Assembly (NCBI GenBank): GCA_029567325.1
Contig: JAKQLF010000122.1
Span: 1 to 64,000, forward strand
DNA length: 64,000 bases
Source: Bacteroidota bacterium
GTDB taxonomy: Bacteria; Bacteroidota; Bacteroidia; Chitinophagales; Saprospiraceae
Direction: 5' to 3'
The notes below the pieces were generated by a model. It saw nothing but the letters and a program-made list of their open reading frames with translations, was not told the origin of the DNA and made no database searches. A program made the translations under genes and the position numbers. Within the stretch, counting starts at the first letter, position 1. Each line of letters starts with the position of its first letter. This document shows positions 1-64,000 of the stretch, one piece after another.

Positions 1-279
1 ATGAATGGCTCCTGCGTCGCCAGCCTTGACAGATTCTACACAAAGAATGATTGGCGTTTACAAGTTGAAGCATCCGAACTCTATCCTGGCTGTTCAATGA
101 AATATTTTTTAACTCAGACACACTTTAATGAACTATCCCAATCCAAATTGTATGTGAAAACATTTCAGACATATTTACGTCGTTATATGACAAGTAATTA
201 CTTTTGGCCTTCGAAAAAAGAGGCTAAAATCAAGCGGAAATGGATTTTTCCAATTCCTGTTGTAAATTTTATCATTTAA
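1..279 (+). CDS. C-terminal part of a hypothetical protein, probably cut by the window edge
   Basis: Open frame from base 1 to the stop at 277-279. The Met at base 1 need not be the true start. No family recognised. Confidence 0.4.
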   Translation: MNGSCVASLDRFYTKNDWRLQVEASELYPGCSMKYFLTQTHFNELSQSKLYVKTFQTYLRRYMTSNYFWPSKKEAKIKRKWIFPIPVVNFII

Positions 280-296
280 AATATTGAACGAATAAT

Positions 297-725
297 ATGA
301 AATTATTGACCACGTGCTTTGCTTTTTTTATTGTTTTAATTTCGCTTTCTGGACAGGGTAAATTTGCAGGTGTTTGGCAAAATATCGACGATGAAGATGG
401 AAAGCCAAAATCTCACATACAGATCTACGAGGAAAATGGCGAACTCAAAGCGAAAGTCATCAAACTCCTGCCCGCAGCTACCGTCAAAGTCTGTACTGCA
501 TGTACTGGTGACCTAAAAAACAAGCCCATCGAAGGCATGGTTTTGGTCAAAAATATGAAAAAGGAAAGTGATAAAGTATATACCGGTGGTGAAATATTGA
601 ATCCCAAAAACGGTAAAACTTACGATTGTACGATGACCCTGAAAGATGAAAATACCATCAAACTCAGAGGTTTTATGGGCATATCCATTATGGGAAAAAC
701 CCAGTACTGGAAAAGGGTAAAATAA
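297..725 (+). CDS. DUF2147-family secreted protein
   Basis: Signal peptide followed by GxWxNIDDEDGKPKSHIQIYEENGELKAKVIKL...YTGGEILNPKNGKTYDCTMTL, typical of DUF2147. Confidence 0.8.
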   Translation: MKLLTTCFAFFIVLISLSGQGKFAGVWQNIDDEDGKPKSHIQIYEENGELKAKVIKLLPAATVKVCTACTGDLKNKPIEGMVLVKNMKKESDKVYTGGEILNPKNGKTYDCTMTLKDENTIKLRGFMGISIMGKTQYWKRVK

Positions 726-744
726 AGAAAAAGTATAAAGAAGT

Positions 745-2382
745 ATGAAAATATCTGTAGCTCAGATCAACTATCACATTGGCAATTTTGAAGGCACCCT
801 TGACAAAATGTTGCATGCCATTCAAGAAGCCAAAGATGCCGGATCCGATATCGTTTGTTTCAGTGAATTGGCTACAGTTGGCTATCCTGCCAGAGATTTT
901 CTAGAATTTGACGATTTCATAAAAAGTGCAGAATACACTATTGCAAGGTTGTGTGAAGCCTCCAAGGATATTGCAATCGTTGTAGGTAGTCCTACCAGAA
1001 ATCCAAAACCTGAAGGCAAAGATTTGTTTAATTCTGCCTATTTTCTAGCTGAGGGCGAAATCAAATTCATCCAGCATAAAACCTTGTTGCCCACTTATGA
1101 TGTCTTTGACGAATACAGATATTTTGAGCCTGCAAAGGAATGGGATATTGTCACCTATAAGGGCAAAAAAATAGCCTTGACTGTTTGTGAAGACATTTGG
1201 GATGTTGGAACAGATAATCCCTTATACAATCTCAATCCGATGGACAAGATGATGGAATTTGGTCCTGAATTTATGATCAATGTCTCCGCCTCGCCATTTA
1301 CTTATGACAAAGCGGCGGATAGACTCAAGGTGATAAAAGCAAACATAGACCGCTACAAGGTTCCCATGTTTTACATCAATCACTGTGGCGCTCAAACAGA
1401 GTTGCTTTTTGATGGTGGCAGCGTTGTAATGGCTGCAGATGGCAGTTTCATAGAAATGCCTTATTTCGAAAATTGTACGCAACATTTTGATTTAGAAAAA
1501 ATACTGCATGGACATTTTCCATCCGAGGCTCAAGAGAAAAACAAAATAAAATTGATTCACGATGCATTGGTGATGGGCCTCAAGGATTATTTTGGAAAAC
1601 TTGGCTTTAAAAAAGCCATTCTTGGTCTTTCAGGTGGTATTGATTCCGCAGTTACCGTAGTACTCGCTGTAAGAGCATTGGGTGCTGAAAATGTCCGCGT
1701 CCTCCTCATGCCCTCACAATATTCTTCAGACCATAGCGTAGACGATGCAGTGTCTCTTGCTAAAACATTGGGCATACAATACGACATCATTGCCATCAAA
1801 GATATGTTTGACAGCTTTATGGAAAAGCTAGATCCCTTGTTTGATAATCTTCCCTTCAATGTGACAGAAGAAAATCTACAAGCTAGAATCAGAGGAATGC
1901 TCAACATGGCCATATCCAATAAGTTTGGAAATATTTTGCTCAACACAACCAACAAAAGTGAAATGGCGGTTGGTTATGGGACGCTTTACGGAGACCTTTG
2001 TGGTGGGTTGAGTGTTTTGGGCGATGTTTATAAGACCGAAGTTTATGAATTGGCAAATTTCATCAACAAAGATGGAGAAGTCATACCACAAAATTCCATC
2101 AGTAAACCACCTTCTGCAGAATTACGACCAAATCAAAAAGATTCTGATAGTCTTCCTGACTACGACATTTTGGATAAAATTTTGTACCTGTACGTAGAAA
2201 AAAGAACAGATCCAAGTGATATCATTGCGGCAGGATTTGATGAAAAATTAGTTCGTCGCGTGTTGAAAATGATCAACATCAACGAATTTAAAAGACATCA
2301 AACAGCTCCGGTATTGAGGGTAAGTCCAAAGGCTTTTGGCATGGGTAGAAGAATGCCCATCGTTGCGAAATACCTCAATTGA
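745..2382 (+). CDS. nadE: Glutamine-dependent NAD+ synthetase
   Basis: N-terminal nitrilase/glutaminase domain (FSELATVGYPARDFLE, VCEDIW) and C-terminal NAD synthase domain (LGLSGGIDSAV, NTTNKSEMAVGYGTLYGD). Confidence 0.95.
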   Translation: MKISVAQINYHIGNFEGTLDKMLHAIQEAKDAGSDIVCFSELATVGYPARDFLEFDDFIKSAEYTIARLCEASKDIAIVVGSPTRNPKPEGKDLFNSAYFLAEGEIKFIQHKTLLPTYDVFDEYRYFEPAKEWDIVTYKGKKIALTVCEDIWDVGTDNPLYNLNPMDKMMEFGPEFMINVSASPFTYDKAADRLKVIKANIDRYKVPMFYINHCGAQTELLFDGGSVVMAADGSFIEMPYFENCTQHFDLEKILHGHFPSEAQEKNKIKLIHDALVMGLKDYFGKLGFKKAILGLSGGIDSAVTVVLAVRALGAENVRVLLMPSQYSSDHSVDDAVSLAKTLGIQYDIIAIKDMFDSFMEKLDPLFDNLPFNVTEENLQARIRGMLNMAISNKFGNILLNTTNKSEMAVGYGTLYGDLCGGLSVLGDVYKTEVYELANFINKDGEVIPQNSISKPPSAELRPNQKDSDSLPDYDILDKILYLYVEKRTDPSDIIAAGFDEKLVRRVLKMININEFKRHQTAPVLRVSPKAFGMGRRMPIVAKYLN

Positions 2383-2394
2383 TAAAAAACTGTG

Positions 2395-2425
2395 TAGGGA
2401 CAAAAGGCCTTTCGCCCCTATTTTT
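2395..2425 (+). terminator. Possible rho-independent terminator downstream of nadE
   Basis: TAGGG-acAAAAGGCCTTTcgc-CCCTA followed by TTTTT, just after the nadE stop. Confidence 0.5.
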
Positions 2426-2583
2426 CTATTGTGGAACCCGCTAAATATTTACATTCATGCACCATCGTTTACAAAACAATAGCGGTCTCTAAGGTATTTA
2501 CTGATTGTAGATATTGGAAATAAGCAAATTAAGTATCAAAAACCCCCAGAAAAAGGGCCTTTATTGTTATTTTTGCCGGGCGT

Positions 2584-5500
2584 ATGAGAAAACACATAAT
2601 TAGACAAGAACTAGCAAAGAGAATTTTGATTCTCGACGGTGCCATGGGTACCATGATACAACGGTATAGATTGGAAGACTCAGACTATCGGGGCGACCGC
2701 TTTAAAGATTGGCCTCATGATATCAAGGGCAACAATGATTTGCTTTCCATTACTAAACCGCAAGTAATTGCTGAAATACACGCAGCCTATCTGGAAGCTG
2801 GTGCAGACATCATAGAAACCAATACATTCAGCGGTACTACCATTGCCATGGCGGATTACCACATGCAGGAATTTGTCTATGAGATGAATTTTGAAAGTGC
2901 CAAAATTGCCAGAAAAGTTGCTGACCAGTTTACTTCCAGAAATCCAAATAAACCTAGGTTTGTCGCTGGTTCTGTGGGACCTACCAACAAATTGGCTTCG
3001 ATGTCTCCTGATGTAAATAACCCAGGTTACCGAGCAACTGATTTTGATGAATTGGTAGAAGCGTTTAGTCTTCAAGTAGGAGCTTTGTTGGACGGCGGAG
3101 CTGATTTAATTCTCATTGAAACGATTACTGATACGCTCAATGCCAAAGCCGCCATCTTTGCTGCCAATCTCGAAATAGAAAAGCGAAAAACCAACGATCC
3201 GGATTTAGACATTCCAATATTAATTTCAGGAACCATTACCGATCAGTCGGGAAGAACCCTCACAGGCCAAACGGCAGAGGGATTTTACTATTCTCTGGAA
3301 CACGGTGATCTATTATCCATTGGATTTAACTGCGCATTGGGCGCAAAAGCCATGAAACCTTATGTAGGCGCTTTGGCTAAAATAGCGAGCTGTTTTGTCA
3401 GTGTTTATCCCAACGCAGGACTTCCCAATGAAATGGGCCAGTACGACGAAAGTCCTGAATATATGGCTTCACAATTGCGTGAATTCCTGGAAGATGGATT
3501 TGTAAATATTTTGGGCGGCTGTTGTGGTACAACACCAGACCACATCAGAGCATTCGCAGAAATTGCAAAAAATTACAGCCCGAGAATTCCTGCTCAAAAA
3601 TCAAATCAATTGCGCTTAAGCGGGTTAGAGCCTATGGTGCTGACCGAAGAAATGGCTTTTGTAAACGTGGGAGAACGTACTAATGTCACCGGGTCGGCTA
3701 AATTTCTGAAACTCATCAAAGAGGAAAGATTTGAGGAGGCTCTTGCTGTAGCTGCTGATCAAGTAGAAGGTGGCGCCAATGTGATAGACATCAACATGGA
3801 TGAAGGCATGCTTGACGGTGTTGAAAGCATGAAAAAGTTCTTAAATCTGATTGCTTCTGAACCCGATATTTCAAAGGTTCCAGTGATGATTGATTCCTCA
3901 AAATGGGAAATCATCGAAGCAGGTCTAAAATGTATACAAGGCAAAGGCGTAGTCAATTCCATCAGTTTGAAAGGTGGTGAGGCTGAATTTATCAGACAAG
4001 CATCTTTGGTAAAACAATACGGAGCTGCTGTAATTGTGATGGCATTTGATGAAGATGGTCAGGCTGATAGCACCGAAAGAAGAATTTCAATTGCAAAACG
4101 CAGTTACGATATTTTGGTCGATCAAGTGGGTTTTCCCCCTCAAGACATCATTTTTGATTTGAATATTTTTCCTGTTGCTACTGGCATCGAAGAACATAAA
4201 ATCAATGCGATTTCTTTCTTCGAAGGCACAAAGTGGGTAAGAGCAAACTTGCCACACGCACACATCAGCGGCGGGGTCAGTAATGTTTCGTTTTCATTCC
4301 GCGGAAATAATAAAGTACGTGAAGCCATTCACAGTGCCTTTTTGTACCATGGTAGAAAAGCTGGAATGGACATGGGAATTGTAAACCCGACCATGTTGGA
4401 AATCTACGATGACATTCCAAAGGATTTATTGGAAAGGGTTGAAGATGTTTTGCTCAATCGCAGGGAAGATGCAACAGAGCGCCTATTGGATTTGGCAGAA
4501 AGTTTTAAATCTGTGGACGCAGCTACTGAAAAAGCTGAGCAACAATGGAGGACCGATGTAGTCAGCAAACGCATTGAACACGCACTGGTTAAAGGCATTG
4601 TCGAATATATTGATGAAGACGTTGAAGAAGCTAGGCTAGAACTGGAATCACCCCTCAAAGTCATTGAAGGACCATTGATGGATGGTATGAATGTCGTTGG
4701 TGACCTTTTTGGTGCTGGTAAAATGTTCTTGCCCCAAGTTGTAAAATCTGCTCGAGTAATGAAAAAAGCAGTTGCTTATTTGCTGCCATTTCTTGAAGCA
4801 GAGAAAAAATTGACTGGAAACACTGCTAAGAATAATGGAAAAATCTTGTTGGCTACCGTAAAAGGTGACGTCCATGATATCGGTAAAAATATTGTAGGTG
4901 TCGTGCTGGCTTGTAATAATTTTGAAATCATTGACCTTGGTGTAATGGTTCCTGCTGATCGCATCTTAGACGAAGCACAAAAACAAAATGTTGACATCAT
5001 TGGTTTGAGCGGCCTCATCACGCCTTCACTCGATGAAATGGTGACCGTTGCCAAAGAGATGACCAAAAGAAATATGACCATTCCTCTATTGATTGGAGGT
5101 GCAACTACTTCTAGAGTCCACACTGCAGTAAAAATTGACCCACATTATCCAGGAGCAGTTGTACATGTTTTGGACGCATCAAAGTCAGTTCCGGTTGCTA
5201 CGAGTTTGATCAGCCTTGAGCAGAAAGAAGCATTTACAGCCACCTTCAAAGCGGACTATGCTCGATTTAGAGAAGAGTATGCGAATAGACAAGGAGAGAA
5301 AAACTACATAACAATAGAAGCGGCCCGAAAAAATAAACTTCAAATCAATTGGGAAGATTCTGAAGTGAAGAAACCACAATTTCTGGGCACTAAAACTTTT
5401 AGAAAGTATTCCCTTTCTGAAATCGCTAACTTCATTGACTGGACACCATTCTTCCAGTCATGGGATTTGCATGGCCGTTTTCCAAAAATTTTGGAGGATG

Positions 5501-6345
5501 ACGTCGTAGGGGAACAAGCGAAAGTATTATACAAGGATGCTCAAGAAATGCTGAGAAAAATCATCACTGAAAAATGGTTTGAGGCTAGAGGAGTAATTGG
5601 TTTTTGGCCTGCAAATACCGTTGATGACGACATCATACAAACTTTTGATTTTGAAAAAGTAAATACTGAGTGTGGGTCTTCATGTACAGACCAGGTTCAT
5701 GACCATTCTTATTTTATTGAAAATAGACAAACCACTCAGGCCTATTTTCCACAATTGCGTCAACAAGGTAAAAAAGGAGAAGGTATTCCAAATTTAAGCC
5801 TTGCTGATTTTATTGCTCCTGTTGAAAGTGGAATCAATGATTATTTGGGAGGTTTTGCTGTTTCCATATTTGGAGCTGAAGAAAAAGCCAAATCATTTGA
5901 GGCAGATCATGATGATTATAATTCTATCATGGTAAAATCGTTGGCAGACCGTTTCGCAGAAGCCTTTACAGAATTGCTTCACGAAAGAGTGAGAAAGGAA
6001 TACTGGGGATACGCATCGGATGAAACGCTAGATACAGAGTCGCTTATTAGAGAAAAGTATGTAGGCATAAGACCAGCGCCAGGTTATCCGGCTTGTCCCG
6101 ACCATACCTTAAAAATTGACTTGTTCAGGTTGTTGGACGCAGAAGAAGCCATTGGATCTGTTTTGACAGAAAGTCTAGCCATGTCACCACCTTCTTCTGT
6201 GAGCGGTTTTTATTTCAGTCACCCCCAAAGCAAATATTTTGGTTTGGGAAAAATAGAAAAAGACCAAGTGGAATCATATTCTAAGCAGAAGAGCGTTAGC
6301 TTGGAAAGCGCTGAAAAATGGTTGGCACCAAATTTGGTTTATTAA
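2584..6345 (+). CDS. metH: Cobalamin-dependent methionine synthase (full length)
   Basis: Homocysteine-binding ([21 protein letters not shown]), pterin-binding ([12 protein letters not shown]), B12-binding ([15 protein letters not shown]) and activation ([18 protein letters not shown]) motifs. Confidence 0.97.
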
Positions 6346-6366
6346 AACATACAAGACACGAAAGTT

Positions 6367-9081
6367 ATGAGCAATAAAATTTTGCTTTTTGTTATTTTAT
6401 TTAGTTTTATCAGTTTGAGTTATACTTCAGCTCAAGTAGTTTCTGAAACACAAGCAAGGGCAGAATTACAAAAAAGAGGCATTTCAGAGTCTGAATTACG
6501 TACAGCTTTATTAGCCAAAGGCATTGATTTGGATAAAATTGACCCAACCAATGCATCAGAATTTCAAAGAGTACAACGCATCATAGAAGAGACTGTTACG
6601 GAACTTGAACAAAAAAAAGATAAACCAAATACTGGCACGCCGGCAAGTGGAAGCAACGAAGCTGTTGCAAAAGAGGGTGGTTTAGAAGTTCCTGTACAAC
6701 CTGTAAATAGCACGGTTGCAACTCCGGTTGTTCCTGTGGTTTCGCCACCTCCAGCAGATAACAATGCAAATGAAACCACCCCTATATATGGTCAAGGTAT
6801 TTTTACCGGTGGAAATATGAAGGTATTTAATAAGGTCGAAGATGGTCGGGCAACTGGTTCTTATATACTAGGACCTGGAGATGCAGTTTCTGTTTCTATT
6901 TGGGGCGCTTCCGTGATCAACACCAGCCAAACGATCGGTAAAGAAGGTTATATACAACCTGAAGGCATGCCCAGACTTTTCCTTTCTGGACTTTCGGTTA
7001 ACGAAGCTGAAAAATTGGTACGCGCTGCCTACAGCAGGAGAGCTATATTCAACACGAATGACTTTTCATTCAGCGTGATTTCTCCACGTAACCTCAATGT
7101 CAATATTTATGGTGAGGTGAAGGTCAATGGTACCTTTTACCTATCTGCGCTCAACTCGGCTTTCAACGCATTGGTTGCTGCGGGAGGATTGACAACTTTG
7201 GGTTCTGTAAGAAAGATTACTTTACAAAGAGCTGGGAGTAAACCAAAACGATTGGATGTATACGAATTCATCAACAATCCTATCATAGCAAATGAGTTTT
7301 ATTTGCAAGAAAATGATTTTATACACGTACCTGCTGCGGAGAAATTAGTTCGGATTACAGGAGCTATTGTGAGGCCAGCAACCTATGAATTGATTGGTGA
7401 AGAAAAATTGAGTGACCTTTTAAAGTTTGCAGGCGGACCAAGAGCGAATGCTTTGATGTCAAGTGTGCAATTGAAAAGGTTTGAAAACAATGCGCAAAAA
7501 ATTGTGGACATCAACTATGATGAATTATTGAAAAACAAGGGAGACCTCACCCTTTTGAATGGTGACGAAATCATGGTGAAATTTATTGATTTTCCGGTGG
7601 AAAATATCGTTACTGTAGAAGGTGCTGTTTATTATCCAGATCAATATGCCGTGAGTCAGGGTACACGCATCAGTGAAATATTGAAAAGGGCTCAATTGCG
7701 CGAAAATGCAAATACGGACTTAGTTTACTTGCGTAGGGTCAATGATGATAAAACAACGGTAAGGTATGAATTGGTCAATGCAAGTGCAGCAATTGCCAGT
7801 CCAGGTACCGCTGCAGATTTACTTTTGACAAATGGTGATGCGCTCATCATCAGATCGTCTGGTGATTTTGCCAATGCCGGGAGTGCGGTGATTTTGGGTG
7901 CAGTCAATAGACCTGGTTCATTCCAAGTCAACGTAGATGGTAATCTGTCTTTGAAAGACGCGATTTACATCAGTGGTGGTCTTAAAGAAAATGCAACCAA
8001 TTTTGGATATCTATTCAAAAATAATCCAAAAACACCGACTGTTAGGGAGTATCAATACATTGATTTAGAAAATGCAGAAATCCTGAATCAAAAGATTAAT
8101 AGTGGTGATAGTATTGTGATTTACAGCAAAGAAGCCTATACAGATCTTTCAAAAGTTACAATTGCGGGTGCTGTAAGAGCTCCGAGCGATTATGTCTATA
8201 ATCCAAGTCTTACCCTCAAGGATTTGATCATCCTTGCTGGCGGACTTCGCATTGACGCAGCACCAAATAGAGTAGATGTTTTCAGGCTAGATTATGATCA
8301 GAATAAAACCACTAAAACCATAGCAAAGAGTCTTGACTTAAAGAACTCCAATATTTTTAACACAGAATTGGACTTTCCATTGCAACCTTTTGACATTGTG
8401 GTAGTAAGACAGGCTCCAGAATTTAGGTTGCAAACATCTGTGACTATTGAAGGAGAAGTAGTTTATCCGGGTATTTATGCCGCTATACAGGAAAATACAA
8501 GGTTGAGCTCTGTGATCAAACAAGCAGGTGGACTCACCAATCAAGCTTATAATGCCGGTGCAAAATTATTCAGATCAGGTGTGGGATTTATTGTTGTTGA
8601 TTTACAAGCAGCTATGAATCAAATAGGAGGGCCTCAAGATTTCATATTGGAAGATGGTGATTTGATTACTGTACCAAAGAGAAACTCCTTGGTTTCTATA
8701 GAGGGCGCAGTACATATAGATGAAGTAGCGTCGGACATAGCTCGTGACCAAGGAAAATTATATGTGTCATTCTTAGGAAAAAAGAGTGCTAAATATTACG
8801 TACAAGAATACGCAGGTGGTTTTAAGGAAAATGCCAAAACAGACGACCTCATCGTAGAGTATCAAAATGGTAAGATCAAAAAAACAAGTAAGTTTTTGTT
8901 TTTTAAGAAATATCCAAAAGTTATGGAAGGTTCCAAAATTTACGTTCCATATAAGGTTGAAAAACCGGTCAAAGAAGGCTCAGAAGATGAAGATGTAGAT
9001 TGGGGCAAGGTCTTATCAAGTGCGGTGGCACAAGCTACAGCGGTATTATCACTTATCCTGTTACTAAGGGCTGTCAATTAG
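6367..9081 (+). CDS. Polysaccharide export protein with several SLBB domains (Wza-like)
   Basis: Signal peptide, polysaccharide export motif (YILGPGDAVSVSIWG), repeated SLBB motifs (VTIEGAVYYPDQYAVSQGTRISEILKRA etc.), C-terminal hydrophobic helix. Confidence 0.9.
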   Translation: MSNKILLFVILFSFISLSYTSAQVVSETQARAELQKRGISESELRTALLAKGIDLDKIDPTNASEFQRVQRIIEETVTELEQKKDKPNTGTPASGSNEAVAKEGGLEVPVQPVNSTVATPVVPVVSPPPADNNANETTPIYGQGIFTGGNMKVFNKVEDGRATGSYILGPGDAVSVSIWGASVINTSQTIGKEGYIQPEGMPRLFLSGLSVNEAEKLVRAAYSRRAIFNTNDFSFSVISPRNLNVNIYGEVKVNGTFYLSALNSAFNALVAAGGLTTLGSVRKITLQRAGSKPKRLDVYEFINNPIIANEFYLQENDFIHVPAAEKLVRITGAIVRPATYELIGEEKLSDLLKFAGGPRANALMSSVQLKRFENNAQKIVDINYDELLKNKGDLTLLNGDEIMVKFIDFPVENIVTVEGAVYYPDQYAVSQGTRISEILKRAQLRENANTDLVYLRRVNDDKTTVRYELVNASAAIASPGTAADLLLTNGDALIIRSSGDFANAGSAVILGAVNRPGSFQVNVDGNLSLKDAIYISGGLKENATNFGYLFKNNPKTPTVREYQYIDLENAEILNQKINSGDSIVIYSKEAYTDLSKVTIAGAVRAPSDYVYNPSLTLKDLIILAGGLRIDAAPNRVDVFRLDYDQNKTTKTIAKSLDLKNSNIFNTELDFPLQPFDIVVVRQAPEFRLQTSVTIEGEVVYPGIYAAIQENTRLSSVIKQAGGLTNQAYNAGAKLFRSGVGFIVVDLQAAMNQIGGPQDFILEDGDLITVPKRNSLVSIEGAVHIDEVASDIARDQGKLYVSFLGKKSAKYYVQEYAGGFKENAKTDDLIVEYQNGKIKKTSKFLFFKKYPKVMEGSKIYVPYKVEKPVKEGSEDEDVDWGKVLSSAVAQATAVLSLILLLRAVN

Positions 9082-9084
9082 AAA

Positions 9085-10074
9085 TCAAGATGGTGTAAGA
9101 AAACTGGATTTTACCCATTTGGCCTCCAGACTTACCTTACTCCAGGCATTGCTTTCTTCGAAGATAAACACTTCCTGACCTTTCAAAAAAGAACCAACGA
9201 CCGTGTTTTGTGCACTTGGACCATTTCTTACATTCAGTGTATTTGCATTGACGGTTGCTCTTTTGACTTCATCCGTGTATCTGCTGTAAACCCAATGGTT
9301 TTGTGAGTTGGAGATTTTATACCAATTATTTTCAACTTGGTACACTCTAAGGACAGAACCTTGCTGAGCTGGTGTCCTATCATCAGCCTTAGCAAAACCT
9401 GAACCGGGACCAGTTCTGATGTTTAGAAATTCGGCTGTTACGAATACATACTTGAGAACCATGGCTCCAGGTAATGTCGATAAAATGTTCCTCACCAGCG
9501 GCAAAAAGTTATTTTCACAATCACTGACTTTGTTGCCACCAAAAAAATTGGTTCCCGGACAAGATTTATTACTACTGCCTTCCGATGATATACCATTGTT
9601 TCTTTCGCCAGTGCCCAAATCAAACCAATGATGATATACAATTTTGTGCGTGTTGACTTCAATGGCAAAACGTTTGCAAATTGCTGCGCTAGCCCTTACA
9701 ATAGCGTTTGTTTGCGCTGTTTCCATTTGGTCCTTACCTGTATCAAAATATCCCAAATTTTCAATACAAAATGCGTTGGCATTGTTCCCAAAAATACAAG
9801 CAGGACTATTCTCAAAAGATCGACCGGTCACTATAGCACCGTCTGGAAAAATGGTGATGTGTTGGCCTATGTCAATCCATCCATTGGAATGTACATGGTA
9901 ATTTCTCATGCCTAGTTGCAATTCAAAATGATTATTCCCATCAAAAGAAGAATAGTCTGGGTTGAAAGTATGATGTTGCTGTAAATATAAAATGGTACGT
10001 GCTACTTGCTGATTGGAAATCCAGGTTTCAAATTCAGCGATTGACATTTTAGTAAATCCATATTTGGTGTCCAT
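9085..10074 (-). CDS. N-acetylmuramoyl-L-alanine amidase (amidase_2/PGRP type) with two SH3b domains
   Basis: ILYLQQHHTF...NYHVHSNGWIDIGQHITIFPDGAIVTGR, KIVYHHWFDLGTG, SCPGTNFFGG; SH3b repeats FLNIRTGPGSGF and LNVRNGPSAQNTVVG. Confidence 0.85.
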   Translation of the reverse strand: MDTKYGFTKMSIAEFETWISNQQVARTILYLQQHHTFNPDYSSFDGNNHFELQLGMRNYHVHSNGWIDIGQHITIFPDGAIVTGRSFENSPACIFGNNANAFCIENLGYFDTGKDQMETAQTNAIVRASAAICKRFAIEVNTHKIVYHHWFDLGTGERNNGISSEGSSNKSCPGTNFFGGNKVSDCENNFLPLVRNILSTLPGAMVLKYVFVTAEFLNIRTGPGSGFAKADDRTPAQQGSVLRVYQVENNWYKISNSQNHWVYSRYTDEVKRATVNANTLNVRNGPSAQNTVVGSFLKGQEVFIFEESNAWSKVSLEAKWVKSSFLTPS

Positions 10075-10212
10075 CGTGTGATTTTTTGGTATTGAGAAGA
10101 GATGCTACAAAAATAATAAAACATCAGTGATTTAATAAAGGTAATTCATACACACAAAATGGATTTGGTCTCTTCATCTTTTGCCATTATTTGCAAGAAG
10201 GGTGTAAAACTG

Positions 10213-10736
10213 AAGATCGAACATTTAACATATTCGATCTTTGCAAACCCAACTATGCATTTGATTTATGATTTAACATATTCAATCAGTCGTGCCACAG
10301 CTCCAAAACCGAAGATCGAACATTTAACATATTCGATCTTTGCAAACCCACCCATTCAATTGATTAATGATTTAACATATTCAATCAGTCGTGGCGGAGC
10401 CATGAAACCGAAGATCGAACATTCAACATATTCGATCTTTGCAATCCCACCTAGGCAATTGATTAATGATTTAACATATTCAATCAGTCGTGGTAGAACT
10501 CCAAACCGAAGATCGAACATTTAACATATTCGATCTTTGCAAACAGATCCATACAATTGGTTTATAATTTAAAATCTGCAATTAGTCATGGTAAAGCTCC
10601 AAAACCGAAGATCGAACAATCTACATATTCGATCTTTGCAAACCCATCTAAGCATTTGATTTATGATTTAACATATTCAATCAGTCGTGGTAGAACTCCA
10701 AACCGAAGATCGAACATTTAACATAATCGATCTTTG
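10213..10736. repeat. Tandem array of ~98-99 bp units (6 A hairpins alternating with 5 B hairpins)
   Basis: AAGATCGAA-N11-TTCGATCTT begins at 10213, 10312, 10411, 10509, 10608 and 10706; alternating related GATTwATGATTTAACATATTCAATC units near 10263, 10362, 10461, 10559 (degenerate) and 10658. Confidence 0.95.
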
Positions 10737-10753
10737 CCGTAGAAATAACTTTT

Positions 10754-11872
10754 CTATTCTTTCCTTACATCAAATACATCCCGCAAACCCGTACCAAGCA
10801 AATTAAAACAAAGAACGAGTATGGAAACAACCAAAGCAGGTGCCAAGGCTAAAGTATAATATCCACTCAATGCATATCCATAATTTTCATTGAGCATGTT
10901 TCCCAAGGATGGTGTCGGAGGATTGATGCCAAAGCCTAGATAACTCAGTCCAGCTTCAACCAAAATAGCCGTGGCAAAGTTTGCTGCGGTGACCACTAAT
11001 ATAGGCCCCATGATATTGGGAAGTATGTGTTTAAAAAGAATGAGATGGCTTTTTTGTCCCAAACTTTTGGCAGCTTGTACATACAGCTGATTTTTGACCT
11101 CCATAACTTGTCCTCTTACAATCCTTGCAACATCAACCCACATGGTGAGTCCAATAGCGAAAAAGATGATGCCCATTCCCCTGCCCAAGGCAAGAACAAT
11201 TGCAAAAACCAATAACAAGGTAGGAATTGCCCAAACGACGTTGATGAAATACAATAAAACCTGGTCGATCCAACCTCCATAATAACCTCCAGCAGCCCCA
11301 AGTGTGACACCTACAAACAGAGAAACAATCACCGCCAATAATCCAACTAATAAAGAAACTCTTATCCCCAAAATAAGACGACTCAAAACTGAGCGCCCAT
11401 ATTTATCTGTACCCAACAAAAATGTTTGAACAGTGGTGAGCTTGTCTGTTATGTATTTGGCCTTCTCTTCAACTGATAAACTCAACTTTTCTTCTGAAAG
11501 TATTTGGTCATAAGTGATAAATTTTTGCTTTCCTGCATAAAACAAAGAAACGTCATTGGCGGCACAGTGAAGGGAATCAAAAGCCAATTGTCGATAGTTT
11601 CTTGGGAAGCCAAAGATCATCCCACTTACAAAACCAGTTTTACTTTCATTGCTGGTTTTTACTTTCAATAATTTGATATCAGACATTGGTTTTCTAAGGG
11701 CAATCTCTGGAATTTGATTATTGGCATTCGGACTATCGTCAGCTATGACCAAGTAGGCTGACAATGATAGTAATGTCATAATCAATATGACCACACAACT
11801 ATAGAAGGCGACTCGATTGCTTCGCAGTCCTTTGAAGAACAAGGCTATCGGCGACTCTATTGCGTGGTCCAA
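10754..11872 (-). CDS. ABC transporter permease, OppC/DppC family
   Basis: LGTDKYGRSVLSRLILGIRVSLLVGL, YVQAAKSLGQKSHLILFKHILPNIMGPILV, EAGLSYLGFGINPPTPSLGNML. Confidence 0.92.
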   Translation of the reverse strand: MDHAIESPIALFFKGLRSNRVAFYSCVVILIMTLLSLSAYLVIADDSPNANNQIPEIALRKPMSDIKLLKVKTSNESKTGFVSGMIFGFPRNYRQLAFDSLHCAANDVSLFYAGKQKFITYDQILSEEKLSLSVEEKAKYITDKLTTVQTFLLGTDKYGRSVLSRLILGIRVSLLVGLLAVIVSLFVGVTLGAAGGYYGGWIDQVLLYFINVVWAIPTLLLVFAIVLALGRGMGIIFFAIGLTMWVDVARIVRGQVMEVKNQLYVQAAKSLGQKSHLILFKHILPNIMGPILVVTAANFATAILVEAGLSYLGFGINPPTPSLGNMLNENYGYALSGYYTLALAPALVVSILVLCFNLLGTGLRDVFDVRKE

Positions 11873-11882
11873 ATGTTCACAT

Positions 11883-12737
11883 TTATTTTTGAATCTTTAA
11901 ACTCAAATCTAAGCATCCTGCACTGTGTGTAAGTGCACCAACTGAAATATAGTTTACGCCTGTTTTTGCAATTTTTCTCACCGTTTTCAAAGTCACCCCG
12001 CCGGAAGCTTCTGACTCATACTGGCCATTGATGGTTGCCACAGCCTCAGCTAAAAGAGGCAATTCAAAATTATCCAGCATGATACGCGTAATGCCTCCTA
12101 CTTTCAACACTTCGTGCAATTCAACCAAGTTTCTCACCTCAACCGTAATACCTAAATTGAGGTTTTTCTCTTTGAGGTATTGGTGTACTTTTTCAATTGC
12201 TTTGGTATGACTTCCACATGCATCCACGTGATTGTCTTTGATCATGATCCAATCATAAAGTCCCGCCCTATAATTGTGACAACCTCCAATACGGACAGCC
12301 CATTTTTCCAAAAATCTCAATCTTGGAGTAGTTTTTCTGGTGTCCAAAACTTGAACGGGTAAGCCTTCTACCTCTACAGCAAAGCGACTACTCATCGTAG
12401 AAATTCCACTCATGCGCTGCATGGTATTGAGGACCAATCTTTCACCTTTCAATAAAGATTGAGCATTGGCCTCCACTTCAAATACGATATCTCCGTATTT
12501 TACATCTTGCCCATCGTCAATGTATTTTGTAAATAAACAATCTGCATCAAGCATTTTGAATATTTTTTCAGCAACCTTAACACCTGCAATCACTCCTTCA
12601 TCCTTTACCAAGAGTTTTGCCCTTTTTCGACTATTTGCTGGTATACAAGCCAAGGATGTATGATCTCCATCTCTCACATCTTCAAAAAGTGCCTCTTGGA
12701 TAAATCTATCCAATGTCCTTTCATCGATTTCTTTCAT
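11883..12737 (-). CDS. nadC: Nicotinate-nucleotide pyrophosphorylase (carboxylating)
   Basis: ERLVLNTMQRMSGIST, VLDTRKTTPRLRFLEKWAVRIGGCHNYRAGLYDWIMIKDNH, YISVGALTHSA. Confidence 0.96.
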   Translation of the reverse strand: MKEIDERTLDRFIQEALFEDVRDGDHTSLACIPANSRKRAKLLVKDEGVIAGVKVAEKIFKMLDADCLFTKYIDDGQDVKYGDIVFEVEANAQSLLKGERLVLNTMQRMSGISTMSSRFAVEVEGLPVQVLDTRKTTPRLRFLEKWAVRIGGCHNYRAGLYDWIMIKDNHVDACGSHTKAIEKVHQYLKEKNLNLGITVEVRNLVELHEVLKVGGITRIMLDNFELPLLAEAVATINGQYESEASGGVTLKTVRKIAKTGVNYISVGALTHSAGCLDLSLKIQK

Positions 12738-12761
12738 TTTTTTAGATTTTTCTACGCTGAA

Positions 12762-13196
12762 TCAACAAGTTATTTTATCTATTCTATTTTGGTGCCTTCC
12801 ACCTTCAAATTTGGTTTCAAGAAAAGCATCCAACATTTTTCCGGCTGTGACTTTACTGACAAATCTCGCAGGCATACAAATGATATTAGCGTCATTGTGC
12901 ATTCTTACCACTTTTGCAACCTCAACAGTCCAACAAAGTGCTGCTCTCACACCTTCATGTTTATTGGCAGTAATACACACGCCATTTCCACTTCCACAAA
13001 CCAGTACACCAAAATCTACTTCTTTATTTGCAACCTTTTCGGCAACAGGATGTGCAAAGTCTGGATAATCAACAGATTGATCACCATTAGTCCCCATGTC
13101 CATCACCTGTAATCCCAGTTTTTTCAATTTTTTGATCAAATATGTTTTGTATTCAAATCCTGCATGATCAGAGCCAATAGCTACTCTTTGCGACAT
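12762..13196 (-). CDS. rpiB: Ribose 5-phosphate isomerase B
   Basis: IGSDHAGFEYKTYL, VDYPDFAHPVAEKV, GVLVCGSGNGVCITANKHEGVRAALCW. Confidence 0.95.
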   Translation of the reverse strand: MSQRVAIGSDHAGFEYKTYLIKKLKKLGLQVMDMGTNGDQSVDYPDFAHPVAEKVANKEVDFGVLVCGSGNGVCITANKHEGVRAALCWTVEVAKVVRMHNDANIICMPARFVSKVTAGKMLDAFLETKFEGGRHQNRIDKITC

Positions 13197-13218
13197 AAAT
13201 TCATTTTTTTAATCTGTA

Positions 13219-13226
13219 CAAAAGTA
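13219..13226 (-). promoter_or_regulatory. Bacteroidota -7 element upstream of rpiB
   Basis: Reverse complement reads TACTTTTG, an exact TAnnTTTG, 23 bp upstream of the start codon. Confidence 0.5.
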
Positions 13227-13322
13227 AGAACTTGATTGTAATATCCTACACCTAGTTAATTGAAATAGATTTGTCCCTTTTTCCTCCATTCAACAAAAGT
13301 TTAAAGCAAGACAGTATAAAAT

Positions 13323-13354
13323 GGAAGAGGCCATCTTGTTAGACAGCCTCTTCC
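13323..13354 (-). terminator. Rho-independent terminator of the DUF2723 gene
   Basis: GGAAGAGGC-N14-GCCTCTTCC perfect 9-bp stem; the minus strand continues ATTTTAT. Confidence 0.75.
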
Positions 13355-13383
13355 TTCAATATTCGTTTATATAAATCCTTACC

Positions 13384-16300
13384 TTATTGAGGCAAAGCAT
13401 TTTGTTGGGCAAATTTACCGACAGCATCCTTCATTTCTTTTTCAAAGGCCGGATCACTAAGCCGTTGGGACATCGAAATGATATCATTCACCGCCCGAGA
13501 AGAATAACTCATATCTGATTGAAATGATTGGAGGTCATCTTCGTCCAAAGACAAATAAAATTCCATGTGTTGTCTGGTTTCCTCAGCCAATATTTTCAAA
13601 TGCTTTTTGGCATCCTCAAATGCACCAGCTGTCACCAAAACATTGATGTATGAAGTAATTCCTGCATCGTATCGGAAATTCATGTTTGGAAATGCTTCAA
13701 AGTATTTATTGACTATTGCAACTGCTTTGGTAGAATCGCCTACATTGATGAAGTTGAAAGCTGATCGCAACATGGTGAACTTCATTGCTTGAATTTCAGC
13801 CATGTAACTTCTATCAACAAATAAATGTTCCTTGTCAAAATTACCCCATTTCCACTTGGTCATGATATTATCATAAGCAAGATCATTGGCCATTCTTCCA
13901 CTTCCATAAATGCCCAATTGCGGATCGCTCTGAGATCTTATCGGAATAAGCCTCAAGGCTAATCCTTCTAGCTGCGTATAATCCTTCATGCCCATCATCT
14001 TTTCTTCCTTAGCAGTAACCGAGAAGTAAATTGGACGATCATAATAATTGGATGCGATCAAGTCAAGAACAGAGATATCATCTTTGGTAATGTAATTATT
14101 GGCAGGTAGCGCAATCGGAATAAAATCTACCATTTGAGAAACACTATCCTTGATCATACCTGTTGCTGCAAACTTCTGCTTGTCTATCGGTAAATAGATG
14201 TTACGTGTTGGCCAATAAGCATAACCATTGGATGACTTCTGGCCAGATGCTGCCAATTTCAACGCATCAGGTAAACTCATCGAGGCTACTTGATCCTTTC
14301 CCGGCTCTGGTAACAGTATTTGATTCATACTTTTGTATTTGTACAAATCTTCTGGAATGGTCAATTTTATACCAGGAGAATCATTCACCTTGGTACGAAG
14401 TTTATTGATGTACCAATCTACGGCAATCAAACTCAAGTTTACCACCCTTACATCTGTTCGGATACCTTCCACTTCCTGTGCATACCACAATGGGTAAGTA
14501 TCATTGTCACCATATGTAAATATGATGGCATTTTTTGCCAAAGAATTGAGGAAGTTTGATGCATAATCTCTCGCTGCAGTTATTTCCTTTCTACTCAGAT
14601 CATCGTAATTCTGGAAGCCCATGATTACAGGAGCTGATAATGCCAGTACGCCAGCGATCACAGCTCCAGGTATTGCACCCGTTTTCAGTCGATTGGTAAA
14701 CACATCAAACAATGCCAAAACTCCCAATCCTACCCATGTGGCAAATGTCATCATAGAGCCAACTAATACATAATCCCGTTCACGAGGTTCGTTTGGTGGC
14801 TGGTTGGAATATATTATGATACCCAAGCCCGTAATAAGAAATAACAATAGATTGACGAAAAACTCCTTTTTGGATTTAGAAAAATGGTAAATGAGCCCAA
14901 ATATTCCAAAAAGTAGCGGTAAGAAATAATACGTATTTCTTGATTGCTCTTCTTTGATCGCATCTGGCAATTTATCCATATTATACAAATTGGCCTCATC
15001 AATCGCTTTGACACCACTCAACCAATGACCATCTTTAACATTCCATGGGAAAAATCCTTGGTCAGCATTTTGTCTGCCTACAAAGTTCCACATAAAATAT
15101 CTCCAATACATCCAGCCTATTTGGTACTTAAATAAGAAGGCCATGTTATAACCCATACCCGGGTCTTTATCGACAGGATAACCCAAAGCTTCCCGCCAAA
15201 TGTTGTGCATTTCAGTTCGATCTTGGTGGCCTATCCTAGGAAGGAAGACATTGTCTCTTTTATTCCATTCATAGTCCAATTTTTCATCTACTTCTTTGTA
15301 GCTGTTACCAACTCTTCCATAACGTGCTTCTCTTTTCACACCAATGGGTTTGGCGTTGAAGTGTGGGCCAGAGATCAACGGTCTTTCACCGTATTGCTCT
15401 CTGTTGAGGTAAGGTATCAATCTGATGGCATCAGAAGGGGTGTTCATGTTTACAGGAGTGTCCGCATTGGCCCTGATGACAATAACACCAATAGTCGCTG
15501 AAGCGATGACAATCAATGTCATTGACATAAAGATCGTCTGTAATAACTGATACTTTTTTCTGTGGGTGTACCTCAAAGCATAATAACAAATGCCTCCTAC
15601 GATCAATACAGTTGGAATCAAACCAGAATGGAATGGCATTCCCAAAGAGTTTACCGTAAATAATTCCATCTTTGACCACAAAGTAGGTATTCCCACAATG
15701 ACCAACTTCATCACAAACCATATAAACAAAAGACCTGCTAGTAAAGCCACTGCATATCCTTTGATATTGTGTTTTTCATATTTTTTGAAATAGTACAACA
15801 AAGCTACTGCTGGCAATGTAAGTAAACTCAATAAGTGCACCCCTATTGACATACCTGCGCCAAACAAACATAAAACCAACCAACGGTCATTTTCTGTGTC
15901 ATCTGGAAGGTTGTACCACTTGATGGCCGTCCATATTGTCAGTGCGTTGAAAAAAGTCGACATTGCGTAAACTTCACCTTCTACTGCCGAAAACCATACG
16001 GAAGTACAAAATGCGGCTGTAAGACCACCGACTAACCCCGCAAAACTCAATGCAACGTTCTGTCCTAGATCTGTTTCTTCTTTTCTTCCAACAAGAGAAA
16101 TCTTTCCAAGGATCATCGTCACCCATGCAATACACATGGCTGCAAGCGCAGAAAATAATCCTGACATTAAATTCACCGAGAAAGCTATGTCCGATGGATT
16201 ATTCGATAAAATCGTCGCAACCCAAGTAAACATTCTGCCTACCAGCATAAACAAAGCAGCACCCGGCGGGTGAACAACTTCCAGTTTATAGGCGCCTAAG

Positions 16301-16416
16301 ACAAATTCTCCGCAGTCCCAGAGACTTCCTGTACGCTCAGCAGAGAGAAAATAGACACAAAGTGCTGTGAGAAAAACAATCACACCTACAATGTTGCTCG
16401 CTCGTTTAAAAGACAT
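13384..16416 (-). CDS. DUF2723 multi-spanning membrane protein
   Basis: FLTALCVYFLSAERTGSLWDCGEFVLGAYKLEVVHPPGAALFMLVGRMF, NQPPNEPRERDYVLVGS, IFTYGDNDTYPLWYAQEVEGIRTDVRVVNLSLI. Confidence 0.9.
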   Translation of the reverse strand: MSFKRASNIVGVIVFLTALCVYFLSAERTGSLWDCGEFVLGAYKLEVVHPPGAALFMLVGRMFTWVATILSNNPSDIAFSVNLMSGLFSALAAMCIAWVTMILGKISLVGRKEETDLGQNVALSFAGLVGGLTAAFCTSVWFSAVEGEVYAMSTFFNALTIWTAIKWYNLPDDTENDRWLVLCLFGAGMSIGVHLLSLLTLPAVALLYYFKKYEKHNIKGYAVALLAGLLFIWFVMKLVIVGIPTLWSKMELFTVNSLGMPFHSGLIPTVLIVGGICYYALRYTHRKKYQLLQTIFMSMTLIVIASATIGVIVIRANADTPVNMNTPSDAIRLIPYLNREQYGERPLISGPHFNAKPIGVKREARYGRVGNSYKEVDEKLDYEWNKRDNVFLPRIGHQDRTEMHNIWREALGYPVDKDPGMGYNMAFLFKYQIGWMYWRYFMWNFVGRQNADQGFFPWNVKDGHWLSGVKAIDEANLYNMDKLPDAIKEEQSRNTYYFLPLLFGIFGLIYHFSKSKKEFFVNLLLFLITGLGIIIYSNQPPNEPRERDYVLVGSMMTFATWVGLGVLALFDVFTNRLKTGAIPGAVIAGVLALSAPVIMGFQNYDDLSRKEITAARDYASNFLNSLAKNAIIFTYGDNDTYPLWYAQEVEGIRTDVRVVNLSLIAVDWYINKLRTKVNDSPGIKLTIPEDLYKYKSMNQILLPEPGKDQVASMSLPDALKLAASGQKSSNGYAYWPTRNIYLPIDKQKFAATGMIKDSVSQMVDFIPIALPANNYITKDDISVLDLIASNYYDRPIYFSVTAKEEKMMGMKDYTQLEGLALRLIPIRSQSDPQLGIYGSGRMANDLAYDNIMTKWKWGNFDKEHLFVDRSYMAEIQAMKFTMLRSAFNFINVGDSTKAVAIVNKYFEAFPNMNFRYDAGITSYINVLVTAGAFEDAKKHLKILAEETRQHMEFYLSLDEDDLQSFQSDMSYSSRAVNDIISMSQRLSDPAFEKEMKDAVGKFAQQNALPQ

Positions 16417-16561
16417 ATTTTTTGATTGACAAGTGGTATTAAAACTTAATTATGTGCATTAACATCCGAAAAAGATTTATCCGATGGTAACGTGATCAAT
16501 AGTTGTATATTTTGCAAATGTATAAATATTATATAAAAGCACGATGTATTGGGTGTATTGA

Positions 16562-17074
16562 TTATCCCACTACGCCATCCAAAAGGGCATCCATGCAGGT
16601 TTTGGCTGTGATAAACAACACTTCTCTACTAGCTGGTGAAATCCTAAGGTCTTCATCGGACTCAAAACTGTCCTCAATAAAAGAAAGCATGTCTTCTTGT
16701 TTGGTCGATGCATAAAAAACGTCCAATCTCCCTCTGAAAGGAATGTTGTTGTTTTCTCCCAATTTTTCCCAATTGAGTTCTTCCATCGCTTCAACCGCTG
16801 GAAGGCTACAAGGCAAAATTGCACCATTCACTTTTTCAATGGCTGCATAAATAACAACAACCACAAACCACAATAACTCATATTCCTCATCATTCAACAA
16901 GTCCAGGTTTTCATCTGTAAGTAACGCAGCTAAAGCAGGTTGCTCATTGGAGATTTTGTCCTGCAATTTGAAAAACTGTTTTTCATTGTTGTCAAATCGC
17001 TCGACAATGTCCATGATCACATCTTCTGAAACAAACTGCATCTTATCTAAAATTTTAAGCAGCAAATATACCAA
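16562..17074 (-). CDS. Hypothetical acidic protein (170 aa)
   Basis: Complete ORF with Bacteroidota-like codon content; no family recognised. Confidence 0.6.
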   Translation of the reverse strand: MVYLLLKILDKMQFVSEDVIMDIVERFDNNEKQFFKLQDKISNEQPALAALLTDENLDLLNDEEYELLWFVVVVIYAAIEKVNGAILPCSLPAVEAMEELNWEKLGENNNIPFRGRLDVFYASTKQEDMLSFIEDSFESDEDLRISPASREVLFITAKTCMDALLDGVVG

Positions 17075-17134
17075 TCACATTTGCTTTTGAATAAAAATTC
17101 TTACCGCTGAATAAATCGTTATTAAAGTTATGCC

Positions 17135-18367
17135 TTATATGCCTTTCAGTCTTTCAAACAATGCTTTGAAGGCACTTTGCATATTGTTTCCTGCAGGTCT
17201 TTGTGATGCTGGATCAATGTGATAATACCCGCTAGAGTCCTTCTCCAATACGAATTTGAATATGTAATCGTCTTCGCCCATGCCATCACCACCAAATGTG
17301 CCATAACGCATGTCATTGACTTGTAGTCTGCCATCTTTTCTATACATGGCAGCATAATAACCTTTGCTAAACCATTTGATCGTATTTACATCGAAGTCAT
17401 CTGCTTTAACCTCGCTCAGTAAGTGGTGGTTTTTTGGAATTTCCTGAAACAACATTTTTGCTTCTTTATCAAACAATGAATATTGCCCTAATAAAAAATG
17501 ATCTTGTGTTTCAACTGTCCCTGACCATAAAATATTATTGAGAATCGAAGGGTTATTCATCACTCGAGTATAGGTTGTTTGTTGGGCTTTGAGAGAAGAT
17601 GTCATGACTTTTTTGACATGATTTTTATTGAAAAAAGTGGCATTCATATACATGGTGGACAAGGCGATTCCCAACATAGTAAACACCATTCGTTTCTTAT
17701 CACTTCTTTTGTAAAAAGCCCCCACAACCAAGGGTATACCAAACAATAAAGTATACAAGGGATCAGCCACAGAAATATTATCCCATGAAATGCGAATGTC
17801 GCTTATTGGCGCAAAGAGTTGGGTGCCATACACTGTGAAACAGTCCAGAATTGGATGCGTAATGGTTGTCCAAAAGAAAAAGATATACCATTGTTTGAAT
17901 GTCACATGGCTTATAGGCGTCTCATCCTTATAATAATGCTGCCAAAATCTTTTGAACAAGACAAATCCTAAACCCAAACCCAACAAAGAAATTGGCCATT
18001 TCCAAAAACTATCCATCGAAAAAACAGCGATCATGGTGGGAAGAAATCCTACCAAAACACAACCCAATATGCCACAAATCAATACCAGATTTTTCCATGA
18101 CCGGCTGAGATAAAAGTCATTTTTGTATAACTTGGTCAGGACATAGCTGTACGCCAAAGGTGCGAGCATTGCAAAAAATATGGAGTGGCTAAAACCCCTA
18201 TGAGCATGTAATGATTCCGCCGCCGTCATAAAAGGGCTGCTCAACACATCCAAATCAGGAATGGTGCCAGCAATTCCGCCCCAAACCATGGCCCTGTTTC
18301 CAAGCTTTCGACCTAAAATAAGTTCTCCAACTCCCGCTGCTAGTACAATCTGTGTTATTGAATCCAT
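17135..18367 (-). CDS. YdjM-type inner-membrane metal-dependent hydrolase
   Basis: MDSITQIVLAAGVGELILGRKLGNRAMVWGGIAGTIPDLDVL...HRGFSHSIFF, multiple TM helices. Confidence 0.85.
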   Translation of the reverse strand: MDSITQIVLAAGVGELILGRKLGNRAMVWGGIAGTIPDLDVLSSPFMTAAESLHAHRGFSHSIFFAMLAPLAYSYVLTKLYKNDFYLSRSWKNLVLICGILGCVLVGFLPTMIAVFSMDSFWKWPISLLGLGLGFVLFKRFWQHYYKDETPISHVTFKQWYIFFFWTTITHPILDCFTVYGTQLFAPISDIRISWDNISVADPLYTLLFGIPLVVGAFYKRSDKKRMVFTMLGIALSTMYMNATFFNKNHVKKVMTSSLKAQQTTYTRVMNNPSILNNILWSGTVETQDHFLLGQYSLFDKEAKMLFQEIPKNHHLLSEVKADDFDVNTIKWFSKGYYAAMYRKDGRLQVNDMRYGTFGGDGMGEDDYIFKFVLEKDSSGYYHIDPASQRPAGNNMQSAFKALFERLKGI

Positions 18368-18395
18368 TGGTCAAAGCAAATTTCTTGCTTCATTT

Positions 18396-18911
18396 CTATA
18401 GCTTTTGAACCATAGAATCATACACCTGAACCTTCTTCCAATATGCTTTGCATTGTTCAATAAATGCAAGGTGTATAGGATCTACTTGATAAATATCTTG
18501 ATCCGCTCTGTTTTTAAAATGGCAAATCCATGCGTAGTCATAACTGTTGTCTACCACATCTCTTGGTGTCATAGCCGCCTTTCCATACCACACCTCGTCG
18601 ATACTTTCACACTTTGCCAACTTACCCAATTCTTCTTCAAATTTAGTTCTTTGTTCTGCTGTGACTCCTTCATTAAACCAAAAAAATACGGTGTGAACAA
18701 ACACAGAGTCAGATTCCATTTCTTCCATCTCTTCCATTTCTTTATTTTCTTCTGAAGTAATTTGCTCCGTTTCTGTTTCTACGACAGGGTCTGTGCTTTT
18801 CTTATCCTGACAAGCAGCCAAGCATAAAAGGCACATCAAAAAAGCAGAGTAAGCATAGTTTCTCATAAATTTAGCAATTGATTTTTTATAAAATAATGTC
18901 TTCAAGTACAC
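18396..18911 (-). CDS. Dabb (stress-responsive alpha/beta barrel) domain lipoprotein; real start probably at 18869
   Basis: Lipobox CLLCLAAC after MRNYAY; VHTVFFWFNEGVTAEQRTKFEEELGKLAKCESI. Confidence 0.75.
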   Translation of the reverse strand: MYLKTLFYKKSIAKFMRNYAYSAFLMCLLCLAACQDKKSTDPVVETETEQITSEENKEMEEMEEMESDSVFVHTVFFWFNEGVTAEQRTKFEEELGKLAKCESIDEVWYGKAAMTPRDVVDNSYDYAWICHFKNRADQDIYQVDPIHLAFIEQCKAYWKKVQVYDSMVQKL

Positions 18912-20655
18912 TCAAAGGTATACAACCCGGCTGTAAAACCGCATTGTGAAATTGTTTGATGTCAAAACCTGGCATTTTACTTTTTTTATTCCGCAATTCG
19001 ATGATTTTCAATTGCCCGATTTTATAGGAAAGAGCCTGCCCTGGCCAAGCCATGTATCGCTCGATTTCAGAAATGATTTCCTCCTCAGATTTCGCCTCAT
19101 TGTCAAGAGAATATTTGATTGCCTTTTCTCTGGACCATCCTTTTGCATGAATTCCAGTATCAACCACCAATCTGATGGCGCGATGGATTTCTGCGCTCAA
19201 CATGCCAAAGTATTGATAAGGATCTGTATATAATCCCAATTCTTTGCCCAATGATTCTGTGTACAACGCCCATCCTTCGCCATAAGCACTGTACCACAAC
19301 AATTTTCTGAATGCAGGAAGGGAGTCGTTCTCCATCTGCAGAGAAATTTGATAATGATGTCCCGGTATAGCCTCATGCAAAAACAAGTCTTCATCACTGA
19401 GGGTATTGTATTTTTTTACATTGGGAATCGGCACATAAAATACTCCTGGACGAGATCCATCAATAGCGCCTTGTTGATATTCGGCAGCAGCCGATGCTTC
19501 CCTGAAGGCTTCTGTTCGCCTTACTTCGAAAGGAATTTTGGGCTTGAGATCAAAAAGCTTGTCCAGATTGGGCTTCATTTTTTCATGAATCTTATTGAAA
19601 TTTTCTACTACTTGTTCTGGCTCCGTGAATGGCATCAACTTTTTATTATTGCGCACATGCAAGAAAAATTGATTCAAGTTGCCTTTGAAACCTACTTGAC
19701 TTTTTACGGTCTCCATCTCTTTCCTCAATCTGGCTACTTCATTGAGTCCGAGTTGATGGATTTCTTCTGCCGTCATTTGCGTTGTCGTAAATTCCTTGAT
19801 TTGGTGTTGATAATAAGCAGCACCATTTGGAATTTCGCTGATGCCTGAAGTTTCTCTGGAGGCAGTGAGGTAATCATTTTTTAGGAATTCTACTATGTCC
19901 AGAAACCGCGGTAACAATTTATCCTTGATGATCAGGCCATATGAAAGTGCTAGTGCACTGCTGTCCTCACTGCTCATATCCTCTGGCGTATTCAAAATAG
20001 GCTTGAAGAAAAGGTGTTTTTCAACGTCTTGTTGAGCCATTTGCTCAAATTGAGGAATCATTTTTAAGGTCAATGCTTTGGGTAAAACATAACCTGAATC
20101 TATGCCTTCCATCATTCTCACTTTTGCAGTATCCAGCCAGGTTGCGTATGCATCCAAACGTTTGTGCCAGTTTTCATAGTCCGCTTTATTTTTGAATGGT
20201 TGTGCACTTTCACCACTTGCTTGAGTGGCCATGATCAAATGGAGCGATTCAAATTGGTTGAGGGGCATCAAATCTGTCCTGAAATTCAACTCCGACAAAG
20301 CGATGTCGCACTCCCAGTTTAGCACATCATAACTCGTTTGTGCATTGGCTGATAATTTACTTTTATCTATGGAAGCCAGTTTGTCTTTAGTTCTTGTGAA
20401 AAAAGCCTTTACATCATTCCTGTATTCAACCGATAGCGTATTTGGCAATTGATCATTATATCCTTCTATTCCAACAAAAGTCGCTTCGAAAGGAAAAAAA
20501 TCAAAACGCTCTTCATAATAATCTTCCAAGGCTTCATCAAAATCCGCGGCCAACTTGGAATTATCCTCAGGCACATCGGCTATAGTTGGATCTGACTGCT
20601 TTTTGCAGCTAGCCAAGATTAGCACTAAAAATAAAAAAATGATGCCTTTGTACAT
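18886..20655 (-). CDS. DUF885 family lipoprotein (putative metallo-carboxypeptidase)
   Basis: LILASC lipobox; HEAIPGHHYQISLQ, YSAYGEGWALYTESLGKELG, WPGQALSYKIGQLKI. Confidence 0.93.
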   Translation of the reverse strand: MYKGIIFLFLVLILASCKKQSDPTIADVPEDNSKLAADFDEALEDYYEERFDFFPFEATFVGIEGYNDQLPNTLSVEYRNDVKAFFTRTKDKLASIDKSKLSANAQTSYDVLNWECDIALSELNFRTDLMPLNQFESLHLIMATQASGESAQPFKNKADYENWHKRLDAYATWLDTAKVRMMEGIDSGYVLPKALTLKMIPQFEQMAQQDVEKHLFFKPILNTPEDMSSEDSSALALSYGLIIKDKLLPRFLDIVEFLKNDYLTASRETSGISEIPNGAAYYQHQIKEFTTTQMTAEEIHQLGLNEVARLRKEMETVKSQVGFKGNLNQFFLHVRNNKKLMPFTEPEQVVENFNKIHEKMKPNLDKLFDLKPKIPFEVRRTEAFREASAAAEYQQGAIDGSRPGVFYVPIPNVKKYNTLSDEDLFLHEAIPGHHYQISLQMENDSLPAFRKLLWYSAYGEGWALYTESLGKELGLYTDPYQYFGMLSAEIHRAIRLVVDTGIHAKGWSREKAIKYSLDNEAKSEEEIISEIERYMAWPGQALSYKIGQLKIIELRNKKSKMPGFDIKQFHNAVLQPGCIPLSVLEDIIL

Positions 20656-20807
20656 GGTCGTGGTTTTATATTTGCAAATATAAGTTTTTACTTGATTTGC
20701 CAGCCCTTCAACGAATTAAGGATACTGTCTGTCGAAGAAATGAAGGATTTCGATCTTTTTTTGACCATATTTGTTTTCAATTGAAGAAAAATAATTGATC
20801 TATTACT

Positions 20808-21716
20808 ATGAGCTATCTTGAAATCAACAATGTCGTCAAACAATATGGTGATTACTTTGCCAACGACCATATTACTTTTGATGTGGGAGCTGGAAAGTTA
20901 TTCGGCTTACTTGGGCCCAATGGTGCAGGTAAAACCACTCTCATCAGGATCATTACCGCCATCACCCGGCCAGATTCCGGAACGGTTAAGCTAGGGGGAA
21001 AATTAATCAATGATGATTTGGCGGGATCTATAGGATATATGCCCGAAGAAAGAGGTCTTTACAAAAAGATGAAAATTGCTGACCATCTCATCTACCTCGG
21101 CCAACTCAAAGGTTTAAAGAAAAACGAAGTCGTTGCAAATATCAAATATTGGTTTGATAAGTTTGAAATTGCAGACTGGCGCAATAAAAATGTGGAGGAA
21201 TTGTCAAAAGGTATGCAACAAAAGGTGCAGTTTATAGCCACCGTTTTGCACAAACCAGGTTTACTGATTCTCGACGAACCATTCTCAGGCCTGGATCCTG
21301 TCAACGCCAATCTGATCAAAGATGAAATTTACAACCTCAACAAACAAGGCACGACCATCATTTTCAGTACTCACAGAATGGAGCAGGTCGAAGAAATCTG
21401 CGAAGAAATCGTTTTGGTCAATAAAGGCAAAGTCATCCTCAATGGCAATGTAGATCAGGTAAAAGAGTCATTCAAGGAAAATAAATACTTGTTTAAAATT
21501 GCGGGTGAGAACATCCAAAACCCACTTCCAGACCAATTTGATGTCCTGGAGCATCATGACAATTCTATGATCGTGAAATCAAAAAATGGTGACAATGCTT
21601 CTGCTTTATTGAGGGCATTCATCAATCAGGGTACAGATATCAAGGAGTATCGGGAAATTTTGCCCGGTCTCAATGAAATCTTCATCAAACAAGTAACCAC
21701 CAAAGAAAGCCTTTAA
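20808..21716 (+). CDS. ABC transporter ATP-binding protein (NatA-like)
   Basis: Walker A GPNGAGKTTLI, signature LSKGMQQKVQ, Walker B LLILDEPFSGLDP. Confidence 0.93.
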   Translation: MSYLEINNVVKQYGDYFANDHITFDVGAGKLFGLLGPNGAGKTTLIRIITAITRPDSGTVKLGGKLINDDLAGSIGYMPEERGLYKKMKIADHLIYLGQLKGLKKNEVVANIKYWFDKFEIADWRNKNVEELSKGMQQKVQFIATVLHKPGLLILDEPFSGLDPVNANLIKDEIYNLNKQGTTIIFSTHRMEQVEEICEEIVLVNKGKVILNGNVDQVKESFKENKYLFKIAGENIQNPLPDQFDVLEHHDNSMIVKSKNGDNASALLRAFINQGTDIKEYREILPGLNEIFIKQVTTKESL

Positions 21717-21750
21717 ACATCTAACCAAACCAACATAAGAAAGAATCAAC

Positions 21751-23106
21751 ATGGATAAAATCTGGATCATCATCAAGAGAGAATACCTCTCCAGAGTAAT
21801 GAAAAAAAGCTTTTTACTCGTGACCATTTTGGCACCGCTGAGCATTGCTGTGATCGCAGTGGTAGGTGGATATTTTGCCTCCAGTTCTAGTGGTACAACC
21901 AATGTAGCCATTGTAGATGAAGCGACGGTTTTAAAAAACTATGCTTTGCCAGATGGAAATATCAAGTACACCATCTTGGATGGAAATGTAGCCGATCTCA
22001 AGCTCAATTATATTGATAAGGGATTTGGTGTTCTTGTGCAAATTCCAAAAATGGACAGCTTGGGCCAAGCAAAATTACCTCTGAAATATTTTAGCAAAGA
22101 CAAACTGAGCATCTCCAATATTTCCAAAATTGAAAACGACATCAAAAATGGTCTGGAAGCTTATAAACTTGCCAATTCTGGCATTGATCCAGGATCGATA
22201 GAGCGCCTAAAGATCAAAGTAAACATGGAAAATGCCCTTTCTAGTGATGCTCCTTCAGGAGATAACGGTGCAGTAAAAGGTAATACTTCCAGCAAATTGT
22301 CGAGCATCATTGCAACTGCTCTGGCTTACGCAATGGGCTTCATGATGTACATGGTCATATTTATCTTTGGTGGAATGGTCATGCGGAGCGTCATGGAAGA
22401 AAAAATCAGCCGTATTGTGGAAGTGATGATTTCTTCTGTAAAACCATTTCAGCTGCTTTTGGGAAAAGTGATTGGTGTGGGTTTGGTGGGCTTGACCCAG
22501 TTGCTCATCTGGATGATTTTGATTCCAGCTGTGATGTTTTTGGTTGCACAAATATATGCCCCAGACTCCGCGAGTATGGTTTCGGGACCACAAGCACAAC
22601 AAGCCAAAGAACTTTATGACCAAATAAATACAGAATCTGGTTCACAGATCATGAATGTAATCAAAGAGATCAAGTCGTTTAATTGGTGGGTGATTTTACC
22701 TGCTTTTGCACTCTTTTTCTTTGGCGGTTACTTCCTATATTCTTCACTTTTTGCTGCCATTGGGGCTTCAATTGGTGATGATTTAGCCGAGGGTCAGCAA
22801 ATGATGTTGCCCATCATTGTGCCTGTAATACTTGCCTTCATCATGATTCCGTCAGTATTACAGGACCCTAATGGGCCAGTGGCCGTCTTCGGCTCGTTAT
22901 TCCCCTTATTTTCACCCATCATCATGCCCGCGAGGCTGCCTTTTGATCCGCCAGTCTGGCAAGTGTTGGTTTCCTTAGTATTTTTATTTGCTAGTGTGGT
23001 TGCCTTTACATGGGTGGCTGCCAGAATTTACCGAGTAGGAATATTTATGTATGGCAAAAAGGTATCTTTCAAGGAATTGGGCAAATGGATATTTTATAAA
23101 TCATAA
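21751..23106 (+). CDS. ABC transporter permease (NatB/ABC-2 type)
   Basis: IIIKREYLSRVMKKSFLLVTILAPL, RSVMEEKISRIVEVMISSVKPFQLLLGKVIGVGLVGLTQ. Confidence 0.9.
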   Translation: MDKIWIIIKREYLSRVMKKSFLLVTILAPLSIAVIAVVGGYFASSSSGTTNVAIVDEATVLKNYALPDGNIKYTILDGNVADLKLNYIDKGFGVLVQIPKMDSLGQAKLPLKYFSKDKLSISNISKIENDIKNGLEAYKLANSGIDPGSIERLKIKVNMENALSSDAPSGDNGAVKGNTSSKLSSIIATALAYAMGFMMYMVIFIFGGMVMRSVMEEKISRIVEVMISSVKPFQLLLGKVIGVGLVGLTQLLIWMILIPAVMFLVAQIYAPDSASMVSGPQAQQAKELYDQINTESGSQIMNVIKEIKSFNWWVILPAFALFFFGGYFLYSSLFAAIGASIGDDLAEGQQMMLPIIVPVILAFIMIPSVLQDPNGPVAVFGSLFPLFSPIIMPARLPFDPPVWQVLVSLVFLFASVVAFTWVAARIYRVGIFMYGKKVSFKELGKWIFYKS

Positions 23107-23115
23107 AACGGGCTG

Positions 23116-24021
23116 ATGGATCGCATCATTGGCCAATATACAGGGAGTGAAAAAGGTCCTTTGCTCATAGCTGTCGGGGGATTGCATGGCAATGAACACG
23201 CAGGTGTTGAAGGCATCAAACGGTTATTATTTTTGCTCAATCGGGAAGAAATCATCAACCCGGGATTTGTTTTTAAAGGGGAATTTATAGGCATTGCCGG
23301 CAATAAAATGGCCTTGGAAAATAAGGTGCGTTTCATAGACAAAGACCTCAACAGAATTTGGGGGACAGTTGGTAATCAGGAATCCGCTGAGGAATATGGT
23401 CAGATGCAAACCATCATGGCCATCATTGAGCAATCTATTACCACCTACGCCCACACACAAGTGGTGCTCCTGGACTTGCACACCACCTCTGCGCCTCGAG
23501 GAATTTTTGCCGTTCCCACCGACTTGGAAGGCAGTCTTTATTTTGCAGAAAGCCTCCATTGCCCTGTAATCATCAACATGATGGACGAACTCAAAGGCAC
23601 GATGGTTGGCTATTATGCTGGTAGAATCATCGGCGGCTCCACCATCAGTTCTTTGGCATTTGAGTCCGGTCAACACGATGACCCACTTTCTATCACCATG
23701 TCTGTAGCTGCTTTGGTCAATTGTCTGCGATCCATTGGTTGCGTTCATGAAGACGACGTGGAGGGCAAACACGATGATGTCCTCAAAGCTTACGCCAACG
23801 GCCTTCCTTCCAAGTGTCGCATCATTTATAAACACCACATCCAAGATGCCAGTAAATACCAAATGTTACCCGGCTTTGAGGGCTTTCAAAAAATAACTGC
23901 CGGTCAATTACTCGCCTATGATGATGGCGTAGAAGTGCGGGCTCCAATGGATGGTAGGATATTAATGCCGCTTTATCAGCAAAAGGGGAATGAAGGGTTT
24001 TTTATTGTGGATGAGGGGTGA
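23116..24021 (+). CDS. Succinylglutamate desuccinylase/aspartoacylase family protein
   Basis: AVGGLHGNEHAGVEGIKRLL, RFIDKDLNRIWG, VVLLDLHTTSAPRG. Confidence 0.85.
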   Translation: MDRIIGQYTGSEKGPLLIAVGGLHGNEHAGVEGIKRLLFLLNREEIINPGFVFKGEFIGIAGNKMALENKVRFIDKDLNRIWGTVGNQESAEEYGQMQTIMAIIEQSITTYAHTQVVLLDLHTTSAPRGIFAVPTDLEGSLYFAESLHCPVIINMMDELKGTMVGYYAGRIIGGSTISSLAFESGQHDDPLSITMSVAALVNCLRSIGCVHEDDVEGKHDDVLKAYANGLPSKCRIIYKHHIQDASKYQMLPGFEGFQKITAGQLLAYDDGVEVRAPMDGRILMPLYQQKGNEGFFIVDEG

Positions 24022-24182
24022 AGTTATAATACTTTAATGCGAAAAGTTGAGGAGAAGAAATCACTAGACGCAGTTTTTGATAAAAAGAGGTGGCTAAAGT
24101 TTGGTATTGCAACCTCCGAGCTAAGTCATTGAAAAAAATAAATACCCTTAGCTACTATTGACAAAAAAGTTTGTTTAAAATG

Positions 24183-24212
24183 TTTGACTAGTAAAATATA
24201 TATATATCTTCG
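24183..24212 (+). promoter_or_regulatory. Candidate promoter of the TonB-receptor operon
   Basis: TTTG (24183) - 18 nt - TATCTTCG, close to the Bacteroidota TTTG/TAnnTTTG consensus. Confidence 0.35.
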
Positions 24213-24294
24213 CAATTGCTTCCGCTGACTTATTTATTTAAGCATTCCCAGATCACTTCTTCTGGTTAGTTCAGAACTCTACGAATGTAATTCC

Positions 24295-26691
24295 ATGAAA
24301 ATTATATCCACAAAAAACCATCTTAAAAATTTCTGCCTTTTTAGTCTTTTGGCAATTTGCCCAACTTTGTGGTCTCAAGCTGTAAAAATTAAAATTATCG
24401 ATGTTAGCTCGAACACACCTATAGAAAATGCCACTATCACAACCACCTTACCATCCTATTATGTTACCAATGAAGAGGGCGAGATACTCATCAATGGAAA
24501 AGATTTTAGAGATAAAAAATTACAGATCAGCGTAAATAGCTTGGGATATGAGAGCATTGACACTGTATTGACCGCCAATAACTCCTTTGTGCTTTTGAAA
24601 ATGACTTTCAACAACTTTTTGGATGAAGTGCAGGTCGTCGCAAAGCCTACCATTATCAACCTTTCTTTACACACCCTTACACAAAAAGATATTAAAAACA
24701 CGTTCCCCTTATTGGGAGAAAAAGATCCGATGAAAACCTTACAGCTTTTGCCCGGCGTACAAGCTGCACAGGAAGGGACTGCCTCCATATTCGTACGCGG
24801 TGGTAATCCTGGAGAAAATTTGGTGCTTTTGGATGGCGTTCCCATTCATAATTCAAACCATTTTTTTGGCCTGATTTCAACCATCAACCCCAATATCATT
24901 TCCAACATCAACTTCTACAAAGGTGGCTTTCCAGCTCAATACAATGACAAGGTTTCCTCCGTGATTGATATCAGTACACACAATTATTTAAACGATACAA
25001 CCAAAATAGGAATCGGAATCCTTTCGAGCAATATTTCACTTTCTAGAAATTTCCTGAGCAAAAAAGTAAATGTACAGTTTGCAGTAAGATCCACACCACT
25101 ATCACTGCTCAAAGGCGCTTATGATCGCTTTCAAAACATCAATCAGGTGGTAAGAAATGGCAGTAACGTTTGGTTTTATGATGTTTATAGTAAAGTGAAT
25201 GTGGCCCTCCATAAAAATCTGGACTTACAATGTTCATACTTCAACAGTTATGATGCCATAAATTTGCGGAATAAAACTCTGGATTCTGAGCAACAAAACA
25301 CCATCATGGCAGACTCTACAAAGCTCAAGTGGCTTTCAACTTTTTATTCCATGAGCCTCCATCATAAATCGGGATTAAAATATAATTCCAAATTCAACGC
25401 TTATTATTCCCGTTATTCCTTAAGTAATAATGACGGAATCATTAATAATGTAAAAAATGCAAGATCCTTGTATGATTATCAAAATGAGATTGATGAATTT
25501 GCTATAAACCAGGTCTTTAACTACTTTATGACATCTTCCACCAGCGTCAAAGCGGGCGTAAGTTATAAGGTACAAAAATTCAATAATGCATCTTTTATTG
25601 AGGAAATTGTTCAAGGTAAAATGATTCAAAATGAAAAAGAAAACTATCGCAAACAACAAAATCTGTTGAACTCCTTTGTGTCATTAAATGGTCTGCTTTT
25701 TGGAAAATTCCTGAGGTATGATGCAGGAATTAATGTGTCCAATAATTTGACGCTCAAAGCTATTTTTTTAGAGCCTAGGATCAATGCCTCTTTCCAGATT
25801 ACAGACTTTTCTGTCATCGGCACCTATCATAAAATTCATCAAAATGCCAATTTAATCACGCCGGAAAACCTTGGTTTACCCATTCAAATTTGGTTGCCCT
25901 CATTTTCGCAACCAACCATTGTTGCTTCTGATCAAATATCCCTGGGATTTCTAAAAAATATACGTGGTGGTTATTTTTCCATAGAAGGATATTATAAAAC
26001 CACACAAAATTTAGTTTACGCAAGTCAAGGTGCAGATTTGAGGATTGTCAACCCCGAAAGCTCTTCAGTCGCAAGAGGCGGAACAGCAAAATCAAAAGGT
26101 ATTGAGTTCATTTTTAATAAAAATATGCCTTGGATAGATTTGAAACTATCCTACACCTTATCAAATTCTAGAATCCAATTTGCAACTTTAAATAGGGGTA
26201 AATCATTTTTACAAAATACCAATAGGACGCATGCCATCAATTTACAAGTATCAAAACCCATAACTCCAAAATGGACATCCTTTCTATTGGTAAGTTATGC
26301 TACCGCTTATCCCATCACCATTCCAGAAAACGTTTATCCCTCAGCCAGTTTTAATAATTTTCCCATCAATGGGTCAAACTTCAGCCCAGAAAACTCATTT
26401 TTACTGGACTTTACTGGTGGCGATGTATTGAGTTCTTTGGTTTACGACCTCAACACAGTTAACAATTACCAATCAAAATCACACTTTAGGATTGACTTGA
26501 GTTTGAGAAAAGTGATGCAGAAAAGTGAACTATCCTTTGGTGTTTATAATCTGTTGTGGAGAAAAAATCCTTTCATTACAGCGATCACCGACCGCATAGA
26601 CAATAGTGGAAATCGGTCAGATAGAATTTATAAACAAACTGTTTCTTTGTTTAATTTTATACCTTTTGTGCAATATGAAAGAAGTTTCTAA
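24295..26691 (+). CDS. TonB-dependent receptor with carboxypeptidase-regulatory-like N-terminal domain
   Basis: Signal peptide, CarboxypepD_reg-like region, plug motif KTLQLLPGVQAAQEGTASIFVRGGNPGENLVLLDGVPIHNSNHFFGLISTINPN, C-terminal beta-barrel ending FVQYERSF. Confidence 0.92.
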   Translation: MKIISTKNHLKNFCLFSLLAICPTLWSQAVKIKIIDVSSNTPIENATITTTLPSYYVTNEEGEILINGKDFRDKKLQISVNSLGYESIDTVLTANNSFVLLKMTFNNFLDEVQVVAKPTIINLSLHTLTQKDIKNTFPLLGEKDPMKTLQLLPGVQAAQEGTASIFVRGGNPGENLVLLDGVPIHNSNHFFGLISTINPNIISNINFYKGGFPAQYNDKVSSVIDISTHNYLNDTTKIGIGILSSNISLSRNFLSKKVNVQFAVRSTPLSLLKGAYDRFQNINQVVRNGSNVWFYDVYSKVNVALHKNLDLQCSYFNSYDAINLRNKTLDSEQQNTIMADSTKLKWLSTFYSMSLHHKSGLKYNSKFNAYYSRYSLSNNDGIINNVKNARSLYDYQNEIDEFAINQVFNYFMTSSTSVKAGVSYKVQKFNNASFIEEIVQGKMIQNEKENYRKQQNLLNSFVSLNGLLFGKFLRYDAGINVSNNLTLKAIFLEPRINASFQITDFSVIGTYHKIHQNANLITPENLGLPIQIWLPSFSQPTIVASDQISLGFLKNIRGGYFSIEGYYKTTQNLVYASQGADLRIVNPESSSVARGGTAKSKGIEFIFNKNMPWIDLKLSYTLSNSRIQFATLNRGKSFLQNTNRTHAINLQVSKPITPKWTSFLLVSYATAYPITIPENVYPSASFNNFPINGSNFSPENSFLLDFTGGDVLSSLVYDLNTVNNYQSKSHFRIDLSLRKVMQKSELSFGVYNLLWRKNPFITAITDRIDNSGNRSDRIYKQTVSLFNFIPFVQYERSF

Positions 26692-27577
26692 AAATCACAT
26701 CATTTTAACTTGCTTATTGACTTGCTTTTGGTCTTGTAGTGACTTTGAACCAATTGAGGGCGATTTTGATATTAACAATAAGGAAGTTTATTACGCATTT
26801 GTGAGTGACTTCATATCACCCATAATTTATCATACTACCTCTAGGAGCATTAGTGAACCGGTAGACTTTGCATTTCAACCCACTGTTGGGATAAGTTTGC
26901 AAAATGGTATTGAAAATTTTCCTGTTGATGTACAATCCGAGGACCCTTACTACCGTCTTTTCAATAGTGCTGCTGATTTTATTGCACAACCACTGGATAG
27001 TATTTATTTAATGGATGTCCATAAAAATAAAATTGCCTCCTGCCGCATTCCTGTAAAAATCCAGCAATCTTATAAAATTATATCCATCGATGCTCAAACG
27101 AAAGACATAGAAATAGAGGTAAAAATCAATAATTATGAGGACATAAATGTAGCTTGGGGTATTGGTCTTCTTGATAAACCGTTGATTGGGGTTAGGGTAA
27201 GTGGAAATTCATTTTATACCATCCAAGAATTTTATACAAATTTTGAAGAAAAAATACACCAGATTCCAGGAACCATTTTTGATCAAATTATCAATAAAAA
27301 AGACATCATTGCAAATAATGGTATAATTAATTTTAGATATCGCTTTCCAGAACTAAATGAAAATATTAAGGCAAAAGATGCCCACATCATTCTTTATTTT
27401 TCCAACATAGATGCCAATATTTACAATTACAGTATCAATGCAAGAAAAAATGGAGCAAGTGCAGAAAGCTCTTATACGCCGTTTTTCTTCCTGGAAGGAA
27501 ATATAAAAGATAGTTATGGCGTTTTTGGGGGATATAGTGTGCAAACGGATACTATATTTTATGATGATGTTTTTTAG
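26675..27577 (+). CDS. Hypothetical lipoprotein, translationally coupled to the TonB receptor (ORF track start 26606)
   Basis: ATG at 26675 overlaps the receptor stop by 17 nt; MKEVSKNHIILTCLLTCFWSCSDF signal/lipobox. Confidence 0.65.
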   Translation: MKEVSKNHIILTCLLTCFWSCSDFEPIEGDFDINNKEVYYAFVSDFISPIIYHTTSRSISEPVDFAFQPTVGISLQNGIENFPVDVQSEDPYYRLFNSAADFIAQPLDSIYLMDVHKNKIASCRIPVKIQQSYKIISIDAQTKDIEIEVKINNYEDINVAWGIGLLDKPLIGVRVSGNSFYTIQEFYTNFEEKIHQIPGTIFDQIINKKDIIANNGIINFRYRFPELNENIKAKDAHIILYFSNIDANIYNYSINARKNGASAESSYTPFFFLEGNIKDSYGVFGGYSVQTDTIFYDDVF

Positions 27578-27626
27578 TCCTCGACAATTATTATTTTCTA
27601 AATAATTAAACCAAAAAAATCACACC

Positions 27627-27974
27627 ATGTCTAAAGTAAACTTAATTATCCTACTTCTCCTTTTTATAATTCAGTCTTCATATAGGCAACAACAAGGCTT
27701 TGAGGATATTTGGATAGATCCTATAATCCTCGATGTTTCTCAAAGTTCAAGTGCATCTTTTGAAAAGTCCATAAATTTAGAACTTGATGGAAATAGGACA
27801 GACCAATATTTGGTAATAGATGACGATAAAATTATCCCTTATGCTCAGTTTATTTCTCGTCAAAAATCTGGTGAATACAATGATAAATGTATAACAAGTT
27901 TTATCCCAAAATCGGAGGATAGGCCCAGGAAAATTAAACTTATAATTTATGTAGATGAGTGTGCGGCTGACTAG
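27627..27974 (+). CDS. Hypothetical secreted protein (115 aa)
   Basis: MSKVNLIILLLLFIIQSSYRQQQ signal-like N-terminus; no family recognised. Confidence 0.5.
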   Translation: MSKVNLIILLLLFIIQSSYRQQQGFEDIWIDPIILDVSQSSSASFEKSINLELDGNRTDQYLVIDDDKIIPYAQFISRQKSGEYNDKCITSFIPKSEDRPRKIKLIIYVDECAAD

Positions 27975-28194
27975 ATGCATTCTACGATTAACCAAGTAAA
28001 ATTTGAATCAATTGTTTTTCAATAAAAGGATAAATTCTTAGAAAGTTTTAATAATCAGATTAAATAAACAAAAGAGATAATCCGACTCAATCGGAAATTG
28101 TCAGATGATTATGTATAGAATTATTGGTTCCAAAATTTGAATAATTGAGAATTATGCTATTATTTTATACGTTTTATACATATTCCTTTTTAAC

Positions 28195-29373
28195 ATGCGA
28201 AAGATTTACATCCACATCTATTGGCAAGGCATTGTCCATAAAAAGTTGCACTTAATTCAACGATCATCTACCTATTTTATACTTTTTATTTTATTGATGA
28301 GCTATTGTCAATTTTTACAAGGGCAAGTAGGTATAAATACCACATCACCAGAACTTTCTGCTGCATTAGATATAAATAGTAACAACAAAGGAATGCTCGT
28401 ACCAAGGATGTTACAGTCTGAAAGAAGTGCCATAGGAAGTCCAGCACAGGGTTTAATCGTTTTTCAAACTGATCAAACTTCTGGTTTTTATTATTATAAC
28501 AATGGTTGGATTTATATCAACTCAACAGGACCTCAAGGGCCAGCCGGCGCTAATGGTAGAAATTCAATGGCTTTAACTTCTGTAGAAAGTATGGGAGCCA
28601 ATTGTGCAAACGGTGGTACCAGATTGCAGGTAGGTGTAGATGCAAATGGCAATAATATACTCGAATCAAACGAAATAAATAATTCACTTACAAGATACAT
28701 TTGCAATGGTACAAATGGGCGAAATACAGTTGCCAAAACAACTACAGAACCTGCCGGGGCCAATTGTGCTAAAGGAGGTGTAAAACTCGAATTTGGTATT
28801 GATGCCAATGGTAATAACACCTTAGACGTATCTGAAATCAATGCAGCTTTAACAAAATACGTTTGTAATGGCAATACTCCAGGTAGCTTTGATCATTATA
28901 TTGGCGAGGCTTTTGGAGGTGGTGTTATTTTTCATCTTTGGAAAGAAGGTACTGTGGAACATGGACTCATTGTATGCCAAACAGGCCTTGTAGGTAATGG
29001 TGGAATATGGAGTAATGTAAGTGCGAATGCTAATGCCTCTAGTTACTGGGACGGTCTCACCAATTGTCAAAATATAGTTGCTCAAGCTGGGCATACACAA
29101 AGTGCCGCAGCGCAAGCATTATCATTTGTTTCCAATGGTCAAAGCGATTGGTATTTACCTAGTTTTGCAGAAATGAATTTATTATGGGTAAATTATTTTA
29201 ATGTAAGCAAAACAATCAGTATGATCGGTGCCACACAGGTACCTTTATTTACTTTTTGGACGAGCACCCTAGACGGCTCCGGCCAAGCTTTTGCATTTAA
29301 TATGTTTACTGGGGTGCCGCAAGGACTTCCGACATCAACAACCTTGAATATTCTTGCCATAAGGAAGTTTTAG
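28195..29373 (+). CDS. Secreted protein with two tandem DUF7151-like repeats and a DUF1566/FISUMP-like C-terminal domain
   Basis: Tandem GANCANGGTRLQVGVDANGNNILESNEINNSLTRYICNG / GANCAKGGVKLEFGIDANGNNTLDVSEINAALTKYVCNG; then GGGVIFHLWKEGTVEHGLIVC...WYLPSFAEMNLLW. Confidence 0.7.
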   Translation: MRKIYIHIYWQGIVHKKLHLIQRSSTYFILFILLMSYCQFLQGQVGINTTSPELSAALDINSNNKGMLVPRMLQSERSAIGSPAQGLIVFQTDQTSGFYYYNNGWIYINSTGPQGPAGANGRNSMALTSVESMGANCANGGTRLQVGVDANGNNILESNEINNSLTRYICNGTNGRNTVAKTTTEPAGANCAKGGVKLEFGIDANGNNTLDVSEINAALTKYVCNGNTPGSFDHYIGEAFGGGVIFHLWKEGTVEHGLIVCQTGLVGNGGIWSNVSANANASSYWDGLTNCQNIVAQAGHTQSAAAQALSFVSNGQSDWYLPSFAEMNLLWVNYFNVSKTISMIGATQVPLFTFWTSTLDGSGQAFAFNMFTGVPQGLPTSTTLNILAIRKF

Positions 29374-29484
29374 TTATTTGCAGGGACTGTGCAAATCCAA
29401 AAAGGGTTTGTTTGTGAAACAATTCAAGCCCTTATTTGGTGGAAACTCGTAACAAAAAAGCAAGCTTTTGAAATTGAAAATAAC

Positions 29485-29536
29485 AATGAAAAAAGAGCTC
29501 TCGAAGCCCATAAAGTAAAAAATACATTGGTACTCA
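29485..29536 (+). repeat. Copy A of a duplicated ~54-bp fragment
   Basis: aatgaaaaaagagctctcgaagcccataaagtaaaaaatacattggt; about 80% identical by eye to 31949-32003. Confidence 0.7.
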
Positions 29537-29571
29537 ATCCTTCTTCGCTAAATCAATAATTATTGATAGCA

Positions 29572-31329
29572 TTACTGCCCAGTCCAACTCCCGCCCGTAT
29601 TAATCTGTATCGTAATCGCCGATGGTATTTCCAATGGAGACATGGTTGTAACATGTCCAAAAATATCAATGGTTTGTCCGGGATTTACCACTTCCATGGC
29701 GGCTGTCAAAGTGGAATAACAGGTTGTGCCAATGGCCACTGCACTGGTAGGTATGTTTAGTACGCCCATTTTCGGTAATTCATAATCACACGGAGCTGTG
29801 GGTGTCACCGTGTATGAATAATTTCCGTAATGGCTGGCGCTTCCAAATATGATGAGTGTATCATTCAAAAATATAGTAGAGATTCCACTGGGCAAACCAG
29901 TAACTTCGGGAGTGCCTCCCCCTCTGAGTTTATACTTGATGGGTGCTATTGAATTGAGACAAGTAACGGTTTGGCTGGTGTTGGTCGTTAATGCTCTGAA
30001 ACTACACAAGGAAAAGCAGTCATTTCCGTCTATGATTTCATCTACCGTATTACAGCCTGTATTATTGTTAGAAATGCTGATGGTATTGCCAACTTTGGGT
30101 ACAAAAACAAGAAAAAACAACCCGCAGCATTCACTGAGTTGAGGGTTGTTGGTTATGTATAAAGAACTATAAAGGCTATCCACATTACTCAGCAAAGCAT
30201 TGTTTTCTATGATTAGGTCGTTGGCCACTATATTTAGATTTTGTAGTCCGTTTACATTGACCAACTTGTCATTGTTGTCGATATCCAGGGTAGCACCAAT
30301 AAATTCCAATTGAGACAACGCTTCAATTTGTAATAATTCAAAGTTGGACCTCAGCAAAAATGTTCCACCTACCGTATCCAATGCATTTAATCCATTTAAG
30401 TTTACCAATGCCTCATTACTCCTAATGGTTAAGTTTGTATTCACTTTTGTTAATGCTTCCAAGCCATCGAGCGAAGTCAATGCCAAGTTGTTAAAGATTG
30501 AAAGTAAATTGGCTGTTTTTAAATTTGAAAACCCCGAAATATTATTCAAACTGTCGTTGTTGCTGATGCTGATGCTATTATTTGCAATCGATATCTGACC
30601 AAAAGCAAGTTGCGCCTTTAAAGCATCATTCAGACTGATTGTCAAATTGCCAAATAAGGTATCCAAATTGTCAAAACCAAAAAGGCTGTCAAGTTTCGGA
30701 TTATTGGAAATATCCGTCGCTCCACCAATGGAATCTACAGACTGGAAAGCATTGATCTTTTTTAATACCGCGTTGTAATCCACAGTAACATTACCAGCAA
30801 TTTTTGTCAAACTTGAAAAACCTTCTAATAGAATTAAAGAGTCATTTCTGGATATATCTAATGAGCCATTAATGTTGATTAAATTGTTGAAGTGATTTAA
30901 ACTTGCGAGTTTATCATTGAGGGTAATGCTCAAATTGCCCCCAACATTGGTCATGGCATCGAAATAATTGATATCTGTCAGCAAATCATTTCCACTAATC
31001 AAAAAATTTCTACCAACGTTGGTCATGTTCTGCATTCCTAGAAAACTGACCAAGCTATCACAATTCTGAATGATGAGGTCTCTACCAAGTGCCGTCAATG
31101 TAGATAAGGGTTGTAAGTCAACAATCTTGTCACCTACCGTAGCACCATCATTTAACCTCAGTGATCCGGCATAGGTCGTACATCCGTTTAAAGTGGCTGT
31201 CAATAAATTATTGACTTCTGTTTGAGTATTGAGAGTAATGGTTGTAGTGTTGGCGCATTGACCTATAATAAAATTGGCATTAAACAAGGAAAAAAAGATT
31301 GTTATGAAAGCTGTGTATTTAGGGTGCAT
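29572..31329 (-). CDS. Receptor-L-domain/LRR-like secreted repeat protein, C-terminus apparently truncated
   Basis: Signal peptide then ~30 repeats of type LTKVNTNLTIRSNEALVNLNGLNALDTVGGTFLLRSN; ends abruptly at ITIQINTGGSWTGQ with no sorting domain. Confidence 0.75.
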   Translation of the reverse strand: MHPKYTAFITIFFSLFNANFIIGQCANTTTITLNTQTEVNNLLTATLNGCTTYAGSLRLNDGATVGDKIVDLQPLSTLTALGRDLIIQNCDSLVSFLGMQNMTNVGRNFLISGNDLLTDINYFDAMTNVGGNLSITLNDKLASLNHFNNLININGSLDISRNDSLILLEGFSSLTKIAGNVTVDYNAVLKKINAFQSVDSIGGATDISNNPKLDSLFGFDNLDTLFGNLTISLNDALKAQLAFGQISIANNSISISNNDSLNNISGFSNLKTANLLSIFNNLALTSLDGLEALTKVNTNLTIRSNEALVNLNGLNALDTVGGTFLLRSNFELLQIEALSQLEFIGATLDIDNNDKLVNVNGLQNLNIVANDLIIENNALLSNVDSLYSSLYITNNPQLSECCGLFFLVFVPKVGNTISISNNNTGCNTVDEIIDGNDCFSLCSFRALTTNTSQTVTCLNSIAPIKYKLRGGGTPEVTGLPSGISTIFLNDTLIIFGSASHYGNYSYTVTPTAPCDYELPKMGVLNIPTSAVAIGTTCYSTLTAAMEVVNPGQTIDIFGHVTTMSPLEIPSAITIQINTGGSWTGQ

Positions 31330-31823
31330 GACATGCGATTTTTCAATAGTAAAAATAGTAAATATTCTTTGGGCTTTAAGTTTTTTGAGCTTAGTTTTTT
31401 GAAAGATGTGAGCTGAATGATTTGAGAACCGCTAGTTTAAAAAGGGCTTGACCCTACAATTTACCTATTGCTAGGACTCATCTTTTTTATAATCTGCGGT
31501 CTTAATTTACTTTGGCGAAATACCTTTAATAAAACACACCAAAAAAGCATAATGAGGCAATTCATTTGAAAAAGGGCACTATTCATCGTTTTTGGGTCCT
31601 GAGTTACTCGATCAGTTTTGTATCGGCCTTATTTTTTTTAGCTCGCGATCTTCAAAAATACGTTAAGTGCAAAAAACTGTTCGAACTATAAGTGACCTCA
31701 AACCAATGAATCGGTGCAGATGCAGCAAAAAAACATTGAAGCAAAGCCAAAAGTGAGTTTTTTTTGCATAGTACTTTTGAAGTGAGGGAGCGTTAAGAAA
31801 AAATTCAGCCATGATTTTTTTTG

Positions 31824-31863
31824 CTACTTTTTGTTCCTACACAGTGTAGGAACAAAAAAGTAG
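31824..31863. terminator. Long near-perfect inverted repeat (bidirectional terminator or mobile-element remnant)
   Basis: CTACTTTTTGTTCCTACAC-AG-TGTAGGAACAAAAAAGTAG, ~19-bp arms with one bulge. Confidence 0.6.
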
Positions 31864-31948
31864 AAGAAATATCTTTTCTTGCTCCAATTTTTATTAACAA
31901 CACATATTCTATTTTTAGATGTGTCCTAATCTGGGGCTACTAGGCTAT

Positions 31949-32003
31949 AATGAAAAAAGAGCTATTAAAGCATATAAAGTAAAAAATGCATCGGTGGCAA
32001 ATT
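31949..32003 (+). repeat. Copy B of the duplicated fragment
   Basis: aatgaaaaaagagctattaaagcatataaagtaaaaaatgcatcggt, matching 29485-29536. Confidence 0.7.
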
Positions 32004-32026
32004 CTATAATCGAGATTACGTATCGT

Positions 32027-32569
32027 TTATTTTTCAATTGTTTCACTCAATTTAACATGCCTTTCAATCTCTGGTCTCCACTCTGCCTGTCTTGACATTG
32101 TATCGCATATTTTTTCATGAAAGTACACTTGATACCATGTTTTCTTTTGAAAATCACATATATTTTCATAAACTTTTTCAGAATGAATCATTAACTTCAA
32201 TATAAATTCATCGGGTGGATCTCTGTGGTTATTTATAACTTGACTTAGTTTGGCTGGAGTAATGTCAATATCTTTTGCAAAGATGCTTCTCTTAGAATAG
32301 ATCGCGTCTACATATGACTCCAGAAATCCTGAAAAGTAATTGCGATTATCATAAATAGTCTGTTTAAGATAATCTTCCATCTTTAATTTTAACTGCATGA
32401 GCTTAGCGTGGATGATTTGTTCCTTGGATAAATTTTTCATCCTCTTCAAGCGTGCTTCCATCAAGGCTGTAGCTTCTGATTGATATTCTTTTTTTGATTG
32501 ATACCTAGAATCTAAACCAAACTCCGAATCAATAATTTCTTCTATATTTTTCTTGCTAGTCATGGTCAA
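32027..32569 (-). CDS. HTH (XRE-like) protein, candidate antitoxin
   Basis: IFAKDIDITPAKLSQVINNHRDPPDEFILKLMIHSEKV resembles an XRE-type HTH; overlaps the upstream gene by 14 bp. Confidence 0.65.
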   Translation of the reverse strand: MTMTSKKNIEEIIDSEFGLDSRYQSKKEYQSEATALMEARLKRMKNLSKEQIIHAKLMQLKLKMEDYLKQTIYDNRNYFSGFLESYVDAIYSKRSIFAKDIDITPAKLSQVINNHRDPPDEFILKLMIHSEKVYENICDFQKKTWYQVYFHEKICDTMSRQAEWRPEIERHVKLSETIEK

Positions 32570-33023
32570 ATTGATTTATTAAAAATAATATTTCAGGCAC
32601 TTCTATGCTTAAAGTCAATCCTGTCGCTGTCATATTGTATTTTTCGATATAATGGCTTGCCAATGCTGTTTTTGGTCTTAAAGAAACGCAAGCTAGTTCG
32701 GCATAATCGGACACTGCAATTTTGGAAGCATGTGCAATGAGGTTTCCTGCTATGTTGTCGTAAACTTTATTCTTTCCATGATTTTCGAAAGAAACTGTAA
32801 GTAATCTGATGTGTACTCTCCATTCGTCAGGAATTCTTTCTAAAGAAATAAGACCTAAGATTTCACTTGAACCTACTATATATAATTTATAAACTTCAAA
32901 ATCCTGCTCTTCTTTCCAATTAAAGAAATATCGCTTTTTGCCTAATGCTTTATAGTCTTCGCTATCAACAAGGGATATTTCTACCCGATGCCTATTTCCA
33001 GTTGAAGTTTCGACAATAACCAT
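32556..33023 (-). CDS. GNAT-fold-like protein, candidate toxin (ORF track start 33071; start at 33023 more likely)
   Basis: YKLYIVGSSEILGLISLERIPDEWRVHIRLLTVSFENHGKNKVYDNIAGNLIAHASKIA...LRPKTALASHYIEKYNMTATG resembles a GNAT core. Confidence 0.55.
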   Translation of the reverse strand: MVIVETSTGNRHRVEISLVDSEDYKALGKKRYFFNWKEEQDFEVYKLYIVGSSEILGLISLERIPDEWRVHIRLLTVSFENHGKNKVYDNIAGNLIAHASKIAVSDYAELACVSLRPKTALASHYIEKYNMTATGLTLSIEVPEILFLINQFDHD

Positions 33024-33074
33024 ACAATAAATATACGTAAAATGTTTCCTAATGTTGTAAATAAACCACAAAAT

Positions 33075-33092
33075 GTTTACGCAGGAGTAAAC
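33075..33092. promoter_or_regulatory. Candidate operator of the GNAT/HTH locus
   Basis: Perfect inverted repeat GTTTAC-gcagga-GTAAAC about 50 bp upstream of the GNAT-like start. Confidence 0.4.
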
Positions 33093-33192
33093 TTTCGAAA
33101 AAACTGAATCTATGTTGTTACCTTCCCTTTCCTGGAATCCCTATTTTTCTTCTCCTCTCCACTATTTTTTCTCTATTAGCGTTTTACTTCAT

Positions 33193-33200
33193 TACTTTTG
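33193..33200 (+). promoter_or_regulatory. -7 element upstream of gltX
   Basis: TACTTTTG, exact TAnnTTTG, 37 bp upstream of the start. Confidence 0.5.
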
Positions 33201-33236
33201 CGGTTTTTAAGTACTACCACTTTCTAAAATAAATTT

Positions 33237-34733
33237 ATGAGCAATATAAGGGTAAGATTTGCACCTAGTCCTACAGGGCCACTCCACATTGGCGGTGTGC
33301 GTACGGCTTTATACAATTATTTATACGCCAAAAAACATGGGGGTACTTTTATCCTCAGGATAGAAGATACCGACCAAACCAGATACGTACCGGGTGCAGA
33401 ACAATACATCATTGATTCCCTCCAATGGCTGGGGCTTACACCAGAGGAAGGACCAGGTATGGGTGGAAATTACGGCCCATACAGGCAATCTGAGCGCAAG
33501 GCTATTTTTGCGGGATACGCACAAGAATTGATAGATAAAGGTTTGGCTTATTATGCTTTTGATACTGCAGAGGAACTAGATGCGAAAAGGGCAGAATCGG
33601 AAAATGACTCTTTTAAATATGGGCCAGCTACCAGATTATCACTCAAAAACAGCTTGAGTGTTTCTGCGGAGGAAACAGCTAAATACATCGCTTCTGGTGA
33701 ATACACCATCCGATTGTTGATTCCTGCTGATCAAAAAATAGAAATAGAAGATGAGATCAGGGGCTTGGTCACTTTTGACTCCAATGAACTGGATGACAAA
33801 ATCATGCTCAAAGGCGATGGCATGCCGACTTACCATCTGGCAAATATTGTGGATGATCACCTTATGGAAATTACCCACGTAATCAGAGGAGAAGAGTGGC
33901 TCAGCAGCACGGCTCACCACGTTTTATTGTACGATTATTTTGGCTGGCATGCTCCAAAATTTGCACATCTCCCACTCATCCTCAAGCCTACCGGTCAGGG
34001 AAAACTCAGCAAAAGAGATGGTGCCAAGTTTGGCTTCCCCGTTTTTCCATTGGATTGGCAAGATGAAGAAGGGAAATTTCCAGGTTTTAAAGAAGCTGGT
34101 TTTTTACCCGAACCATTACTCAACTTCCTTTCTCTTTTGGGTTGGAGCCCAGGCAATGATCTCGAGGTCATGACCGTAAATGATATGGTCGAACATTTCT
34201 ACCTCGATAAAATTGTAAAATCTGGTGCTCGTTTTGATTTTGAAAAAGCTCAATGGTTCAATCAGCAATACATCATTCAAATGCCAGCAACGGAAATTGC
34301 AGCGATGATTTGCCCACAAGCGGAAGCATTGGGTTATACCACTGATACAGATAAGTTGACGCACTGCGCTTTGATGATGAAGGAAAGAGTTACTACTTTG
34401 CCACAAATTTTGGTTGACGCTGCTTTTTTATTCGAAAAGCCAAAAACTTTTGATAAAGAAACCTGGACCAAAAAATACAAACCAGAAAATAAAGATCATT
34501 TTATCCAATTGGCTCAGGTGATCGAGAATACAGGATCTGATGCCAAAGAACACCTGGATTTTATTGTAAAAGATTACATCAACAGCAATGGTTTGAAGAT
34601 GGGAGAGGTCATGCCCATCCTGAGATTGGCACTTACAGGAACCATGCAAGGACCAGATCTGTTTGATACAATGAGCTTCCTTGGGAAAAAGGAAAGTGCA
34701 ACAAGAATAATTGATGCATTAAACAATATCTAG
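33237..34733 (+). CDS. gltX: Glutamyl-tRNA synthetase
   Basis: RVRFAPSPTGPLHIGGVRTALYNYLYAKKHGGTFILRIEDTDQTR; KLSKRDGA (KMSKS equivalent). Confidence 0.97.
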   Translation: MSNIRVRFAPSPTGPLHIGGVRTALYNYLYAKKHGGTFILRIEDTDQTRYVPGAEQYIIDSLQWLGLTPEEGPGMGGNYGPYRQSERKAIFAGYAQELIDKGLAYYAFDTAEELDAKRAESENDSFKYGPATRLSLKNSLSVSAEETAKYIASGEYTIRLLIPADQKIEIEDEIRGLVTFDSNELDDKIMLKGDGMPTYHLANIVDDHLMEITHVIRGEEWLSSTAHHVLLYDYFGWHAPKFAHLPLILKPTGQGKLSKRDGAKFGFPVFPLDWQDEEGKFPGFKEAGFLPEPLLNFLSLLGWSPGNDLEVMTVNDMVEHFYLDKIVKSGARFDFEKAQWFNQQYIIQMPATEIAAMICPQAEALGYTTDTDKLTHCALMMKERVTTLPQILVDAAFLFEKPKTFDKETWTKKYKPENKDHFIQLAQVIENTGSDAKEHLDFIVKDYINSNGLKMGEVMPILRLALTGTMQGPDLFDTMSFLGKKESATRIIDALNNI

Positions 34734-34904
34734 ATGGTAAAAAAGGTTAAAAAGACAGAAATTGCAGAAGTGCATAAGGAGTTGAAAGGTTTTTCTGTAG
34801 AAATCAACTCTTTTGGAGAGATAGAAACGAGTTATAGCATAGAACAATTGAATGATTTTCTCAATAAACACTCCGATTCGTCTGAAAAACAGGAAGAAGA
34901 GTAA
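34734..34904 (+). CDS. Small 56-aa protein downstream of gltX, absent from the supplied ORF track
   Basis: ATG immediately follows the gltX TAG; MVKKVKKTEIAEVHKELKGFSVEINSFGEIETSYSIEQLNDFLNKHSDSSEKQEEE then TAA. Confidence 0.65.
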   Translation: MVKKVKKTEIAEVHKELKGFSVEINSFGEIETSYSIEQLNDFLNKHSDSSEKQEEE

Positions 34905-34944
34905 ATATTAGAGATCTAAAGTGATTTATAATCATTGCATTGTC

Positions 34945-34952
34945 TATTTTTG
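34945..34952 (+). promoter_or_regulatory. -7 element upstream of mreB
   Basis: TATTTTTG, exact TAnnTTTG. Confidence 0.45.
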
Positions 34953-35060
34953 CAGTCCAATTGAAAAATTGGAAATAAAACATTTAACATTACCATTTTA
35001 GGAAGTCAGAAAAGCTGGCTTTTTGAAAGTTTTTTAAAATAAGAGGATAGTAAACTAACA

Positions 35061-36092
35061 ATGAAATTTTTCAACCTTTTCACCCAAGAACTGGCCGTTG
35101 ACTTAGGTACGGCAAATACCCTCATCATCCAAAACGACAAAGTTGTCATAGACGAACCTTCCATAGTTGCCATCAACAGATCTACCAACGAAATCATGGC
35201 TGTGGGTTATAGAGCCATGCAAATGCATGAAAAGACTCACGAAAATATCAAAACCATCAGACCTCTAAAAGATGGTGTTATCGCTGATTTTCAAGCTGCT
35301 GAAGCGCTGATACAAGGTTTGATCAATATGATCGGTGAAAAAAGAAGATTTTTTACGCACCTCAAAATGGTTATTTGTATTCCAAGTGGCATCACTGAGG
35401 TAGAAAAAAGAGCCGTTTTTGATTCTGCAGATCACGTCGATTCAAAAGAAACTTATTTGATACATGAACCAATGGCTGCTGCCTTGGGTATTGGCCTTGA
35501 TGTAGAAGAGCCTATTGGCAACATGATCATTGACATAGGAGGTGGTACCACAGAAATTGCTGTGATTGCCCTTTCTGGAATTGTAACTGACCAATCAATC
35601 AGAGTAGCAGGAGATGAGTTTACCAACGACATCATCGACTACATGAAAAGAAAACACAACATCCTCATTGGTGAAAGAACTGCTGAGCAAATCAAAATCA
35701 ATGTGGGTTCTGCTATCGTTGATTTGGATGATGCACCACCCAAATACGCAGTGAATGGTAGAGACATGTTGACTGGTATTCCAAAACAAGTTTTTACCAA
35801 TCACTCAGAAGTTGCCGAAGCAATAGATAAATCCATTTCCAAAATAGAAGAAGCCGTACTCAAAGCGTTGGAAGATACACCACCTGAATTGGCATCTGAT
35901 ATTTACCGTACAGGTATTTACCTCACAGGCGGTGGAGCTTTGTTGAGAGGCCTTGCAAAAAGGATAGCCGCAAAAACTAAATTGGCCGTTCACGTAGCTG
36001 ACGATCCATTGAGGGCAGTTGTAAGAGGCACAGGCATGGCTTTAAAAAATTCGCACAGATATTCTTTTCTAATAGATAGAAGAAGTATTTAA
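35061..36092 (+). CDS. mreB: Rod shape-determining protein MreB
   Basis: LAVDLGTANTLIIQNDKVVIDEPSIVAI, MIIDIGGGTTEIAVIALSGIV, IYLTGGGALLRGL. Confidence 0.95.
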   Translation: MKFFNLFTQELAVDLGTANTLIIQNDKVVIDEPSIVAINRSTNEIMAVGYRAMQMHEKTHENIKTIRPLKDGVIADFQAAEALIQGLINMIGEKRRFFTHLKMVICIPSGITEVEKRAVFDSADHVDSKETYLIHEPMAAALGIGLDVEEPIGNMIIDIGGGTTEIAVIALSGIVTDQSIRVAGDEFTNDIIDYMKRKHNILIGERTAEQIKINVGSAIVDLDDAPPKYAVNGRDMLTGIPKQVFTNHSEVAEAIDKSISKIEEAVLKALEDTPPELASDIYRTGIYLTGGGALLRGLAKRIAAKTKLAVHVADDPLRAVVRGTGMALKNSHRYSFLIDRRSI

Positions 36093-36103
36093 AAATATAT
36101 TCT

Positions 36104-36136
36104 AAGCCTTCATTAGTAACTAATGGAGGCTTTTTT
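36104..36136 (+). terminator. Rho-independent terminator of mreB
   Basis: AAGCCTTCATTAG-taa-CTAATGGAGGCTT followed by TTTT; 13-bp stem with one G-U pair. Confidence 0.9.
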
Positions 36137-36178
36137 ATTTTAAAAATACTTTTTTAAATTACCTCAACAGGTCGTTGT

Positions 36179-36889
36179 ATGAAAAACTTCTTCCAGTTTC
36201 TTTTACTATTGATCTTTGCAAGTTTACAATTCTGGGCATGCAAAGTGGACAATGACAAAGCCCTTGAAAATTTGGAAAACACCACGGTTGTGGTAGAAGA
36301 AGATACGGCAGTAAACAACAAAGTTTCCAAGAGTCCATACGAAGCACCAAAAGGGTGGTCGGAACTTTCCGTTGAAAATGGTTTCATCATTGACATCAAG
36401 TACGCCACGGAAGATAATTTCACCAAAAAGCAAATTTACGATTGTCCTAAATGCCTGCTCAGAGCCGACGTAGCAGAAGCACTCCAATTGTTACAAGACC
36501 ATCTCAAGGCAAACTTCAATCTGCGCATCAAAATGTTTGATTGTTATCGGCCTGCGCCTTATCAACAACGTCTATGGGATGCTGTCCCAAATGCTTCTTA
36601 TGTGACTCCTCCTACAAAAGGTTCCATGCATTCAAGGGGAATGGCGGTGGACCTCACTTTGGTAGATAGTTTGGGCAACGAGTTGGACATGGGCACAGAA
36701 TATGATTACTTTGGAAAGGAAGCACACATAGACCACAAAGATTTACCTGAGCAGGTTTTGGCCAACAGGCAATTTCTTCAAGAGAAAATGAAAGCCTATG
36801 GATTTGAAGGCATCAGAACCGAATGGTGGCATTTTGCGTTTACCAAAAGGTATTTTAATTTAGAAAAGTTTGTGTGGCCTTGTGAATAA
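36179..36889 (+). CDS. D-alanyl-D-alanine dipeptidase (VanX-like, M15D) lipoprotein
   Basis: FIIDIKYATEDNFTKKQIYDCPKCLLRADVAEALQ, MFDCYRPAPYQQRLWD, SMHSRGMAVDLTLVD, TEWWHFAF. Confidence 0.92.
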   Translation: MKNFFQFLLLLIFASLQFWACKVDNDKALENLENTTVVVEEDTAVNNKVSKSPYEAPKGWSELSVENGFIIDIKYATEDNFTKKQIYDCPKCLLRADVAEALQLLQDHLKANFNLRIKMFDCYRPAPYQQRLWDAVPNASYVTPPTKGSMHSRGMAVDLTLVDSLGNELDMGTEYDYFGKEAHIDHKDLPEQVLANRQFLQEKMKAYGFEGIRTEWWHFAFTKRYFNLEKFVWPCE

Positions 36890-36901
36890 CAATAGATAAT
36901 T

Positions 36902-38167
36902 ATGAATGCAACAATCGTTACAGTAGGTGATGAAATCCTAATCGGGCAAGTTGTCGATACAAATTCTGCATGGTTGGGAAGCCAATTGGTGAGTTTGGGT
37001 ATTGACGTTGCTGAAATTCGGTCCATCAGCGACAAAGAGGAGCCCATATTAGAAGCTATTGGCACCGCCTTTCAACAATCAGATCTTGTATTCATGACAG
37101 GAGGATTGGGCCCAACCAAGGACGACATCACAAAAAAAGCTATTGCGAAGTATTTCAATGCATCCATGGTTTTTCACGAAGCCACATTCGAAGTCATCAA
37201 AGCCATGTTTATCAGATTTAACCGCTCGATGTCTGAATCGCACATGGAACAATGTTATATGCCAGATAATGCGGTCATTTTGCCCAATAACATGGGAACT
37301 GCTCCGGGAATGTTGTTTCACCAAGGCGAAAAAATGTTGTTTTCCATGCCAGGTGTACCTTTTGAGATGAAAGCAATTTTTGAAGACAATATCAAGGAAA
37401 TCCTCATTCAAAAAACGGGTAATAGTGCTTTCATTCACCACCGCACTTTGATGACAGTTGGTCAAGGCGAAACTGCATTGGCTGATAAAATTCAATACAT
37501 TGTCGACACTTTTCCTCCGCAAATTTCTATGGCCTATTTGCCTTCACTCGGCAGCGTGCGTTTGCGAATTACGGGTAAAAGTACGTCTCCTTCCATCAAA
37601 GAAGAAGTAGAACATTATGCTGCTTTGGTTGAAAAAGAAGTAGATTATTATGTATACGGTTATGACAACGAGACATTGGAAGCAGCCGTAAAAAGAATGA
37701 TTGATCAAAAAAAATGGACTTTGGCTACAGCCGAAAGTTGTACAGGTGGTTATTTGGCTCACCGCTTGACCTCTATTCCAGGAAGTAGTTCTTACTTCCA
37801 AGGCAGCATCGTTTCTTATAGTAATACCGTAAAGCAAAACTTACTTGGTGTAAAGGCTGAAACACTGGCAACTTTTGGTGCCGTCAGCGAAGAAACAGTA
37901 CTTGAGATGGCTGAAGGTTGTAAAAATAGACTCAATGTAGATATCGCTATTTCTATTTCTGGAATTGCAGGTCCAGATGGAGGAAGTCCAGAAAAACCCG
38001 TTGGTACCGTATGGTTTGCCATTGCTTATCCTGGAGAAAATACCAAAGCTTATAAAATCACCGCCTCAAAGGACAGACTCAAAAATATAGAATATGCTGC
38101 CAATGTCATCATGGGAAAACTCCTGAGGAAATTGGCAGCAAAAGAATTTAGTTATCGACTTTCGTAA
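36902..38167 (+). CDS. cinA: CinA family nicotinamide-nucleotide amidohydrolase/competence protein
   Basis: IVTVGDEILIGQVVDTNSAWLG, TGGLGPTKDDITK, TAESCTGGYLAHRLTSIPGSSSYFQG. Confidence 0.96.
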   Translation: MNATIVTVGDEILIGQVVDTNSAWLGSQLVSLGIDVAEIRSISDKEEPILEAIGTAFQQSDLVFMTGGLGPTKDDITKKAIAKYFNASMVFHEATFEVIKAMFIRFNRSMSESHMEQCYMPDNAVILPNNMGTAPGMLFHQGEKMLFSMPGVPFEMKAIFEDNIKEILIQKTGNSAFIHHRTLMTVGQGETALADKIQYIVDTFPPQISMAYLPSLGSVRLRITGKSTSPSIKEEVEHYAALVEKEVDYYVYGYDNETLEAAVKRMIDQKKWTLATAESCTGGYLAHRLTSIPGSSSYFQGSIVSYSNTVKQNLLGVKAETLATFGAVSEETVLEMAEGCKNRLNVDIAISISGIAGPDGGSPEKPVGTVWFAIAYPGENTKAYKITASKDRLKNIEYAANVIMGKLLRKLAAKEFSYRLS

Positions 38168-41100
38168 ATCTTCCTGTTAAAATATTTTGTTCGATTGCTA
38201 CTTGGATAAAATATTGTCCGGTAGCTATTTGACTCACATTGACTTTATTGAGACCGTCAACGCTATTGCCCTTCATTACCATTTTACCATTCAAGTCATA
38301 AATGATATATCTGCCCTTTGCAGAGATAACATCTGGCACAACGAAGGTAATTTCTTCATCAGCAGGAACAGGATAAACGGTCAATCTTGACTGGAACAAG
38401 TCATCTTTGGTGCTTACAGTTGTATTTTCTATCAAAATATTGAAGTCTATGACTCCTGCCCAACCACCAACACCATTTTCAACGATGATTTTCAAAACAT
38501 CGGTGGCATTTTCTGATGGCCCAAGTTCTGGTCCTACGTTTTGATACACAATTATTCCTGCGTTGACATCCGCTTGACTAAAGGTTTCTCCCACAGAAAG
38601 TAAATTTCCACTTTTGGTGATCATACCAAAACTTACATCATTTACAATTTTATAAACCAGATTTTCTGGCGTAGTATTGCCATTCAAAGCTTCAAGAAAA
38701 CTTTTGGAAATCGACCCGGTTTTTTGATATTCTACTTTTAAAGTATTCGTACTGACAGTTGGATTGTCAACTTCCAAGTTTCCACAAAGCTCTATTTCCA
38801 GACCTTTCAATGAACCACCATTACCCGCAACAAGATCTTCAACCTTCAATGTCCAAGTTCCATTTGAAGCAGTATTGTTGAATGTATCCAATGATTCTAC
38901 AGCCTTATACTGCGCATTTGCAGTGGTCGCACATGTGAAAATTGAGGGTGCATCATTATCAAAACCAAAATTGATATTCATTCTGCGCGGACACTGATTG
39001 TTCCAAAGAATGACTGCTATATTGGTTGGCGAAATTAAGGTTCCTTTCAAATCTTTGAAATTGTCATGATCTATATTCACACTTTTGACATTCAGGTCTG
39101 TAATATTGAAATTATCACCAATCAAGATTTTGGACTCTATCGTTGGTCTTCCCGATTGAGAAAGGTTTTGAGGAAGATCAGAAGCCGCGTAGGTTTTACA
39201 AGCCAATACCTCCGTACCAAAAGCAAAAACTTCACTATTTACTGAGCCACAGCTATTACTCGCTTTGACTCTCCAATAATATATTTCAGCTTTATCCAAA
39301 GTTTTATTGGCTAGTTTGACCGTATCGGGTGTAGCGATAGAAATCTCAATTTGGTCTTGCAAAAAGCGCGGATCTTTGCTTACTTCCAAAGTATAAGTGT
39401 CCGCATTGAAAGCAGAAGTCCAAGTAAATGTTGGCAGTCCTTCAAAGTTTTTGGTTCCAGTTTCTGGACCAACCAAACTTAAGTCATCAAAATTGGTAGA
39501 TGTTACTTCATATGTGATCGTTTGGAAAGTTGTATCATTTTCAGAATCAATCGCATATAATACAATTTCGTAAAGCCCAGATGAAACATCATTACTAAAT
39601 GTAAGCTGTAGAACATTGTCAATTCCAACTTTTTCTGTAGATTTCAAAAAATTAGATTGTATACCTTCAGGAAGAGCTTTTATGGCAAAACTAACATCAC
39701 CAGAATAAGCACCTACACTCTTTGTTGACAGTCCAATATTTGAAGTATTAGGTAAACATAATTTAGTTTCATTTACTGTCGCCAATAAAAGAGCTCCTTG
39801 TTTCTCAGTAGGTGTAATTGTTAAATTGACATTGTTAATATCAAAAAAGAAATTGTCAGAAGCCTTCACCATAATTCTTGCATTGGAGGTAGTTACGTCG
39901 GGAAGAAAAATTGTTGCTTCACCATCATTAGCCGTTTTTGATGAAATCAAAATCATCTTTTCATTTTCAGGGTCCAAAACGCCATCTAAAGATAGATAGA
40001 TGTCAACGTTTTTACAGCTAACTGGGCTTAAATTAGTGTTAGCAACATCCCACGAAATAATTAAAGGCTCACCTGCTTTTATTGTCATTGGTGCGTTTGG
40101 AGATAAAACAGTAAACGGACCTGCTTGATCTGTCACATCCATCTTTACAAACTCCCAAGTTGCAAGTCCTGTTTCTGAATTATTGTCTCTTACACTTAAA
40201 GCAAAGTTTAGAGACCTTTTATATGTTGGTAATATCTCATTAATCGAGTTTACGTTTGAAATCACATTACTAGCACTTGGAAAAACCCTATAGTTATTAC
40301 CATTGGGTGGAAAAGATCTAAATATTGGTGCGTTATCTGTTGGGCTTCCTAAGGGTGTCGATTTCAGATTGGCGTCTTTCTGTTCCCAACAATATGTAAG
40401 TGTATCCTCTTTCGCATCTATGGCTGTTCCCTGTAAAATAAACGGTGTTTTAAAGGGTATTGTGCGCCCAGATTCTGGCATTTTAGTAATCTTTGGCGGT
40501 TCATTATTACTGACTATTGCATTTGCACAGCTAAAACCAGTTGACGCAGGGTCTCGCATGTAATTGTAAATTTCTATTAATGATGCATTGTGATAATAAG
40601 CATCACTTTGAGTCACCACATTGTTACTTCCACAAAGACCACCATAGGACATAATGGTACTTCCACTTCCAGGTTCAAAATCATTACCTGCTGCAATATT
40701 TTCACCACAATTATTAAAAGTGTGGTTGGCTCCAAATTGGTGTCCCATTTCATGCGCAACAAGGGTATTTGTAATTGCTATAATATTTCCTCCACTAAAA
40801 CAACTCACTCCACCACCTTTGTTACCTGCACAAGCAGCTCTTAAAAAAGCAACTCCACCTACATCTGTACATTGGTTTGTATAAACATGTGCAAAATCAT
40901 ACGTGTTTAAACCTATCAATGTATTCATAATCCCTGTGTTTTGTCCTAGAATTGTTCCTCCCACATTAGCCACAGTATATGGGTCAGTTCCAGCATCCAA
41001 AAAGACAATCTCATCATTGCGATCAATCAATTTGAGCGCAATACCCAAATCTTTTTCAAATATCTGATTCAAACGATTGATCGTTGAAACAATATCTGAA

Positions 41101-41744
41101 AGTGCCTTTTCTTTTGTACCTCTCACTGCACCCCATTCACCTGTACAAGCAATCGCCACTCTATATTCTTGCAGCACACTCGTTTTGCTTCTAGCTGTTG
41201 TATGTTTGGAGTCCGTGGACGGATTTCTGACCCCTTCCTGCTCCAAGCCACATTTTATTGGTTCTTGCTGATTGGGAAGATCTTTCATATAATAAGCATA
41301 ATAATAGTCTTTATTATTCCTGGAAACAGGTGAAATGTACATCTCCTTATCTTTTCCTTCGATACTTGCATGAAGTCCGTAAGCGCCAACATCAAATCTC
41401 ACGGAAGCTTTGCCATCTTTGCTTCTACCTTTGTAGGTCTTGATGTTGGGATATTTTCTAGCCAAGCCCTCTTGCATCATGCTATATTCTTGCACAACAA
41501 AAAGCATATCGCCCTCTGGCGTTGGCAAACTTATTTCCTTTGCACTTCTATCTGTTACTTGATTTAACTTCAATAAAAATTCTGGAAAATCAATTTGAAC
41601 GGCTTGATAATTGAACGGTCGCTCTTCTACGTTTGATTCTATCATGACTTCTGCTGGAATTGCAGTTATCCTTTCAAATAATTTCTGGGCATTCAGATTA
41701 ATAGCAAACAACAACAGCAAGGAAAAAAATAAAAACTTTTGCAT
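38148..41744 (-). CDS. Secreted reprolysin-like zinc metalloprotease with proprotein-convertase P domain and T9SS sorting domain
   Basis: HEMGHQFGANHTFNNC (HExxHxxGxxH), TIMSYGG Met-turn, C-terminal VYPVPADEEITFVV...YFIQVAIEQNILTGRFTKV; 3' end overlaps cinA by 20 bp. Confidence 0.9.
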   Translation of the reverse strand: MQKFLFFSLLLLFAINLNAQKLFERITAIPAEVMIESNVEERPFNYQAVQIDFPEFLLKLNQVTDRSAKEISLPTPEGDMLFVVQEYSMMQEGLARKYPNIKTYKGRSKDGKASVRFDVGAYGLHASIEGKDKEMYISPVSRNNKDYYYAYYMKDLPNQQEPIKCGLEQEGVRNPSTDSKHTTARSKTSVLQEYRVAIACTGEWGAVRGTKEKALSDIVSTINRLNQIFEKDLGIALKLIDRNDEIVFLDAGTDPYTVANVGGTILGQNTGIMNTLIGLNTYDFAHVYTNQCTDVGGVAFLRAACAGNKGGGVSCFSGGNIIAITNTLVAHEMGHQFGANHTFNNCGENIAAGNDFEPGSGSTIMSYGGLCGSNNVVTQSDAYYHNASLIEIYNYMRDPASTGFSCANAIVSNNEPPKITKMPESGRTIPFKTPFILQGTAIDAKEDTLTYCWEQKDANLKSTPLGSPTDNAPIFRSFPPNGNNYRVFPSASNVISNVNSINEILPTYKRSLNFALSVRDNNSETGLATWEFVKMDVTDQAGPFTVLSPNAPMTIKAGEPLIISWDVANTNLSPVSCKNVDIYLSLDGVLDPENEKMILISSKTANDGEATIFLPDVTTSNARIMVKASDNFFFDINNVNLTITPTEKQGALLLATVNETKLCLPNTSNIGLSTKSVGAYSGDVSFAIKALPEGIQSNFLKSTEKVGIDNVLQLTFSNDVSSGLYEIVLYAIDSENDTTFQTITYEVTSTNFDDLSLVGPETGTKNFEGLPTFTWTSAFNADTYTLEVSKDPRFLQDQIEISIATPDTVKLANKTLDKAEIYYWRVKASNSCGSVNSEVFAFGTEVLACKTYAASDLPQNLSQSGRPTIESKILIGDNFNITDLNVKSVNIDHDNFKDLKGTLISPTNIAVILWNNQCPRRMNINFGFDNDAPSIFTCATTANAQYKAVESLDTFNNTASNGTWTLKVEDLVAGNGGSLKGLEIELCGNLEVDNPTVSTNTLKVEYQKTGSISKSFLEALNGNTTPENLVYKIVNDVSFGMITKSGNLLSVGETFSQADVNAGIIVYQNVGPELGPSENATDVLKIIVENGVGGWAGVIDFNILIENTTVSTKDDLFQSRLTVYPVPADEEITFVVPDVISAKGRYIIYDLNGKMVMKGNSVDGLNKVNVSQIATGQYFIQVAIEQNILTGRFTKVDN

Positions 41745-41848
41745 AAAATATTTTATTGGTTAGGCAAGAAATTCGCTTATCTTATTAAGCTAAAAATAAT
41801 GACTTAGTTGTAAAATTAGTGTTTATTGTGAATTTGTTAGCAAAAATA

Positions 41849-42010
41849 ATACCTTTCGGAATATGGATTGACCAGAATTATTGTGTAGAAAATTTGATCG
41901 AGATCGAAAAGAGAAATTGAGGCATAGCCTAAGTTCTGGCGAAATTGAACGATGAAGATATCGAATAAATTTGCAGCAAGAAAATGGTCAAATCTATTTC
42001 CGAAAGGTAT
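41849..42010. repeat. Copy 1 (162 bp) of a long imperfect palindrome, extended loop
   Basis: ATACCTTTCGGAATATGGATTGACCAGAATTATTG...AAAATGGTCAAATCTATTTCCGAAAGGTAT; same termini as 52178-52247. Confidence 0.85.
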
Positions 42011-42018
42011 ATTATGCG

Positions 42019-45000
42019 TTAAAAGGTGGCCTTAATTTGTGCCCGTCCTACATGGATGGGGTTTAAATCTCCCGTTTTGCGCCCTTCATAATTGATCGTA
42101 AGATCCAGCACACCATTCAATCGTCTGGTATACAAAAGATTCCACAAGATGTTTTTACCATTTTTGAGGCCGTCCAAGATGTCATATTCCAATGGCGTAT
42201 TTGCTTTCCCTTCATAATTGATATTCACAAAGCTAAATGTAAGATCTAGTGCAGATTTATTTGAATTTCTTTGGTTGAATGCTATCGACCATTCATTGAT
42301 ATTGGCCTTTTCGTTCTGATTGATTAACTGCTTTCTGTTGTTGTATTTGTATTTGGTATTGATTCTGAAGGAAGTACTTGGCCTAAAACTTACCTCTCCA
42401 TTGATGGCAGCATACTTGATCCGATGGTCTCTATCATCAAACAATTGGGAGTCATATGTTTTTAATCCCAATGTGGAGGTCATGATAAAATCCGTGTTTT
42501 GATAAATTTGTTTTCTGATGCGCAACTCATCTTCATTGGTAGCACGGGCTTCAAAACCATTGAGCAAATTGTTTTTGAAGTTGAGATATCTGCTGATCAA
42601 AATGACGTCAAAGGATGGATTTCCCCTATTGAAATAAAAGTTATTGACATACGCTGCATTGGTCGTAACCAATTGATCCAAGCCAAACTCCATAAATGGA
42701 TTGAGCGGGCGGTCCGTCCCATTCGCCTGTGTCTTTGTATTAATCCTGATGCTCAGAAAGTTATTGAATCTGCCCAAGAATTTTTTCCATTTCACATCGG
42801 TGGAATCTATGCTCCAAAACTTTGCTGGATCTATTCTGAAACTATGGTTGAATGATAAATTGTTGGTCGTAATAAATTCATTATTGGGTAGGGCAATCCG
42901 GATATAGGTTGCGTATGGATTGGATGGATCATACCTGAAATCTGTCACATTTTGAATGGTGTCTGTTGCATTACCCACATAAACATAATCTCCGAGGTTA
43001 TTTTCTACTTTTTGAAAGATGTACTCTACTTTGGGTTCTTGACCAGAAGCCAATTGATAGTTGGTCGTGAGCTGCATCCCTTGGTTAAAACTGGTGAGCA
43101 CGTGGTCTAAACTACCAAGGGTTGTTTTCTTGGACCGTTCGTTGGGCACCAATATTTGATCAACCACTTCGTAATCTCTGTTTTTAAAGCTGAGGATAAA
43201 CCGGTTACCAGCGTTTTTATTCCAATTCAAATTCAATTCCCATTCATTGATGTCCAGGGCCTTTTCCAAATCACCCAACTTGGCAAAATCATCATTTCTT
43301 TTGTTGAATGAGAATTTAGCAAAAAATGGCCGACTAGTGTTGCTGGCAAAATAGTATCGAGTATAGTTAAAAGCATAACTCTGAGCCAATATACTGTCTG
43401 TTTTTATCAGATTGGAGGTGTTTCTTTCTGATTCTAAGGCAACACCAAATGTCGCGTCATCCAACCGTTTAAATGATCTTGAAATATTGAAATTTGGTCT
43501 CAAAAACTGGATTTCTTTCAACAATGTTTTGCTACTTGTAATGCCCAGGTCAGCCTTGATGTCCCACCCGTGAATGCGATATTCTCCCAATATTTGGTTC
43601 CTGACACCTCTATAAAAACCTTGAATGCCGTATGTAGAAAATCGATACCCGATCGACCATTGATTTTGGCGTTTCAGTACCGACTCCATTTGGATGATCG
43701 TTTCACCAATTCTGCTGATAGAATCTGTATTCCAATCCCTGATAAATTCTGCTGTGCGATAGGGGTTCAATGGGTTGAATGTTTTATCTGTCCGTTCAAT
43801 TTTAGCCTTATTGATCAAGGTTACCTTATTAGAATCCGCCACAGGAGTAATGTTTTCAAATTCAAGAAATCCTGCAAAGCCTGCATTATTTCCATCATCC
43901 AAAGTCGAAAAACGGTTCATGTCTATATTACTCATTGCAAGTTCGCTAGATAACTTGCTAGTTGCACCTAGGTTTACTGTTCCACCAAGCGTTGCCATTT
44001 GTTTCTTTTCTGGAGGTACCAATTCAATTACCGGTTCATACTTTCCTTGACCAAAACCTACATATTTGTAGACTCGACCGTTAACGCCCAAACTCACATC
44101 TATCTCATAACTTCCTTTTCCAACACCTACTTCCGAAAAACTGGCAAAGTATAAACCTTTTGTTTCGTCTGCCGAAAACCTGAGATAGGTAGGATTTGGC
44201 TCTTGTGGAAAATTGGGGTTGGTCAGTAATTCATACGTGATCTGAGCCGTCACAGATTCTCTTTCAGCAAGAGGCCTTACTCCTGACCTGTAAGCAAGCG
44301 TCCGACTATCTCCACTGGCCTCCAAGGTGCTGATGTCGACACTATCCAGTTCTATCTGGCTAGTAGAGTTTTTACTGTCCTGTTCTGTATAAAAATTGAC
44401 ATTGATTTTGTAGTTTTTGCCTACTACATCATTCCTCAAGTGATATAAAGTTCTGAAATAATTGAGGTCTGTGTATTCAAATTCTATGATGATCCTGGTT
44501 TCTCTGGCAATTAAACGATTGGGCGAAAAGATGATCTCTGCGCTGTTGTAGTCAATAACATAATCATATTCCAAGCCACGCCTCAGCAGTTCACCATTGA
44601 AATACACCTTCTCCTGACCAGAAAGGATGATGATGAATCTTTCATTGTTATTTCCGACTAAGCGATAAGGTCCCTGATTACCTTCTTTGGTTGGAATTGT
44701 TTGCCTGGCAAATTTACCCCGCGAACTGGCAACATTCACCTTGGTATTGACCTCTGCACCTCCACCGATGTATTGATCGTGATTGAGATTGATGCCTTTG
44801 AGCTTTTTTTGGAAATTCATAAAATAGGAATCCGGTCGGCGCAGTTCAAAATCTCCGGCTACCAAAGACGTTTTGTCTTTAGAAACCTCTATAAAAACTT
44901 TGTCAAACTCCTGCAAAACTTGGGTGTTCCCTTCTGGTTGAATGGGAATATTATCGTCTGATATTGCTGCAACGACTTTCAAACCGTTGCCCAATTCCCC

Positions 45001-45537
45001 ACTCATTTGCATGTCAAAATTGGAATTCAGAACCAAACTTTGGCTATTCCCAACAGAAAAACCACGAGTAAAACTCCCGTTATAAACCAAATCTTCACCT
45101 TGGATCAGCCCAATTCCTTTAGTGTTGACCGCGTCTAAATTATATATGACATCGTATTTATATTCTTCGACTTTGATCAGGGAGGTGTCAAATGCACTCA
45201 CAAGACGCGAACGAGATTCCAAATATCGGTAAGAAATCGCAATCGTATCTCCGATATTGGCTGTGTCACATGGTAAGTAGAGTTTATGAGCCTCGGCATC
45301 AAAAGAAGTAAAAAAGATGGATTGGCCACGATTTTGCAATGTGATAGAAGATGGCAAAATCAAATGTTCTTCGACAAGTGTTATGGCACAACTTGAATCA
45401 ATGACCATATCATATCTTGCCAGAAAACTTTGCGAAAATAGGGGTAAGCATGATTGTAGTAATAAAAGTATGATGCCATACTTTATCACTGAAGCATAAA
45501 TGTTTCTGAACTTATTTTTTCTGTTGCCTATCACCAA
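42019..45537 (-). CDS. Large outer-membrane/surface protein (1172 aa), probable beta-barrel
   Basis: Signal peptide; LSGQEKVYFNGELLRRGLEYDYVIDYNSAEIIFSPNRLIARETRIIIEFEYTD motif; many amphipathic strands, aromatic C-terminal residue. Confidence 0.65.
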   Translation of the reverse strand: MVIGNRKNKFRNIYASVIKYGIILLLLQSCLPLFSQSFLARYDMVIDSSCAITLVEEHLILPSSITLQNRGQSIFFTSFDAEAHKLYLPCDTANIGDTIAISYRYLESRSRLVSAFDTSLIKVEEYKYDVIYNLDAVNTKGIGLIQGEDLVYNGSFTRGFSVGNSQSLVLNSNFDMQMSGELGNGLKVVAAISDDNIPIQPEGNTQVLQEFDKVFIEVSKDKTSLVAGDFELRRPDSYFMNFQKKLKGINLNHDQYIGGGAEVNTKVNVASSRGKFARQTIPTKEGNQGPYRLVGNNNERFIIILSGQEKVYFNGELLRRGLEYDYVIDYNSAEIIFSPNRLIARETRIIIEFEYTDLNYFRTLYHLRNDVVGKNYKINVNFYTEQDSKNSTSQIELDSVDISTLEASGDSRTLAYRSGVRPLAERESVTAQITYELLTNPNFPQEPNPTYLRFSADETKGLYFASFSEVGVGKGSYEIDVSLGVNGRVYKYVGFGQGKYEPVIELVPPEKKQMATLGGTVNLGATSKLSSELAMSNIDMNRFSTLDDGNNAGFAGFLEFENITPVADSNKVTLINKAKIERTDKTFNPLNPYRTAEFIRDWNTDSISRIGETIIQMESVLKRQNQWSIGYRFSTYGIQGFYRGVRNQILGEYRIHGWDIKADLGITSSKTLLKEIQFLRPNFNISRSFKRLDDATFGVALESERNTSNLIKTDSILAQSYAFNYTRYYFASNTSRPFFAKFSFNKRNDDFAKLGDLEKALDINEWELNLNWNKNAGNRFILSFKNRDYEVVDQILVPNERSKKTTLGSLDHVLTSFNQGMQLTTNYQLASGQEPKVEYIFQKVENNLGDYVYVGNATDTIQNVTDFRYDPSNPYATYIRIALPNNEFITTNNLSFNHSFRIDPAKFWSIDSTDVKWKKFLGRFNNFLSIRINTKTQANGTDRPLNPFMEFGLDQLVTTNAAYVNNFYFNRGNPSFDVILISRYLNFKNNLLNGFEARATNEDELRIRKQIYQNTDFIMTSTLGLKTYDSQLFDDRDHRIKYAAINGEVSFRPSTSFRINTKYKYNNRKQLINQNEKANINEWSIAFNQRNSNKSALDLTFSFVNINYEGKANTPLEYDILDGLKNGKNILWNLLYTRRLNGVLDLTINYEGRKTGDLNPIHVGRAQIKATF

Positions 45538-45604
45538 AAATTAATCAACCATCGAAATTTATAATAGAACAGATCGATGAGTGTAGGCAAATATACTCTA
45601 AGCT

Positions 45605-46234
45605 TTAGAAGCTTATCCCCATCATCAATCCTATTCTTGGTTTTATACCGGTATACTCTCTGTCGAAAACACTATAGTAGTAAGTATATGGAAAGCCCTC
45701 CATTTGGTCGCCTGAGTCCGTCACATCACTATACCTCACTCCTCCACCAACAAAAAAATCAAGATTTATTCTGGAAGTAAGGTCTATGTGTGTTCCTATC
45801 AGTAAACCACCTTCAATGGCATTTATTTCCCTCTTTGCTATGTTCCTTAACGGTTCGGGTACCCCATTTACGTATTTATAAAAGGCGTTTTCTGAAGATA
45901 ATGAAAGATATTGAGCATAAGGAGCTCCATAAAAACTGATGTTGTTTAAAAACCAAGCGCCTTTGTGGTTGGACAACATGAATCTATACTGAGCTGCCAA
46001 TTCAAAACCACCCAATTCTTCATCGGAATTTTTTTTCAAAATAAACGATGGCATGATGATGATGGATGACTTTCTGTCCCCAAAAAATCGTTCGTAACCA
46101 AACTGAAATTGTGAATTGCCCAACTCGGGAATGCCTAATTTGATGGCATTTCTATATGGATAATTTGGAGATTCTTGAGCGCCCAATTGGGAAAACATAA
46201 ATAACACTATAAAAATGGTAATTGCCCTTTTCAT
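45605..46234 (-). CDS. Hypothetical outer-membrane beta-barrel protein
   Basis: Signal peptide MKRAITIFIVLFMFSQLGAQ, alternating strand pattern, C-terminal KPRIGLMMGISF. Confidence 0.6.
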   Translation of the reverse strand: MKRAITIFIVLFMFSQLGAQESPNYPYRNAIKLGIPELGNSQFQFGYERFFGDRKSSIIIMPSFILKKNSDEELGGFELAAQYRFMLSNHKGAWFLNNISFYGAPYAQYLSLSSENAFYKYVNGVPEPLRNIAKREINAIEGGLLIGTHIDLTSRINLDFFVGGGVRYSDVTDSGDQMEGFPYTYYYSVFDREYTGIKPRIGLMMGISF

Positions 46235-46335
46235 TATTATATTTTTATTTGATCATTAACTCTTTGGTATTCAAAATTTACAACGTTTTCCTGTGCATAA
46301 GAGTTACCAAAAAAGAGAAATATATGGTTTTCTGA

Positions 46336-46716
46336 TTAAAAATCAAGACCTGGAAAGAAGGCATCTTCATAGTGTTCTATCGTCAGCTTATCCACTTCAT
46401 AACCAATTAAGGTAATGATGTCAAAACGAAAATTCCCATCATAGTCCATCTTTTCCATGTAAGCGGTCGCTGCTCTTACCAACAATCTCTTTTTCTGGTG
46501 ATTGACAGCCACTGCCGGATCGCCCCAAGTGTCGATGGCTCGGCTTTTTACTTCAATGAAAACTAAGTCTTTGTTTTTCTTTGCAATGATGTCAATTTCC
46601 AACTTGCCTGTACGCCAATTGACAGCTTCGATTTCATAACCAGATTGTTGCAAAAAAGTAAATGCAATGTGCTCTGTAAACTTACCTTTCTCGGTGGTAG
46701 TTTTACGTGTAGACAT
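46336..46716 (-). CDS. YraN/UPF0102 family endonuclease-like protein
   Basis: GKFTEHIAFTFLQQSGYEIEAVNWRTGKLEIDIIAKKNKDLVFIEVKSRA. Confidence 0.93.
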   Translation of the reverse strand: MSTRKTTTEKGKFTEHIAFTFLQQSGYEIEAVNWRTGKLEIDIIAKKNKDLVFIEVKSRAIDTWGDPAVAVNHQKKRLLVRAATAYMEKMDYDGNFRFDIITLIGYEVDKLTIEHYEDAFFPGLDF

Positions 46717-46734
46717 GCGTTGTAGAAATACAGA

Positions 46735-47487
46735 TTACTTTTTATTGAGTCTCAATGTTTTCAACACTTTATTTTTAGAGTCATAAAGTCTCACAAAATA
46801 TAGTCCATTATTGAGTCCTGAAACATCATGAGATGCGCCTCTGAAGTGATTTTCTGTTTTAATTTCTTTTCCTAATACATTGTATAAAGAAACTCTATTG
46901 ACACTAGCGTCGTTCTTGATGAAATACAGTTGTTCTGTCGGGTTTGGATAAATCAATAAATCCTCCTGACCTTTGATGTTATTGCTAGAAACCGTATTGT
47001 CAGCAATTACAGCAGCATTCGCTTTTGTCTGAGCTAGCAAATTTTTGAAATCTTTGTCACCATACAACTTGAGCTGTAAAGTAGTACTAGCTTTAAGACC
47101 TGAAGGATCAAAATATATTTTAAATAAAAGGTTTGTATTTGCTTTTAGGATGTTGGGTCTTCGGACGTCGATTTTATCAAAATTTTCGTTGTAACACAAT
47201 TCAGCATCACACATGGTTGTCTTCCATGAATTTGGAAAATCACTTCCTTTTTCTATCACCCAGTAAACCTCCACATCACTGGCTCCTTTATTGGAAATGA
47301 CCAGATTGTAAGTGTACATGGTATTCTCATTAACTACCACGTCCAAGCTCTGTGGATCAATGGTGACCTGAGCGTTTATTTGTAAAAACGATAAGCAAAA
47401 AACTATAGATAATAATCGGGTAAAAAGTCTCATCATGCAAACTCTCTTTATACATTCATTACAAATATAGCACATTATTGTTTTCAC
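46735..47487 (-). CDS. Secreted protein with T9SS type A sorting domain
   Basis: C-terminal LLIYPNPTEQLYFIKNDASVNRVSLYNVLGKEI...GLYFVRLYDSKNKVLKTLRLNKK. Confidence 0.85.
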   Translation of the reverse strand: MKTIMCYICNECIKRVCMMRLFTRLLSIVFCLSFLQINAQVTIDPQSLDVVVNENTMYTYNLVISNKGASDVEVYWVIEKGSDFPNSWKTTMCDAELCYNENFDKIDVRRPNILKANTNLLFKIYFDPSGLKASTTLQLKLYGDKDFKNLLAQTKANAAVIADNTVSSNNIKGQEDLLIYPNPTEQLYFIKNDASVNRVSLYNVLGKEIKTENHFRGASHDVSGLNNGLYFVRLYDSKNKVLKTLRLNKK

Positions 47488-47999
47488 TAATCGAAAGATT
47501 TTGTTAAATCTCTATTCGGAACATAATAATCAGGGTTTTCACGCAATAAATGTCTGATTATCAGATTAGTAATATTTCATATATTTTTTTAAAATAATAT
47601 ATAATTGCAAAAGTGATTTATCATAGCCAAACACATTTATTTGTGAAAATATAATTGCTTTTGTGAAATTCTGTATGTGAGTTTTTTGAACAGTTTTCTT
47701 CATAAATCATTCATAGTGTGCTGATTCAAAATATAGTTTTATTGATATTCATGTTTCCATTCTGTTTTTATCAGATTCTGAATGAATAAAAAGTAGGTTT
47801 TATTTAACATCATATGACTGTTTTCAAGCAATTTAGTCAGACATAATTTGAAAAAGTGTGCGATATTTGCACTCCGAAATCAGAAACTACGTTTCTTTTT
47901 TATATTAATCATAGAAACTACATCACTTAAAAACTGTTGACATTATAAGGAGTAATATGGTTTTTACTTCTGAAAGTTGACTAAAACATTAAAAATACC

Positions 48000-50738
48000 A
48001 TGAAGGACTTTTCTCATGTTTTCAATGCACACCCCAGTTACATTGAATCAATTTATAAGAATTATCAAAAAAACCCAGCGGAAGTAGACCAAGAATGGCG
48101 CTTGTTTTTTGAAGGTTTTGATTTTGCTTCGCAAAGTAATGGACATGCAGCTCCTTCAGAAGCAAGTTTTGATACTTCTTTTTCTACCAAAGAATTTGGC
48201 GTGCTCTCCATCATCCACGGTTTCAGGTCTAGAGGGCATTTACTATCTACCACCAACCCAATCATGGCTCGTAGAGACCGTGCCCCACACTTAGACCTCA
48301 ACGATTATGGTTTGGAAGAATCTGATCTTACCAAGGTTTTTAGTGCTGGTGAAGAAATTGGCATGCACAATGCAACCCTTCAGGAAATCATCAATAGACT
48401 CAAAACCATCTACTGTGGACAGATTGGTGTCGAATACGCACACATCGAAAACAGAGAAAAGCGCATGTGGCTCCGCAATAAAATGGAAGGTCGCAATCTG
48501 AGTGCTGACTATGGCCTTCCCACCAATAAGAAAAAACGAATTCTTGAAAAACTTAATGGCGCAGTAGTTTTTGAAAAATTCTTACACACCAAATATGTTG
48601 GTCAAAAAAGATTTTCACTTGAAGGTGGAGAAACTACCATCGCTGCTTTGGATGCAATCATCAACATTGCAGCTGAGGACAAAGTCGAAGAAGTAATCAT
48701 GGGTATGGCCCACAGAGGTCGTCTCAATGTATTGGTCAATATATTGGGAAAAACCTATGACATGGTCTTCAACGAATTTGAGGGTAATACACTTTTGGAC
48801 CAAAGTTTTGGAGATGGAGATGTAAAATACCACCTAGGCTTTTCTTCCATGGTTGAAACCCCAAGTGGCAAAACTATTCACCTCAAAATGGCTCCCAATC
48901 CTTCTCACCTCGAGGCAGTCAATCCTGTAGTAGAAGGTTTTTCTAGAGCGAAAGCAGATTTATTATATCAAAGTGATTATGACAAAATATTGCCCATCAT
49001 CATCCACGGCGATGCTGCGATAGCAGGTCAAGGAGTGGTTTACGAGGTTGTACAAATGAGTCAACTTGCCGGTTATTACACAGGAGGTACTATTCACTTT
49101 ATAACCAACAATCAGATTGGTTTTACCACTGATTTTGATGACGCAAGATCATCTACTTATTGTACAGCTGCGGCTTCTTTGGTTCAAGCACCAGTTTTTC
49201 ACGTAAATGGTGATGATCCAGAGGCGGTTGTTTTTGCTGCCGAATTAGCTACTGAGTACCGTCAATTGTTTAACAATGACGTGTTTATTGACATGGTTTG
49301 TTATAGAAGACATGGTCACAACGAAGGCGACGATCCAAAATTCACCCAACCTAGGATGTATGATCTGATTGCTGAGCATCCAAATCCACGTGAAATATAT
49401 GGTAAGATATTAGCTGATAGAGGGGAAGCGGATGCAAAACTTGCAGAAGAATTGGAAAGCAAGTTTTGGAATGTTTTGCAGGAACGTTTGGATGAAGTAA
49501 AACAACAATCCTTACCATATAAGTATCAGGAACCTGAGTTGGCATGGAGACAATTGGAGAGAACTTCAGATCCAAAAAGCATTTTTGGAAAGAAATTCAA
49601 CACCGGTATTTCAAAAGAAGATGTAAATGCAGTTGTAAAACACCTACAAACTGTGCCCAAGGGATTCACCCCGATGTCCAAGATCAAAAGATTGGAAAAA
49701 TCCAAAAAAGAAATGATTGATAAGGGTGAGATCGACTGGGGTTGGGCGGAATTGATTGCTTATGGTTCTATCCTCAAAGACGGAAAGAATGTCCGTATGA
49801 GTGGTCAGGATGTAAAGAGAGGTACCTTCTCTCACAGGCACGCTGTATATACTGACGAGAAAACTTACGAACAATACAATAGGTTGAATGGAGCCGGAAA
49901 TGGTCGATTTATGATTTTCAACTCCTTGCTTTCAGAATTCGCTGTTTTGGGATTTGAGTATGGATATTCATTGTCAACTCCGGATTCTTTGGTTTTGTGG
50001 GAGGCACAATTTGGTGACTTTTCCAATGGGGCACAGACCATCATTGACCAGTTTATTTCTGCTGCAGAAAGTAAGTGGCAGCGCATGAGCGGTCTGGTGA
50101 TGTTGTTGCCTCATGGTATGGAAGGTCAGGGCCCTGAACACTCGAGTGCAAGACTAGAGCGATATTTACAACTTTGCGCCAACTTCAATATGATCATAGC
50201 CAATGTTACTTCACCGTCCAATTATTTCCATTTATTGAGACGACAACTTGCTATGCCATATAGAAAACCATTGATTGTCATGTCTCCAAAATCTATGTTA
50301 AGACATCCCAATTGTATGAGTCCGATCAGCGAGTTGGAAAGTGGCAATGAGTTTCTTCCTATTATTGCTGAAAAGCAAGTAAAACCCAAAGATGCCAAGA
50401 GACTTTTGTTCTGTTCTGGTAAAGTGTACTATGAACTAGATGAATACCGTACAGCCAATAAGATCACTGATACAGCTATCTACCGTGTAGAGCAATTGTA
50501 TCCGTTGGACGAAGAGCAGATCAGATCAATCATCAAGGAACACGGAAAAGCAGAAGTGTTCTGGGTACAGGAAGAATCATCCAATTATGGACCATGGTTG
50601 TATTTGATGCAATATTTCAGAAAAGACAACATAGAATTGGTGGCTAGAAAACCATCAGCTTCACCAGCAACCGGATTTAAAAAGGTACATGATCAACAGC
50701 AAGAAGATCTCATGAAACGTGCCTTTGGCGTCGCATAA
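48000..50738 (+). CDS. sucA: 2-oxoglutarate dehydrogenase E1 component
   Basis: NAHPSYIESIYKNYQKNPAEVDQEWRLFFEGF, GMAHRGRLNVLVNILGK, CYRRHGHNEGDDPKFTQP, LPHGMEGQGPEHSSARLERYLQL. Confidence 0.97.
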   Translation: MKDFSHVFNAHPSYIESIYKNYQKNPAEVDQEWRLFFEGFDFASQSNGHAAPSEASFDTSFSTKEFGVLSIIHGFRSRGHLLSTTNPIMARRDRAPHLDLNDYGLEESDLTKVFSAGEEIGMHNATLQEIINRLKTIYCGQIGVEYAHIENREKRMWLRNKMEGRNLSADYGLPTNKKKRILEKLNGAVVFEKFLHTKYVGQKRFSLEGGETTIAALDAIINIAAEDKVEEVIMGMAHRGRLNVLVNILGKTYDMVFNEFEGNTLLDQSFGDGDVKYHLGFSSMVETPSGKTIHLKMAPNPSHLEAVNPVVEGFSRAKADLLYQSDYDKILPIIIHGDAAIAGQGVVYEVVQMSQLAGYYTGGTIHFITNNQIGFTTDFDDARSSTYCTAAASLVQAPVFHVNGDDPEAVVFAAELATEYRQLFNNDVFIDMVCYRRHGHNEGDDPKFTQPRMYDLIAEHPNPREIYGKILADRGEADAKLAEELESKFWNVLQERLDEVKQQSLPYKYQEPELAWRQLERTSDPKSIFGKKFNTGISKEDVNAVVKHLQTVPKGFTPMSKIKRLEKSKKEMIDKGEIDWGWAELIAYGSILKDGKNVRMSGQDVKRGTFSHRHAVYTDEKTYEQYNRLNGAGNGRFMIFNSLLSEFAVLGFEYGYSLSTPDSLVLWEAQFGDFSNGAQTIIDQFISAAESKWQRMSGLVMLLPHGMEGQGPEHSSARLERYLQLCANFNMIIANVTSPSNYFHLLRRQLAMPYRKPLIVMSPKSMLRHPNCMSPISELESGNEFLPIIAEKQVKPKDAKRLLFCSGKVYYELDEYRTANKITDTAIYRVEQLYPLDEEQIRSIIKEHGKAEVFWVQEESSNYGPWLYLMQYFRKDNIELVARKPSASPATGFKKVHDQQQEDLMKRAFGVA

Positions 50739-50746
50739 TTTATACT

Positions 50747-52117
50747 TTGGCTAAAACAAAAATTGCATTCTTCTGCACGGCCTGTGGTCACGAATCTCCA
50801 AAATGGATGGGTAAGTGTCCATCGTGCGGGGAGTGGAATACTTTAGTTGAGGAATTGGTGCAAAAATCAAGCGGTACCAAGGACTTGATTGACGACCTCG
50901 TGCACAGAGATTCAGGCAGAAAGAAAACTTTTCCTCAGTTACTTCAGGACATTGTACCCGGGCAGAACAGTCGCAGCGACACAAAGGACGGAGAACTCAA
51001 TCGGGTATTGGGAGGAGGTTTGGTCAGTGGCAGTTTGGTTTTGATCGGGGGTCAGCCAGGAATTGGAAAGTCGACCTTATTGTTACAGTTGGCCATGCGT
51101 TATGGCAAAACAGTATTGTATGTTTCCGGGGAAGAAAGCGAAGAACAAATACAAATGCGGGCTCAGCGCATCACTGGAGATGGTAGCCAATGTTTTATTT
51201 ATACTGAGACTGATCTTACAGAAATTTTGAGTCAAGCGCTCAAAATGAAACCAGCGCTCATCATCATCGACTCCATCCAAACGGTAGGAAATGGAAATAT
51301 AGAAAGTGCGCCTGGGTCTATTACTCAAATCAGAGAATGTACGGCTCAGTTTCAGAAGTTTGCCAAAGAAACCAATATTCCCGTCGTTTTGATTGGCCAT
51401 ATTACCAAAGAAGGTGGCTTGGCAGGACCCAAAGTTTTGGAACATATTGTGGACGTTGTCTTGCAATTTGAGGGAGACCAAAATAACATTTACCGCGTTT
51501 TGCGCACCACCAAAAACAGGTTTGGTTCCACAGACGAATTAGCCATCTATTCTATGGACGCGGGAGGTTTGCGAGAAATTCTCAATCCTTCAGAAATGTT
51601 GATTTCACAAAGCGATGAAGACCTCTCTGGTACTGCGGTAGCCTGTGCAGTGGAAGGACTGCGGCCTTTACTTTTGGAAACGCAAGCTTTGGTGACGCCG
51701 ACGGTTTATGGTACTCCGCAAAGATCTGCCACTGGTTATGATGCTCGCAGGTTGTCAATGATTCTTGCCGTTTTGGAAAAAAGATGTGGTCTGCCTTTTG
51801 GAAGTCGCGATGTATTTCTCAATCTGGTGGGAGGAATCAAAATCTCAGACCCTGCCATTGACTTAGCCGTGGTGATTGCCCTCATTTCTTCTTTGCAAGA
51901 TATTTCTATCGGTAAAAATATTTGTTTTGCAGCCGAGATTGGCCTCACGGGCGAAATCAGAGGAGTTCCGCGTATCGAACAGCGCGTCCAGGAAGCTGCC
52001 AGACTTGGTTTTGATACCATGTATATTTCCAAGTACAGTCCCTCTATCAAAGTACCCGGCATTCATGTCAAACTTATTTCTAAACTAGAAGACATTTTTC
52101 AGGAAATCTTCGGATAA
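50747..52117 (+). CDS. radA: DNA repair protein RadA, TTG start
   Basis: CTACGHESPKWMGKCPSCGEWNTLVEE zinc motif, GGQPGIGKSTLLLQ, RTTKNRFGSTDELAIYSM, LonC-like C-terminus. Confidence 0.96.
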   Translation: MAKTKIAFFCTACGHESPKWMGKCPSCGEWNTLVEELVQKSSGTKDLIDDLVHRDSGRKKTFPQLLQDIVPGQNSRSDTKDGELNRVLGGGLVSGSLVLIGGQPGIGKSTLLLQLAMRYGKTVLYVSGEESEEQIQMRAQRITGDGSQCFIYTETDLTEILSQALKMKPALIIIDSIQTVGNGNIESAPGSITQIRECTAQFQKFAKETNIPVVLIGHITKEGGLAGPKVLEHIVDVVLQFEGDQNNIYRVLRTTKNRFGSTDELAIYSMDAGGLREILNPSEMLISQSDEDLSGTAVACAVEGLRPLLLETQALVTPTVYGTPQRSATGYDARRLSMILAVLEKRCGLPFGSRDVFLNLVGGIKISDPAIDLAVVIALISSLQDISIGKNICFAAEIGLTGEIRGVPRIEQRVQEAARLGFDTMYISKYSPSIKVPGIHVKLISKLEDIFQEIFG

Positions 52118-52177
52118 TTTAATTCGAGAAAAACTGAAATGCTCTTGAGAATGTTTACAAAAATTATGAATATTTGT

Positions 52178-52247
52178 ATACCATTCGGAAAATGGGTTGA
52201 CCAGAATTATTGCGCAGAAAATGGTCAAATGTATTTCCAAATGGTAT
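52178..52247. repeat. Copy 2 (70 bp) of the long imperfect palindrome
   Basis: ATACCATTCGGAAAATGGGTTGACCA-GAATTATTGCGCAGAAAA-TGGTCAAATGTATTTCCAAATGGTAT. Confidence 0.9.
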
Positions 52248-52269
52248 AAATAATAAAAGGCTATTTGCC

Positions 52270-52851
52270 ATGCACGATATAGAACCATTTTTCAGGTGGA
52301 GGGATGAATATACAGCCGAGGAAGACAGCCAGTCGCCCTTTTTTGGCCAAACTTACAATGAGTTTGAGTACACCAATATGATTTATAATTATTACATCCA
52401 TCCATATTGGGACAGCATAGGATCTGCTACTTTATACCTCAAGGTTTTGTATGTGGATTACTTCAAAGGTTATGCTTTGATTGAGTTGATTGGTGAATGG
52501 AATGATTGTTTATACAATGATATCATGTACCTCAAAAACGAGTTGATCAACCACATGACCAAACAAGGTGTTCATAAGTTTGTGCTGTTTTGTGACAATG
52601 TCCTCAATTTCCACGGTTCTGATGATTGCTATTATGAAGAGTGGTGGGACGACATCAAAGATGATGAAGGCTGGATCGTGATGATCAATACTTTTGACCA
52701 TGTTTCGCAAGAATTAAAACGTACCAGACTCCAACATTATGTCAATTTTGGCCCGCAGTTCAATGATGTTTTATGGCAACGAAAGACACCAGAATTGGCG
52801 TATAAGGAGGTAAAGCAGTTGTTGAAACATCGGGTGAAGGAATTGTGGTAG
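52270..52851 (+). CDS. Hypothetical protein (ORF track start 52210 lies inside the palindrome)
   Basis: ATG at 52270: MHDIEPFFRWRDEYTAEEDSQSPFFGQTYNEFEYTNMIYNYYIHPYWDSIG. Confidence 0.7.
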   Translation: MHDIEPFFRWRDEYTAEEDSQSPFFGQTYNEFEYTNMIYNYYIHPYWDSIGSATLYLKVLYVDYFKGYALIELIGEWNDCLYNDIMYLKNELINHMTKQGVHKFVLFCDNVLNFHGSDDCYYEEWWDDIKDDEGWIVMINTFDHVSQELKRTRLQHYVNFGPQFNDVLWQRKTPELAYKEVKQLLKHRVKELW

Positions 52852-52951
52852 GTTAGTTTATCATTTAACCTGCATTGTAAAAATCCTTTCAATCTTTGGA
52901 TAGATTTCGACATTTTCCAAAATATACTTCTTGGAATATAAACTTGAGTCT

Positions 52952-53020
52952 CGGTGGACTGCGAAATTCATTTCGCTGTAAATAAGATTTAAACATTCTT
53001 TGACGACCAAATAAATTTGG
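52952..53020. repeat. Two-hairpin dispersed repeat, copy 1
   Basis: CGGTGGACTGCGAAATTCATTTCGCTGTAA...CCAAATAAATTTGG. Confidence 0.85.
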
Positions 53021-53087
53021 TTATCTACCGATCATAGCAGAATGTTTTAGCTGCTATCGACGTATGCATTTTATCCCAATTCTTTTA

Positions 53088-53933
53088 TCAATCACCTTTC
53101 ACAAACCTCAAAGTACTGACCTTTCCATTTTGCATATTTACAATCTTCAAAAAATACACTCCTGCACTTTGATTGCTTAAACTGATCTCAACCTCTGCAT
53201 CAACTTTCTCAATGTTTTGTAAAAGTTGTCCTGAGGTATTATAAAGTTGTATTATACTTGGGCTTGTCAATCCTGAAATGGAAAGCAAATCATTCGAAAA
53301 TTCAACATCATAGGATGACTCTTGATGAGAAATTTCTTGGTTTGGAACAAGCTTGTCACAGGTTTCACAATTTACATCTCCGAGTAGTCTATATAATGTT
53401 TGATCAACCTTCAAGTAATTTAGTATGGGTTTTGGATCCACAATAAAAGTATAAGCCAAATTTGGATCAATGAAATAGGAATACTTATGAAAAGATTCCG
53501 CATTAAAATAAAATTCCAATGCTCCAATACCTTCAACCAGAACAATTGGAAACCAATTTGAACTCATATGGCCAAATTGAACACGCCTATTTTTATCAAA
53601 TATGTCTATCGTTTTTAAAGAATCAATTATCATTTCAGAATATTCACTCCAAAATAAGGTATCGCCAACTTTCAAATCAAAATCGTACCATTTGTATCCT
53701 TCAAACCATACTTGTCTCCCATATTGTGAAAGAGAACCACCAAAATATTCAGCTTTTAGAGTGTCTTTCTCCCACCGGGTGTTTTGAAGCTTTTCAATAA
53801 AACAACTCTCAGGATAAGGTGGAAAATATATACTACAATAATACCATTCTGTCCCAGGATCAAAGACTTGGGCTTTCACATTTATTATTCTAAAAAACAG
53901 AATCAGAATAAAAAGTAAAATCAATCTCATCAT
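53088..53933 (-). CDS. Secreted protein with T9SS type A sorting domain
   Basis: Signal peptide; C-terminal LSISGLTSPSIIQLYNTSGQLLQNIEKVDAEVEISLSNQSAGVYFLKIVNMQNGKVSTLRFVKGD. Confidence 0.8.
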   Translation of the reverse strand: MMRLILLFILILFFRIINVKAQVFDPGTEWYYCSIYFPPYPESCFIEKLQNTRWEKDTLKAEYFGGSLSQYGRQVWFEGYKWYDFDLKVGDTLFWSEYSEMIIDSLKTIDIFDKNRRVQFGHMSSNWFPIVLVEGIGALEFYFNAESFHKYSYFIDPNLAYTFIVDPKPILNYLKVDQTLYRLLGDVNCETCDKLVPNQEISHQESSYDVEFSNDLLSISGLTSPSIIQLYNTSGQLLQNIEKVDAEVEISLSNQSAGVYFLKIVNMQNGKVSTLRFVKGD

Positions 53934-54000
53934 AATTTGAGAATTTTATATGATTTAAAATCATAAGGTGATTTGAGGAAACAGCATGAAAATAAACTAT

Positions 54001-54552
54001 TTAATGCAAAACGCATTGAAAAAACCCATCTTCATAAATCACCGTTTCTCCAAGTAAGGGCATATTTTTCCTTCTCGTAGTGTCCTGCTCAAAAGAAACA
54101 TGAAAAAATCCTTTGATAGAATTATTAGTTATTTCTGTAAGATTCACATAATTACTTGCGTCTTTTTTTATTTTGAAATTTGCCTCAATGATGTCGAATC
54201 CATGAATAAATGTGTTTAGTAAGGCTAAGGGCGTAGAATCACTAAATTTATAATAACCCACTTTGGCAGGAATGCGCAGCAGCCCTAAACTCACATTTCT
54301 ATAGGGTGAATCTTCGGTCCAATATTGGTCTATAGCTATGTGGATATATCCACTATCGTTTGAGTCTACCTGCGCATAAATGTAAGGTTTGATGAATTTT
54401 GAATTTTGATAAACCGAACAGTATCCCGCATAATCATAGATGAAAGCCTCTTCTACCCGCAAAGGCTCCTTGGTTTCAGGAATGCAGGATTTTAAAAAGA
54501 AAAAGCTCATTCCAAAAAGTAAAAACCTATATGTCAAGTCTAGAAATTTCAA
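54001..54552 (-). CDS. Hypothetical lipoprotein
   Basis: LLFGMSFFFLKSC N-terminus; no family recognised. Confidence 0.55.
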   Translation of the reverse strand: MKFLDLTYRFLLFGMSFFFLKSCIPETKEPLRVEEAFIYDYAGYCSVYQNSKFIKPYIYAQVDSNDSGYIHIAIDQYWTEDSPYRNVSLGLLRIPAKVGYYKFSDSTPLALLNTFIHGFDIIEANFKIKKDASNYVNLTEITNNSIKGFFHVSFEQDTTRRKNMPLLGETVIYEDGFFQCVLH

Positions 54553-54596
54553 CTTCCAATATATTTTATCTTATTTTTTCACAATTTCCCCAATTT

Positions 54597-55229
54597 TCAC
54601 AATTTCTGTATCACATTGATGCCATCCCTCAATGGCAAAATCACATTCTTCACCCGATGATCTTTGCTCACCATCACATTAAACTCATGGATCAGTCTGG
54701 TCTTTTTGTCCTTTTCTTCTTGAACCACTTTTCCATACCAAAGCACATTATCGGCAAGGATGATGCCTCCGGGTCTTACTTGATCAATGACCATCTCATA
54801 GTATAACGAATAGGATTCTTTATCTGCGTCAATAAAAACCAAGTCCCAGGATTCCTTTAAGGTAGGAATAATCGTCTTGGCATCTCCAACTAAAAATTGA
54901 ATTTGTGCTGCTTTCGGAGAACGTTCTATATATTTTCTGGCAATGTCTTCTATTTCATTATTGACATCAATGGTGTAAAGCAGGCCATGGTGTGAGAGTC
55001 CTTCAGCCAGGCAAATGGCCGAAAACCCAGTATAAGTTCCAATCTCTAAGACTCTTTGTGGCCTCATCATGGTGGATAAAATGCTCAACAAATTTCCTTG
55101 AGTTTGCCCTGATAACATTTGGGGTGCAAGTACTTGCAAATGCGTTGCCCGCTCCAAATCTAGCAACAAGGAACTGGATTGCGTTTTATATTGATCTATG
55201 TATAAGTCAATTTCCGGATCGGTAATCAT
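54597..55229 (-). CDS. Class I SAM-dependent O-methyltransferase (methyltransf_3)
   Basis: RVLEIGTYTGFSAICLAEGL, WDLVFIDADKESYSLYYEMVIDQVRPGGIILADNVLWYGKV. Confidence 0.92.
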   Translation of the reverse strand: MITDPEIDLYIDQYKTQSSSLLLDLERATHLQVLAPQMLSGQTQGNLLSILSTMMRPQRVLEIGTYTGFSAICLAEGLSHHGLLYTIDVNNEIEDIARKYIERSPKAAQIQFLVGDAKTIIPTLKESWDLVFIDADKESYSLYYEMVIDQVRPGGIILADNVLWYGKVVQEEKDKKTRLIHEFNVMVSKDHRVKNVILPLRDGINVIQKL

Positions 55230-55288
55230 GTATTATTTTTATGTGCAATGAAGTTACAAATCTTTTTACAGCTTGCCAAAAAGCTGAT

Positions 55289-56212
55289 CTAAATTGATTG
55301 TGCGACTAACTTCCTTTTTAAAGTAGGATAAGCCAATACCAATACGAGTATAATGCTACCTCCTACATAAAATCCCGTATTCAACTCTTTGTGTTCTTGA
55401 AGAATAGCCGCAGCTAGTAAAATGCCATAAACGGGCTCGAGGTTGACCACCAAGTTGTTTTCAAACGCAGAAAGATGTCGGAGGGCATAAAGGGATAAAA
55501 CCCAGGCCACCGTTGTACAAGCAATTGCTAATACAAAAATATACACCCAGTTTGCCATATCTGGTGGTAAAAACATGGCTGTTGGTTCTTTGAATAAATA
55601 GATTGGTACCATCACAGAAGTAACGCCCAACACGCCTACAATTTCCCAAAAACTCATGACCATGGGAGGCACATCTTCAATGTATTTTTTATTCAACACG
55701 CTGAAATAGGCTGCTAGAAAGGCCGACAGTAAGCCAACCAATGCACCGACTAAATAGCTGGTTTGTATGTCTTTGGCAATCAAAGCCATGACTGGAACAA
55801 TGATGCAGCCAATAGCAATGTCTATTTTCTCCAAGGGCCTTTTGAAAAATACTGGTTCGATAAATGAGGTAAAAAACGAAGTTGTTGCCATACAAAGTAG
55901 GGTGATGGAAGAGTTGCTCAACTTTACTGCTCCATAAAAAGTGAGCCAATGGATAGCGATCACTCCACCGATGGCCATATAAATTTTTATTCTTTTGCTG
56001 TCTAAAGAAATATTCCTGCCTCTAAGTCGCAAAAACAAATAGATGCTGGAGGCTGTAATCAATACGCGCCACCAAACTAAAACCAAGGCGGATAAAACTA
56101 TGAGTTTACCCAATATCGCAGTAAAACCAAAAAGCATCACCGCTACGTGAAGTTGCAAAAAAGCTTTGGTCTTGGCATTTATAATCATGGGGCCAAGGTA
56201 GGATATCTGCAT
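55289..56212 (-). CDS. DMT-superfamily (EamA) transporter; start possibly 56188
   Basis: Two EamA halves, ~10 TM helices; LVWWRVLITASSIYLFLR, NLVVNLEPVYGILLAAAILQEHKELNTGFYVGGSIIL. Confidence 0.88.
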   Translation of the reverse strand: MQISYLGPMIINAKTKAFLQLHVAVMLFGFTAILGKLIVLSALVLVWWRVLITASSIYLFLRLRGRNISLDSKRIKIYMAIGGVIAIHWLTFYGAVKLSNSSITLLCMATTSFFTSFIEPVFFKRPLEKIDIAIGCIIVPVMALIAKDIQTSYLVGALVGLLSAFLAAYFSVLNKKYIEDVPPMVMSFWEIVGVLGVTSVMVPIYLFKEPTAMFLPPDMANWVYIFVLAIACTTVAWVLSLYALRHLSAFENNLVVNLEPVYGILLAAAILQEHKELNTGFYVGGSIILVLVLAYPTLKRKLVAQSI

Positions 56213-56277
56213 TCAAAAACCCAGTGAAATACTAACTTTAGTTAGAAGCAGATATAGTACCCAGAAACGAAAAAGCC

Positions 56278-56332
56278 CGGTGGACTGCGAACTTCAGTTC
56301 GAAGTAAAAAGCATACAACCAAATCCATTGGG
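56278..56332. repeat. Two-hairpin dispersed repeat, copy 2
   Basis: CGGTGGACTGCGAACTTCAGTTCGAAGTAA...CCAAATCCATTGGG, then CACAAAACTTCTCC. Confidence 0.85.
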
Positions 56333-56378
56333 TTGTCCACAAAACTTCTCCGAATTTCATTTCGCAACGACAAAAGCT

Positions 56379-56450
56379 CGGTGGACTGCGAACTTCAGTT
56401 CGCTGTAAGAAAAATAACCAAATCAATTTGGCTCTTCACAAAACTTCTCC
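56379..56450. repeat. Two-hairpin dispersed repeat, copy 3, abutting the DUF4294 stop codon
   Basis: CGGTGGACTGCGAACTTCAGTTCGCTGTAA...CCAAATCAATTTGG...CACAAAACTTCTCC, 101 bp after copy 2. Confidence 0.9.
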
Positions 56451-57143
56451 TTAGTTCTTCTTCCTGAGCTCCTCTACCGTAATATACTTAAGATTAGTAC
56501 CATTTTGGATCCTATGAGATAAATCAAAATCATCAAGAACCAAGTCTAGAATAGGGTAATCTCCCCTGGTATATCCCTCCTTGAGGTCATAACTATATAG
56601 TTTCGAAAACTGATTCCAATAAAAAGCAGAAAACGAACCTTTTATTCCTTTGAGGACTTCATACATCGGCGTATTCAATTCCTTTTCAATCATCTTGATC
56701 ATGATCTTACCTTGAAGTTTCGTCAATTTTTTGAGCGGTTCTTCAAATTCTACCTCTAGTTCTTTTTCTAGTTCTTTGAGCTTTTTCTTTGCCTTCCTTT
56801 TTGACATATGCTCTTGGGCATATTCATATTCTCTGAAAATTCTGATGGCTTCCTTGGCATACGGAAATACCGTCGCAGCGTACCTTCTGAATTTCATGTA
56901 TTTTTGATAGTCTTCATCACTTGCAAATTCTCGTAGAGAAGTCACACTGATGTCGTCTAGATCTGCTAAAATGAGGGTGTCACCTTCCTCTGTAATGATG
57001 GCTGTATAAATATTGCCGTCTATAGAAACCTTGGTTGGTTTCAAGTCATCATCAAAGTTATCTTTTTTCTTTATCACATCGTTTTGCCCTGACACCGCAG
57101 AGTTTATGAAAATGAAAGTCAATATGAAAAGGATGAATCGCAT
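56451..57143 (-). CDS. DUF4294 domain protein
   Basis: EEGDTLILADLDDISV...YRRYAATVFPYAKEAIRIFREYE-like segment with KFRRYAATVFPYAKEA, MSKRKAKKKLKELEKELEVEFEEPLKKLTKLQGKIMIKMIEKE. Confidence 0.88.
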   Translation of the reverse strand: MRFILFILTFIFINSAVSGQNDVIKKKDNFDDDLKPTKVSIDGNIYTAIITEEGDTLILADLDDISVTSLREFASDEDYQKYMKFRRYAATVFPYAKEAIRIFREYEYAQEHMSKRKAKKKLKELEKELEVEFEEPLKKLTKLQGKIMIKMIEKELNTPMYEVLKGIKGSFSAFYWNQFSKLYSYDLKEGYTRGDYPILDLVLDDFDLSHRIQNGTNLKYITVEELRKKN

Positions 57144-57259
57144 GTTTGTATAACTGTTATTGAATGATCAACATTATTTATGACGATAAAATTATGACCT
57201 GGTTACGATAATCTCATTAATGTGATGTTAAAGTGATAACATTTGGTGTGGCTTTTCCA

Positions 57260-58075
57260 TTATTCTTGCACAATCATTTGATACATTTCCTCCATGCTCA
57301 TGATGGGGTATTGATTGGTTAAAACATAATCAATGATTTGTAATACAGTGTCACCAATACCTGACTGTGTGCTATTTCTTAGTTCTGAAATTTGTGTTTC
57401 AGACAGGTTTTGGTATTCTGAGCGGCTATGACTGTCTTTGATATTTCTCATGTAACTAAGACTTGGAGAATTAAAGACAAAATTCATGGGATGGAAACTG
57501 ATCACTTTGATTCCCGGACTATCTAATAAGTGTGCATAATTGAAAATATTGAGGTCCAGTTCATTGCTCAGGTGTGTGCCATCCTCAAAAAATATGGGAA
57601 AATGGACCAAACCTGATTCGTGCAACATTGGATAAATATGGGATTGCATCACCGTTCCCAAATTGGAAACATACAACATATCATACTCATTTTTTAATAA
57701 ATGGGTAATGTCTGTCACATCAAATAATCGATGGCTTCTAAAACCTCGTGCCTCCGGTACGATGGACATACAAGTATCAATGACCGCTTTGTACGATGAT
57801 CCATGTGAACTGTCTGGCAAAAAATTGGGATGTATGCCCAAGTTTATTGCTGATTTTTTTGTCCACTCATCAATCACCGACGATGGATGCGTCATAAATA
57901 GCGTCAATTTGAGCGGAAGTGCCTGAAGCTTGTCAGCAAATATTTTCAAAACGGCCTCAGATGCCCAATCGATATCAGATGTAAAACAAAAGATCGGCTT
58001 TTCGTGCCAGACTTTTGGACTGTTCATCTTATTGATCAGTGCTCCAATATCCATTCGACTTGTATCACTTTTCAT
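57260..58075 (-). CDS. Polysaccharide-deacetylase-like protein (WbmS-like)
   Basis: IFCFTSDIDWASEAVLKIFADKL (SDxDW), LTLFMTHPS, INLGIHPNFLPDSSHG, GFRSHRLFDVTD. Confidence 0.7.
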   Translation of the reverse strand: MKSDTSRMDIGALINKMNSPKVWHEKPIFCFTSDIDWASEAVLKIFADKLQALPLKLTLFMTHPSSVIDEWTKKSAINLGIHPNFLPDSSHGSSYKAVIDTCMSIVPEARGFRSHRLFDVTDITHLLKNEYDMLYVSNLGTVMQSHIYPMLHESGLVHFPIFFEDGTHLSNELDLNIFNYAHLLDSPGIKVISFHPMNFVFNSPSLSYMRNIKDSHSRSEYQNLSETQISELRNSTQSGIGDTVLQIIDYVLTNQYPIMSMEEMYQMIVQE

Positions 58076-58106
58076 TTGTCAACACCGATCAATGGATGGT
58101 GAATTC

Positions 58107-59216
58107 CTATTCATACTCATTGTGTACCTCAAATCCTGCGTCCTTAAGCAATTGTGTTTTCTTAAACAACTCCAAATCGTGAGCTACCATTTCCGTACAC
58201 ATGGTTTGCCAAGTATACTTTGGCTGCCATCCCAACTTAGTCATTGCTTTGGTCGGATCGCCAATCAATAATTCTACCTCTGTTGGTCTGAAGTAACGCT
58301 CATCAATAGCTAGGACCTGTTGACCTGTTTTGAATGCATAGTCGCCGTTATGAGATTTGACGAATGCTTTTTCATCAACACCGCTGCCTTTGTATTCCAA
58401 TTCAACACCAACTTCCTCAAAAGCTTTGTTGATGAACGACCTTATTTCAGTAGTTACTCCAGTAGCAAGTACAAAATCTTCTGGTTTTTCTTGTTGTAAA
58501 ATAAGATACATCCCTTCCACATAATCTTTGGCATGACCCCAATCTCTTTTGCTGTTGATGTTGCCCATCCACAACTTATCTTGTAAACCCAAAGCCATTT
58601 TAGCAACCGCACGAGTGATTTTCCTAGTCACAAAAGTTTCTCCCCTCAAAGGAGATTCGTGGTTGAATAAAATACCATTGCAAGCAAACATGTTATAGGC
58701 TTCTCTGTAGTTTACTGTGATCCAGTAAGCATACATTTTAGCCACGGCGTAGGGAGATCTTGGATAAAATGGAGTAGTCTCAGACTGTGGCACTTCCTGC
58801 ACCAAGCCATACAACTCTGAAGTAGACGCTTGATAAATTTTTGTTTTCTCTACCAATCCCAAGATTCTCACAGCTTCCAAAATCCTCAGCGTTCCTATAC
58901 CATCGACATCTGCAGAGTATTCTGGTTCTTCAAAACTTACACGCACGTGAGACATGGCTCCCAAGTTGTAAATCTCATCTGGTTGTACTTCTTGTACAAT
59001 TCGGATTAGATTGGTGGAATCAGAAAGATCTCCATGGTGGAGAATGAATTTTTTATTATCCACGTGTGGATCTTGGTACAAATGATCTATCCTATCTGTA
59101 TTGAATAATGAACTTCTTCTTTTGATGCCATGGACTTCATATCCTTTTTTGAGGAGAAGTTCTGATAAGTATGCACCGTCTTGTCCTGTTACTCCAGTGA
59201 TAAGGGCTTTTTTCAT
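58107..59216 (-). CDS. gmd: GDP-mannose 4,6-dehydratase
   Basis: [72 protein letters not shown]. Confidence 0.97.
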
Positions 59217-59311
59217 TGCTCTTTTATTTTTCTAATAATTAAATATCTAAATCAATTGGGCTGCAAAGGTAATGATTTGGCAGTTCCTAAATTAAAATTT
59301 GCATCATTGTT

Positions 59312-60481
59312 TTAATTTGGTTTAAGAACGCTTTTATGGTTAAAGTATTTTTCTTTGACCATTCCACCTACTCCAATGCATGCCAAAATCAATAAAAGTG
59401 GCTCTACCGGATATCTGTACCTGATAGATGCTACCGTGACCATGTGCAATGCTGTCAGGTATAAAACACAAAGTATTATTGGTAGAATCAAAAACCATAT
59501 TTTTCTATTGGCTTTAAACATAAATATAAAAGAGCCAACATAAATCAATATTGCGGGGATTCCGACAACAAGCGCTGTGAAAAATCCTTGATAAGATTCA
59601 TGATTGGGAAATGGATTCCAAAGTCTCAAAAACTTTTTCCACGCCATCTTTAAAAATCTGATTGGATCATTTTTAATGATTTCAACAGCTGCTGATTTTA
59701 ATTTTTTGTCGATCTTAATAGGGTTGGTTTCTGATGCGTCATATGGCTCTTTGCCACTGAATGGTGCTGGGCCGCCATCGTGGTTTTGAAGGTGATTTCC
59801 TTCATACAACACATATCCAAGACCCAAATTTAGCTTTACAAAACTTCCATATTTTTGGTAATTGTGTATCCACCATGGAGTCAACATTAAACCAAAAACA
59901 AAGAAATAAATAGCCAGAGATTTCAATGATTTGATCCAACCTTCTTCATAAAAAAACACCACAATCAATATTGGATATAAAAGGTCAAATACGGGTCTGG
60001 TGAGTAAAGACAAAACCCAAAAAATACAAGAACACAAAAGCTGTTTTCGATAGGCTGCATAAAAACCTCCAAGAAATAGAAAAACAAAAAGACTTTCTGT
60101 CAATATTGCCCCCGAATAAAAAATAGACATGGGCCAGAAGGCATAAAATAAAGCTGCTATCAGGCTTAATGTATGATTTTTGCCGATCTCATCTGCAATT
60201 CCATATACAAAATATACCGTCAGACTGGAAATCAGCACATCTAATAATGGCCACCCAAATAAATGATCAGATAGACTTATAAACAGGGGATATAAGGGCA
60301 TCATGTCATTTGCTCCCGTCTTTCCATTTGACCATAATTCCTGCCCACTTTGCAAATATTCTAATGAATCCGGTAAAATTTCTTTTGAAAAATAAAAATA
60401 GGAGATTGCCCTGATGGCAAGAGCTATCAAAACAATCACATGAATGACATATTTTGATTTATAAAAAGGCAATTCACCCAT
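59312..60481 (-). CDS. ArnT/GT39-like membrane glycosyltransferase
   Basis: DSLEYLQSGQELWSNGKTGANDMMPLYPLFIS, multiple TM helices, RYRYPVEPLLLILACIG. Confidence 0.75.
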   Translation of the reverse strand: MGELPFYKSKYVIHVIVLIALAIRAISYFYFSKEILPDSLEYLQSGQELWSNGKTGANDMMPLYPLFISLSDHLFGWPLLDVLISSLTVYFVYGIADEIGKNHTLSLIAALFYAFWPMSIFYSGAILTESLFVFLFLGGFYAAYRKQLLCSCIFWVLSLLTRPVFDLLYPILIVVFFYEEGWIKSLKSLAIYFFVFGLMLTPWWIHNYQKYGSFVKLNLGLGYVLYEGNHLQNHDGGPAPFSGKEPYDASETNPIKIDKKLKSAAVEIIKNDPIRFLKMAWKKFLRLWNPFPNHESYQGFFTALVVGIPAILIYVGSFIFMFKANRKIWFLILPIILCVLYLTALHMVTVASIRYRYPVEPLLLILACIGVGGMVKEKYFNHKSVLKPN

Positions 60482-61337
60482 GTTTTAAAGCTTTGTACAC
60501 CAAAAAGAGGAAGGTGGCCATGGTCACATAAATCAATCCCATTATCAAAATATATCGCCAAAAAACGTATTCTTTACCCTTTATGATGGTTTCTGCTTGA
60601 GGCGAAATAACCCTCAACATCATCGATTTGTAAGAAAAAGGATACCCAAAATTAAAAAACGAAGATTGGTAATATTTGAAATTGGTAGCGTTGGTGTATT
60701 CTTTACAAAGATCATTGAGCAGTACACATTTCCCTTGGTCATTGAGGTAATTGCCTGAATGGAGGTAGTTTTGTTGGTCATCAAGCCTGAGTACATTGTC
60801 AAACATGATGTCGGTCAAAGCCCATTGCTTCCGCTCCTGAATGTACGTTTCACAAAATATATGGTTGATGCGATTACCACTCACCGCGACCATCCTGGTT
60901 TTAAGCCCTGCTAATGTTGAAAAAAGGTGATAAACGCTCGCATATCCCACACAATAAGGCGCTAAATTTTCACTATCCAACAATTGCCACTGCTGCCAGC
61001 TATTGAGGTGGTGATTATAGTCCTCAGAGAATCCTTTGTTTGGCGTTAGGCGATCATCAATGAATTTACAAATGTGTCTGATTTTTGCAGAATCTGTTTC
61101 AAACATCTGCCCTGATATGACTGAGTCTATTACAAAACTTTTTGCCTCATTATATTCTTTTTCAGAAAGTCCTAAGTGATGATTTTCTGGTAATGTCCAT
61201 GGGTCTACCGCATTAAAAATCGCTGTTTCCGGAAATGATGGATAAAAAAATAAATGTTTTACGGGAGAAGTAAACAACCACAAGTTGAGGAGGATAAGTC
61301 CTAGGAAGAGGAGGAATATTTTGAGTTTTTTGTTCAT
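60474..61337 (-). CDS. Transglutaminase-like cysteine protease fold protein, membrane anchored
   Basis: N- and C-terminal TM helices; putative triad Cys (APYCVGYASVYHLFSTLAG), His (NHIFCETYI), Asp (WALTDIMFDN). Confidence 0.65.
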   Translation of the reverse strand: MNKKLKIFLLFLGLILLNLWLFTSPVKHLFFYPSFPETAIFNAVDPWTLPENHHLGLSEKEYNEAKSFVIDSVISGQMFETDSAKIRHICKFIDDRLTPNKGFSEDYNHHLNSWQQWQLLDSENLAPYCVGYASVYHLFSTLAGLKTRMVAVSGNRINHIFCETYIQERKQWALTDIMFDNVLRLDDQQNYLHSGNYLNDQGKCVLLNDLCKEYTNATNFKYYQSSFFNFGYPFSYKSMMLRVISPQAETIIKGKEYVFWRYILIMGLIYVTMATFLFLVYKALKHG

Positions 61338-61409
61338 TCCCTTGTCAGCGATTGTAGTCTTTATTTGTTGATATCTATTTTTTATTAGAATGCCTTTTTT
61401 AATCTCTAA

Positions 61410-62462
61410 TTATGAAACGTGGATGCTGTAGTCATGCTGTCCCAACATTTTGCCAATAGGTTCTGTGTGTTCCTGCAGTCCATGAACATTCAACAATGAG
61501 ACAACTTCATCAATGGATTCAGGAGCAGCGGAAATGAGTAAACCTCCGCTCGTCTGGGGATCTGCTAATATGCTTTTGACCAAGGCGGTGTCATGATTGA
61601 ATAAAATCTTATGCCCATATGCTTTGAGGTTTCTATTGGTCCCTCCTGGTACAGCGCCGGCTTTCACGTAATCGTTCAAACTGCTTGACAACCATTTTAT
61701 ACGATCAAAAAACAGCTCAGCAGTAAGTCCACTGCCTTCACACATTTCTGTCAAATGGCCCAAAAGCCCAAAACCAGTTACATCTGTCATGGCATGAACT
61801 CCTTTTATTTTACCAAGATGTTCGCCTATTTTATTGAGCTGCATCATTTTTTGGGCGGCAAGTCCGAAGTGTTCCGTTTGAAGCAGGCCTTTTTTCTCTG
61901 CAGTAGTCAATATTCCCACTCCGAGTGGTTTGGTGAGGAATAAATAATCCCCCGTTTGAGCCGTATTATTTTGCTTGAGATTGACAATATCAACCAGACC
62001 ATTGACGGCCAGACCAAATATCGGTTCGGGTGCATCGATGCTGTGGCCACCAGCCAAGACAATACCCGCTTCTGTACAAATACTTCTGCTTCCAGCAATT
62101 ACCCTGCTTGCAACCTCAGTAGACAATTGATTGATAGGCCAACCAAGTATGGCAATTGCTAAAATAGGCTTACCACCCATTGCATATACATCACTAATGG
62201 CATTTGCTGACGCTATTCGACCAAAATCATAAGGATCGTCCACAATCGGCATAAAAAAATCTGTCGTACTTACCAGCGCTTTGCCATCACCCAGATCATA
62301 AACGGCAGCATCATCTTGGCTGTGATTTCCTACCAATAAGTGGTTGTCATTGGGTTGAGCCAATTGATTGGACAGTATTTCTTCGAGCACATTGGGAGCA
62401 ATTTTACAGCCACAACCAGCGCCATGAGAATATTGAGTAAGTTTTATTTCGTTTGCTTTCAT
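61410..62462 (-). CDS. selD: Selenide, water dikinase (Cys form)
   Basis: [83 protein letters not shown]. Confidence 0.97.
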
Positions 62463-62464
62463 TT

Positions 62465-63499
62465 TTAATTTATTTCCAACAATTCTTGGATGATATCTTC
62501 TTTAAGAATTACCTGTCTGATATTTGATTGGAGTTTATTCTTTTCCAAATGTTTTTGGTAATACTTGTCGTAATAAGCTAATAATATCTCAAAACAAGAT
62601 TTTATTTCTCCATCCAATAAAAAGTTGATGGCTTGCTTGGTTGCCAGGCCACCCAATCTTTTTTGAATACGCATGATACCGTGCATCAATTGTTCCTTTT
62701 CAAGATCTCCATATTCTGCAAGGATTCTGTTGAGGCGAAAATCAAATGGAGCATTAATTAAAAAAACATGTGATTTGCTCATGGTCTGCCACAAAGCAAG
62801 CGGAATATTTAAGTGTCCAATTCTTCTGCTTTCATCCTCTATCCAAATGGAACTTGAATCATCTACATAAAATAATGCCAGAGCCAACGAATTTTCAAAA
62901 TATTCTTGACTTGACTGAGGTCCCTTGCCGATGTGGCCAAATGCCGATCCTTTGTGATTTGCGAGTAATTCTAAGTCTATAACTTTTGCCCCATTTTGTT
63001 GCATTTTTTGGAGAAGTTCTGTTTTACCAGATCCAGTAAACCCACTCAAAATTTTAAAATTATATTCCTTTTCAAATTGATCAAGCGTCCAGTTTCTAAA
63101 AGCCTTATAACCTCCTTTGAGCGTTAAAACCTGAAATCCATACATGCTGAGTAACCAAGAAACAGCTCCACTTCTCATGCCGCCACGCCAACAATAGATC
63201 AAAATGGTAAATTTTCCCGGATTATCTTCCGATGTCATGCCCAAAGACTTTTCTATTTGTTCGACCATATTTTTCATTTTTGGTCCAAAATAATCCAAGC
63301 CTGCTTTGATGGCTTTTTCACGACTTACCTGCTTATACAATGTGCCAACTACTGCTCTTTCTTCGTCTTCAAAAAGGGGCATTGAGATCGCTCCAGGAAT
63401 ATGTGCATGGAGAAACTCTCCTGGCGATCGCACATCCACTACCAGATGTTGTGAAAGCAGACCAACAAAATTTTCTACCGCAATTGATTTATAATTCAC
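62465..63499 (-). CDS. mnmH: tRNA 2-selenouridine synthase
   Basis: Rhodanese domain [22 protein letters not shown] and CWRGGMRS; P-loop [21 protein letters not shown]. Confidence 0.95.
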
Positions 63500-63719
63500 G
63501 TTTTCTATTTTTTGGTCGAATTATTTTACCCCTCAACATGCTATTTTAAAATTTGATTTTCTTTCTGTGGATATGAAACCAGATTCAACTTACGTTTTTT
63601 AATGGGAAAGGTACAATTAAGAACTATTCTTTTGGATTGTAACATTGCTATCTTTGATCTAAAATTTTGTGCAGTTGGTTTTCCAAAGATTGTTTTGTTT
63701 TTATTTGAATGATGAATTT

Positions 63720-64000
63720 ATGACTACTATTCGTTTTTACCATCGATTTTTGATTGTTTTGACATCACTTTTTGTACTTGCAGGATGCAATGATACTTCA
63801 AAAGACATTCCAGATATTTCTGGCATTGACGTAGATGGTACTTTTTCTTCTGAAGGTCTTTTCATTTTTGATCCAACTTTAGGACCAAAAAACTTTACCA
63901 AGATCTCTTCCGATTATGAAGCTTTTGCAAAAATATTTCTGCATAATATTTTGTTCCCAGGGGATACCACTGAACAAGATGCTCATTTTTTGAGCCTCAT
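63720..64000 (+). CDS. Lipoprotein, 5' part only (possibly GldB-like), runs off the window
   Basis: ATG at 63720; MTTIRFYHRFLIVLTSLFVLAGCNDTSKDIPDISGIDVDGTFSSEGLFIFD, lipobox LAGC. Confidence 0.55.
   Translation, partial: MTTIRFYHRFLIVLTSLFVLAGCNDTSKDIPDISGIDVDGTFSSEGLFIFDPTLGPKNFTKISSDYEAFAKIFLHNILFPGDTTEQDAHFLSL

Follow-up and report, generated by a model that had tools for sequence, protein, structure and literature searches.

Between an amidase gene and an ABC permease gene of a Saprospiraceae bacterium (Bacteroidota) lies a regular tandem array of short palindromes, and the question raised by this locus is what the repeated motif is for, if it is for anything. Clusters of palindromic repeats are commonly regarded either as junk or as REP elements mobilised by a RAYT transposase. 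The array was analysed in its window, i.e. the whole stretch of 64,000 nucleotides from contig JAKQLF010000122.1 (C234 below), in the remainder of the host genome (G000, a fragmented draft assembly of 5.8 Mb in 402 contigs, 97% complete) and in other genomes of the family.

The array in the window

An initial annotation had described the locus as eleven hairpins at 10213–10736, with six A units alternating with five related B units. We reproduced its coordinates and spacings, the match of A to B at 20 of 25 positions, and the stem counts: five A copies have an intact stem (9/9) and the sixth has 8/9. The array could be extended slightly on both sides (Table 1). The A units are AAGATCGAA-N11-TTCGATCTT palindromes (n = 6) starting at 10213, 10312, 10411, 10509, 10608 and 10706 (spacing 99, 99, 98, 99 and 98 bp), interleaved with the five B units at 48 bp from A to B and 50–51 bp from B to A, and Tandem Repeats Finder scored the array at 763–810. 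The count of eleven hairpins stood in part: the six A units fold well (RNA folding of the window-type A unit, −10.9 kcal/mol, z about −4.9), but a B unit of the array does not (−3.5 kcal/mol, z −0.5) and the B unit at 10557 is decayed, so the array is better described as six hairpins with five related units that are partly decayed.

Table 1. Array units and flanking genes, in window coordinates
Feature	Position	Strand	Remarks
N-acetylmuramoyl-L-alanine amidase (Amidase_2) with SH3 domains	9085..10074	-	Pfam; start codon 132 bp from array
Whole array, six A and five B units	10206..10737	+	532 bp; orientation set by asymmetric loop
A unit 1, 33-bp core	10211..10243	+	stem 10213-10241; 9/9 stem
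B unit 1	10261..10289	+	48 bp after A unit 1
A unit 2, 33-bp core	10310..10342	+	9/9 stem
B unit 2	10360..10388	+	
A unit 3, 33-bp core	10409..10441	+	9/9 stem
B unit 3	10459..10487	+	
A unit 4, 33-bp core	10507..10539	+	9/9 stem
B unit 4, decayed	10557..10585	+	6 mismatches vs B consensus
A unit 5, 33-bp core, loop altered (caatctacata)	10606..10638	+	9/9 stem
B unit 5	10656..10684	+	
A unit 6, 33-bp core	10704..10736	+	8/9 stem
OppC-type ABC permease	10754..11872	-	Pfam BPD_transp_1; stop codon 17 bp from array

The array lies past the stop codon of the permease gene and upstream of the amidase start, as had been proposed. At the orthologous place of a same-genus genome (G005), the permease gene directly adjoins an SLBB gene and both the array and the amidase gene are absent, so the amidase-plus-array interval (window 9085–10737) was gained or lost as one block.

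Since the 99-bp period is divisible by three, a 121-codon open frame on the + strand (10159–10524) crosses the array; it is probably spurious but might be annotated by gene callers. We rejected a coding repeat, as this frame gave no Pfam match and the 50-bp arrays found elsewhere in the genome are not a multiple of three.

A family of arrays at twelve intergenic places

Across the host genome, about 75 A and 25 B units were found at 12 places, all of them intergenic (contigs C234, which carries the window array, C303, C241, C108, C180, C323, C231, C363, C278, C242, C150 and C105). These copy numbers are minima, because the draft is fragmented and several arrays lie at contig ends. Since the A pattern gave 59 forward matches genome-wide versus none for the reversed control, and the bare stem pattern 75 versus one in its control, the window array is far beyond chance.

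Pure A arrays with a pitch of exactly 50 bp occur at four places (C108, with 16 A units, C180, C231 and C105), in agreement with the earlier suggestion that an ancestral unit of ~50 bp preceded the A–B pair. The 99-bp A–B arrays (A–B 48 bp, B–A 50–51 bp) are those of C234, C303, C241 and part of C323, and the combination of A–B 48 bp with B–A 51 bp was found at five places. A second dispersed module is included in some arrays (C278 and C363); in C278 the periods are 156 bp because this module, ATCTGTGGAATTTCTGTGCAAATCTGTGGAATCTGTGAGC, sits between A and B. A dispersed module AATTTCTGTGCAAATCCGTGTAATCTGTGAGC was also seen interleaved with A and B units (L065 on C278, 1–1369) and alone in tandem (L064, 7447–7619). 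Apart from the A/B family, an unrelated second tandem family with a conserved ~42-bp core, ATTTACCTTCTAAAAATCATTTGTGCATTGTGGGAAGGCACA, a less conserved linker and a period of 98–113 bp lies on C323 (L062, 15198–15997).

The genes around the 12 places are unrelated to one another; judged from sequence, the array neighbours presumably include GatB, a serine dehydratase, SusD, a peptidase and HemL. A stop codon lies 1–70 bp before the start of several arrays. Within each place all units are direct and in one orientation, none being head-to-head, and the orientation of the arrays relative to neighbouring genes is mixed. Array orientation agreed with replication skew, a relation seen in SBW25, in the only three contigs with a clear skew signal (C234, C303 and C363), and the other contigs gave noise, so any such relation here is at most tentative.

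Constancy of the core and drift of the linker

The unit consists of a conserved 33-bp core, (T/C)(G/A)AAGATCGAA-xATxxAACAxA-TTCGATCTTTG, followed by a weakly conserved linker of ~17 bp, and recurs at a pitch of 50 bp, or of 99 bp where the B variant alternates. Over 75 A units, the core was near maximum information, loop included (~2 bits per position), the only free positions being loop sites 10, 13, 14 and 19 and, partly, stem site 6, while linker positions carried 0.01–0.7 bits. The initial annotation had read a varying loop on an intact stem as constraint on the stem. This holds inside the window array. Across the family of 75 A units, however, the stem is no better conserved than the loop core A-T-x-x-A-A-C-A-x-A, and in B units the left arm decays while the loop and right arm are retained; constraint specific to the stem was thus not upheld. 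Constraint on the motif itself was confirmed in the pure A arrays, where cores differ by 3–13% (divergence 0.03–0.13) and linkers by 38–55% (0.38–0.55), a difference of 4- to 14-fold (p ≤ 5e-5 by column shuffling for every one of the four arrays). Because essentially every pitch slot is occupied by a core, this contrast does not come from ascertainment only. The length of the linker is kept and its sequence is not; linkers are nevertheless related to one another within and between places, suggesting that copying involved core and linker together and was followed by drift of the linkers.

Neutral tandem repeats drift along their entire unit. In these arrays core and linker did not diverge alike, the core being conserved and the linkers far more diverged, and a plain minisatellite is therefore not what they are. 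A functionless family expanding by slippage would accord with the absence of the motif from all relatives tested and with the richness of the genus in other intergenic tandem repeats, but the contrast between core and linker recurs at several places and in two species, and we regard such a neutral origin as very improbable.

Between A and B, three stem pairs are altered on both sides in step; overall, 90.9% of cells pair, versus 82.5% in shuffles, and cells with a double change number 61 versus 21.6. Much of this double change is a single A–B divergence inherited by many copies, and the left arm of B is less well kept, so a maintained hairpin is not proven by the paired changes. Hairpins acting in transcripts, for example in 3′-end stability, termination or as a small RNA, would fit these compensatory changes, the good folding of the A cores (z −4.1 to −4.9) and the folding of the whole array, which is far better than that of shuffles on both strands (z −5.9 and −8.1). 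However, any dyad yields such scores on both strands, and the ratio of G–U to A–C mismatches, 36 versus 18 cells, shrinks to 16 versus 12 when counted by place and settles no strand. The mixed orientation toward neighbouring genes, the window B units that do not fold and the weak or shuffle-like folding of the sister-species cores described below also count against a role in RNA, and the Rfam search gave nothing above its gathering score (best, IS605-orfB-II with 28.9 bits vs 88). On balance a function as RNA seems rather improbable.

The layout (29–33 bp repeat, ~17–21 bp spacer) superficially resembles CRISPR, and cas1 genes are present in the host genome. CRISPR was excluded as the linkers are mutually related, both within and between places, and the repeat beside cas1 is a different one, GTTTCAATTCCAATATGGTACGATTAAAAG, at a pitch of 64–68 bp. 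The twelve dispersed places have no adjoining cas genes, and we found neither unrelated spacers between near-identical repeats nor a repeat in common with the cas locus; the chance that the arrays are CRISPR or CRISPR-like is negligible. The genome's own CRISPR array beside cas1 (L278 on C65, 1–899) has a 30-bp repeat.

Sister species and the nature of the motif

None of five same-genus genomes contains the A/B motif, and of 297 other genomes of the family 292 lack it, four others having single chance-like matches. A covariance model run over 298 family genomes returned four weak matches (E 0.002–0.01), single and outside arrays, which were taken as chance. BLASTN against phage and plasmid records found no A/B motif, and the two matches in viral contigs were both unrelated. 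An exact-stem scan of 84,980 GTDB genomes gave 37 matches, mostly in Acinetobacter and many resembling terminators, with loops all different and none with the A loop. Judging from these searches, the family is private to the host genome among the genomes covered.

Two same-genus genomes have families of their own. G005 carries 129 matches of TAGTAAATGTGACATATACGTCAC at ~20 places, with a constant 26-bp core and a pitch that varies by array (45, 46, 47, 58, 65, 75, 104 bp and more), and its linkers diverge more than its cores in all 11 arrays measured (~1.4-fold to 8-fold). The G005 core comprises an operator-like dyad, GTGACATATACGTCAC, and a conserved one-sided AGTAAAT; it folds weakly (z −1.0), and some copies are single, with long flanks common to other places. 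G004 carries a private 42–43-bp family on at least 6 contigs, whose core is not clearly palindromic and folds no better than shuffles; 21 of its units stand in one array (L166/L230 on its contig C37), and others on C6, C8, C23, C44 and C50. Neither motif was found in the other genomes tested. The sister species thus share the layout, each with an unrelated private motif. About 0.2 Mb of G003 held no comparable array, and in the out-of-genus sample, G010, the sole comparable array was a real CRISPR. In a CRISPR array of G010 (L268 on its contig C6, 1870–3577; 36-bp repeat), one and the same 23–24-bp insertion, CCGCCGCAGGCAGCTGCGCAGCA, lies within each of the final four regular repeats, with the spacers continuing as usual. 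Absence from all close relatives, which the initial annotation had named as a mark of a neutral minisatellite, is thus true of the motif sequence and untrue of the kind of element.

Its defining features set the A/B family apart from tagged REPs, dRS3 and CRISPR; the closest known systems are the tandem REP arrays of Pseudomonas fluorescens SBW25, the neisserial NIME/dRS3 arrays, F-plasmid sopC and the tagged REPs. The initial annotation had named no family with such a layout; close precedents do exist in SBW25 and Neisseria (PMC3116915, PMC3898611). The A/B family itself was not described in a literature search that covered few subscription journals. In SBW25, two REP types (GI/GIII) alternate in tandem at fixed spacings of 112/72 bp, and arrays of GI alone, with even spacing, also occur (PMC3116915). 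Two related palindromes alternating directly at fixed spacing at several places, single-type arrays and privacy to one genome are common to both, whereas here the spacing is 48/50–51 bp, there is no GTAG tag, no cognate Y1 transposase adjoins the motif and inverted pairs or singles hardly occur. The neisserial intergenic mosaic elements combine dRS3 (ATTCCC-N8-GGGAAT), a target of filamentous-phage integrase, with RS linkers (PMC3898611). They too have a constant short palindrome, variable repeat-family linkers and intergenic arrays at many places, and the second dispersed module of C278 and C363 adds to the likeness; but the A core does not have the dRS3 sequence, the layout alone being common, and the A/B family differs in its fixed pitch and privacy to one species. 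The F-plasmid centromere sopC/parS-F consists of a 43-bp unit repeated twelve times in tandem; ParB-F/SopB binds its 16-bp inverted repeats, and the array acts by multivalent protein binding (PMC6238139). With it the A/B family shares tandem direct units of similar pitch with a dyad in each, a likeness of layout only, as twelve chromosomal places stand against one plasmid site and the motifs are unrelated as far as they could be compared. GTAG and CGTC REPs are defined by a tetranucleotide at one stem foot (PMC3733652); like the A units they are short, species-restricted, intergenic palindromes, but A feet (T/C-G/A and TTTG) carry no such tag, the A loop is 11 long versus 4–5 in CGTC REPs, and A units stand in direct tandem rather than in head-to-head dimers.

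The main rival to the reading we favour is that the motif is a mobile palindrome, REP-like in its working rather than a typical REP, with a core that would serve a transposase or recombinase as its recognition hairpin or site and with arrays that arise as by-products of copying; the enzyme could be resident, could act in trans or could have been lost. It would explain both privacy and dispersal; the family is species-private, 20–40 bp long, palindromic, present in many intergenic copies and often 1–70 bp from a stop codon, direct arrays with alternating types and even spacing are known for REPs in SBW25 (PMC3116915), and the single G005 copies with long common flanks also fit. Against it, besides the missing tag and the absence of any head-to-head pair, nearly all copies in the host genome stand in arrays, while REPs are mostly single or paired, and the motif was not found at Y1 transposase genes, whereas a GTAG-type REP is expected to flank its cognate RAYT gene. 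Six Y1 places of the host genome, searched with 1.5-kb flanks in an assembly that is incomplete and may lack the gene, held no A core, those with clear palindromes carrying other ones, and the Y1 loci of G005 and G004 held neither of their own private motifs. We regard a mobile palindrome as possible, if doubtful. As a separate observation, two Y1-type transposase genes of the host genome (L108 on C339 and L110 on C115) are flanked by palindromes of their own, TTGCCTCC-N10-GGAGGCAA and CCCCGATC-N11-GATCGGGG, like ordinary RAYT/REP pairs.

Our leading explanation, held tentatively and at somewhat less than an even chance, is that the core is a sequence-specific recognition site, most likely for a putative DNA-binding protein, which was spread and amplified in units of core plus linker. 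A protein is favoured because loop and stem are equally fixed in A units and because the G005 core, an operator-like dyad with a one-sided extension, folds weakly, which fits a hairpin less well than a site for a protein on double-stranded DNA. The protein would be held at several neighbouring sites simultaneously, as in iterons, parS/sopC and operator arrays. Units may have been copied among intergenic places, with tandem duplication then enlarging the arrays; the linkers would later drift with length alone kept, and selection for binding would keep the cores constant. Both the site and, presumably, its partner would turn over fast, giving each related species its own motif in the same layout. 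Some observations count against a protein array: with a pitch of 50 bp, or 4.76 helical turns, in the host genome and varying pitches in G005, no phasing rule holds; a hairpin would explain the paired A/B stem changes too; and a copying or recombining enzyme, rather than selection on function, could cause the constancy of the core. The reading first proposed, namely a multi-site binding array, a structured RNA or a nucleoid/chromosome-organisation element, was partly borne out. A more far-reaching version of the protein reading, which we consider fairly unlikely, is that the species of this genus each keep a private multivalent DNA-binding array system, with a fast-changing protein and its own 26–33 bp site replaced together; the arrays, at 10–20 chromosomal places, would then represent chromosome-organising or regulatory elements of a new kind.

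In these arrays constraint is legible from one genome, in that cores are held, linkers are free and length is kept. If a protein binds the cores, it would be turning over rapidly from one sister species to the next, an unusual and directly testable example of joint change in a site and the protein that reads it.
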